A DNA stretch of 42,446 bases from Thermoflexus hugenholtzii JAD2 (lineage in GTDB: Bacteria; Chloroflexota; Chloroflexia; Chloroflexales; Roseiflexaceae), in assembly GCA_945881915.1 (NCBI GenBank), contig CAMCVW010000031.1, positions 1 through 42,446 of the forward strand, in the 5' to 3' direction. Positions 1-42,446 of this stretch are shown in pieces. The notes under the pieces were generated by a model. The model saw nothing but the letters and a program-made list of their open reading frames with translations. It was not told where the DNA came from and did no database searches. The translations under genes and the position numbers were made by a program. Position 1 is the stretch's first letter. Each line of letters starts with the position of its first letter.

Positions 1-237
1 GGCAAACCCGCCGATCAGATTGACCCCGCCTGGGATTTAATGCGCCTCGCCTGGGCATCGGTCGCAGATACCGCGGTTGCCCCGCTCCAGGACGTCCTCG
101 ACCTGCCCAATGCTGCCCGCATGAACTACCCCGGCCGGCTCGGCGGCAATTGGGGCTGGCGCTTCCGCTTCGAAGAACTCCAGCCGCACATCTGCGAGCG
201 CCTCCGAATGATGACGCGCACATTTGACCGGGCGTAA
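1..237 (+). CDS. malQ: 4-alpha-glucanotransferase, C-terminal end (partial)
   Basis: The frame is open from the first base of the window to a TAA at 235-237, giving 78 codons. The tail reads RLAWASVADTAVAPLQDVL, then an ARMNYPG segment and GNWGWRF. This is the closing part of GH77 amylomaltases, where the conserved C-terminal helices carry the 'SVADTAI.P.QD.L.L...ARMN.PG' pattern. The family transfers maltooligosaccharide chains between glucans in the cytoplasm. The catalytic residues lie upstream of the window, so activity cannot be judged. The gene is followed directly by the heptad repeat block, with no obvious terminator hairpin first. Confidence 0.85.
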   Translation, partial: GKPADQIDPAWDLMRLAWASVADTAVAPLQDVLDLPNAARMNYPGRLGGNWGWRFRFEELQPHICERLRMMTRTFDRA

Positions 238-240
238 ATA

Positions 241-690
241 GAGAGTAGTGAGTAGGGAGTAATGAGTAGTTTTCAGTTTTCAGTTATCAGTTGTCAGACA
301 CGGCATCTGGAGGTTTTTTCGGGGTACGGTCGCGCAGAGACGCAGGGGCAGGGAGTAATGAGTAGCGCGTAATGAGTAGTTTTCAATGATCAGGTTTCAG
401 TGATGAGTTATCAGACACGGCATCTGGAGGTTTGTTAGGGATGCGGTCACGCTGAGACGCAGCGGCAGGGAGTAATGAGTAGCGTGTAATGAGTAGTTTT
501 CAGTGTCAGGTTTCAGTGATTCGTTGTCAGACACGGCATCTGGAGTTTTTTTTAGGATGTGGGCGCGCTGAGACGCAGGGGCAGGGAGTAATGAGTAGTT
601 TTCAGTGATCAGGTTTCAGTGATGAGTTATCAGACACGGCATCTAGAGGTTTGTTTGGTATACGGTCACGCTGAGACGGGGGAATTAATA
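241..690. repeat. Tandem block of ~117/103-bp units made of degenerate 7-mers
   Basis: The marker CAGACACGGCATCT recurs at 295, 412, 528 and 631, so the steps are 117, 116 and 103 bp. Each unit divides into 7-mers such as GGGAGTA, ATGAGTA, GCGCGTA, ATGAGTA, GTTTTCA, GTGATCA, GGTTTCA, GTTATCA, then GACACGG and CATCTGG. A less repetitive part follows, ending ACGCTGAGACGCAG. The short step (103) lacks exactly two 7-mers (14 bp), as expected if units gain and lose whole heptads. No protein-coding frame is evident. The most similar block elsewhere in the window is at 2821-2940. Confidence 0.9.
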
Positions 691-931
691 CACTCTTCTT
701 CAAACCATCATGATGCATAATAGGCTACAGAAGCTTCTCCCTATCATTATATAAAATCATCAATACTTCCCGTCCAGAATAATTTGTGCGACACCATGGG
801 AGGACCACACATGCCTCACAGCATTTGAATCTCCCAACCGACAATGCCAAGCATGATAGAATCAAAAACCAGCAACGCACCAATCCATTTCATCGCGCCG
901 CAAATCCCCCCACACAAAAGGTGAGGTATAC
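691..931. other. Intergenic spacer upstream of the dehydrogenase
   Basis: No gene is seen here. The stretch is richer in A+T than its surroundings and carries the leader of the dehydrogenase gene. An extended -10 candidate (TGA then TAGAAT) lies at 854-862 without a matching -35. The AAAGGTGAG ribosome binding site lies at 917-925. Confidence 0.5.
854..862 (+). promoter_or_regulatory. Possible extended -10 promoter element
   Basis: TGATAGAAT matches the extended -10 form TGnTATAAT with one change. It sits about 70 bp before the ATG at 932. No good -35 is visible at 16-18 bp, so this is only a candidate. Confidence 0.3.
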
Positions 932-1963
932 ATGCCCCATACCATGAAGCGCATCGCGATTACCGGCGTCGAGCAAACTACGCTATTGGATGTGCCAATC
1001 CCCCAACCTATGCAAAATTGGGTATTGGTCAAAGTCCATGCCATCCCGCTGTGCACCGAGTACAAAAACTGGCTCAACGGCAGTGAATACCACGGACATG
1101 AAGCCGCCGGTGAAGTCGTCATGGTCGCCCAACCAGGCAAAGTCAACGTCGGCGACCGCGTCGTGGTAATGGCCGGTGCTCCGTGTGGCAAATGTGCGCT
1201 CTGCATCTCGGGCGAATACATCCATTGTCAACATATGCACGACCCGGCTGAATTTACCGGCGTGGCCTATGGCGGCGATACCCACGTGCAGTACCTCCTC
1301 AAACAAGATTGGCTCCTCGTACCAATCCCCGATGGGATGTCATACACCCGGGCAGCTCTGGCGTGCTGTGGGATGGGACCTACCTTTGGGGCACTCGAAA
1401 ACATGCAGGTCTCGGCTACTGACACCGTGTTGATTACCGGCGGCGGGGCAGTGGGGCTCGGCGGTGTCATCAACGCCAAATTCCGTGGAGCACGCACCAT
1501 CCTCATCGAACAAGTCCCCTACCGCCAGCAAAAAGCCCGCGAATTGGGCGCAGACCTCGTGTTGTCACCACTCGATCCCGACATCCGCACCAAAATCATG
1601 GAATATGCCGATATGCGCGGCGTCGATGCCTGCCTCGAGACCTCGGGCAATGTCGTGGCCCAACGGTTGTGTATCGACATGGTGCGCCGGCGTGGCCAAA
1701 TCTCGCTGGTCGGTGAATGTGGCAATGATTTGGCCATCCAAGCCAGCAATGACTTTATCCGCAAAGGGATTAGTTTACAGGGACAATGGCATTACAATTT
1801 AAACGGGGCACACAAGTTGATGCAGGTCATTCGAAATTCGCCAGTTGCAGAACAGCTCATCACGCACGTTTTTCCCATCAACGAAATCCAACAAGCATTC
1901 GCAACCTGTGCGTCGCAGGAATGTGGCAAGGTGATGATTTTGCCATGGCAAGGAGTCGACTAA
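932..1963 (+). CDS. Zinc-dependent alcohol dehydrogenase family (MDR) protein
   Basis: 343 residues, the normal size for medium-chain dehydrogenases. Cys41 and the GHE motif at 55-57 give the catalytic zinc site. Cys85, Cys88, Cys91 and Cys99 form the structural zinc lobe. A Rossmann motif GGGAVGLGG near 169-177 binds NAD(P). The start follows AAAGGTGAG with 6 bp spacing. The stop overlaps the start of the next gene (TAATG at 1961-1965), so the two are translationally coupled. The partner is a sugar-phosphate isomerase-like protein, which suggests oxidation of a polyol or sugar, as with sorbitol- or threonine-dehydrogenase-like members. The substrate cannot be read from the sequence. Confidence 0.85.
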   Translation: MPHTMKRIAITGVEQTTLLDVPIPQPMQNWVLVKVHAIPLCTEYKNWLNGSEYHGHEAAGEVVMVAQPGKVNVGDRVVVMAGAPCGKCALCISGEYIHCQHMHDPAEFTGVAYGGDTHVQYLLKQDWLLVPIPDGMSYTRAALACCGMGPTFGALENMQVSATDTVLITGGGAVGLGGVINAKFRGARTILIEQVPYRQQKARELGADLVLSPLDPDIRTKIMEYADMRGVDACLETSGNVVAQRLCIDMVRRRGQISLVGECGNDLAIQASNDFIRKGISLQGQWHYNLNGAHKLMQVIRNSPVAEQLITHVFPINEIQQAFATCASQECGKVMILPWQGVD

Positions 1964-2820
1964 TGAGACTCGGTGGACCAATTTTTCAACCATTCACCAC
2001 CATCGCCGCAGAAGTGGCCTTGCACCAACAACTGGGATTTGGGGCAGCCTACTGCAGGTATATCGAAGACAAAACCCAACGCAGCACATACAAGCAGGCA
2101 TTTGCCGAAGCCGATATCGTACTGGCCGAATTTGGCGCTTATTGTATTAATATCCTCGATACCAATCCCGTGTTACGCCAAAAAAACATTGACGAAATCA
2201 GTCGCCGGCTTGAATATGCCGACGAAATGGCAGTGCGCTGCTGTGTCATGCATGGTGGCTCGGTCGAAACCGGCGATTGGGGTAATGCCAATCCGCTCAA
2301 CATGTCCGAAAAGAGTTTTTATGAGACGGTCACGGCCATCCAATCCATCCTTGACCGCACACAACCCACTTCCACCAAGCTCGTCATCGAAACCGAGTCG
2401 TATCTCTTGCCCGACGGCCCAGAAATCTATGCCCGCTTGATTGAAGCCGTCGACCGTCCCGGATTTGCAGTGCACCTTGATCCCGTCAATATCATCGCAA
2501 GTCCCAGAAGATTTTATTACAATGCCCAATTTATCAAAGAATGCTTCAGCATTCTCGGTCCGTGGATTGTGAGTTGTCATGCCAAAGACCTCAATATGCC
2601 CGCCAAACATGCCACCATCCAGATAAACGAAACGTTTATCGGCGATGGCATGCTCAACTACGCAACCTATCTCACTGAGATTGAAAAACTGAATCCGGCA
2701 CCCACCTTGATGATCGAACATCTCGACGAGCAGCAATTACACCAAGGGCTGGAGTTTATTTTTGCCCAAGCAGCTGCCATCGGCATCACGTTTGAGGGGG
2801 CTGAACGACGAAAAGCATAG
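1963..2820 (+). CDS. Sugar phosphate isomerase/epimerase-like TIM barrel protein
   Basis: 285 residues from the ATG at 1963, chosen because AAGGAG at 1949-1954 lies 8 bp upstream and the ATG overlaps the previous stop. The frame is open further upstream but has no better start. Features of the xylose isomerase-like/AP endonuclease 2 barrel (IolE/IolI type) are visible: VIETES, HLDPVN, SCHAKD and MIEHL supply the Glu, Asp, His and Glu metal ligands typical of this fold. MHGGSVETGDW is another strand end near the active site. Known members isomerise or epimerise keto-sugars or inosose. With the upstream dehydrogenase it probably forms a short oxidation/isomerisation pathway. The exact substrate is unknown. 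Confidence 0.8.
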   Translation: MRLGGPIFQPFTTIAAEVALHQQLGFGAAYCRYIEDKTQRSTYKQAFAEADIVLAEFGAYCINILDTNPVLRQKNIDEISRRLEYADEMAVRCCVMHGGSVETGDWGNANPLNMSEKSFYETVTAIQSILDRTQPTSTKLVIETESYLLPDGPEIYARLIEAVDRPGFAVHLDPVNIIASPRRFYYNAQFIKECFSILGPWIVSCHAKDLNMPAKHATIQINETFIGDGMLNYATYLTEIEKLNPAPTLMIEHLDEQQLHQGLEFIFAQAAAIGITFEGAERRKA

Positions 2821-2940
2821 ACGCAGGGGCAGGGAGCAATGAGTAGCGCGTAATGATTAGTTTTCAGTGATCAGTTTTCAGACAGGGCATCTAGAGGTTT
2901 GTTAGGGATACGGTCGCGCTGAGACGCAGGGGCGTCAGAG
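2821..2940. repeat. Dispersed copy of the heptad repeat (direct)
   Basis: This begins immediately after the stop codon of the previous gene. It reads as 7-mers GGGAGCA, ATGAGTA, GCGCGTA, ATGATTA, GTTTTCA, GTGATCA, GTTTTCA, GACAGGG, CATCTAG and AGGTTTG, then the same GCGCTGAGACGCAGGGGC tail as the block at 241-690. It is two heptads shorter than the 117-bp unit. The GGGAGCA heptad is the same 7-mer, in reverse complement, as the array at the end of the window. Confidence 0.85.
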
Positions 2941-3000
2941 ATTTTAGCGCATCAGCTGATAAACTTTTTGACATACGGAAAAATGCTCTGCGCTCAATAT

Positions 3001-3048
3001 GTGCACTCCTCACTGCTACCTGAAAACTACTAACTACTATCTGCTAAA
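3001..3048 (-). repeat. Inverted heptad element
   Basis: Read on the minus strand this gives TTTAGCA, GATAGTA, GTTAGTA, GTTTTCA, GGTAGCA, GTGAGGA: the same NNNNGTA/NNNNTCA heptads as the direct copy at 2821-2940, but inverted. Between the two copies lies about 60 bp (2941-3000) with no gene. Confidence 0.65.
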
Positions 3049-3075
3049 TACCCCCTTTTTTGCACCAGAGTGCCC

Positions 3076-3114
3076 AAAAAGCCCCGGGAGCAGTGCGCTC
3101 CCGGGGCCATTTTT
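3076..3114. terminator. Bidirectional rho-independent terminator
   Basis: A 10-bp perfect stem GCCCCGGGAG/CTCCCGGGGC (3081-3090 and 3098-3107) has a 7-base loop. A5 precedes it (3076-3080) and T5 follows it at 3110-3114. It lies between the convergent isomerase gene and kdgK and can serve both strands. Confidence 0.85.
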
Positions 3115-3129
3115 GCCAAAAACAAACAA

Positions 3130-4041
3130 TCAGACCGTCATGGTTGGGTAACCGGCATAATCACCTAAGTGGGCGACTGAGCCAGCGCCGACAATGGCGC
3201 CGAGGTGGAGTGCTTCGGGGATACTCTTGTTGCGCAACAAACCAGCGATGAAGCCAGCGTCGAAGCCATCACCTGCACCGACGGGATCAATCACGCGTTC
3301 TGCCGCGACCACTGCGGCCTCGTAGCGCACGCCATCGACAATTGCCAAGGCACCGCGTTCGGCGCGCTTGAGCACAACGGTCTTGATGCCCAATGCCACT
3401 GCAGACCGCAGGTAGTGCTCGTCGTCACCGGCACCAAACATGGCAGCGGCGTCTTCGTGGCCCATCAGCATCACGTCCACCGCGGCTGCAATGGGGGTCA
3501 GGGTGGCCCGCGCGGCGTCGGCGGTCCACAAGCGCGGTCGGAAGTTGGGGTCGAACGTAATCAACACACCGGCGGCCTTGGCCAATCCAATGGCATGGGT
3601 ACACAGGGCGGCCGCGCGTTCGCTCAGGGCAGGCGTGATGCCCGTCAGGTGCATTGCTTTGATGCCGTCGAAGTGACTGGCGTTGAGATCCTCGGGGCCC
3701 ATGTTGGCAGCGGCCGAGCCGGCCCGGTAGTAAAACACGCGCCGTGCGCCGTCGGATAACCATTCACGGAAGAAAATCCCCGTTGGTCGTGTCGCGTCGA
3801 TCTGTATGCTGCTGGTGTCGACGCCTTCGCCGGCCAAAATATCGACCATGCGGCGCCCGAACGGATCGTTGCCGATGCGTGTGTGGAATCGCGATGTAAC
3901 GCCTAAGCGTGCCAGTGCAATGGCACAGTTTGCTTCGGCACCGCCGATATCCCACTTGAGGAGGGGTGCGTCGTCGATGACCACCGGATCGGGTGGGTAC
4001 AACACCGCCATACATTCACCAAACGTCAAAACCTCTGGCAT
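3130..4041 (-). CDS. kdgK: 2-keto-3-deoxygluconate kinase (PfkB family)
   Basis: 303 residues. It phosphorylates 2-keto-3-deoxygluconate to KDPG, the substrate of the aldolase encoded just upstream. The PfkB signature GGAEANCAIALARLG is at 33-47. The catalytic signature DPVGAGD is at 252-258, with Asp258 as the expected base. The frame is open 20 codons further upstream, but MPEVLTFGE at 4041 is the normal N-terminus, and a GAGGGG ribosome site within the end of eda lies just before it. Only 2 bp separate it from the eda stop, so they are one operon. Other PfkB sugar kinases cannot be excluded, but the pairing with eda makes KDG kinase the best call. Confidence 0.87.
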   Translation of the reverse strand: MPEVLTFGECMAVLYPPDPVVIDDAPLLKWDIGGAEANCAIALARLGVTSRFHTRIGNDPFGRRMVDILAGEGVDTSSIQIDATRPTGIFFREWLSDGARRVFYYRAGSAAANMGPEDLNASHFDGIKAMHLTGITPALSERAAALCTHAIGLAKAAGVLITFDPNFRPRLWTADAARATLTPIAAAVDVMLMGHEDAAAMFGAGDDEHYLRSAVALGIKTVVLKRAERGALAIVDGVRYEAAVVAAERVIDPVGAGDGFDAGFIAGLLRNKSIPEALHLGAIVGAGSVAHLGDYAGYPTMTV

Positions 4042-4043
4042 GA

Positions 4044-4676
4044 TTACACCCCTCGTAGGGCAGCGGTGCAGGCGCGTGCACCGTTGGTCAACTGCTGCCA
4101 ATCACCTTCGGCGACCGCTTTGGCAGTCACGAGACTGCCGCCAATCCCCACACCGACAGCCCCGGCTGCCAAGTAGAGCTGCAGGTTTGAAGCGTCGATA
4201 CCACCCGTGGGCATCAATTTGAGGAAGGGGAATGGTGCCAGCATGTCTTTGATATAGGCGGGACCAAAGGTCCGTGCGGGGAAGATTTTGATGAATTCTG
4301 CGCCGGCTTCATGCGCCGTCAAGGCTTCGGTAGGAGTCAACGCGCCACAGCAGGTGGGAATGCCCGCTTTGCTGGCCTTTTTGATGACTTTGGGGCGTAC
4401 TGCAGGCGTCACCAAAAACTGTGCACCGGCTGCAATGGAATCCGTCGCGTTTTGTTCCGACAAGACGGTCCCGACACCGACCAACATACGGTCGCCGAGT
4501 GCGTTGCGCACCTTGTGGACGGCTTCGAATGCGCCGCTGCCGGTCAAGGTATATTCTATGGCGTTGATACCGCCTGCCAAGAGTGCCTCGGCGACAGCCA
4601 ATGCACGATCATAGTTGTCGAGGCGCACAATTGCGACGATTTTGGCTTTTGCAACAGCTTCGCTGTACTTCCCCAT
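4044..4676 (-). CDS. eda: KDPG/KHG aldolase
   Basis: 210 residues, full length for class I 2-keto-3-deoxy-6-phosphogluconate/4-hydroxy-2-oxoglutarate aldolases. The Schiff-base lysine is Lys130 in AEFIKIFPA, and Glu41 in AIEYTLTG is the usual acid/base. The PTGGI phosphate-binding loop lies in the C-terminal third. It cleaves KDPG to pyruvate and glyceraldehyde 3-phosphate. It is the first gene of an operon with kdgK, with AAGGAG placed 5 bp before the ATG. The pair is the lower part of uronate and sugar-acid catabolism; no gluconate dehydratase is in the window. Confidence 0.93.
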   Translation of the reverse strand: MGKYSEAVAKAKIVAIVRLDNYDRALAVAEALLAGGINAIEYTLTGSGAFEAVHKVRNALGDRMLVGVGTVLSEQNATDSIAAGAQFLVTPAVRPKVIKKASKAGIPTCCGALTPTEALTAHEAGAEFIKIFPARTFGPAYIKDMLAPFPFLKLMPTGGIDASNLQLYLAAGAVGVGIGGSLVTAKAVAEGDWQQLTNGARACTAALRGV

Positions 4677-4767
4677 GGTAACTCCTTGTAATTGAATATC
4701 TTGCTGTTAATGAACCTATCATACACTGATTTGGGCGTACTCTGCCATGGCATCGAGACCGTACATG

Positions 4768-4773
4768 TATAAT
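4768..4773 (+). promoter_or_regulatory. Candidate -10 (TATAAT) for the oligopeptidase-trpB operon
   Basis: A perfect TATAAT lies 29 bp before the ATG at 4803, in the divergent spacer with eda. No -35 of quality is visible at 16-18 bp. On the other strand a TATGAT at 4714-4719 could serve eda in the same way. Confidence 0.4.
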
Positions 4774-4802
4774 AGACAGCATTATCCTCACGAAAGGTCC
4801 GT

Positions 4803-6851
4803 ATGCCAGACGCACCACGAGCACAACGAATACCGCTCCAGAGCGTGCTCCACGGCACGAGCCGTGTCGATGCCTATGCCTGGCTACGCGAACGCACCAA
4901 TCCGGCGGTGCATGCCTACCTCGGTGCCGAAAACGCCTACGCAGCGGCACACCTCGACCCCGCACTACAACAGACCCTCGGGGCGGAACTCATCCAGCGC
5001 CTCGCTCCCAGTGACGACAGTGCTCCACAGACCATTGGTGATTATGTATACCAATTCCGGCTTGTAGAAGGTGCACAATATCCCGTATTGGTGCGCTGGC
5101 TGGTGACCGACGCCACAACCGTGCAGTCGGTGCTCGACATGCCAGCCGAAGCTGCCGGTCACAGCTACTTCAAACTGGGTGGCTGGCGCATCAGTCCCGA
5201 TGCGCAGTTGATTGCGTTCCTCATCGACGACAACGGCAGTGAACGGTTCCGCCTGCACATTAGACGCATCGCCGACGGGACACCATGCGTCACCCCGATC
5301 GACGACGTGTATTACGGATTGGCCTGGTCGCCCGACAACAGTTGTATCTACTTCGTTCGCCCCGACGAAGCCTGGCGGCCTTGCGCGGTCATGGCATGGC
5401 AATTTGCCACAGCAGCAGCCAAAGCAGAGCGAATATATTACGAACCAGACGAGCGTTTTAATGTGGACCTGTCTGCATCAGGGGATGGACTGCATCTCAT
5501 CGTCGGGAGTTATAGCGCGCAGACCGCAGAAGTGTGGATATTCACGAGTCAATCCGCGCACAATCTCGGCTGTATGGCACCACGCGTCGAAGGAATCGAA
5601 TACAGCATTGCCATGGCGGGCAGGCGCGTGTACCTGTGTACGAATCAGGATGCACCTGATTTTTCGCTTTTCAGCAAACTGCTCGACGAAGCGTCCTGGA
5701 CTCCGGTCATCCCGCCGCGTACAGACACGCTCATCGAGCATATCACGGCGCTGGCGGGATACATCGTCGCATGGGTCCGGCGCGCCGGGCTACAGCATAT
5801 CGAATATCTGGCACACGGGTCTACCGCCATACAGACCGTGACCTTTGCTGATCCGGCCTACAGCCTGGTCGACCTCGACACCCATGTCTACGCCAGCGAC
5901 ACCCTCGTCTACGGCTACGCCACCCCCGTCACACCCACCATCACCACTGCACACGTGCTCCAGACGGGGCAGACGACCGTGCTCAAACGTGACAGCCTGG
6001 GCTGCCCGCACAATCCTGCCGACTACGTCATCGAACGTGTGCAGGTCCCTGCCCGAGACGGCACATTGATTCCGATGACTCTGGTACGCCACATCGACGT
6101 CGCCTGCAACGGCACCGCTGCTGCGTTGCAGATCGGCTATGGGGCATATGGGGCAAACCTCAATATCGGCTTCGTCGTCGAACGCCTCAGTTTGCTCGAA
6201 CGCGGCGTGGTGCTGGCGTTCGCCCATATTCGTGGCGGTGGTGAGGGTGGTCGGCATTGGTACCTCGACGGCAAACTCGCCCAGAAGCAAAACACATTCA
6301 ACGATTTCATTGACTGTGGCGAATACCTCATCGCACAGCAGTACACCAGCGCAGCCCGACTGGCCTGCTATGGCCGGAGCGCCGGCGGGTTGTTGGTCGG
6401 TGCGGTGGTGACCCAGCGACCCGAATTGTACCGGGCGGCGATTGCGCTGGTGCCGTTTGTGGATGTCATCAACACGATGTGCGACCCATCGATTCCGCTG
6501 ACCATTCCCGAATACGAAGAGTGGGGCAATCCAAACATCCCGGTCGAGGCTGCCTGGATGGAAGCATATTCCCCCTACGATCATGTGCGCACACAACGCT
6601 ACCCGGCGTTGCTCCTCACTGCGGGATTCCAAGACCCACGCGTGTCGTATTGGGAGCCAGCCAAATGGATTGCGGCGCTCCGACACGTTGTTCCTGCCGG
6701 GACCTACTACCTCGTCACCGACATGCACGCCGGTCACGCCGGCAAGAGCGGGCGGACTGCCATCATGGCCGATCGGGCGATCGAGTATACCTTCTTGTGT
6801 CAGCAACTCGCGCTGCCACTGTCACCCATCTATCGAGAGGAACCGTCATGA
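4803..6851 (+). CDS. ptrB: Oligopeptidase B-like prolyl oligopeptidase (S9A)
   Basis: 682 residues, very close to the usual oligopeptidase B length. An N-terminal beta-propeller (about 70-400) precedes an alpha/beta-hydrolase domain. The triad can be placed: Ser526 in GRSAGG, Asp611 in [12 protein letters not shown] and His645 in [11 protein letters not shown]. The YEEWGNP and GFQDPRV...WEPAKW blocks favour oligopeptidase B (cleaving after Lys/Arg in peptides under about 30 residues) over prolyl oligopeptidase. No signal peptide is seen, so it is cytoplasmic. GAAAGG precedes the ATG. The TGA overlaps the trpB start (ATGA at 6848-6851), an unusual functional partner. Confidence 0.88.
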
Positions 6852-8038
6852 CGAACCACACTGAACGCCCTGGCATGTTTGGCCCATACGGTGGCAGTTA
6901 TATCCCCGAAACGCTGGCGCCGTCGGTAGCACATCTGATTGCGGCGTATGCCGCGGTCAAGGACGATAAAAGCTTCTGGGATGAGTTGGCAGCCCTCCAG
7001 GCTTCGTTTATTGGTAGACCAACCGCGTTGACCCATGCAAAGAGACTCACTGCCCAGTGTGGGGGAGCGCAGATCTACCTCAAACGCGAGGATCTGGCCC
7101 ACACCGGCGCACACAAAATCAACAACGCGCTCGGTCAAGGATTACTCGCCAAACGCATGGGCAAAAAGCGTATCATTGCCGAAACAGGCGCTGGCCAGCA
7201 TGGCGTCGCTACCGCCTCCGTCTGTGCATTGTTGGGCATGGAGTGCGTGGTCTACATGGGTGTCGACGACATCGAGCGCCAAAAACCCAATGTGTTCCGG
7301 ATGCGCTTGATGGGTGCCGAAGTACGTGGGGTGACCTCTGGGTCGCGTACCCTCAAGGATGCCATCAACGAAGCCATGCGTGACTGGGTATCAAACCCCG
7401 ATTCGTACTATTTGCTCGGTTCTGCACTGGGACCACACCCCTACCCCACGATGGTGCGCGACTTCCAATCAATCATTGGTTGTGAGGCCCACTATCAAAT
7501 CATCGCAGCAGCTGGGCGATTGCCCGACCTGATCATCGCCTGTGTCGGCGGTGGGTCGAACTCCATCGGTATGTTCCACTCGTTCCTCGAGTATCCAGGC
7601 ATCAAAATGCGGGGCGTCGAAGCGGGTGGTCGATCGATTACGCTGGGCAACCACGCAGCCCGCTTCGAGGGCGGGAGCAAGGGTGTGTTGCAGGGGAGTT
7701 ATACGTATATTTTGCAAAATAGCGACGGCCAGATTTCGTCCACGCACAGTATTTCGGCCGGCCTCGATTATGCGGCGATTGGGCCCGAGCACGCCATGTT
7801 GCACGACCAAGGTCGTGTGTCGTATGTGTCCATCGACGACGAGCAGGCACTCGACGGATTCCAAGCGTTGAGCAAACTCGAAGGTATCATTCCAGCGCTC
7901 GAAAGCGCCCATGCCATTGCCGATGCGATGCGGGTGGCCCCGACCATGGCACCTGATCAGATTATTCTGGTGAATTTGTCAGGGCGTGGCGACAAAGATA
8001 TCTTTAGTGTGGCTGATGTTCTCGGCGTCTCTCTCTAG
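6848..8038 (+). CDS. trpB: Tryptophan synthase beta chain
   Basis: 396 residues, typical of TrpB1. It condenses indole (from TrpA) with serine to give tryptophan, using PLP. The PLP lysine is Lys90 in HTGAHKINN. The catalytic glutamate is Glu112 in [15 protein letters not shown] binds the PLP phosphate, and LSGRGDKD is the normal C-terminal motif. The ATG at 6848 overlaps the preceding stop and has GAGAGG 7 bp upstream. The frame is open further upstream inside ptrB but has no family similarity there. trpA is not adjacent; trpC follows about 3.2 kb downstream on the same strand. Confidence 0.97.
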
Positions 8039-8074
8039 ATTGGTCGTCTGCACGAGTAGGAATGGGTCACCACT

Positions 8075-10201
8075 ATGGAGCCAAATCCATTGCCCGCCAT
8101 GACGCAGCTCATCATCCAACAAATTGTCGTCGTCGCCGTTGGCACACTGTTGTTTGTGATTGTGTTTGTGGTGTTCATCCGCATTCGCCGCCAACTGCGC
8201 GCAGACAAAGGCATCAATCAAGCCCAAGGCGAAACAGACGTCGCACTGCGTGGCATCAAGAGCAGGCTCAACTACACGGCACAGCTGCTCAACAACGAAC
8301 GCGAACGTGCCAGTTACGATCGTGTGCGCTTCAGCGATGCCGATGCACGCCGGATTGCGTCAGTACTCCATGATGCCGAAGCTCAATACACACACTGCAA
8401 CCAACACCTCGAACAGGCACTGCGGGCACTCCCCAAAACACCAGACGAAGCGTCGTATCGCGGGTTATTGGTCATTGTCGAAGAGCTGGTTCCGCTGATT
8501 ACACCCATCGACGACGCGTTGCAGCAGGGCATTCAGCTCCGTACCCGCCTCGAGGCTCAGTTGACATCTCTGACGCAGCAGATTGATCTCGCACGGAAGG
8601 CTCACAGCACGCTGGCACATCGGCTCAATGCACTCGGTGTCACGGTGCATAGCATGCTCATGCCGGCAGATAAGCATCTCGTCCTCGCCCAAGCAGCCAT
8701 GGCGGCACACCGCTATGCCGACATCGAGCCCGAAACTTCCCGTGCCATGACTATCTATGCAGCCTTGGGCGAAGTACTCACGCAACTCGTCGACATCCGC
8801 AACGGCATTTCATCGGGACGCCAAGCTGCCGAAAAAGCCGCCGTACAAGGATTCGACATCAGTGAAAGTCGACAACTCTTCCTCGAAGCTGCCCGTCGCG
8901 TCGACGCGGCGCTGGCTGCGCTCATCGCCGCTGATTTGAACGCAGCCCTTGAGAAGCTCGCTACTGCCGAACAGACGCGCCGACTCGCCGTCGAGCGCGG
9001 TGGGAGCTTGCCCGTTTTGCAGCAACGCCACGGCGAGCGTATTGCGGCACTCCAGCAACAGAACGAACAGTTCGAATTGGTTCGGAGTCGTGCCTATACC
9101 GCCTTCCAAGAGCTGATACGCATCGGTCTCTTGGCACATACCGATATGAACCACACCGGTAGCGAAGCACATGTACACGCCGCCACAGCATTTGTGTGTA
9201 CGACGTATGCCCAAAACCTCAATGCTCATCAACCGCACCTCCATAACGACATCGCCAATGCACTCCACGTTGCAGAAGTGGCACAGCGCCGCGCGCAGAC
9301 AATATACGCGTGCATCATTCAGCGTGCCGATGATACGACCCGCCTCGAAATGATTGCCCGCCAAGAATACGCCGAGTGCGAAGACCTGGTTCGCATTCTG
9401 CATGCACAACGCACGGGTGAAGTGAAGCTGGCCTCAGACGTCCAGACCGAACTCGATCAAGCCTACGCCACTGCGCACAGCGCTGCGGATGCCACCCCGT
9501 TTGATGGACTCCTGTGCTTTCATGCTGCGCGTGCATTCAACAAAAAAATTACCCCGCATCTCCGACTCAATACCCCCGAACTCGCCACCCTGGTGAGTGA
9601 ACGCAGTGACCGCGCGCGGGCGATGTTGCAATGCCAGATGAACATGGTCGAGCAATATCTCATCCTCTACCCGTTATCCGTTGCATCCGACATCGCACGC
9701 GGGGTACAGAGCATTCGACACGAGGTCAATGCCTTCGATGCATCATTCCACACCGCAAGTGACTTGACAAACCCGCTCCAGAGTGAGTTGTACCGCCTCT
9801 TGCAGCGCTATGACCGGCTCAACAACGCCCTGCAACACCTCCAAAATCAACTCACGCAGTCGATGCAGACGTTTCTGCGCGAACTCGAGCAAGCAAGTGG
9901 CCTAGTACGTGTGTTGATGGGAAAACTGCTGCAAACGAAAGACGAAGAGGCGTTTCGGATAGCCCTTGCTCGCCTGACGGAACTCGACGAGCGGTGGGTA
10001 ACCCGTTCCCTGCCACGTCCCAAAATACACCTCGGAATCAGTGACATCATCGCCTACCTACCCCCGGTCGATCCAACCGTTGCACGCGAGTGGCAGCCTG
10101 CTCCGTATCTCGCAATGCGTACGTGGGGCAAAGCAGGCGACTTCATCCCGACAGACGTCCCAGGATGGCCAACCCTGCGAAACACCCACCCCCTCTGGTG
10201 A
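8075..10201 (+). CDS. Large membrane-anchored coiled-coil protein, unknown function
   Basis: 708 residues. One transmembrane helix at about 13-35 is followed by a short basic patch (RIRRQLR), then about 600 residues of Ala/Leu/Gln/Arg-rich helix with heptad-like spacing. The last 50 residues are non-helical and Pro/Trp-rich. This architecture (N-terminal anchor, spectrin-like helical repeats in the cytoplasm) resembles EzrA-type cell-division regulators, but I see no motif that proves it. The start at 8075 has a weak AGGA 13 bp upstream; ATG at 8099 is an alternative that keeps the helix. It lies 36 bp after trpB. Function unassigned. Confidence 0.75.
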   Translation: MEPNPLPAMTQLIIQQIVVVAVGTLLFVIVFVVFIRIRRQLRADKGINQAQGETDVALRGIKSRLNYTAQLLNNERERASYDRVRFSDADARRIASVLHDAEAQYTHCNQHLEQALRALPKTPDEASYRGLLVIVEELVPLITPIDDALQQGIQLRTRLEAQLTSLTQQIDLARKAHSTLAHRLNALGVTVHSMLMPADKHLVLAQAAMAAHRYADIEPETSRAMTIYAALGEVLTQLVDIRNGISSGRQAAEKAAVQGFDISESRQLFLEAARRVDAALAALIAADLNAALEKLATAEQTRRLAVERGGSLPVLQQRHGERIAALQQQNEQFELVRSRAYTAFQELIRIGLLAHTDMNHTGSEAHVHAATAFVCTTYAQNLNAHQPHLHNDIANALHVAEVAQRRAQTIYACIIQRADDTTRLEMIARQEYAECEDLVRILHAQRTGEVKLASDVQTELDQAYATAHSAADATPFDGLLCFHAARAFNKKITPHLRLNTPELATLVSERSDRARAMLQCQMNMVEQYLILYPLSVASDIARGVQSIRHEVNAFDASFHTASDLTNPLQSELYRLLQRYDRLNNALQHLQNQLTQSMQTFLRELEQASGLVRVLMGKLLQTKDEEAFRIALARLTELDERWVTRSLPRPKIHLGISDIIAYLPPVDPTVAREWQPAPYLAMRTWGKAGDFIPTDVPGWPTLRNTHPLW

Positions 10202-10217
10202 ACAACTCTCATTCCAT

Positions 10218-10226
10218 TGGTATACT
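10218..10226 (+). promoter_or_regulatory. Extended -10 promoter candidate
   Basis: TGGTATACT fits TGnTATAAT with one mismatch. It lies 25 bp before the start of the molybdoprotein gene, in the 50-bp gap after the coiled-coil gene. This suggests its own transcription start. Confidence 0.45.
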
Positions 10227-10251
10227 GATACAAACAACCAGGAGAAGTACC

Positions 10252-10866
10252 ATGCTGAACGCATTCCGCCGCAAGGCAAACCATACTCCAGATGAGGTCG
10301 CCAATCGCGTACCGCCAGGCCAACACTTGACCGAAAAATTCCCCGTCCTCCACTATGGCGAAGTGCCCAACTATCAGAATCTGCCTGAAACCTGGGATCT
10401 CCGCATCTGGGGAGCAATCGAGTCTCCCAAAACATTCAGCTACGACGAGTTCCGCGCATTGCCTACCGTTGACGTGGTCACGGACATCCACTGTGTGACG
10501 CGCTGGAGCAAACTCGATACGCATTGGCGTGGGGTGCGCTTCAGCGAATTCCTCAGTCTCTTGCCACCACTCCAGCCGGGTGTCACACACGTGATGGCCC
10601 ACTGTGAGTATGGATTCACCGCGAATGTCCCGCTTGAATTTTTGATGCTCGACGATGCGCTTCTCGCATATAAATACGATGAACTCGAGCTCACTCCTGA
10701 CCACGGCTATCCGTTGCGCCTGCTCACTCCCCAGAAATATTTTTGGAAAAGTGCCAAATGGTTGCGTGGCCTCGAATTCATGCGCGAAGACCGGTTGGGC
10801 TTCTGGGAGCGTTACGGCTACAACAATCACGCCGATCCATGGCTCGAAGAACGCTACAGCGAATAA
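10252..10866 (+). CDS. Sulfite oxidase-like molybdopterin-binding oxidoreductase
   Basis: 204 residues, the size of the stand-alone YuiH-type family (oxidoreductase molybdopterin-binding domain). Cys81 in DIHCVTRWS is the expected molybdenum ligand. The RIWGAIESPKTFSYDEF and PLRLLTPQKYFWKSAKW blocks are typical of the fold. No Tat signal is present, so it is probably cytoplasmic, unlike MsrP/YedY. The ATG at 10252 follows AGGAGAAG; the frame extends upstream into the previous gene but without similarity. The physiological substrate of this subfamily is not known. No cofactor-insertion or partner subunit gene is nearby. Confidence 0.85.
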   Translation: MLNAFRRKANHTPDEVANRVPPGQHLTEKFPVLHYGEVPNYQNLPETWDLRIWGAIESPKTFSYDEFRALPTVDVVTDIHCVTRWSKLDTHWRGVRFSEFLSLLPPLQPGVTHVMAHCEYGFTANVPLEFLMLDDALLAYKYDELELTPDHGYPLRLLTPQKYFWKSAKWLRGLEFMREDRLGFWERYGYNNHADPWLEERYSE

Positions 10867-11210
10867 CAGATGCATTTCCCACACACGCACAGCTGAGACT
10901 TTGCGTGTGTGGCGAAAAGCGACAAACAGCACAGATACTGCCACGTACCAGGGAATCTGCTGTACATGACGTTGATGTCAAACGTTGCACAGTATTTTTG
11001 GTTATCCACGTGACTTCTGTGCGGCCCACAGATAAACTTGCGACCGAATATGGGCACGAGCCATTACGGGACGATTCTTTTCCCTCGCATTCTTGGGCAA
11101 CCTGAGTATTCACACAATCAACAGTCGCTCTGGACATCGACTCTCAGCTGGTGCTACACGGATTTTGCCGACGCTCGTTCATCACATCCCGCACTCTCAC
11201 AGGAGCAGTC
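10867..11210. other. 344-bp leader/spacer upstream of trpC
   Basis: No convincing gene is found. It contains an 11-bp inverted repeat CCACACACGCA/TGCGTGTGTGG (10879-10889, 10902-10912), without a T-tract. There are also smaller dyads, for example CTGTG/CACAG near 11020. No T-box core, no Trp-rich leader peptide and no consensus promoter could be recognised. The length is unusual for this gene-dense strand. Confidence 0.45.
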
Positions 11211-12029
11211 ATGACGTCCACCATCCTGCAGCAAATACTGGAACACAAAGTCATCGAAGTTGCCCGTGCACGTGCCAAAATCCCCGATGCCGAAATCCAA
11301 CGCCGCGCCGAAATTGCCCCACCTGTGCGCTCTTTTGCCCAAGCACTGCGTCGGCATAGCCACCCTACCCTCATCGCCGAAATCAAAAAAGCCTCGCCAT
11401 CCCGTGGCGTCCTCATTGACCCATTTATCCCACTCGACATAGCCAAGACCTATACGCAGGGTGGTGCATCTGCGTTGTCGATACTGACCGACCAACGATT
11501 TTTTCAGGGGAGCCTCAAATATCTCGAAGCCGTGCGCTTCCAAGATGCAGTTGGTCCCGATGGGCATCACCCGCCCTTGCTCCGCAAAGACTTCATCATC
11601 GACCCATACCAGATCACAGAATCCCGCGCCTACGGTGCAGATGCCATTCTGTTGATTGTGGCAGCACTCAGCGACGAGCAGATTGCGACGTTCACCGCAC
11701 ACGCAGCGACCCTCGGCATGGCAGCATTGGTCGAAGTCCACGACGATGCTGAACTGCAACGTGCCCTTCAGCTCGAGTGCGCCATCATTGGCATCAACAA
11801 TCGCGATTTGCACACCTTCAGCTTGTCGCTCGACACCACCGGCCAGGTTGCCCGCAAACTCCCCCGCGACCGTGCTATCACCCTCGTCAGCGAGAGCGGC
11901 ATCTTTACGGCTGCCGATGTTGCGACCGTCGGTGCACACGGTGCCCACGCCATCCTTGTGGGTGAAGCGCTCATTACAGCCTCAGACATGTACACCAAGA
12001 CCTGTGAGCTGAGTGGGTATGTGGCGTAA
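11211..12029 (+). CDS. trpC: Indole-3-glycerol phosphate synthase
   Basis: 272 residues, normal for a monofunctional IGPS TIM barrel. It converts carboxyphenylaminodeoxyribulose phosphate to indole-3-glycerol phosphate. Recognisable blocks are AEIKKASPSRG (substrate lysine), LLRKDFIID (catalytic lysine), GINNRDLHTF, SESGI and LVGEALI. The ATG at 11211 follows AGGAG with 5 bp spacing; the frame runs 20 codons upstream but that part is not family-like. It overlaps the next gene by 11 bp. It is separated from trpB by two unrelated genes, so the trp genes here are scattered. Confidence 0.96.
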   Translation: MTSTILQQILEHKVIEVARARAKIPDAEIQRRAEIAPPVRSFAQALRRHSHPTLIAEIKKASPSRGVLIDPFIPLDIAKTYTQGGASALSILTDQRFFQGSLKYLEAVRFQDAVGPDGHHPPLLRKDFIIDPYQITESRAYGADAILLIVAALSDEQIATFTAHAATLGMAALVEVHDDAELQRALQLECAIIGINNRDLHTFSLSLDTTGQVARKLPRDRAITLVSESGIFTAADVATVGAHGAHAILVGEALITASDMYTKTCELSGYVA

Positions 12030-13161
12030 CATCAGCGTCGTATTCGTCACATTCTTGCGGCTCGGACTCACCTCATTCGGTGGACCGACCGCCCACATTG
12101 CCGCTTTTTCGCAGACATTCGTCGACCGGCTGCACTGGCTCACCCCGAGCGAGTTTGCTCACGACAGTACCCTGTGCCAACTCGTGCCCGGCCCTGCAAG
12201 CTCACAGTTGGGGATGCTCATCGGCGCGCGGCGCGCAGGAATTCCCGGCTCGATTGCGGCTTTTATTGGTTTTACACTGCCGTCGGCACTCCTCCTTTAT
12301 GGAGCCGGGAGTGGTAATCTGTGGATGTTGTCCCAACAGGGGTTGTTGGTGGGGTTGTTGTGCGGTGCCGCACTGGTCGTCTGCAGCGCCGTCTGGCAAC
12401 TCGCCAAACCCATGCACTCCAACTACACTGCGTTGTGCTTCGCGGCGACTGCATGTGTCACTATGCTCTGCTGGGCCACACCTTTGACCCAGATAATCAT
12501 CCTCGTCGGCAGCGCTGCGGTTGCCTCATTTCTGCCGGTTTTCGACAAAACAATCACACCCATCCCGTCACTCAGCGTGTCTACACGACTTGGTACATTC
12601 CTTCTCATCACGTTTTGTCTGCTGTTGGGAGCAACCTGGGCATTCCCTACGGTCAACGGCATCCTCTATCAGTCCGGTGCGTTGGTTTTCGGTGGCGGTC
12701 ATGTCGTCTTGCCCATGCTCACGGAACGATTTGCGCAGAGCGGGTTCCTGCCTACCCAGACCATCACACAAGGCTACGCACTCGCCCAATTGGTACCTGG
12801 CCCACTATTTACGCTTGCCGCATTTATCGGTACCGTCTCAGACCATGGGTCGCATTGGGGTGCATTGCTGGGTACGCTGGCCATTTTTTTGCCAGGCTGG
12901 CTACTCATTCTGGGAATACAACCTTGGTGGAGTAACATTTCGACCCACCCGCGCATCGGTCGAGCAGTTCAGGGCACTCACGCAGCAGTGGTCGGCATTC
13001 TGGCAGCTAGCGCCATCGAACTGGCACTGTCACAGTGGTTTGGCTCGCTGACGACCGTAGCCATAGCGCTCGTTGGGAGCATCATTATTTTGCGAAACCT
13101 GCTCCCAGCCTGGACTGTTCCTGTGTTGTGTGCACTCCTCGGGTGGATCTTTATCCGGTGA
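12019..13161 (+). CDS. chrA: Chromate-ion-transporter (CHR) family membrane protein
   Basis: About 380 residues with roughly ten hydrophobic segments, the bidomain 'long' CHR form. Each half carries the family pattern. The N-terminal half has FLRLGLTSFGGPTAHI followed by QLVPGPASSQ. The C-terminal half has FGGGHVVLPML followed by QLVPGPLFTLAAFIG. CHR proteins export chromate by antiport in proteobacteria, but many members have unknown substrates. The start chosen is the ATG at 12019 (MWRNIS), inside the end of trpC; a GTG at 12013 is an alternative. Coupling to trpC is probably only positional. Confidence 0.88.
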   Translation: MWRNISVVFVTFLRLGLTSFGGPTAHIAAFSQTFVDRLHWLTPSEFAHDSTLCQLVPGPASSQLGMLIGARRAGIPGSIAAFIGFTLPSALLLYGAGSGNLWMLSQQGLLVGLLCGAALVVCSAVWQLAKPMHSNYTALCFAATACVTMLCWATPLTQIIILVGSAAVASFLPVFDKTITPIPSLSVSTRLGTFLLITFCLLLGATWAFPTVNGILYQSGALVFGGGHVVLPMLTERFAQSGFLPTQTITQGYALAQLVPGPLFTLAAFIGTVSDHGSHWGALLGTLAIFLPGWLLILGIQPWWSNISTHPRIGRAVQGTHAAVVGILAASAIELALSQWFGSLTTVAIALVGSIIILRNLLPAWTVPVLCALLGWIFIR

Positions 13162-13268
13162 AAACAGCGGATGATTGCGTTTTGCACCGATGCATGTACC
13201 GCACCGCTGTGCACGATTGCGCTCATGCTGCCACCGTCGCTCACGCCCAATCGGCATACCACACGCAA

Positions 13269-13300
13269 AACCGGAGCGCTGCACGTGCATCACTCCGGTT
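13269..13300 (-). terminator. Hairpin, weak terminator for the minus-strand ABC operon
   Basis: An 8-bp stem AACCGGAG/CTCCGGTT has a 16-base loop that itself contains GCACGTGC. Read on the minus strand it is followed by TTTTGCG. It lies about 15 bp beyond the 13316 stop and between convergent genes. Confidence 0.45.
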
Positions 13301-13315
13301 CTTCCATCGAAGTCA

Positions 13316-13873
13316 CTATGGCGCTTTGGGGAGTGCCGGCAACGCGGTTGGTGCCAGCGGCGGGCTCGTAAACCAGCCATCAATGCTGTCGAGGACGGGA
13401 TCACTCACTAAAAACACCCGTGCATCTTTATCGACCTGCACGTAGCGGGCACCGCCGCTCGGATTTCGATCGCCCACGCGAATCAGGGCTGCTTGACCGA
13501 ATTTTCCTTGAATCATGATGGTCAGCGTCGGCGAAAGCAATCCATATGCTTCTACGTCAACGGGCTTTTCGATAATTTCTTGGGCTTGGAGCTGGGATAA
13601 CGTGGCGACGACTTGGCCAATGCCAATATCATCCCCGAGCGCTGGTTGTGGCTGGGTGATTGCCCAACCTTCACCATTGCGAGCGACACCGAACATCGCA
13701 CCGTCGTTCTTGAAGACCGTGAAGCCGGTCACTTCGCGTGAGACAAGGTTGACCACATCAGTGCGTTTGGCCGCAATATCCTCGGGAACTTCACTCGGTG
13801 CAGGGACCACATACAGATACGCCCCGAGTGCCATACACACTGCCAGCAAAACGATCGTCAACTTCCCGTTCAT
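13316..13873 (-). CDS. DUF4340-like lipid-facing/secreted protein of the GldG operon
   Basis: 185 residues. A single N-terminal hydrophobic segment (about 5-22, LTIVLLAVCMALGAYLYVV) anchors or exports it. The rest has the DUF4340 look: VTGFTVFKND, a GEGWAITQP strand, a region on completeness of loops, VEAYGLLSPTLTI, LIRVGDRNPSG, and ARYVQVDKDARVFLV. The start at 13873 is placed 8 bp after the gldG-like stop, with AAGGAT overlapping that stop. DUF4340 proteins are regularly found beside GldG-type and ABC-2 genes, as here. It is short relative to many family members and its role is unknown. Confidence 0.75.
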   Translation of the reverse strand: MNGKLTIVLLAVCMALGAYLYVVPAPSEVPEDIAAKRTDVVNLVSREVTGFTVFKNDGAMFGVARNGEGWAITQPQPALGDDIGIGQVVATLSQLQAQEIIEKPVDVEAYGLLSPTLTIMIQGKFGQAALIRVGDRNPSGGARYVQVDKDARVFLVSDPVLDSIDGWFTSPPLAPTALPALPKAP

Positions 13874-13881
13874 GTCTATCC

Positions 13882-15237
13882 TTACCGTCGACGCCACCAG
13901 ACTGCAACCCCTGTCAACAGGAACAGCAGTGGCAGGCCAATCACACAACTATAGAAAATGATGTTCGCTTGGCTTTCGGTGATGAACACCTGGCGATCAA
14001 CCGGTTCTTGCGTCGGCACCGAAATGAGCTCTTCTTGGGCGGCAGCCCATGCAACCATATTGCGGAACAACGGCGCATTGGCTTGGGTCACTTTGAGGAA
14101 TCCATTGGTCACAAAGTCGACATCGCCGACAACCACCACGCGCGCTTTGGCGGGTGTTTCGATCGTATACCCGAAGGTCAGTGGCCCTTTTTCGTCGCTA
14201 TCTTGTGTTTCGACTTTGCCCGCATCGAACTTCGTGGCGGCAATGCTATTGTCGCTACTGTTGAGCAGCGCATCGACCGTGTAGCCTTCTGGGAATTCTT
14301 CGGCAAGCGTCCCGATGGTGCGTACCGAGTTGAACACACTCGCCTGACCTGCTAAATCCTTGGTGATGTCGGAGTATGGATATTCGAGGACTGCCGGAGC
14401 GACCGGATTACCGACTTGCGACTGTTCATCGAGCACGAGATCGTTTTTCCATACCAAACCCCATTGTGCCATTGCAGAAGCCAATGGTGCAGGCGACAAT
14501 GTGTTTGACAGCAACACCATGCGGCCGCCTTGGTCGAGATACTGCTGAATTGCTGCTTCTTCACTCGGCTGCATGGCATCGAGCGGATCAGCGACGACGA
14601 GGACCGTGTTTTCGAGTGGGATCGTCGCACTGATGACCAAATTTATCGGTTCGACGATGAGATTGTCTGCCTCGAGAAGTTGCTTGACGTCTCCCAATCC
14701 GGTCGGGTCGGTGGTGTCGATGGGTCGTTCACGATGCCCCGTGACAAAAAACACCTTGGTCTTGGTGGTTGTACTGACCTTGAGGATCGCACCGGTGATA
14801 TCTTTTTCATCAATGGCATTGATAATCTGGCGATTAGCGCCCGACTTGAACACCACGGTACCGTAGGTGGTGATATTCTCGGCACTCGCAGTGACCGGGT
14901 CACGATCCGGATCAACGAACCGGTAACTCACCTGCGCAGAGACCGCACGGTATTCCTTCAGACGACTTTCGAGGTCGGCTTGCAGTGCAGCGTCTTGGCC
15001 GTTGTAGAAGCCAATGATCTCGACGGGCTGGGTAAGTTTTTGCAGAATCTGCTTGGTCTGCTGTGAAATAGAAAATTCTTTTTGGGCGGTCAAGTCATAC
15101 CGGGTATGGAAGCGCACCGCCAACACATTGCTGAAGACCATTATCGCGATGAACAAAATCGTCATGGCACTGGCGTTTGCGCCATAGCGCACGCCGCGCA
15201 AACGGAGGGTGTTTTGGATGCGTTGCATGAATGACAT
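13882..15237 (-). CDS. GldG-family ABC-type auxiliary transport protein
   Basis: 451 residues. A transmembrane helix lies near 24-42 and another at the C-terminus (about 422-446, followed by WWRRR). Between them is an extracytoplasmic domain of the GldG/IFT52-like kind: YDLTAQKEFSIS, VFFVTGHRERP, LVVADPLDAM, YLDQGGRMVLLSNTL and VVVGDVDFVTNGFL. Family members pair with an ABC-2 permease and ATPase. In Bacteroidota they are linked to gliding motility; elsewhere the cargo is unknown. The ATG at 15237 overlaps the permease stop (TAATG). A second ATG (MQRIQ) lies three codons in. Confidence 0.87.
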   Translation of the reverse strand: MSFMQRIQNTLRLRGVRYGANASAMTILFIAIMVFSNVLAVRFHTRYDLTAQKEFSISQQTKQILQKLTQPVEIIGFYNGQDAALQADLESRLKEYRAVSAQVSYRFVDPDRDPVTASAENITTYGTVVFKSGANRQIINAIDEKDITGAILKVSTTTKTKVFFVTGHRERPIDTTDPTGLGDVKQLLEADNLIVEPINLVISATIPLENTVLVVADPLDAMQPSEEAAIQQYLDQGGRMVLLSNTLSPAPLASAMAQWGLVWKNDLVLDEQSQVGNPVAPAVLEYPYSDITKDLAGQASVFNSVRTIGTLAEEFPEGYTVDALLNSSDNSIAATKFDAGKVETQDSDEKGPLTFGYTIETPAKARVVVVGDVDFVTNGFLKVTQANAPLFRNMVAWAAAQEELISVPTQEPVDRQVFITESQANIIFYSCVIGLPLLFLLTGVAVWWRRR

Positions 15238-15947
15238 TAGCGGTATCTCCGTGACTCGAGCGAACGGGTCGCCAAAAACAACGCCACAAACGTCACGCTG
15301 AGGTAATACACGACGTCTTCGACGTTGATTGCACCCCGTGCGAAGTCGTTGTAGTGGCTCGGCAATGACAGGTAGCGCAGGATGTCTGTGGCACCAGTAG
15401 CGAGATTGCCAGCGGCGTCAATGAGCCAGAGCAGCAACAAAATCCCAAACCCCAGCACGGCGGCGACGATTTGATTTTCGGTCAATGACGACGTCAAGGT
15501 GCCGATGGCAAACATGGCTGAACTGAGCAGCAGAATACCCAAATATCCAGTCAAAACAGGACCCCAATCGGGACTCCCACCGATGCGCCACAAGATGATG
15601 GGGTAGTAGAGCGTACAGGCGAGCATGACTGCGAACAATCCCATTGCTGCCAAATACTTGCCGACGACCACTTCCCAGTCTCGGACGGGGGCGGTGAGGA
15701 GGATTTCGAGCGTCCCAGACTTCTGTTCGTCAGCTAACAGACGCATCGTCAGCAATGGCGCGATAAATATCAACACCACCGTGATATTCAGGAACAAACC
15801 GTCCATGCTTGCCTGTTGGCTCTGAATCAAAATCAACGAAAAGAGGAAGCCCGAAATCAACAAGAACATTGCAGACACAAGGTAGGCAATGGGTGATATG
15901 AAGTAGGCCAGGATTTCACGGCGTGCAATAACCAGAGCGGTACGCAT
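15237..15947 (-). CDS. ABC-2 type permease (GldF-like)
   Basis: 236 residues with six hydrophobic segments. It begins ALVIARREILAYFISPIAY, the standard opening of GldF-like permeases, and has PLLTMRLLADEQKSGTLE, the ABC-2 coupling region. The true start is 15947, where ATG overlaps the ATPase stop (TAATG) and AGGAG lies upstream; longer frames inside the ATPase gene are spurious. It forms the membrane channel of the exporter encoded by this operon, with the ATPase before it and the GldG-like protein after it. Confidence 0.88.
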   Translation of the reverse strand: MRTALVIARREILAYFISPIAYLVSAMFLLISGFLFSLILIQSQQASMDGLFLNITVVLIFIAPLLTMRLLADEQKSGTLEILLTAPVRDWEVVVGKYLAAMGLFAVMLACTLYYPIILWRIGGSPDWGPVLTGYLGILLLSSAMFAIGTLTSSLTENQIVAAVLGFGILLLLWLIDAAGNLATGATDILRYLSLPSHYNDFARGAINVEDVVYYLSVTFVALFLATRSLESRRYR

Positions 15948-16945
15948 TAGGCATGCTCCTGTTCTGAGACGGATTGAGGTGCCTGCGCTGCGGGAGCCTC
16001 CGACGCTGCTTCTGCACGGATACCATCGACTGATTCTTCTTGGGTGGTGAGTTCGAGGAAAATCGCTTCGAGACTGAGGGTGATTTTGCGCATTCCGAGC
16101 AAATTCCACTGTTGTGTGACGGTCAGCTGCGCGATGTCGGGACGCACTTCTCGGCTCGAATCGGTCTCGATGACGACATGCCCCGGGGTCGGTTCGACTG
16201 CGGTCGTAATCCCTGGGATGCTGTAGAAGCGTTGCACGTCGAGGTTCGTGCTTCCCGTCTCCAACTCGATACGTTCTGCACCCTGAAGCCTTGCAGTCAA
16301 CCCTGCAGGGGTATCAACCGCCGCCACCGTACCCTGTTTGATGATGACCACGCGATTGCAGAGCATGCTCACTTCGGGCAAGATATGTGTACTCAGGATA
16401 ACGGTGCGGATGGCTCCTAGTTCACGAATCAGCTCACGCACTTCGATAATCTGACGCGGGTCGAGGCCAACAGTTGGCTCATCCAAAATCAACACATCTG
16501 GATTATGGAGGAGTGCCTGCGCCAAACCAACGCGCTGACGCTGCCCCTTCGAGAGCTTGCCGATCCGGTCATGGGCACGATACGACAATTGCACCAAATC
16601 CATGGCGCGTTCAATTGCTTCGGGGCGGTTGGCCAGGTTGCGTAACCGACCCATGTGGTCGAGATATCCCGATACAGTCATCTCGGTATAGAGCGGAACG
16701 CCTTCGGGCAGGTACCCGATTTGGCGCCGTGCATTCAGTGGATCAGTCATCACATCGAATCCTGCAATACTCACCGACCCGCTGGTTGCAGGCAAATACC
16801 CAGTCAACATGCGCATTGTGGTGGTTTTGCCGGCACCGTTCGGTCCCAGAAAGCCCAATACCTCACCACGTGCCACGGAAAACGAAACGTTGTCGACGAC
16901 GGTGACGTCGTTATAGCGCTTCGTTAACCCTACTACCTCTATCAT
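15947..16945 (-). CDS. ABC transporter ATP-binding protein (GldA-like)
   Basis: 332 residues. Walker A GPNGAGKTT at 34-42, signature LSKGQ at 131-135, Walker B VLILDEP at 151-157 and the switch histidine at 187 (LSTHI). A C-terminal domain beyond residue 220 ends in an Ala/Glu/Gln-rich tail (residues about 300-332), which is not part of the usual fold. The start has GGAGG 5-9 bp upstream. It is the first gene of the operon ATPase-permease-GldG-DUF4340. The spacing, with 1-bp overlaps, implies a stoichiometric complex. Cargo unknown; polysaccharide or lipoprotein export is a guess from the family. Confidence 0.93.
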   Translation of the reverse strand: MIEVVGLTKRYNDVTVVDNVSFSVARGEVLGFLGPNGAGKTTTMRMLTGYLPATSGSVSIAGFDVMTDPLNARRQIGYLPEGVPLYTEMTVSGYLDHMGRLRNLANRPEAIERAMDLVQLSYRAHDRIGKLSKGQRQRVGLAQALLHNPDVLILDEPTVGLDPRQIIEVRELIRELGAIRTVILSTHILPEVSMLCNRVVIIKQGTVAAVDTPAGLTARLQGAERIELETGSTNLDVQRFYSIPGITTAVEPTPGHVVIETDSSREVRPDIAQLTVTQQWNLLGMRKITLSLEAIFLELTTQEESVDGIRAEAASEAPAAQAPQSVSEQEHA

Positions 16946-17064
16946 GGAGCCTCCATTCTTGAATTGGTCAATGCTTCAACATCAACAATCTCAATAAAAT
17001 ATACCTGATTAAAGATGAGAGAGAGATAAAACAAAAAAATCGATATGTACGATACAACAACCGC
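16946..17064. other. A+T-rich spacer between the ABC operon and the PTP/ARH genes
   Basis: No gene is seen. On the minus strand a T7 run (17033-17039 on plus is A7) follows the stop of the PTP/ARH gene with only a weak 4-bp dyad, a possible poor terminator. A TATATT (minus) near 16998-17003 could be part of the ABC operon promoter. Neither is convincing. Confidence 0.3.
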
Positions 17065-18495
17065 CTACAATGTACGTTGCCATTCCGGCCAACTCTGTCG
17101 CAAAAGCTCTTCGGCAAGCCATTCAATATCGCGCCGTCGCACAATAACAGCCAACCATTCCGCAGGAATTGCCGACTCACCCCAATAACCGCCTGCCAAC
17201 GTACCACAGATAGCACCGGTTGTGTCAGAATCGTGTGCGAGATTCACCGCTGCCAACGTTGCTGATCCAAAAGAGTCGTTCCCTGCAAATGCCCACAGTG
17301 CCGCTTCGAGCGACTTGACGACATAGCCACTGCCGACAATCTGCGGCGGGTGTTTGGTGCGGAATGAACCCTCGGCGATTTCGCGAATCTCGGGAGTGTG
17401 CCACTCTCGCAACGCTGTCTGCAAAAACACATCACGTGATACTCCGTGCAGCGCCAGTGCCATCATGGCAGCATAGTATTGACATGCTTCTACCGCTGTT
17501 GGCGCACCATGCGTCGTCTGGGAACTCTGTGCAGCGCGTTCTGCGCAGAGTTGCGCGTCATAGCCATACGCCATCGGGATCGGTGCAAGGCGCATCAGTG
17601 AACCGTTGCCGGCACTCTGGGAATCCGTCCGACCAGCATAGGGCAAGCCGCTTTGACAATATCGTCCCAGCGCTTCCGCAACGGTATTACCGATGTCAAA
17701 GCACAGATTTTGGCTCGACCACAGCCCCTCAGTGTGCCACCGTACATAGCGCTGCATTTGATCATTCGCGTCGAACGCTCCGCACGAGACAATGCTATCG
17801 GCTAAACACAGCGCCATTGACGTGTCATCCGTCCATTCCCCTGCCGCGAGCCCAAAGGGACCACCACCTACCATACCATTGACCGTACGCTCCCCGGGCT
17901 GCGTGAACTCGAGCGGCACACCAAGACAATCGCCGACCGCGAGGCCGAGCAACGCACCGCGAAAACGGTCGCGGAAACCTCGCATCCGGGCCGCAATCGC
18001 TGTCGTCGGTTCTATCCACGCATGCACATAGTTGCGTTGCACGTCTGATTCTGGTGCCGGCCACTGCGCGTGCAAATCACCGCGGACGTTCGCCAGTCGC
18101 ACGAGTGATTCGGATGATGAATCACCCAGGCGTATGAACCAGCAGGCAATTGTCATACCACTGCGACCAATTCCTGCAGCGCAATGGAGGTAGATGTTGC
18201 GACGCTGCGCACGGGCTGCGTCGATGGTATCGAGAATAGCCAGCATCAGCGGTTGGCTGGGGACTCCCATATCTGGTATCGGGAACGAATACACCTTTAC
18301 CCCTGGCAATGCAGCAGAAAGCTCATTCATGGGCTGCTGTAGGCCATCTGCAGGGCAGGTCAAATCAATGATGACGGCAATCTGGTGTTCCTGCAAGATT
18401 GTACGCACAGATACATCGAGCCCCTCGCTCGTGGACGCAGGATGCGGGCCAACAACAAAGCCTGAATCGACCACATAGACGGTTTTATAGAGCAT
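17065..18495 (-). CDS. Fusion: CX5R protein phosphatase + ADP-ribosylglycohydrolase
   Basis: 476 residues. Domain 1 (about 10-165) is a dual-specificity/PTP fold: Asp75 in PIPDMGVPS is the likely general acid, and HCAAGIGRSG holds nucleophile Cys105 and Arg111. Domain 2 (about 172-476) is a DraG/ARH fold: FRGALLGLAVGDCLG, EWTDDTSMALC with Thr222-Asp223-Asp224, AGNGSLMR (296-302), and HDSDTTGAICG with Asp422/Asp424/Thr425. These supply the two-Mg site, so both domains look active. The start is the ATG at 18495, with AAAGGGGA 5 bp upstream, not the ATG seven codons earlier. It overlaps the upstream paralogue by 11 bp. It probably removes phosphate and ADP-ribose from shared or linked targets; the targets are unknown. 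Confidence 0.88.
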   Translation of the reverse strand: MLYKTVYVVDSGFVVGPHPASTSEGLDVSVRTILQEHQIAVIIDLTCPADGLQQPMNELSAALPGVKVYSFPIPDMGVPSQPLMLAILDTIDAARAQRRNIYLHCAAGIGRSGMTIACWFIRLGDSSSESLVRLANVRGDLHAQWPAPESDVQRNYVHAWIEPTTAIAARMRGFRDRFRGALLGLAVGDCLGVPLEFTQPGERTVNGMVGGGPFGLAAGEWTDDTSMALCLADSIVSCGAFDANDQMQRYVRWHTEGLWSSQNLCFDIGNTVAEALGRYCQSGLPYAGRTDSQSAGNGSLMRLAPIPMAYGYDAQLCAERAAQSSQTTHGAPTAVEACQYYAAMMALALHGVSRDVFLQTALREWHTPEIREIAEGSFRTKHPPQIVGSGYVVKSLEAALWAFAGNDSFGSATLAAVNLAHDSDTTGAICGTLAGGYWGESAIPAEWLAVIVRRRDIEWLAEELLRQSWPEWQRTL

Positions 18496-19950
18496 CGATT
18501 CCCCTTTTTGCTTCATCGCCAGAAAAGTTTTGCCACGCCGTTCGTAACAGTTCTTCGGCTATCCACGCAATTTCATCCCGTTTTTGGAGTTTTTCAAGCC
18601 ACGCAGGTGGCAGATTCCGCTCGCCATAGACAACCCCAGCCAACTCACCGTACAGTTGGCCGCCAGATTCCGTGAATCCGCGGAGGTTTGCCAACGCCAG
18701 TGCCCCTGACGCAAAATCATCATGGTGCCAGAGGGCCCAGAGAGCGGCTTCGAGCGTTTCAGACATGTCGATACTTGTCTGGATCTGTTCGAATGATTTG
18801 TCTCGGTATGATCCGTTGGCAACTGCTGCGATATCGGGGGATAGTGGCTCATACGGCCACTGCAACGCAAGTGCCTGCTTCTTTTCGACACCCCGCGTAA
18901 ATTGCGTAAGCAACCACGAAGCATAGCGGCACGCATCAATTGCGGTTGCATTGCCATGCGTAATCATACAGTTCAATTCTGTATTCCGTAACATTTCAGA
19001 CGGAGTGTTGATGTAAAAAAGCGCAACGGGCGCAATCCGAGTCGCCGAACCATTCCCGGCGGCAGACGGCATACTAATCCCACAGAGCGGATTTCCAGTC
19101 TGTAAATATAGGTGAATAGTGCCATCCGGGTGGTACTCCCCACCTCGTATACACGACCATTACAGGTCAGATAAGCCTCTCGCCACCAACGTAGGAATCG
19201 ATCGGCCACATCGCGCGCATCGAATCGACGCATCTGAATAATGCTCTCGGTGACGCACAGGAGCATTGCAGTTTCGTCCGTCCAACCCCCGGCCGGAATC
19301 GAAAACATCCCCCCGCCGCACAAGTCGCTAATCGTGACGACATTCTTGGCACTCCGCATATCATTTGTGACGCCGAGCGCATTCCCTAAGGCAGCGCCTA
19401 ACAATGAGCCACGGAATCGATCTCGCATTGCATACCAGTGCTGCCGAGTCTCTTCGTCGGGTTCACTCCAATGATTGACGAATTCAATCTGTGCATGAAA
19501 ATCGGGGGATGTTCGTTTGAGTCCAGCGATTTGACGAATCTCGTTCAGCAAGCGGACTCCACCAGTTGCGTTCATACCGCGCCGCATGTACCAACAGGCG
19601 ACCACCATGCCCGTGCGACCGACCCCACCCCAACAATGAATATAGATGTTCTTATCTTGAGTACGATACGCAGCTACCGTATCCAGGATGGCGACCATCA
19701 GAGCCGCTGATGGCACGAACCCATCCCGTATGGGATAATTGAAGCACACAATCCCGGGCGCATGCTGTGCCAAGAGCGTGTCATACGCAGGCAGATGATC
19801 ATCAGGGCTGGACACATCGATGATGCATTGGATTCCTTGCATCTGCAACCATCCGATGTGGGATACCGTTTGTTCATGGGAGGCAGTGCCAATGTGTGAC
19901 CCAGCCCAGATTCCAGGTTCAACGGGGTAACTAGCTGATGGCGCTTGCAT
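18485..19950 (-). pseudogene. Paralogous PTP + ADP-ribosylglycohydrolase fusion, frameshifted
   Basis: This starts at 19950 (ATG, GAGGTG upstream) with an intact phosphatase domain: Asp76 in YPIRDGFVPS, and Cys106 and Arg112 in HCWGGVGRTG. The ARH domain begins FRGSLLGAALGNALG and continues to GWTDETAMLLC and a STTRMALFTY block. There the frame breaks at the TATAT tract 19104-19110. In the shifted frame it resumes YLQTGNPLCG, then SAAGNGSATRIAPVA, and runs to TAA at 18485. The last metal motif, HDSDTTG in the neighbour, is GFTESGG here, and TDD is TDE. So even repaired, the hydrolase half would lack metal ligands. It is a decaying or regulatory paralogue, or the break is a sequencing error. 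Confidence 0.8.
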
Positions 19951-19981
19951 GGACACCTCGCGTCTGAGAGGACAGAACACT

Positions 19982-20010
19982 ATTGTACCGAATGGTTCAC
20001 GAACCAATAG
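19982..20010 (-). promoter_or_regulatory. Promoter/operator candidate for the PTP/ARH operon
   Basis: On the minus strand TACAAT (19987-19982) lies 32 bp before the ATG at 19950. Between this -10 and the -35 position sits a palindrome TGGTTCACGAACCA (19993-20006). An operator inside the spacer would fit repression by a dimeric regulator. The -35 itself (CTATTG) is poor. Confidence 0.4.
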
Positions 20011-20016
20011 CACAAA

Positions 20017-20046
20017 CAAGCGACGTGACCGAAGTCACATCGCTTG
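20017..20046 (-). terminator. Terminator of tRNA-Glu
   Basis: On the minus strand a 13-bp stem (CAAGCGATGTGAC with GTCACGTCGCTTG, one G-T pair) is closed by a TTCG tetraloop and followed by TTTGTG. It lies 4 bp past the encoded CCA of the tRNA. Confidence 0.75.
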
Positions 20047-20050
20047 CAAT

Positions 20051-20127
20051 TGGTACCTCCAGCGGGATTCGAACCCGCGACCTACACCTTGAAAGGGTGT
20101 CGTCCTAGGCCGCTAGACGATGGAGGC
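20051..20127 (-). tRNA. tRNA-Glu (anticodon TTC), CCA encoded
   Basis: The minus strand folds as a cloverleaf. Acceptor stem: GCCTCCA/TGGAGGT with a G-T first pair. The D arm starts GTCTAGCGG. The anticodon stem ACACC/GGTGT holds the loop CTTTCAA, giving anticodon TTC. The T arm is GCGGG-TTCGAAT-CCCGC. The discriminator A is followed by an encoded CCA (20053-20051). The gene reads GAA/GAG codons. Read on the plus strand it gives the familiar spurious peptide 'PPAGFEPATYTLKG', which should not be annotated as protein. Confidence 0.96.
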
Positions 20128-20190
20128 GAAACCTCAGTTAATATACCACCTCGCCAATCAATATGCAAATCGATTTTTCAGGAGATGACA

Positions 20191-21177
20191 ATGCAGATCC
20201 GTGTATTGACCAAAGCCGATGTGTTGCGCTATGTTTCGATGCCTGCAGCAATCGATGCCGTCCAGCAGGCGTATGCGAGCATCGATCGTGGTACCACCGA
20301 CGTACCGCTCCGTATCGATGTCGCACAGTCCGCGCATCAATCGCATTCGTTTTTTATGCCCGCAATTGTCGACGGTCAATCATTGGGGATGAAAATCGTA
20401 TCTGTCTTCCCCCAAAATGGCCCAAACCATGGGCTCCCGACCATTCATGCCATAGTGTTGCTGCTCGATGCAGGCACGGGTGTCCCCATTGCCCTCATGG
20501 ATGGTACAGAGCTGACCATTTTGCGCACCGGAGCAGCCTCAGGCGTAGGGACCCGGCTGCTCGCCCGTGAAGAAAGCACACACCTCGTCGTCATCGGCGC
20601 TGGAGCACAGGCAGCGGGACAGGTCAGAGCCGTGTGCGCCGTGCGACCGATTACTACCGTCACGATTGTCAATCGTTCGCTGGATCGAGCTACCGCACTT
20701 ACTGCGTCGTTGGCTCGTGAGTTCCCACACACCACCCTATCAGCGACCACTGATCGTCCGCGCGCGTTGGCCACTGCAGATATCGTCTGCCTTGCGACCT
20801 CTTCACAAACTCCCGTATTCGCCGACAGCGAAATCCGCCCAGGGACCCATATCAATGGCATTGGTTCGTATACCCACACCATGATTGAAGCCGACCCCCT
20901 AACGCTCGGACGTTCCTACGTAGCCGTCGACCAATATGCGCCAGCCTGGAGCGAAGCTGGTGAACTGATTGCCGCACGCGATCAAGGGATACTTGATCCA
21001 TCTACCGTTGTCCAAATTGGAGCTATCGCCAATGGCACCGCCCCTGGTCGCCGCGATGATCAACAAATTACGTATTTTAAATCGGTAGGCAACGCTGCCC
21101 AAGATGTGGCAGTGGCAAATATCGCGTATCAATCTGCCCTACAAAATAATGTTGGTCAAGACGTTTCGCTTATTTAG
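20191..21177 (+). CDS. Ornithine cyclodeaminase / mu-crystallin family protein
   Basis: 328 residues, full length. MKIVSVFPQN and DGTELTILRTGAASGVGTRLLA form the substrate region (the RT.A.S motif). VVIGAGAQA is the dinucleotide-binding turn, and TSSQTPVF with GTHINGIGSYTHTMIE are standard family blocks. Members include ornithine cyclodeaminase, alanine dehydrogenase (archaeal type) and ketimine or opine enzymes; the sequence alone does not tell which. The start is ATG 20191 with AGGAG 6 bp upstream. The frame extends back through the tRNA, which is spurious. It is transcribed away from the tRNA and toward the sugar operon, but a strong promoter in between separates them. Confidence 0.85.
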   Translation: MQIRVLTKADVLRYVSMPAAIDAVQQAYASIDRGTTDVPLRIDVAQSAHQSHSFFMPAIVDGQSLGMKIVSVFPQNGPNHGLPTIHAIVLLLDAGTGVPIALMDGTELTILRTGAASGVGTRLLAREESTHLVVIGAGAQAAGQVRAVCAVRPITTVTIVNRSLDRATALTASLAREFPHTTLSATTDRPRALATADIVCLATSSQTPVFADSEIRPGTHINGIGSYTHTMIEADPLTLGRSYVAVDQYAPAWSEAGELIAARDQGILDPSTVVQIGAIANGTAPGRRDDQQITYFKSVGNAAQDVAVANIAYQSALQNNVGQDVSLI

Positions 21178-21223
21178 CCATCAAATGAACGGTATGCCTA
21201 ATTCACAAAACATTCGGCGCTGC

Positions 21224-21262
21224 TTGCAAACAATCACATTCCATCATATAATAGTCACATTC
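21224..21262 (+). promoter_or_regulatory. Sigma-A-type promoter of the dioxygenase/ABC/GH4 operon, with direct repeats
   Basis: TTGCAA (21224-21229), a 17-bp spacer and TATAAT (21247-21252) lie 53 bp before the ATG at 21306. The octamer TCACATTC occurs at 21234-21241 and 21255-21262, exactly 21 bp apart. One copy is in the spacer and the other just past the -10. Two turns of helix around the -10 is a good arrangement for a repressor, and the second gene of the operon encodes a DeoR-type repressor. Confidence 0.65.
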
Positions 21263-21305
21263 ATTCACCTTCTGCCATAATTTTGCCATTCCAAAAGGAG
21301 CACGT

Positions 21306-22142
21306 ATGTACGAGCAACAGACCAAGGAATACGCACAGAACGGGTATACGCTGATTCGGGGACTGATACCGGTAGCCGAAGTACGCGAGTTAGTCGCCCA
21401 TTATATGGAGATGAACGCAGCGGAGCGGGCCAAAGAAGTATACGATCCCGACATCATTGCAGATACTCAAGACCCACTCAAACGCTACCCCCGTATTTTG
21501 AATTTGCATCGTATCGATACACGAAGCAAAAGCCATTTACTCGACCCACGCTTACGTGATGTAATGGTTGAGCTCTTAGGGATCGAGCCCTTTGCCGTGA
21601 GTACCATGATTTATTTCAAAGCGGCGGGAGCACGCGGACAAGCACTCCACCAAGATCAGTATTATCTGCGGGTCAACCCAGGGACGTGTTGTGCAGCCTG
21701 GGTGGCACTCGATGATTGCGACGAAGAGAATGGCTGTTTGCAAGTGGTACCAGGGAGTCATGACTTGCCCGTGCTCTGCACGATTCCTGCAGATACTAAC
21801 AAAAGCTTCACCAACGTAACGGTGCCTATTCCTGATGATATGTCGGCTGAGTCAGTGATTATGAAGGCTGGCGACGTATTGTTTTTCAATGGGCAATTAA
21901 TCCACGGCAGCTTACAAAACAGTAGTCAGACCCGCTTCCGTCGTTCATTGATTACCCATTACATCGTTGGCGATGCTAAACAAGTATCGCAATTCTACAC
22001 CCCTGCGCTACGTTTTAATGGCAGTGAAGTCACCCTCGACGTAAGTCAAGATGGCAGTGAATGTGGCGTGTGGGTCGAACAGGATGGGGCGAAACGGGTA
22101 GAGATGCAAGCAGTCAGCAACGCGGGCGGGTACGTCCAATAA
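21306..22142 (+). CDS. Phytanoyl-CoA dioxygenase-family Fe(II)/2-oxoglutarate oxygenase
   Basis: 278 residues. The iron facial triad is His115-x-Asp117 in ALHQDQYYL and His200 in LIHGSLQN. Arg210 or Arg213, about ten residues later, would bind 2-oxoglutarate. The EENGCLQVVPGSH block is characteristic of the PhyH family. It hydroxylates or oxidatively cleaves a small organic substrate with O2. It is the first gene of the operon, with AAAAGGAG upstream and its own promoter. Its place before a repressor, a sugar isomerase and sugar transport genes suggests action on a modified sugar, aminosugar or glycoside aglycone; this is inference. Confidence 0.87.
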   Translation: MYEQQTKEYAQNGYTLIRGLIPVAEVRELVAHYMEMNAAERAKEVYDPDIIADTQDPLKRYPRILNLHRIDTRSKSHLLDPRLRDVMVELLGIEPFAVSTMIYFKAAGARGQALHQDQYYLRVNPGTCCAAWVALDDCDEENGCLQVVPGSHDLPVLCTIPADTNKSFTNVTVPIPDDMSAESVIMKAGDVLFFNGQLIHGSLQNSSQTRFRRSLITHYIVGDAKQVSQFYTPALRFNGSEVTLDVSQDGSECGVWVEQDGAKRVEMQAVSNAGGYVQ

Positions 22143-22174
22143 ACCGTGGAACTATAGCGAGTATTCATCCCACC

Positions 22175-22942
22175 ATGACAAAACATATTTTCCATCCGCG
22201 CCTGAAAAACATCGAACGCTACATCAGTGAGCACCGCCAAGTCAGCACGAGCGTACTCTGTACCACGTTTGACATCAGCGAAGCTACTGCGCGGCGTGAC
22301 CTCGATCAGCTTGCGGCGCAGGGAAGTATCATGCGGATTCATGGAGGCGCAGTCGCAGTCAGTGCGGCCCCACCGGAGCCTCCTGTGTTGCAACGTAGTC
22401 AATGGCAACAAGTCGAAAAGCGACGGATTGCGCAAGCGGCCGCCAGCCTCATTGACGCAGGCGACACGGTGTTTATTAGTAGTGGCACGACTGCTTTGGC
22501 GGTCGCACAATGCATTCGCAACCGGGACGACATCACGGTCGTGACCAATTCTTTGCCCGTACTGAATTGTTTAGCCGACAGTAATCTCGATGTCATCGCC
22601 TTAGGCGGGATGTTTCGCCAGAGTGAATCATCGTTTATTGGGCATTTGGCAATACAGAGCCTGGCCGAGCTGCGTATGACCAAGATTATTTTTGGGATTC
22701 GCGGGATAGATGTGGTGCAAGGGTTGACCAACGATTTTTTACCCGAAACCATGACCGATCGCGCTATCCTGAGTGCAGGTAAGCATGTCATCATCGTGGC
22801 CGACCATACCAAGATCGGCCGGAGCGCACCAGCCTTTGTGGCACCACTCAGCGCTGTGGACATCTTGGTGACGGACAGTAATGCCGATAGCACGCTGTGT
22901 CAAGCGATTGCCTCCATTGGGGTCCGTGTCATTCAAGCGTAG
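22175..22942 (+). CDS. DeoR-family transcriptional regulator
   Basis: 255 residues, typical length. The N-terminal winged helix-turn-helix at about 18-55 reads VSTSVLCTTFDISEATARRD followed by L.QLAAQGSIMRIHGGA, the DeoR signature. The C-terminal DeoRC domain has DAGDTVFISSGTTALAVA, VVTNSLPVLN and VIALGGMFR, the sugar-phosphate sensor. The start ATG 22175 has a poor ribosome site; the frame is open upstream inside the previous gene without family similarity. It lies 32 bp after the dioxygenase. Expected ligand: a phosphorylated sugar produced by the operon. Probable operators are the TCACATTC repeats at the promoter. Confidence 0.92.
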   Translation: MTKHIFHPRLKNIERYISEHRQVSTSVLCTTFDISEATARRDLDQLAAQGSIMRIHGGAVAVSAAPPEPPVLQRSQWQQVEKRRIAQAAASLIDAGDTVFISSGTTALAVAQCIRNRDDITVVTNSLPVLNCLADSNLDVIALGGMFRQSESSFIGHLAIQSLAELRMTKIIFGIRGIDVVQGLTNDFLPETMTDRAILSAGKHVIIVADHTKIGRSAPAFVAPLSAVDILVTDSNADSTLCQAIASIGVRVIQA

Positions 22943-22973
22943 CAATCATATAATGTATATCAAAGGATTCTCC

Positions 22974-24005
22974 ATGACACACCTAGGGATGCACACGTGG
23001 AATGAACTCTGTTCGCAACCAGATGCGTGGCGGGCGGCACTTGATGTCGTGATTGGTCAGGCGCCGAATATTGCTGCTCATCGGGCCTTGACCCACGCCA
23101 GTCACATCATATGGAGCGGCTGTGGCTCACCCTACTACCTTGCCGTTGCAGCCGCGCGCATTACCCAACAATACGACGCGCGCCCCGGCTATGCCGTACC
23201 TGCCTCAGAATTATGGCTGAATCCGCAAGCGTGTATCCCCCGTGATGCCACGCCTACATTGATTCTGCTCAGCCGCTCAGGGAGTACCACCGAAGTACTA
23301 CGGGCAGCGACGCAATTCCGCCAGAGTGCACCCAATGGCCACATCATCACCATCACCTGCTACCCCGACCGCCCATTGGCGAGCGTGGGTGACATCAACA
23401 TCATCTTACCGTCAGGGCAAGAGACCAGTTTGGCCCAAACTCGGGCCTTTACGGTGATGCAAATGGCCGCATTAGGGGTAATTTGGCTCCTGAGTGGCCG
23501 GTCATTGACCGAATTACGGAGCTTGCCCGATATTGCAGCTGATGTAATGCAACGGTATCAAAACCAATGCCTCGACATTGGCAAAAACCCCCACTATCAC
23601 AGCTTTTATTTCTTGGGGAGTGGCTATCGCTATGGCCTTGCCAGCGAAGCCAGCCTCAAGATGAAAGAAATGTCGCTTACGATTAGCGAACCATTTCACC
23701 ATATGGAGTTCCGCCATGGGCCACAATCAATGGTCGATGCGCATTCATTGGTAATTGGGATTGGATCTAAAGAGATGCAAGCCACAGAACAAGCGGTCTT
23801 GGCTGATATGCGCAAACTGGGTGGTCAAACCTTGGCGATTGGGCCGACCAGCGATTGCGACATGCACTGGGAATCGACGATTGATGATGCCCTTCAAGGC
23901 ATTATTGCGTTGCCGCTGTTACAAACTATCGCCTACGCACGGGCTACCTCACGGGGACTTGACCCGGACAATCCGCACAATCTCAATGCGGTGGTCGTGC
24001 TTTAG
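22974..24005 (+). CDS. SIS-domain sugar isomerase/deaminase (GlmS C-domain / AgaS / FrlB-like)
   Basis: 343 residues with two SIS domains. SGCGSPYYLA (about 48-57) and LLSRSGSTTEV mark the first phosphosugar site; LGSGYRYGLASEASLKMKEM marks the second. SEPFHHMEFRHGP and the closing DPDNPHNLNAV are the GlmS-type C-terminal blocks. It therefore handles an amino- or keto-hexose phosphate (isomerisation, deamination or deglycation). The glutaminase domain of GlmS is absent. AAAGGA precedes the ATG at 22974. A TATAAT at 22949-22954 resembles that of the operon promoter, but its -35 is poor. Confidence 0.85.
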   Translation: MTHLGMHTWNELCSQPDAWRAALDVVIGQAPNIAAHRALTHASHIIWSGCGSPYYLAVAAARITQQYDARPGYAVPASELWLNPQACIPRDATPTLILLSRSGSTTEVLRAATQFRQSAPNGHIITITCYPDRPLASVGDINIILPSGQETSLAQTRAFTVMQMAALGVIWLLSGRSLTELRSLPDIAADVMQRYQNQCLDIGKNPHYHSFYFLGSGYRYGLASEASLKMKEMSLTISEPFHHMEFRHGPQSMVDAHSLVIGIGSKEMQATEQAVLADMRKLGGQTLAIGPTSDCDMHWESTIDDALQGIIALPLLQTIAYARATSRGLDPDNPHNLNAVVVL

Positions 24006-24010
24006 CGGAA

Positions 24011-24031
24011 CGAATCATCAGGGATGATTCG
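24011..24031 (+). other. Intercistronic stem-loop after the SIS gene
   Basis: A 9-bp perfect stem CGAATCATC/GATGATTCG has an AGG triloop and no T-tract. It is 5 bp past the SIS stop and 49 bp before the binding-protein start. It could protect mRNA ends or act as an operator. Confidence 0.6.
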
Positions 24032-24080
24032 TGACCCATATCGTGAGTCGCAATGTCGCGTCTGTACATGAGGAGGTTGT

Positions 24081-25391
24081 ATGCGTTCCTATTCACCCGT
24101 TCGCTGGCTTGGACTTGTCATTGCACTGTTGTTGGCGAGTTGTGGCGCTGCCGCACCAGCCGCATCCGTAGCCGAACAAGTCACCATTCGCATGTGGTCG
24201 CACCAAAACTCGGCCTTCAACAAGGTCAACCAAGAACTCATTGACCAATTCATGAAGGAAAACCCCAACATCATCGTCAAGTACGAGACCTTCCCGTACG
24301 ACCAATTCATCCAAACCTTGCAAACCTCGATGCCTGCCGGTACCGAAGCCGATGTCATCGAAATGTTCGGTTCATGGGTCTGCAATTATGCCACTGGTGG
24401 TCGCCTCCAAGAAACTCCGGCTGAAGTGATGAGTTACGCCAAAGCCCAAGAGATTTTCTATAAGGCACCGCTCGACGGCTACTATTGCGATGGCAAGCTG
24501 TACGGCATGCCGAACGAATACAACTTAGAGTACAGTGGTGCACTCGTAAATCCTGCATTGTATGAGGCTGCCGGAATTGCATTCCCACCCGAATACAAAG
24601 ACTTTAACGGTCTCATCGCAGATGCCAAAAAAATGTCCGCATTTAGTGGCGAAACGATGACAACTGCAGGATTCCACTACACTGGTGGTGATGCACTAGG
24701 GTTTATCATGCTAGGCGGTATTCTCGAACAAGGTGGGAATTATTTCGCCGACGATGGTAAGCACTTTAACTTCGAAAGCGAAGAAGCACTCAACGTGGTC
24801 CGTACGTTGACACGCTACGCCCAAGACGACAAAGTCATCGACGCAACGCTCTTTTCAGGGGACAATGGACTTCCAGGCGCGTTTTTCAAAGGTCAAGTCG
24901 GTATTGCATACATCGGGCCATGGGCTGCTGGTGTTGGCAAAGTCGATTTCCCTGATGTGAAATTCGAATACGTTGCGCTACCACCAATGTTTGGGAGCGA
25001 ATACAAGTTCGCTGCCGATGCTGGTTGGGGTAAAGTCGTTTCGACAAACACCAAGCACAGCAAAGAAGCGTGGATGTTACAGAACTACTTGACCGTCAAC
25101 CGGGCCAATGCGTTGAAGTTCAATCAAATTTCAGGAACGGTACCAGCGCTCAAAGAATTGGTTGATAATCCAGCCGAAATTCTTGCCGTTGCACCGTACA
25201 TGCAACCCATCCTGAAGTTACTCCCGCATGGTCAATACTTGGGGAACGTCACAGACCGCGATCAACTTTTTTACGAAATTATCGCAAAAAACTTGACAGA
25301 CGCCATCAACGGATCGGTGACGCCAGAGCAAGCCGCAGCAAACATGAATGCTGAAGCCAATGCAATGGTTGACAGTAAAGCAAGCAAGTAA
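24081..25391 (+). CDS. ABC sugar-transport substrate-binding lipoprotein (CUT1)
   Basis: 436 residues. The signal peptide ends in the lipobox LAS-Cys21, so the protein is acylated and tethered outside the membrane. The mature part is a family 1 solute-binding protein: VTIRMWSHQNSAFNKVNQEL, FMKENPNIIVKYE, DVIEMFGSW and GVGKVDFPDV. AGGAGG lies 4 bp upstream. It is the receptor of the transporter whose two permeases follow; the cargo is probably an oligosaccharide or glycoside later hydrolysed by the GH4 enzymes. A strong intercistronic hairpin follows it. Confidence 0.94.
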   Translation: MRSYSPVRWLGLVIALLLASCGAAAPAASVAEQVTIRMWSHQNSAFNKVNQELIDQFMKENPNIIVKYETFPYDQFIQTLQTSMPAGTEADVIEMFGSWVCNYATGGRLQETPAEVMSYAKAQEIFYKAPLDGYYCDGKLYGMPNEYNLEYSGALVNPALYEAAGIAFPPEYKDFNGLIADAKKMSAFSGETMTTAGFHYTGGDALGFIMLGGILEQGGNYFADDGKHFNFESEEALNVVRTLTRYAQDDKVIDATLFSGDNGLPGAFFKGQVGIAYIGPWAAGVGKVDFPDVKFEYVALPPMFGSEYKFAADAGWGKVVSTNTKHSKEAWMLQNYLTVNRANALKFNQISGTVPALKELVDNPAEILAVAPYMQPILKLLPHGQYLGNVTDRDQLFYEIIAKNLTDAINGSVTPEQAAANMNAEANAMVDSKASK

Positions 25392-25401
25392 CTCTTCAAA
25401 G

Positions 25402-25433
25402 CATGCGCGTCACCGGTTACGGTGACGCGCATG
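25402..25433 (+). other. Strong intercistronic stem-loop between binding protein and permease
   Basis: A 14-bp perfect stem, CATGCGCGTCACCG with CGGTGACGCGCATG, has a GTTA loop and no T-tract. It sits between the binding-protein stop and the first permease. Such hairpins often stabilise the upstream message, so that the binding protein is made in excess of the permeases. Confidence 0.75.
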
Positions 25434-25454
25434 TTCAATAAAGGATGCATTGCC

Positions 25455-26408
25455 ATGGCCTCACCTGGCTCGGTTCGACAATCACAACGCAGATTTGCCT
25501 ATAGTGTCATGACTCCCATCATGCTCTATTTAATGCTATTCAGTTTAATCCCCCTCATATGGGCGATTATTCTGGGCTTCTTCGATTACTCACCAGCACG
25601 GGTAGGGGGCACACTATTTGGATTAGGGGATTCAAATCCTTTTATCGGCATCAAAAATTATGTGGATTTGTTTAGCGATAGTCAACCTGCAACCGTATTT
25701 CGCAAATCAGTTGTCAATACCTTTTTGTTTACGTTTTTGATCGTACCGCTCAACCTCGCCATCACCCTCCCCCTCGCAATTATCATCGAACGCAGTCATA
25801 CGCGGGTCAAAGGTTTTTTCCGGGCAGTTTACTTCTTACCCACCGTTACATCGGCAGTAGCTGTTGCATTGATTTGGGGTGCGATTTACAATCCGCAAGC
25901 AGGATTGCTCAGTGATCTGATTCGCACCATTGGTTTGACCCCGCCCAAAGCGTGGTTGAGTGATCCTCAAGCCTTTGTAATGGGAATCCCCTTGGCAATG
26001 TTAGCCTTGATTGTCGCCCATTTATGGCAAGATTTTGGCTATAATTTGGTTATTTTTATTGCGGCTCTGCAAGGCATTCCGCAAAATTTACGTGATGCGG
26101 CAAAGGTTGATGGTGCCAACGAACAACAAATGTTTTGGTATGTCACGTTACCGTTATTACAACCAACCTTGCTATTTGTCTGTGTAATGACGATTTTGTC
26201 GTCGCTCCAGATGTTTATATTGGCGCAAGTGATGACGAAGGGCGGCCCGCGCGAGCAGACACAGACAATTTTGATGAGTATTTATCAAAACGCGTTTCGT
26301 TACCAAAACATGGGCTGGGCTGCAGCCATGTCGTTTGTATTGTTCGGCATCATTATGGTGTTCACCCTCCTGCAGTTTCGTTTTTTGCGTAGTGATTGGG
26401 AGTACTAA
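25455..26408 (+). CDS. ABC sugar permease (MalF-like, CUT1)
   Basis: 317 residues with six transmembrane segments. The cytoplasmic EAA loop reads AALQGIPQNLRDAAKVDGAN, with the conserved G at the expected distance from the C-terminus. The start is ATG 25455, 9 bp after AAAGGA; the longer frame from 25422 would begin inside the hairpin. A few bases separate it from the second permease. The reading frame is visibly richer in A/T at third positions than the xyl or trp genes, a hint of different history, though not measured. Confidence 0.92.
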   Translation: MASPGSVRQSQRRFAYSVMTPIMLYLMLFSLIPLIWAIILGFFDYSPARVGGTLFGLGDSNPFIGIKNYVDLFSDSQPATVFRKSVVNTFLFTFLIVPLNLAITLPLAIIIERSHTRVKGFFRAVYFLPTVTSAVAVALIWGAIYNPQAGLLSDLIRTIGLTPPKAWLSDPQAFVMGIPLAMLALIVAHLWQDFGYNLVIFIAALQGIPQNLRDAAKVDGANEQQMFWYVTLPLLQPTLLFVCVMTILSSLQMFILAQVMTKGGPREQTQTILMSIYQNAFRYQNMGWAAAMSFVLFGIIMVFTLLQFRFLRSDWEY

Positions 26409-26411
26409 GAT

Positions 26412-27260
26412 ATGGTTGCACAATCACGTACGAACTATTCATATCTCATTGGTGCAGTCCTGCGCTATGCCGTACTCGGAATTGGCTTGAGTGTCACATT
26501 ACTGCCATTTGTGTATGTCATTTTGTCTTCTCTCAAAACTCCTAGTGAGATTATTCAGATTCCACCTACGTTATTCCCCAAAGTACCCACATGGCAAAAC
26601 TACACCACGATTTTCAACGACCCCAAAGTACCCCTCGGGTTGTTTTTCTTTAATTCGAGCTTCGTGGCGATTGCGCGGGTAGCGGTAACCTTGTTTACCA
26701 GTTCCCTCGCCGGGTATATTTTTGCACGCTACGAGTTTGGCGGCAAAGGACTGATGTTTGCCGTTATTATGGCGCAAATCATGATTCCCTTCCAGATGAT
26801 TATGATTCCGCTCTATTTGATCCTCGTCAAATTACAGCTCATCGATACCTTGTGGGGGCTCATCATTCCAGCCATGATAGACGCCTTTGGGATTTTTATG
26901 ATGCGTCAATTCATCGAAGGTATCCCTCGCGAGCTGATTGATGCGGGGAGAATGGACGGTGCAAGCGAGTTCCAAATCTATCGGAGTTTAATTCTCCCTC
27001 AATTAAGTGCACCATTAGCAACATTGGGGATTTTCACCTTTATGGCAACCTGGAACGATTACCTGTGGCCACTCATTGTGATTACCACCCATGAAAAACG
27101 CACGCTCCCACTCCTCCTGACCTGGTATAGCAGTAATCATGGCTCACGCCCCAGCCTTACCATGGCGGCGTCAGTGATTGTGCTCATACCAATTGTATTG
27201 ATTTATATCTTGTTTCAACGGCAGATTGTCGCCAACGCTGCTACCACGGGATTCAAGTAA
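26412..27260 (+). CDS. ABC sugar permease (MalG-like, CUT1)
   Basis: 282 residues with six transmembrane segments. The EAA loop reads [19 protein letters not shown], and the C-terminus [15 protein letters not shown] is standard for the MalG branch (ends in G-x-K). It pairs with the MalF-like permease 3 bp upstream. No ATP-binding subunit is encoded in the operon, so a shared MsmK/UgpC-type ATPase elsewhere in the genome is expected; this is common for CUT1 systems in Gram-positives. Confidence 0.93.
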
Positions 27261-27272
27261 GGAAATACACAA

Positions 27273-28598
27273 ATGGAATGCTATGTTTTAATCGGCGCAG
27301 GCAGTGCCTCTTTTACGCGAGGGTTACTGGCAGATTTGGTGTCGTCGCGACAGGTATGTGAAGTTCGTCTGGTCGATCCCAATCCCGAAGCGTTGCGCAC
27401 TGCTGAACGCCTGGCAACCAAAATGATTGCACAGACCAACGCACCCATCACCCTGCGTGCCAGCACGCAGCGGCGCGAAGTTCTCGTCGGCGCTACCGTC
27501 GTCATCTGTACGGTCGGTGTCGGTGGACGGCGTGCATGGGAACAAGATGTCTTCATCCCGCGGCAATTCGGTATATATATGCCCGTTGGCGACACGGTCG
27601 GACCCGGAGGCAGCTCACGGGCCATCCGGATGATACCGGCCATGGTGGCGATCGCTCAAGACGTTGCCACGCTCTGTCCTACTGCGCTTTTTTTCAATTA
27701 TTCAAACCCGATGGCGCCGATATGTCAGGCGATTACGCAAGCAGTGGGAATTCCCGTGATTGGACTCTGCCATGGGGTGCTCCACGTGATGCACTACCTC
27801 GCCGACACACTCAAACTCCCTTCTGCAACGATGACTGCGCAGTACGCGGGGTATAATCATCTCACCTGGATGACGGCTGTCGAAAGTGCTGGTGTCGACA
27901 TCTTGCCGGTGATGCACGCCTACGCGACGGCACAACGCGACATTCCCGTCACGTCTGCCCATCAAAATCGCTTCTCGTGGGAGTTGTTTGCACTGACGGG
28001 TGCATTCCCTGCAGTTCTCGATCGTCACGTGACGGAATTCTTCCCGCAGTTTTTTCGCTCAGGGCACTATTATGGGATGCGGCTGGGTGTGGATGCGTTT
28101 TCGTTCGAAGGAACAATTGCGGGCGGCGACGCAGAGTTTGCCGCGATGCATACCGATGCACTCGCCGCAGCACCACTGCCCGATCACTTGTTTGCGCGGG
28201 AGTCGGGTGAACACGAGCAAGTTGTCGAGATCGTCAGAACAATCAGAACACAATCTGCTGAGGTATATGCGGTCAATTTGCCGAACACGGGGCAAGTCCC
28301 CAACCTTCCACGCGGGGCGATTGTCGAAGCACCTGCGCAGATGCAAAACGGCGCGTTGACTCCCATCGTGCAGGCGCATCTCGGTATGGATGTGGCAGGC
28401 ATGCTCGCCTCACGCTACGCCTGGGTGAACACGATTGTCGAAGCAGCACTCACCCAAAATCGTGATGCATTTCTGCACGCCTTGATTATTGATGGCTCCG
28501 TCGCGTCGCTCGCAGATGTCAACACCATGGGCGCTGCATTGTGGGAACACACGACGAGTTATATAGACAACACGACAAACGGAAGAGGATCGCTATGA
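27273..28598 (+). CDS. GH4 family glycoside hydrolase (first of two)
   Basis: 441 residues. NAD-binding [12 protein letters not shown] at the N-terminus, then [35 protein letters not shown] and GLCHGV, which supplies the metal-binding Cys and substrate His region. A further His in FFRSGHYYG lies where the second metal ligand is usual. GH4 enzymes open glycosides by NAD-dependent oxidation-elimination at C3, with Mn2+. It is divergent from MelA and LplD types, so specificity is open (alpha-galactoside, alpha-glucoside or glucuronide). A GGAAA lies 10 bp before the ATG. It overlaps the next GH4 gene by 4 bp (ATGA). Confidence 0.87.
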
Positions 28599-29926
28599 CT
28601 CGGATTACCTTCATTGGGGCGGGCAGCATCGGGTTTACGCGTACACTCGTCCGCGACATTTTGACCTTCGATCGCCTCAAAAACGCCGAACTGGTCCTGA
28701 TGGACATCGACCAGGAACGTCTCGAATTCGCCGAAAAATCAGTCCGACGCATTATCGAACTGGGCAAATATCCAGCGACCGTGCGTTCGACCCGCAATCG
28801 CGCAGAGGCCCTTCAAGGCGCAGATGTCGTCATGGTTACCATTTTGGCCGGTGGTGTACAGGTCTGGCGTCACGACATCGAGATTCCCAAAAAATACGGG
28901 ATCGACATCAACGTCGGCGATACCCGTGGACCATCCGGTATCTTCCGCGCGCTGCGGACCATCCCCGAAATGCTGTCCATCGTCAAAGACATGGAGAAGT
29001 ACTGTCCCAACGCGATGATGCTCAACTACACCAACCCAATGGCAATGCTGTGCCGTGCCATGCAGCACGAGTCCAAGATTGCTATCACTGGGTTGTGTCA
29101 CAGCGTCCAAGGCACCTCCGAAATGTTGGCAGAGTGGATCGGTGCACCGTACGAAGAAATCGACTACGTCTGCGCCGGCATCAACCACATGGCCTGGTAC
29201 GTCAAGTACAACTGGAAGGGCCAAGACGCCATTCCCTTGATTCGTAAGGCGATTAACGAACGACCAGAAGTCTACAACGAAGAAATCGTTCGCAACGAGA
29301 TGTTCCTCAACCTGGACTACTACGTCACCGAATCGAGCGGGCACAATTCCGAGTACAACGCGTGGTTCCGCAAGCGTCCAGACCTCATCGAAAAGTACTG
29401 CACCCACGGCACCGGCTGGAACCCCGGTGTGCATGCGTACATTTTGGATGAATACCTGCGCCGCGAAAACGAATGGCGTGAAGATGCCCGTTCGTGGTTC
29501 GACGGCAGCGCCAACCTCAAACTCGACCGCGGACACGAATACGCAGCCTATATCGTCAATGCGCTAGCCGGTGGCGAACCATTCCGCTTCAATGGGAATG
29601 TCCGCAACACCAACCTCATCGCCAATTTGCCGCAGGACGCCTGTGTCGAAGTACCCGTGTTTGTCGACAAAGATGGCCTCCACCCCGTTCACGTCGGCGC
29701 ATTGCCCGCACAGGTCGCCATGCTGACCAACCTATCGGCCCAAATCGAAGAAATGGCTGTCGACGGGGCGTTGACCGGCGATGCCCGCAAAGTCTACCAT
29801 GCAATCCTCAACGATCCATTGACCGCCGCTGTATTGGCTCCCGCCGAGATCAAGACGATGGTCAACGAGATGTTTGCCCAGAACAAAGCATATCTGCCAC
29901 AGTTCATTCACACCGTCGTCAGCTAA
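28595..29926 (+). CDS. melA: GH4 alpha-galactosidase/alpha-glucosidase, MelA-like (second of two)
   Basis: 443 residues. [18 protein letters not shown] (NAD), [11 protein letters not shown]-like block [27 protein letters not shown] (metal Cys and following His), [10 protein letters not shown], and SSGHNSEY with the second metal His. The CHSVQG and GINHMAW blocks are those of MelA-type alpha-galactosidases. The ATG at 28595 overlaps the previous stop. It closes the operon; a strong terminator follows 18 bp later. The substrate need not be melibiose, because many MelA-like proteins act on other alpha-glycosides. Confidence 0.88.
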
Positions 29927-29944
29927 GTCAGCAGTACACACCGC

Positions 29945-29981
29945 ACACCCCATTGCACAGACGTGCAGTGGGGTGTTTTTT
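29945..29981 (+). terminator. Rho-independent terminator of the GH4 operon
   Basis: A 14-bp stem (ACACCCCATTGCAC with GTGCAGTGGGGTGT, one G-T pair) has loop AGAC and the run TTTTTT at 29976-29981. Confidence 0.93.
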
Positions 29982-30143
29982 GTCCACCCGGCAGGAAAAG
30001 TCGTGTAACCGGTACATGATGGCGCATGGGGGAAACTCAACGCTGCGAAACACCGCAGTTCCTGCGGTACAGTGCGACAAATCAACGCGCACTCAATACA
30101 TGCGACTGATGGGCAGCTGTCGTAGAGGAATGAGGTCTTGGGT
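29982..30143. other. Spacer, nothing recognised
   Basis: Between the terminator of the GH4 operon and that of the convergent minus-strand operon. No gene, promoter or repeat was recognised. Confidence 0.4.
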
Positions 30144-30176
30144 AAAAAAATACACCTGACCAACGAGTGTCAGGTG
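30144..30176 (-). terminator. Rho-independent terminator of the mutarotase operon
   Basis: On the minus strand the stem CACCTGAC/GTCAGGTG (8 bp, 8-base loop) is followed by TATTTTTTT (the plus strand shows A7 at 30144-30150). It lies about 100 bp past the 30277 stop. Confidence 0.85.
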
Positions 30177-30240
30177 CAGGGTCTGCGTATCCATTTTTGG
30201 GTCACATACACACTGACGATGCCACAGGCGTGGGGAGGAG

Positions 30241-30268
30241 CGCAGCGCCACTGCGCCGTGGCGCTGCG
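30241..30268 (-). other. 11-bp G/C-rich hairpin in the 3' leader of the mutarotase gene
   Basis: CGCAGCGCCAC/GTGGCGCTGCG with a 6-base loop lies between the stop codon and the true terminator. There is no T-tract; it may be a stability element. Confidence 0.5.
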
Positions 30269-30276
30269 TATGCATG

Positions 30277-31368
30277 TCAGAACGACAGACGTCCATCCCG
30301 TCCAACAGCCGTCGGTGTGGTTTTTTCCTGAAAAAGCGATACCGTCAAAAACGTATCGATGCGTTCGCCGGCTGCCAATACCCGCTGATTGCCGCGTGCG
30401 CTCACATCTGCCAATCCGGTGGTGGGGTACCCACACCACGGCTCGAGTGCGAATGCATGGACACGACCCCACCACGGGAACCCGCCGGTGCGGCTGAATT
30501 CGTGCCACTGCCAGACATGCGAAAAGACGCTGGCGTCCCAGGCTACCGCAACGCCCAACGCATGGTGATCGCTATACAAGCTGTACCAGGCAACATCAGA
30601 CGGATAGTCGCTGTGATACAGCACGTCGCTGCCGTGTGCATCAGCATAGGCAGGGACGACACTCGTGTCGAACTCAATTCCATCGGGACCGGCAAGCATC
30701 GGCCAGTTGCCGCGCGCGCCGTTGCACGAGAGACGATTGGGGGTCCCTGCCGGCGCCTCATTGGCTGCGATGGTGCGTGCCGAGGTGGTGATGTGCGCCC
30801 CGTGCAACAAGAACGGCATACCGTAGGCGATGTGATGCCCCCACATGATGTCGATGGCTTCGCCGGCTTCGTTCGTGAACGATTCCTGTAACTGTAGGAC
30901 GGGCGAACTGCCCTCGATGATCATCTCACGCACGATGTGGATCGGTGTGCGAATGCCGCGAACGCTGCAACGGACACGTACACGGGCAGGGGTGTCTTCG
31001 AGCACCATGACATCCCAGGGCAGCAAAGAAACCTCACCGTGCTGTCCATAGGCAGCGCCGCGGTGGGTGTTGGTGGGACCTCCCGAGGGGGCAATCTCTT
31101 GCCAGCCACCCAAGTACGTGTCCATAAAATTCCCCACAGCGCCGGCAACGGAGCCGGTTGCTCGAGCGGGATCATGGATTGCGACGGGGAGACGCAAAAG
31201 TGGGTCGATGTCGGTGGGTTTATGGCGCAACTCGACGATTTCGGCACCGCGGTCGAGCAAAACAGTCACGCGCAGAGTCTCGTTTTCGATGACGAGTGCC
31301 CGCATACCGCGGATTGTCCACTCATCAGATACTCTGCAGCCGTGGGTGTGAATAGACGTCGTTCCCAT
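30277..31368 (-). CDS. Galactose mutarotase-like / aldose 1-epimerase-type protein
   Basis: 363 residues. It has the beta-sandwich look of the aldose 1-epimerase/DUF4432 group: LRVTVLLDRGAEIVEL at the N-terminus, SGGPTNTHRGA, HGEVSLLPWDV, LQLQESFTNEAGEAIDIMWGHH (the conserved 'N.. W.HH' catalytic area), and EPWCGYPTTGLAD near the end. Family members interconvert sugar anomers or bind carbohydrates. A GGAGCAATTACG leader overlaps the M20 gene's stop region, so the two are one operon. It is 29926-adjacent to the GH4 operon but on the opposite strand, and may act on the same sugars. Confidence 0.78.
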   Translation of the reverse strand: MGTTSIHTHGCRVSDEWTIRGMRALVIENETLRVTVLLDRGAEIVELRHKPTDIDPLLRLPVAIHDPARATGSVAGAVGNFMDTYLGGWQEIAPSGGPTNTHRGAAYGQHGEVSLLPWDVMVLEDTPARVRVRCSVRGIRTPIHIVREMIIEGSSPVLQLQESFTNEAGEAIDIMWGHHIAYGMPFLLHGAHITTSARTIAANEAPAGTPNRLSCNGARGNWPMLAGPDGIEFDTSVVPAYADAHGSDVLYHSDYPSDVAWYSLYSDHHALGVAVAWDASVFSHVWQWHEFSRTGGFPWWGRVHAFALEPWCGYPTTGLADVSARGNQRVLAAGERIDTFLTVSLFQEKTTPTAVGRDGRLSF

Positions 31369-31380
31369 CGTAATTGCTCC

Positions 31381-32529
31381 TTATAACGCATCCATAGTCG
31401 ACAGCTGCCACCAATGCCGATACCATGCAGCGGCACGAACCAACTCCGTCCCTGCCACCCACTCATCTTCGGTGTGCGCCTGGGCGATAGACCCCGGGCC
31501 GTAGACGACACAGCAGTGCGGGATATCTCCATAGGCAAAGGCATTTGTTCCGTATGGGGCAGTCGCCACCGAGGTGTCATGGAACGCACAGAGCGATTGA
31601 ATCCACGGGTCATGCGGGTCTTGATAAAAGGCTTCGGCACTGGTCACAAATGTATGCGTAGCAGCGCCGTTTGTCGCGACTGCAGCAAGTGTCAGGAGAT
31701 GTGCGGTCACCTCGTCGACCGATTCACCATCGACCACACGACGATCGATGCCGATGCGGCAGGCATCGGGCACGATATTCATGCCACGGCCGCCGTCGAT
31801 GAGTGAGACTGTCAGCGTGCCATGTCCCAATGCGGCCGGGGCGGTTGTCTGCAAGCGAGCGTGTTCTGCGTTGTAGGACTGTATCAGCGGTACCATCGCA
31901 GCGATTGCATTGACCCCATGGTGCGGTTGCGAGGTGTGCGCGGCAACGCCATGAGTATGCAGCCACAACCGTACCAAACCCGTGTGCCCAATGACCGGAC
32001 GGCATTCGGTCGGTTCGGCGACAATCATGCTCGTGGGCCGCATGCGCCGATTGCGTAACCAGGCAGCCAACGTGATGGCGCCGCTGCCGAGTTCTTCTTC
32101 GTCGACGGTGCAGGCAATCATAATGGTCTGGGTGAGCGGCTTGCCCGTGCGTTGATGGGCTTCGATGACTGCCAGCGCAACCGCCAACGATGCTTTGGTA
32201 TCAACAGCGCCGCGCCCCCAGACGCGTCCGTCGCGGTATTCGCCTCCAAACGGATCAATGGACATCGACTCAACCCCAACGGTGTCGAGGTGGACATCCA
32301 ACAAGGCAACGGACGGATCAGATCCATGCCAAATGGCATACAGATTGTCGCGTTTGGGGAGGACGGGGTCGTAGATGATTTCATCGGCATCGAGATCTTG
32401 AAAGACACGTGCCATGAATGTCACCAGCGCGCTTTCGCCCACGGTCTGCGCACTCGGGCCAACATGACTCGGGTTGACACTGGGGATCTGGACGAGTCGT
32501 TGCAACCAGGCAACAATCTGTGCCTCCAT
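31381..32529 (-). CDS. M20 family metallopeptidase (ArgE/DapE-like deacylase)
   Basis: 382 residues. His80-x-Asp82 in LLDVHLDTVG, Asp110 in GRGAVDTKAS, Glu144-Glu145 in TVDEEELGSG and Glu172 in VAEPTE are the two-metal site. A last His lies in AQAHTEDEW near the C-terminus. The dimerisation lid (about 180-290) is present. It hydrolyses an amide of an N-acyl amino acid or small peptide; true substrate unknown. AGGAAT lies before the ATG. It is 9 bp after the M28-like gene and 12 bp before the mutarotase gene. Confidence 0.9.
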   Translation of the reverse strand: MEAQIVAWLQRLVQIPSVNPSHVGPSAQTVGESALVTFMARVFQDLDADEIIYDPVLPKRDNLYAIWHGSDPSVALLDVHLDTVGVESMSIDPFGGEYRDGRVWGRGAVDTKASLAVALAVIEAHQRTGKPLTQTIMIACTVDEEELGSGAITLAAWLRNRRMRPTSMIVAEPTECRPVIGHTGLVRLWLHTHGVAAHTSQPHHGVNAIAAMVPLIQSYNAEHARLQTTAPAALGHGTLTVSLIDGGRGMNIVPDACRIGIDRRVVDGESVDEVTAHLLTLAAVATNGAATHTFVTSAEAFYQDPHDPWIQSLCAFHDTSVATAPYGTNAFAYGDIPHCCVVYGPGSIAQAHTEDEWVAGTELVRAAAWYRHWWQLSTMDAL

Positions 32530-32538
32530 AGATTATTC

Positions 32539-33774
32539 CTATCTGTGTAATTGGGTCGGCGACAATGCGAGCGCGTCGACGCTCCGTACCATGGTGACGA
32601 CGATATGGACCGCACGTGTCAAAATATGCGCATTCACGGCAGCTGCGGTGTCGTGGGGGCTCCCTTGGAGCGGCACGAGACCCTCGTGATCGAGGCAAGT
32701 GAGTTCGATTGCGCGACATTGTCGGTGCAAAAACGGGCGGATGACGGATTGTTGCCTGGTGAGACGCGGCTCAATGGATGTGTCTGCCTGGAGTTGACTT
32801 GCCATTTCGACGAGGAGCGCGTCGACGGCACGGCCGCGATCATACCCTGTCGTGAGTGCATAGGTGAGGGTACCCCGACCAATCCCTGCGAGACCGATGA
32901 AGAATGTCGACTCAAGGTCAAAGGGGTAGCGCTGCAGCAAATCAATTGCGCCACTATCGAGGGCAGATGCCCCGAGTGCTACAGCCCACACCTCAGTGTG
33001 GGCAAGGTCACTGAGTTCATCGAAGCTTCCTGCGAGTACTGCCAGCGCACCCGCATGGCTGACTGCTCCCGCACTACGCACCGGTCGGCGCTGGACGGCG
33101 TCGCGTATGACCATCACCACATAGTACACCGTGCACAGGACGGACAACCATGCAACAGGGATAGTAACTGCAGCACTCCCAAACAATGCAGGCAGTGGAT
33201 TGAGGATAGACAATACAATCAGGGTGATTTGGATGGTTGCAACGAGCAGATGCGTCCGTGGTTGACCTTGCCGGTACGGTGCTGGGAAGGTATCGAGTGG
33301 AGCACAGAGAACGACGCGACGCATCGTAGAGCGCAGGCTTTTGTGTATTGCCAAGACATTCTGGCTGTGCGCCATCGTCCCGACGGTCGGAGTCCGCGCT
33401 GCGGTGAGCGCATGGAATGCGATTATCGTTCCAATCAGTGCACAGGCGAGTGCAACCCACAATGACACAGAGACAAAACAGGCACAGAGGACACTCGCCA
33501 GTGCCATCGCACGGACTACGGGAACGGTACGCAGGGCAGTTGGGAACGAATCAACCCAAAACCGAACGTCAGCGCGCTTCCACAAGTGGACCATGTACTC
33601 TGCGGCACGAGCCTCGGCGGTGCTCCCCGCAGGACGCCAGCCGATGTCGGTGCTGATTGCTCTGACAATATCAAATAACGGCAATCGATGTCGTCCATTT
33701 GTCGTCTGACGTTGTGGCATTAGAGCCAACAACGCTGCAAGCAGGTCATCTGGGTTGTGTGCTTCCTCAGACAT
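32539..33774 (-). CDS. Membrane protein with a metal-site-less M28 peptidase-like domain
   Basis: 411 residues. The N-terminal GSTAEARAAEYMVHLWKRA and the VVLCAPLDTFP strand follow the M28 plan (G..AE..A..YI; VVLGAHLDS). But the first metal His is Pro, and the second region HAGALAVLAGSFDEL lacks the Asp. Later VWAVALGASALDSGAIDLL replaces the Glu-Glu pair. Two hydrophobic pairs (about 88-125 and 176-215) insert membrane helices into the fold. It is most likely an inactive M28-like membrane protein, perhaps a chaperone or sensor for the M20 peptidase encoded 9 bp downstream. Poor ribosome site. The plus-strand 304-residue frame over it is a shadow. Confidence 0.65.
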   Translation of the reverse strand: MSEEAHNPDDLLAALLALMPQRQTTNGRHRLPLFDIVRAISTDIGWRPAGSTAEARAAEYMVHLWKRADVRFWVDSFPTALRTVPVVRAMALASVLCACFVSVSLWVALACALIGTIIAFHALTAARTPTVGTMAHSQNVLAIHKSLRSTMRRVVLCAPLDTFPAPYRQGQPRTHLLVATIQITLIVLSILNPLPALFGSAAVTIPVAWLSVLCTVYYVVMVIRDAVQRRPVRSAGAVSHAGALAVLAGSFDELSDLAHTEVWAVALGASALDSGAIDLLQRYPFDLESTFFIGLAGIGRGTLTYALTTGYDRGRAVDALLVEMASQLQADTSIEPRLTRQQSVIRPFLHRQCRAIELTCLDHEGLVPLQGSPHDTAAAVNAHILTRAVHIVVTMVRSVDALALSPTQLHR

Positions 33775-33955
33775 ACCAATACCGTTCTGTCTGTAATACT
33801 ACGTTGTATAGTACCATAGCGTAGTAAATTACGATATAGTTGATTGACATCATCTAAATATGATGATTACAGTTACGTGACAACACCCGTCATGGCTTGT
33901 GTGTGCATGGTGCGTACTATACTATATGGTACATATAACGAATGCGAGGCGCTAT
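33775..33955. other. Divergent spacer with promoter candidates
   Basis: Contains TTGACA (33844-33849) with TACAGT 18 bp later, and TATACT (33918-33923) nearer the LPNTG gene. A 6-bp dyad CATCAT/ATGATG lies at 33848-33865. The spacer is A/T rich with repeated ACTATA/TATAGT words. The frame beginning at 33899 does not look protein-like before 33956. Confidence 0.4.
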
Positions 33956-34351
33956 ATGACTCGTCAAATCATGGCCATACTTATCGTCGTGGCTATCATT
34001 GCAGTCATCGTACGTGTGCTTTCACAATCGAGTACCGCACTCGCCGATTTCGGCGCATTGATATTGCCTTCGACGCCTACTCCGACAAGTGCATTGCATG
34101 TACGCGCCCCGGATGACAATTCGCTTCCGACTGCACTGCCTGAATCCTTGAACATTGCCGTCGCAGCAACCGTGCAAGCCGCAACTCCTCAGCCGGTACG
34201 TATCCCTGGCAGCACGAGTCGACCACTGGTGTTGCCGAACACGGGAGTTCTGGATGGCTCGGGCTGGCCCGCACAAATCCCGTTTGTCGCATTCATTACC
34301 GTCATTTGCAGTATCACTATTGCTGGTTTTTGGTTTGGGAGGAACAGATAA
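33956..34351 (+). CDS. Small LPNTG-anchored surface protein (sortase substrate)
   Basis: 131 residues. N-terminal signal/anchor at about 5-22, with STALA-D a plausible signal peptidase site near 30. The middle is Pro/Thr/Ser rich (PSTPTPTS...). LPNTG at 93-97 is followed by a spacer, a hydrophobic stretch at 109-127 and the basic end GRNR: a textbook cell-wall sorting signal. The mature anchored part would be only about 65 residues. GAGG lies 8 bp before the ATG. Its stop overlaps the sortase start (TAATG at 34349-34353). I do not recognise the passenger part. Confidence 0.85.
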   Translation: MTRQIMAILIVVAIIAVIVRVLSQSSTALADFGALILPSTPTPTSALHVRAPDDNSLPTALPESLNIAVAATVQAATPQPVRIPGSTSRPLVLPNTGVLDGSGWPAQIPFVAFITVICSITIAGFWFGRNR

Positions 34352-35097
34352 TGCAAAACGCTCAATCAGTCGAACAACAAATCCGCCAATCCCGTCGACG
34401 TGCACTCATGAATGGCGAAATCCTTTCGTCTCATTGGCATATTCGTCTGCGCCATCACATATCAAGTCACATGGGAATCACGGTGCTCATCGTCACGGGT
34501 GTCTATGTCCTCGCGCAGGTCGCTGTGATGCGGGTCAATGCAGTCAGCGAACTGACCGGTGCTCCACTGAGCGCACAGTCCATTGCGCGGGTCAATAGCG
34601 CTGGTGCAGACATGCTCCTGCCTGGAGCACCTCCGATTAGTGCATCACCCATCACCCGGATTGCTGCTGATTCGATTGAACTCGATGCCCCGGTGCTGAT
34701 GGTCAGTTGGACAAAAAACCCAGTCACCGCCCTCCAAGAGTGGACGGTCGCGCGTTACGCCGTCGGTCACCACTACGCTTCTGGTTTGCCCGGTGATGGC
34801 ACAAACATTGTCTTCAGCTCGCACGTTGCTGGGTATGGCAAGTTGTTTGCGAACCTCGACAAACTCATCCCTGGCAAAACAATTACGTTGTATGAAGGCG
34901 ACATCGCACACACATATACGGTCAGCAAACAAAAACTCATCCCAGCCGAAGCCAAGAGTGCGGACGAGCAAATTGCCAACCTCCAACTCCTCGACCCTAC
35001 CGACCATGAGCAATTAACACTAGTTACCTGCTGGCCAGCAACCGGGCCTGATCGATTCAGCCAACGCCTCATCGTCGTCGCTGTACCAACCAAATAA
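34351..35097 (+). CDS. Sortase (class D/E-like)
   Basis: 248 residues. A cytoplasmic N-terminal stretch with basic residues, one transmembrane helix at about 42-58, then the catalytic beta-barrel. His158 in FSSHVAGYG, Cys227 in TLVTCWP and Arg239 in SQRLIVV are the transpeptidase triad. It cleaves LPXTG between Thr and Gly and joins the protein to the cell wall. GGGAGGA lies upstream within the substrate gene's end, and the start overlaps its stop, so the two are made together. The TLVTC context favours class D or E. No pilin-like genes are near. Confidence 0.92.
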   Translation: MQNAQSVEQQIRQSRRRALMNGEILSSHWHIRLRHHISSHMGITVLIVTGVYVLAQVAVMRVNAVSELTGAPLSAQSIARVNSAGADMLLPGAPPISASPITRIAADSIELDAPVLMVSWTKNPVTALQEWTVARYAVGHHYASGLPGDGTNIVFSSHVAGYGKLFANLDKLIPGKTITLYEGDIAHTYTVSKQKLIPAEAKSADEQIANLQLLDPTDHEQLTLVTCWPATGPDRFSQRLIVVAVPTK

Positions 35098-35109
35098 CCC
35101 CGCGGAATG

Positions 35110-35146
35110 AACAACCCCCGTCACGCTCTGCGTGACGGGGGTTGTT
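35110..35146. terminator. Bidirectional terminator between sortase and U32 genes
   Basis: A 17-bp perfect stem (35110-35126 with 35130-35146) has a TCT loop and is followed by GTAC rather than a T-run. It sits 12 bp past the sortase stop and before the convergent U32 stop. Confidence 0.82.
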
Positions 35147-35156
35147 GTACCTGACA

Positions 35157-37655
35157 TCAGCGCAACGGGATGACCATGTAGTTATCTGGGACAAAGAAGC
35201 TTCCCTCGGTCACGCCACTCGGGGCTGCATGACGCAGTTCGCGCCCGATGTCACTCCAGCTCTGAGTACCTGCGATCCCATCCTGATAGAGTGCAATCAC
35301 TGCACTGACGTCGGCTGCACTTTCGTGCACAAACTCTAACCGGATGTGCTTCACTCCCGCACTCAACCAGCCTGCGAGGTGCTTTGTGCCTTCTTGGGCT
35401 TCAGCACCGAATACCGTATTTCGACACCCTACATCTGCAATGACGGGGTGGATGCGCCCATGCTTGTCTCGCAGACCAACCTGGTGCGATTCACAGGGCC
35501 GACCGCAATCTTTGTAACTCGTCCCGCTTGAAAGAAATCGGCAAAAAACACAGTGTTCGGTGTGAAAAACTGGTAAATGATGATAGGCGATGACTTCGAT
35601 GGATGAACCGCCTAGTTGCGTCACCATATCGGTGATTTGTGCGGCATTACAGTCATGCGTGGGTGCGAGGCGAGTAATCCCGGCATCACGCAACAGTTGT
35701 GCCGATAAGCCATTCGCTGCGTTGAGCGAAAAGTCACCCACCATCGTCACTCCGGCGTCACGCAACTCGTCGATATAGCCTGCACCGCGCACCAATACCG
35801 GGCAATCGAGCTTTGTCAAAAATTGCGTGATTCGTGCTTCACCGGGTTTGAGTACGCGTGGTGACGCAACTTGAACGGTGATACCGGCTTCTTTCACTGA
35901 CGCCACAGCGTCTTTGAGCCCGTACAATTCCAAATAATCGAGCGTTATCGATGCCGGTCGAGCAGCGATTGCAGCCGGCAGTTGCCATGCCTGGCGAACC
36001 ATGACATGCAGTTGTACGGGCGCGTTCGTGTCGGGTTCACGCACAATCTGCTCTTGGGCAGCGGCAAGCACCGCAACCGGTTCATGCACCGTCCCTACAT
36101 CCACCGCAGCAAGCACAGCGTCGAGCAACGCCACTGCCTCGCGACGGATGGTATTGAGGTACGACGGCGCCAGCGAGAGCTCAATGCCGCTGCGATTTTC
36201 GACCCGTGCAAGTTGATAATACGTCCCACCGAGCCGACCCAACTGCTTGAGCAAGAATTCTTCGCTGACGGGACGCTGCGGTTCTTCCGTGACCGGTGGG
36301 TCGAGGAGGATCACGACCTGTGCTTCGGGTCGGTAGAACAATTGCCACGTCATTTGCAATCGAAGGTCAAAAGTCATATCGAAGAAAATTTCGATAGGTT
36401 GGCGTGTCACCGGCAGATGAGGCTCGATGTATGGCTTTGCAGCCTTGGCGACATCGACGTCGTTTGTGCGCCAGACCAAATCACCGGGACGCACTCGCGT
36501 ATGATTGATGGCGCGCCGTCCAAAACTCAGGGATACGTTTCCATTCGCCATATTCGTGACCGAGAATATCCGGCTGCCTTCTTCGCGCTCCTCGGGACTG
36601 CGCCAATCTGCTGCATCAAAAACAATTCCGTCACCAGCTTTGAGCGGGACGGTACGTGGCTCAATGATTATGTGTTGCTCACCGACTTGGGCAACGGTGC
36701 CGACACAGATTCCGCGGTGCCGCGGCGCACGTCCGTTGACTACCTGCTGATGATTGGTACCACCGATAAAAAAATCGCCCAACCCGCGTGAATAGACTTG
36801 TTCTAACAAGAGTTTTTCGTCACGACTAATCTTTTGGGAGCGTTTGGCGAGGGCAGCGTCTACAGCGGCTCGATAGGCACGTGTGGTCAATGCAACGTAT
36901 TCTGCATCTTTGTAGCGGCCTTCGATTTTGAGGGACGCAATTCCAATATCGACCATTTCTTCGACGTGATCAATGGCCATCAAATCACCAGGCGACAGCA
37001 AATAGCGTGCATCAGCTAGTGGCTTGTGTTTGCCATCGACCATCAAATCGTATGGTAAGCGACACGCTTGTGCACATTGACCACGATTCGCACTGCGGCC
37101 ACCCCATGCTTCGGACGAAAAACATTGCCCTGAATACGAAACACACAATGCACCGTGGACAAATATTTCGAGTTCGACATCCGTTTGCTCTTTGATGGAA
37201 CGAATCTCAGCCAGCGACAATTCGCGTGCCAGCACAACTCGGTTTGCTCCGAGGCGACGGGCGAATTCAACACCGGCCACATTGGTCACACTCATCTGTG
37301 TGCTGCCATGCACCTCGAGGTTTGGTGCAATCTGGCGCGCCAATGCGGCTACGCCGATGTCCTGTACGATGATGGCATCGACTCCGGCTTCCGCAATAGC
37401 GGCAATAGCCCGACTTGCTTCTGCGAGCTCGTGACCATAGACGAGCGTGTTGAATGTCACAAAACCACGCACATTGCGACGATGCAGGGTCTGCATTACC
37501 TCGTGGAGTTCATCGAGGGCGAAGCCGACTTTGGCGCGGGCCGAAAAATGGGTCAATCCAAAATATACGGCATCTGCGCCTGCTTCAACGGCGGCATTGA
37601 GCTGGGGCCAATAGCCAGCAGGGCTCATGACTTCGGGACGGTACGTTTTATTCAT
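35157..37655 (-). CDS. U32 family protein with DUF3656 (collagenase-like / rRNA-tRNA hydroxylation family)
   Basis: 832 residues. The U32 signature is EIFVHGALCVSYSGQCFSS, with Cys171 and Cys178, then Cys194 and Cys198 in RGQCAQACR; these four cysteines can bind an Fe-S cluster. PEVMSPAGYWPQLNAAVEAG is the normal N-terminus. A DUF3656-type C-terminal half follows, with a further cysteine cluster (HCVFCRFL...YKDCGRPC) near 690-740. Characterised relatives (RlhA, TrhP) hydroxylate rRNA cytidine or tRNA uridine; the old label is 'collagenase'. It stands alone. On the minus strand TATAAT lies only 6 bp before the ATG. Confidence 0.88.
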   Translation of the reverse strand: MNKTYRPEVMSPAGYWPQLNAAVEAGADAVYFGLTHFSARAKVGFALDELHEVMQTLHRRNVRGFVTFNTLVYGHELAEASRAIAAIAEAGVDAIIVQDIGVAALARQIAPNLEVHGSTQMSVTNVAGVEFARRLGANRVVLARELSLAEIRSIKEQTDVELEIFVHGALCVSYSGQCFSSEAWGGRSANRGQCAQACRLPYDLMVDGKHKPLADARYLLSPGDLMAIDHVEEMVDIGIASLKIEGRYKDAEYVALTTRAYRAAVDAALAKRSQKISRDEKLLLEQVYSRGLGDFFIGGTNHQQVVNGRAPRHRGICVGTVAQVGEQHIIIEPRTVPLKAGDGIVFDAADWRSPEEREEGSRIFSVTNMANGNVSLSFGRRAINHTRVRPGDLVWRTNDVDVAKAAKPYIEPHLPVTRQPIEIFFDMTFDLRLQMTWQLFYRPEAQVVILLDPPVTEEPQRPVSEEFLLKQLGRLGGTYYQLARVENRSGIELSLAPSYLNTIRREAVALLDAVLAAVDVGTVHEPVAVLAAAQEQIVREPDTNAPVQLHVMVRQAWQLPAAIAARPASITLDYLELYGLKDAVASVKEAGITVQVASPRVLKPGEARITQFLTKLDCPVLVRGAGYIDELRDAGVTMVGDFSLNAANGLSAQLLRDAGITRLAPTHDCNAAQITDMVTQLGGSSIEVIAYHHLPVFHTEHCVFCRFLSSGTSYKDCGRPCESHQVGLRDKHGRIHPVIADVGCRNTVFGAEAQEGTKHLAGWLSAGVKHIRLEFVHESAADVSAVIALYQDGIAGTQSWSDIGRELRHAAPSGVTEGSFFVPDNYMVIPLR

Positions 37656-37661
37656 ACTGCT

Positions 37662-37667
37662 ATTATA
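37662..37667 (-). promoter_or_regulatory. TATAAT just upstream of the U32 start (leaderless candidate)
   Basis: Minus-strand TATAAT at 37667-37662 is followed by AGCAGT and the ATG at 37655. Transcription starting 6-8 bp after the -10 would begin at or within a base or two of the ATG, so there would be no 5' leader and no Shine-Dalgarno site. No good -35 is visible. Confidence 0.5.
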
Positions 37668-37730
37668 CGCGCGCTAGCGTTCGCCGACACCGATGGAATG
37701 GATTGCACTTCACAAACCCACAATCCGGTA

Positions 37731-37739
37731 TGGTAATAT
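37731..37739 (+). promoter_or_regulatory. Extended -10 candidate for xylA
   Basis: TGGTAATAT fits TGnTATAAT with two mismatches in the hexamer (TAATAT). It lies 50 bp before the xylA ATG. A TTGCAC lies at 37703-37708, but 25 bp away is too far. Low certainty. Confidence 0.3.
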
Positions 37740-37789
37740 AGATGCGTTCCGTTCAAAGAAGCACGATATCGATCCAAGGAGGATCATTT

Positions 37790-38953
37790 ATGGACTACAC
37801 TCCTCGTCCGCAAGACAAATTCACGTTTGGTCTCTGGACCGTCGGTAATGTCGGCCGCGATCCCTTCGGCGAGCCGGTCCGTCAACCAAAATCGCCGGTT
37901 GAGCTCGTGCATCTTTTGGCAGAATGTGGTGCTTGGGGGGTCAACTTCCATGACAACGACCTCGTTCCCATCGATGCGAGCGCTGCAGAACGCACCCAGA
38001 TAGTCCGCGACTTCAAAAATGCCCTGACCACGACCGGTTTGGTCGTGCCTATGGCGACCACGAACTTGTTCACCGACCCCGCGTTCCGTGATGGAGCATT
38101 TACATCCAATGATGCTGCCGTTCGTGCATACGCCATCCAAAAGACCATGCGTGCCATCGATCTGGGCGTCGAATGTGGAGCCGAGATATACGTGTTCTGG
38201 GGCGGTCGTGAAGGAACCGAATCCGACGCCACCAAAAATCCTGCTGAGTCAATCAAACGCTTCCGTGAGGCAATTAACTTCCTCGCTGACTACTCCAAAT
38301 CCCAAAACTACAAACTCCGCTTTGCACTCGAACCAAAGCCCAATGAACCACGCGGCGATATCTTCTTGGCCACCGTCGGTCACGCGCTCGCATTCATTTC
38401 GACCCTCGACGATCCCGATATGGTGGGAGTGAACCCTGAGGTCGCCCACGAAACAATGGCAGGGCTCAACTTCTTGCATGGAGTTGCACAAGCATGGGAA
38501 ATGGGGAAGCTGTTCCACATCGACCTCAATGATCAAGTCGTCGGTCGCTATGACCAAGACTTCCGCTTCGGTTCGTCCAACATCAAGGGTGCCTTCCATC
38601 TGGTCAAATTCCTCGAAGATGTCGGTTACAACGGCAGCAAACACTTCGATGCCCACGCATTCCGTACCGACAATTACGACGGCGTCAAAGCCTTCGCCAA
38701 AGGCTGCATGCGCACCTACCTCATACTGAAGGAAAAAGCCGCCCGCTGGAATAGCGACAAAGAAATCCAGGCACTCGTGCAGCAGGTCAATAGCATTGCC
38801 CCCGGGCTCCCTGCTTGGCAAGGCGGATTCAGCAAAGACAAAGCCGCCTTGTTGACCAACCACTCCTTCGACCGGGCTGCCATTGCAAGCAAAGGTCAGC
38901 CTTACGAACAGCTCGACCAACTCACCATGGAAGTCATCATGGGAGTCCGCTGA
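37790..38953 (+). CDS. xylA: Xylose isomerase
   Basis: 387 residues, matching the short class I (actinobacterial-type) enzymes. It converts D-xylose to D-xylulose, and also glucose to fructose, with Mg/Mn/Co. His54 and Asp57 in NFHDND, the [13 protein letters not shown] block with metal Glu and substrate Lys, [11 protein letters not shown], and HIDLNDQ with metal Asp are all present. AAGGAGG lies 9 bp before the ATG. The longer frame from 37742 has no similarity and no ribosome site. xylB follows after a 73-bp gap containing a terminator-like hairpin. Confidence 0.97.
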
Positions 38954-38980
38954 CCCTCGCACACGACGATTCGCAACTGG

Positions 38981-39006
38981 GGGGTGAGGCATACCTCACC
39001 CCTTTT
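38981..39006 (+). terminator. Intercistronic terminator/attenuator hairpin between xylA and xylB
   Basis: GGGGTGAGG/CCTCACCCC (9 bp) has a CATA loop and TTTT at 39003-39006. It lies 28 bp past the xylA stop and 20 bp before the xylB ATG. No new promoter is seen between hairpin and xylB, so read-through would set the xylB level. Confidence 0.7.
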
Positions 39007-39026
39007 GTCTATCAAAGGCCATCAGT

Positions 39027-40526
39027 ATGCCGCTTTTTCTCGGACTCGACATCGGCACATCCGGTGCCAAAGCCATCATTTGTGATGGCGATGGCGTCAT
39101 TATTGCCAGCGCACTCGCAGAATACCCGATTGCATCACCGCACCCATTGTGGAGCGAACAACATCCCGCAGACTGGTGGCATGGCGCACAGACTGCCATC
39201 AGCACCGTTGTTGCTCAGGTCGATGCAGCGCAGATCCGCGGCATTGGTCTGACCGGTCAGATGCATGGCGCAGTGTTTTTGGACGACGCAAACACCGTCA
39301 TTCGACCTGCCCTCCTTTGGAACGACCAACGTACCGCTGCAGAATGCGCCGAGATTACCCAAACAGTCGGCGCTGATCGACTCCTGGCCATCGCGGGTAA
39401 TCCCGCATTGACGGGATTCCAGGCCCCCAAAATCCTCTGGGTACGCAACCACGAACCACAAAACTACGCGCGCATTGCGCACATCGTCCTCCCCAAAGAC
39501 TACATTCGCTTCCTGCTCAGTGACATCTATGCCGCCGATGTCGCCGATGGTGCTGGCACTCTGCTCATGGATATCACTGCCCGTGACTATTCTGCCGAAA
39601 TCCTCAACGCGCTCGCCATTCCTCGCCACTGGTTACCAAAGCTCGCCGAAGGGCCAGCAATAACGGGCGAACTCACTCCGGCGGCGGCAGCCCTGCTTGG
39701 CTTGCGCGCCGGTATTCCCATCGTCGCTGGCGGGGGTGACAATGCCGCTGCTGCAATCGGCACAGGCATCGTCAAAACAGGGGTTGTCAACAGCAGCATC
39801 GGCACGAGCGGGGTCGTTTTTGCACACAGCGACCGCATCGCCCTCGACCCAAAAGGTCGACTGCACACCTTCTGCCACTCCGTACCCGGCGCGTGGCACA
39901 TGATGGCGGTCACCCTGTCGGCTGGCGGCTCATTCGCATGGTTCCGCAACATGCTGCGCCAAATGGGGAATCATGCACTCAGCTATGACGACCTCGTCGC
40001 AGTCGCAGCCCCAACGCCAGTAGGCGCTGAAGGTTTGCTATTTTTACCGTATCTCAGCGGTGAACGTACCCCGCACCTCGATCCCCTCGCGCGTGGCGGA
40101 TTCATTGGGTTAACCAGTCGTCACACGGTCGGGCATATGGCCCGCGCAGTCCTCGAAGGGGTGACCTACTCCCTCCGTGACGGCATCAACATTATGCATA
40201 CCCTCGGGGTGCCCACTACCGACATCCGGGCGACGGGCGGCGGTGGCAAATCTGCCTTTTGGTGTCAGCTCCAAGCCGATATCTACGCAGCCCCCGTCTC
40301 GACCCTGGCCGCCGAAGAAGGCCCAGCGTACGGGGCAGCGCTCCTGGCAGGTGTGGGCACAGGCTACTTCCGTGACGTCGACGACGCCGTGCAGCGGTGT
40401 GTGCGCGTCGCCGCAACCTTCCACCCCAATCCCCACGCTGTCGCAAAACACAACGATACCTACGCAGTCTATCGTGAGCTCTATGGCCACCTCGCCTCTG
40501 ATATGCACGCATTAGCACGGCTGTAG
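39027..40526 (+). CDS. xylB: Xylulokinase
   Basis: 499 residues, full-length FGGY-family kinase. LGLDIGTSGAKAII is the first phosphate loop; GLTGQMHGAVFLD and LLWNDQRTAAE are the substrate blocks. GGGDNAAAAIG holds the catalytic Asp, and LFLPYLSGERTPHLDP is specific to XylB. RATGGGGKSAFWCQLQADI is the second ATP block. It phosphorylates D-xylulose to xylulose 5-phosphate for the pentose phosphate pathway. AAAGG lies 8 bp before the ATG. No xylose transporter or XylR is in the window. Confidence 0.96.
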   Translation: MPLFLGLDIGTSGAKAIICDGDGVIIASALAEYPIASPHPLWSEQHPADWWHGAQTAISTVVAQVDAAQIRGIGLTGQMHGAVFLDDANTVIRPALLWNDQRTAAECAEITQTVGADRLLAIAGNPALTGFQAPKILWVRNHEPQNYARIAHIVLPKDYIRFLLSDIYAADVADGAGTLLMDITARDYSAEILNALAIPRHWLPKLAEGPAITGELTPAAAALLGLRAGIPIVAGGGDNAAAAIGTGIVKTGVVNSSIGTSGVVFAHSDRIALDPKGRLHTFCHSVPGAWHMMAVTLSAGGSFAWFRNMLRQMGNHALSYDDLVAVAAPTPVGAEGLLFLPYLSGERTPHLDPLARGGFIGLTSRHTVGHMARAVLEGVTYSLRDGINIMHTLGVPTTDIRATGGGGKSAFWCQLQADIYAAPVSTLAAEEGPAYGAALLAGVGTGYFRDVDDAVQRCVRVAATFHPNPHAVAKHNDTYAVYRELYGHLASDMHALARL

Positions 40527-40540
40527 TCCGTCCGAATTCT

Positions 40541-40566
40541 TGCGGAGTGACCATGGTCACTCCGCA
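40541..40566 (+). terminator. 26-bp perfect palindrome after xylB (likely terminator)
   Basis: TGCGGAGTGACCA (40541-40553) is followed at once by its perfect reverse complement (40554-40566), then TTGTTGTG. It lies 15 bp past the xylB stop. A transcript would fold with a 4-base CAUG loop. The T-run is poor. Confidence 0.65.
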
Positions 40567-40604
40567 TTGTTGTGTAGCTTCTTCACTCCGTCTGATGTCT
40601 GTTC

Positions 40605-40658
40605 TTGACAAAAATCCTTATTTCTTTATACTCATATTAAATTAGTCTAGTCTAAATT
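40605..40658 (+). promoter_or_regulatory. Promoter and palindromic operator candidate of the mntH-like gene
   Basis: TTGACA (40605-40610), 16 bp, TATACT (40627-40632): near consensus. Just downstream, AAATTAGTCTAGTCTAAATT (40639-40658) is an imperfect palindrome, 16 of 20 positions symmetric, covering the expected transcription start. The TTAGnCTAGnCTAA core resembles sites of DtxR/MntR-type metal repressors, which control manganese importers in other bacteria. The link is inference. Confidence 0.6.
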
Positions 40659-40669
40659 ACACATTAGGA

Positions 40670-42029
40670 GTGACAAAAAATCTACAGCACATTCCTGACG
40701 GCATCCAACCACCCGATAGCGGATGGCGTTTTGCACGTCTCAGTCCTTCCCTGCCAGAGGTATTTGCAACGGTACGGATCGATCCGAACTGGGGATTCTG
40801 GCGTAGGATGCTCGCCTTTACCGGTCCCGGATTGCTCATTGCAGTCAGCTATATGGACCCAGGGAACTGGGCTACCGACATCGCCGGCGGTGCGCAGTTT
40901 GGCTACCTCTTGTTGTCCGTCATTTTGCTCTCCAACATCATGGCAATGGTGCTCCAGCACCTGTCGGTCAAGTTGGGGGTGGCGACCGGCCGTGACCTCG
41001 CACAGGCATGCCGTGACCACTACTCACGACCGGTGTCATTGGCGTTGTGGATTCTGTGCGAAATCTCGATTGCCGCGTGTGACCTTGCCGAGATTATTGG
41101 TGCGGCAATTGCGCTCAATCTGCTCTTCGGCATTCCACTCGTCGTGGGTGTGTTCTTCACCGCTGTCGATGTCTTCATTGTGCTCTTTCTGCAACAACGC
41201 GGCTTTCGGATTATCGAATCAATCGTCGGCGGTCTGATTGGGATTATCTTCTTGTGTTTTCTGTACGAAATGATTATCTCGCAGCCTGCACTTGCATCTG
41301 TGCTCGGTGGTCTCATCCCGCCCCCCGAAATCGTGCAGAATCCGAACGCACTCTACATTGCCATTGGGATCCTCGGGGCCACGGTGATGCCAAACAATCT
41401 CTACCTCCATTCCAGCATCGTACAGACCCGCGCATACGAGCGCAACGAGTCTGGCAAATCGATGGCGATACGCTTTGCGACCATTGATTCAACGGTTTCA
41501 TTGGCGTTTGCATTCTTCATCAATGCAGCAATTTGATTCTGGCAGCGGCGACGTTCCACGGCACCGAATATGCAAATGTTGCAGATATTGCAGATGCCCA
41601 CCGCTTGCTTACGCCACTATTGGGTGCATCGTTTGCAAGTATTGCCTTTGCAATCGCCCTGCTCGCTTCGGGCCAGAGTTCGACGCTGACCGGTACGCTG
41701 GCAGGTCAAATCGTGATGGAAGGGTTCCTCAATTTACGCTATCGGCATGGTTGCGCCGTTTGATTACGCGTCTGATTGCGATTATTCCGGCGGTCATCGT
41801 CACATCACTCTACGGCGAGCGTGGAACGGGACAACTGCTGGTTTTCTCACAAGTAATCTTGTCTATGCAGCTCAGTTTTGCGGTCGTACCGCTAGTGATG
41901 TTTACCAACGACGCCCTCAAAATGGGCAAATTCGTCAATCCCCGTTGGCTCTCTATCCTCGCCTGGACCATTGCAGTCGTCATCATGACGCTCAATATCT
42001 ACCTCATTGTGACGTTTTTCTTCAGTTAA
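40670..42029 (+). pseudogene. mntH: NRAMP-family manganese/metal transporter, two frameshifts
   Basis: The first frame (40670-41536) gives NRAMP TM1 with [15 protein letters not shown] and TM6 with [12 protein letters not shown]. It ends at TGA after FFINAAI. The next frame continues [14 protein letters not shown] and runs to MEGFLNLR. The third frame continues [18 protein letters not shown] to TAA at 42027. One missing T in ATTTG (41531-41535) and one missing C near 41739-41741 would restore a single gene of about 453 codons. The usual MPH of TM6 is MPN here. The GTG at 40670 overlaps its own AGGAG, so the start is uncertain. It is either a sequencing artefact or a recent pseudogene. Confidence 0.82.
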
Positions 42030-42057
42030 GTAGCCATAGTTTTATAAAAAAACACCC

Positions 42058-42091
42058 CACCGGGCTGGTCACAAGGACTAGCCCGGTGTTT
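42058..42091. terminator. Terminator after the mntH-like gene
   Basis: CACCGGGCTGGTC/GACTAGCCCGGTG (13 bp, one G-T pair) has a 5-base loop and TTT on plus. An A-run at 42045-42052 makes it T-rich on minus too, so it can stop both strands. Confidence 0.85.
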
Positions 42092-42178
42092 GCATTATCT
42101 GCGCCACTGCGCGGGCAGTGTGGCGCGCTACCGCTGCCATGCAGGCAATTGCAGCTTAAAGATTCGTCGGTTCTGCGC

Positions 42179-42314
42179 CTATCCGTCTGTGTGTTCGTCA
42201 CGGAGCACTGCTGCGCGTACCAGCGCGAAAAAGGTCGCAGGATCATCGTCATGCCTGTTGTGTTCGACATTGGCAATCACAGTGATGCGCAACACCGGCA
42301 GCCCCGCGAGCAGC
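42179..42314 (-). CDS. Possible C-terminal end of an unidentified protein (partial)
   Basis: On the minus strand a frame ending in TAG (42181-42179) reads LLAGLPVLRITVIANVEHN, then RHDDDPATFFALVRAAVL and RDEHTDG. Residue composition and codon choice look like real protein. The frame has no ATG. Upstream it enters the heptamer array, which is open in every frame, and leaves the window. It could be the tail of a gene interrupted by, or containing, the array, or chance. A start at the GTG ten codons in is possible but has no ribosome site. The family is not recognised. Confidence 0.35.
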
Positions 42315-42446
42315 GCTCCCTGCTCCCTGCTCCCTGCTCCCTGCTCCCTGCTCCCTGCTCCCTGCTCCCTGCTCCCTGCTCCCTGCTCCCTGCTCCCTGC
42401 TCCCTGCTCCCTGCTCCCTGCTCCCTGCTCCCTGCTCCCTGCTCCC
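42315..42446. repeat. (GCTCCCT)n heptamer tandem array, truncated by the window end
   Basis: GCTCCCT repeats without any visible error for 132 bp, almost 19 copies. The reverse complement unit is AGGGAGC, the same heptad as GGGAGCA in the dispersed repeat at 2829. Because 7 and 3 are co-prime, the array has a 21-bp coding period and contains no stop codon in any of the six frames. Perfect identity suggests recent expansion by slippage; copy number is likely unstable and may be mis-assembled. Confidence 0.95.

Follow-up and report, generated by a model that had tools for sequence, protein, structure and literature searches.

An intergenic array of degenerate heptanucleotide repeats downstream of malQ in a Roseiflexaceae genome

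A block of four long repeats lying immediately downstream of malQ, the 4-alpha-glucanotransferase gene, raises the question of whether the 7-bp order hidden in it is real, how it may have arisen, and whether it belongs to a known class of bacterial repeats. A preliminary description had reported copies spaced 117, 116 and 103 bp, each divisible into 7-mers, and had proposed growth in whole heptads followed by divergence rather than simple tandem duplication, as well as kinship with cyanobacterial heptamers. The window analyzed is the whole of contig C31 (42,446 nucleotides) from a 3.09-Mb genome (G000) that belongs to the same order as Chloroflexus aurantiacus. Its closest named relatives are Roseiflexaceae MAGs from lakes, UBA965 and RH-23may17-1005 among them. 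The block is intergenic, its first base lying 3 bp past the malQ stop codon and its last about 250 bp short of the next start, and is followed by genes for a zinc-binding dehydrogenase and a TIM-barrel isomerase-like protein and then by a convergent PfkB-family kinase gene. The sole match in an Rfam search of the window was a tRNA. Contig C56 opens with an exact copy of bases 1-149, which is an assembly overlap inside malQ.

The repeat search recovered the four copies at the reported spacings, the difference between 117 and 103 bp being exactly two heptads. Autocorrelation of 239-690 gave z=6.4 at lag 7 and z=8.1 at lag 14, values reached by none of 500 dinucleotide shuffles, while lag 21 was weakly raised (z=2.1) and all remaining lags up to 35 stayed below z=2; the periods detected in the block by Tandem Repeats Finder were 7, 14, 117 and 103. 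The excess of period 7 over shuffled sequence, and with it the 7-bp order of 240-690, is real, but it is limited to the 48-62 nt of each unit that form its heptad half. Taken apart from the linkers, the heptad parts gave z=9.3 (lag 7) and z=11.1 (lag 14), whereas the remaining ~50 nt, the linker, showed no period 7 in the same analysis (z=-1.5 at lag 7), so that divisibility into 7-mers holds for one half of each repeat and not for the other. In single units, lag-7 identity of the heptad part was 0.52-0.74 against 0.27 expected, with at most 2 of 2000 shuffles as high; since each heptad part alone exceeds at least 1998 of 2000 shuffles, the signal cannot be put down simply to a single accident copied four times.

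Nearly all heptads of the block fit A[A/G]NNNNN in one register (AGGGAGT, AATGAGT, AGTTTTC, AGTGATC and AGGTTTC are examples). The pattern is lost only in the second half of unit 3, the 116-bp unit, where the register breaks because one base is gone inside a heptad (AGTG-TCAGG). As 117 is not divisible by 7, the phase shifts from one unit to the next. The linker consists of 48-50 nt, with the sequence GACACGGCATCT...GACGCAG, plus a short GGGCAGG-like tail. A CRISPR array was ruled out, as the whole unit is conserved among copies, rather than a constant repeat being combined with unrelated spacers. The features are collected in Table 1, which also includes three that were absent from the preliminary description: a fifth unit, a set of inverted heptads and a perfect array at the contig end.

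Table 1. Location of the repeat units and associated features in the window.
Feature	Position	Strand	Details
malQ (4-alpha-glucanotransferase), 3' end	1-237	+	Pfam PF02446, E=2.8e-13; stop codon 235-237; contig starts inside malQ
Unit 1, heptad part	240-295	+	AGAGAGT AGTGAGT AGGGAGT AATGAGT AGTTTTC AGTTTTC AGTTATC AGTTGTC; lag-7 identity 0.74, 0/2000 shuffles as high
Linker 1	297-349	+	Without 7-bp order
Unit 2, heptad part	350-412	+	Nine heptads; register and lag-7 identity
Linker 2	414-466	+	Register analysis
Unit 3, heptad part	467-529	+	One base absent, register slips; register and lag-7 identity
Linker 3	530-582	+	Register analysis
Unit 4, heptad part	583-632	+	Shorter by two heptads; register and lag-7 identity
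Linker 4	633-680	+	Register analysis
Gene block between array copies	741-2820	+	190 bp upstream, zinc dehydrogenase (932-1963) and TIM-barrel isomerase-like gene; domain matches
Unit 5	2819-2933	+	Heptads 2833-2880, linker 2881-2933; immediately 3' of the isomerase-like gene stop codon, beyond two genes
Further heptads, inverted	3004-3047	-	GTAGTTA GTAGTTT TCAGGTA type; sequence; likewise in G006, G008 and G001
Terminator-like hairpin	3081-3107	+	Strong, GC-rich, between convergent genes
Perfect (GCTCCCT)x18.9 array	42315-42446	.	Contig end; Tandem Repeats Finder

Further copies of such heptads were found elsewhere in the genome, as many dispersed intergenic arrays, and among tandem repeats outside genes heptads predominate in the sampled G000 sequence. 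Exact lag-7 runs of at least 12 numbered 15 in 0.80 Mb, against 0 in three Markov resamples, and each of the other periods from 2 to 21 gave at most 4 exact runs in that same sequence. A larger census, covering 1.13 Mb (36% of the genome, in a sample weighted to long contigs or known heptad carriers, with ORFs called by a simple longest-ORF rule), assigned period 7 or 14 to 39 of the 53 tandem arrays outside ORFs. Within ORFs no period-7 array was present in this 1.13 Mb, and periods divisible by three were the most frequent ones there. Convergent genes flanked 15 of the 23 array-bearing intergenic regions of the census, where 21% would be expected from intergenic bp (p=7e-6), and a weaker preference of the same kind was seen in the related genome G007 (p=0.005 on distinct regions). 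The presence of stop codons in all frames was discarded as a property of the heptads: most families have one on at least one strand, but so do 48% of random heptads.

Comparison with related species indicates that the arrays differ by whole heptads. The heptad parts measure 62, 61, 48 and 48 nt in four G000 units, 34 nt in G006, 62 nt in G007 and 48 nt in G008; thus, over seven units from four species, all differences are 14-nt steps, save one 1-nt slip. At the orthologous site C7:658 of G000, with well conserved flanks, four AACTGAT are found against one in G007, this being the one case of a clean orthologous change in copy number, with a distant relative (median gene identity 76%). At C7:8256 both genomes have heptads and their sequences differ.

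These observations are best explained, with a probability that we would put at roughly three in four, by heptad-wise slippage and unequal recombination, divergence and unit duplication in weakly constrained 3' intergenic DNA, a history requiring no sequence-specific function. Short runs of 7-mers of two classes (AGTTATC/TAACTGA and AGTGAGT/GTAGTGA), set in one register, would have been the starting point, and replication slippage or unequal recombination would have lengthened or shortened them in steps of 7, mostly of 14 bp, with the heptads then diverging through point mutation. Later, a heptad run together with its ~50-nt non-heptad linker would have been tandemly duplicated as a unit of 103-117 bp, and the arrays may persist because they are located in near-neutral DNA under weak constraint immediately 3' of genes, for the most part where two genes converge. 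The growth in whole heptads previously proposed is supported by the 34/48/61/62-nt lengths and by the change from 1 to 4 AACTGAT; the claim that the block is not a simple tandem duplication stands for the heptad order, but not for the 103-117 bp spacing, which ordinary tandem duplication of the composite unit accounts for. The RNA fold of the block is unremarkable (z=-0.7), and no promoter-like or terminator-like site was found within it, so that nothing there points to a function. A counterpoint to pure slippage is that the two heptad classes share one register, something that slippage from a single seed would not need. Likewise, AG[G/T]NNNN, a pattern defined post hoc, fits 10 of the 11 heptad families in the sample against 41% expected at random, which hints at a sequence preference rather than pure slippage.

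This phase-locked AG[G/T] core, shared by most families, could also be read as the mark of candidate binding sites for a regulatory protein, either post-transcriptional or DNA-binding, in line with the published proposal for TAACTGA repeats located upstream of start codons in Beggiatoaceae (PMC4679880). However, the arrays described here are mostly past gene ends, in convergent regions and not beside start codons, and their presence is not conserved at orthologous sites, which makes such a role improbable.

That the composite unit occurs at two sites of the window, and also in three congeners, might suggest a degenerate mobile or dispersed element in which the 117-bp composite would be the unit and the heptads incidental. 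We consider this very improbable, given that full-length composite matches are restricted to this locus in each genome, other genomic matches corresponding to the heptad part, that the full composite is absent from unrelated loci in 60 relatives, and that no terminal inverted repeats are present at the block.

The two genes lying between array copies have a history of their own. Segment 741-2820 gives a continuous match of 86.6% to G009, including its non-coding part, next to a kinase gene with about 74% identity, and four-fold-site differences against G002, G005, G009 and G010 are 0.30-0.33 for the dehydrogenase and 0.58-0.60 for the kinase gene. Because identity is so far above that of the kinase gene, and four-fold sites behave likewise, these comparisons suggest that the segment, which is flanked by array copies (the distance to repeat units in G000 being 0 bp on one side and ~60 bp on the other), was probably exchanged laterally within the genus. 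In G006, malQ, the array, a spacer and the kinase gene are joined directly; the dehydrogenase and isomerase-like genes were not found in G006, G008 or G001, the last being only 60% complete. Both genes are beside the kinase gene in G005, G007, G009 and G010, while in G002 the order is split over two contigs. G007 carries a different version, of 3.5 kb in the aligned part, which is 89.9% identical to G002 and begins inside an acetyltransferase-like gene (named by eye). Outgroup synteny favored a simple deletion of the two genes, but the similarity of the segment is too high for vertical descent, and either loss in G006 or gain in G000 may account for the difference.

The proximity of the edges to repeat units, the junction in G006 and the excess of similarity to G009 over that of the kinase gene could all be accounted for if the array were a recombination platform, with heptads and 117-bp units providing homology for the loss or gain of genes between species, for instance 932-2820. 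More generally, gene-end heptad arrays could offer shared homology that lets diverged congeners swap or drop blocks such as 741-2820 without breaking genes. Both the local and the general form of this idea appear unlikely. In the 1.13 Mb, synteny breaks affected 4 of 9 array-bearing intergenic regions versus 47 of 256 (p=0.07; p=0.74 among convergent regions only), and no heptad array was seen by eye in the equivalent stretches of the donor-side relatives G009 and G002. Block exchange is moreover suggested elsewhere in the window. A role of the arrays as general synteny breakpoints is not supported, the relation being suggestive in 0.8 Mb and not significant in 1.13 Mb.

Two further observations concern exchange and the surroundings of these genes. 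Positions 22881-28598 show 86-88% identity to G005, G006, G009 and G010 and about 70% to G007 and G008, which suggests mosaic exchange in the genus. In two relatives, L009 and L011, positions 1-1000, upstream of the same dehydrogenase, contain a small REP-associated-transposase-like gene (recognized by eye) and GAGGCATGCCTC palindromic repeats.

With head-to-tail 7-bp units above chance, dispersed intergenic copies and whole-unit copy-number variation between relatives, the block belongs to the published class of intergenic heptanucleotide tandem repeats, of which it is a degenerate composite example. The suspected kinship with cyanobacterial heptamers is thus right as a class, but this class had already been published (PMC4679880, PMC6749651). 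Direct TAACTGA repeats have been reported from Beggiatoaceae, Cyanobacteria and Bacteroidetes (MacGregor, 2015; PMC4679880), and the arrays of G000 resemble them in the heptad itself (TCAGTTA is its reverse complement), in being intergenic and mixed with related heptads, and in their species-specific copy number and 7-nt indels. They differ in having a Chloroflexota host and in favoring convergent 3' ends, not start codons; in addition, the TAACTGA of the block is single and surrounded by TCAGTTT/TCAGTTG variants, with no two consecutive exact copies there, such copies being present elsewhere in G000 (e.g. C6:45655 and C7:658). The (GATAGRA)n satellites of C. aurantiacus (PMC6749651) are likewise heptamer-derived tandem arrays, many per genome, in the same phylum; their heptamer is different, and they are not known to include a composite heptad-linker unit. 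Cyanobacterial heptanucleotide (STRR-type) and Nostoc/Xanthomonas GGGNATC repeats (PMC4692102) share with the block a 7-bp unit, an intergenic and dispersed location and a variable copy number. Unlike the GGGNATC heptamers, which can form G-quadruplexes, block heptads rarely have GGG and are mostly without quadruplex G-tracts, which do occur in the contig-end array, (AGGGAGC)n, and the published G-rich heptamers prefer aligned genes whereas G000 arrays prefer convergent ones.

These results extend TAACTGA-type heptamers to freshwater Chloroflexota, a little-studied lineage, and supply several related species for tracking length changes by whole heptads. They also bear on why several groups of bacteria that are not related to each other favor repeats of seven bases; according to work cited in PMC4692102, period seven may be connected with the length of DNA that the polymerase holds. 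Three exact GCTCCCT units are found elsewhere in the genome only at C12:76959-77042, and the position of the perfect array at the contig end therefore suggests that heptamer arrays may cause assembly breaks, a warning for the contigs of these genomes. Within the phylum, three consecutive TCAGTTN were present in 21 of 301 Chloroflexota genomes (species sampled), corresponding to 13 of 179 genera, and the reversed-pattern control, GACTNTTGACTNTTGACT, gave no match in most genomes. Genus g11 (G027, G030, G036, G039, G042 and G044) departs most from this: GACTNTTGACTNTTGACT is itself enriched there and apparently represents a separate heptamer family.
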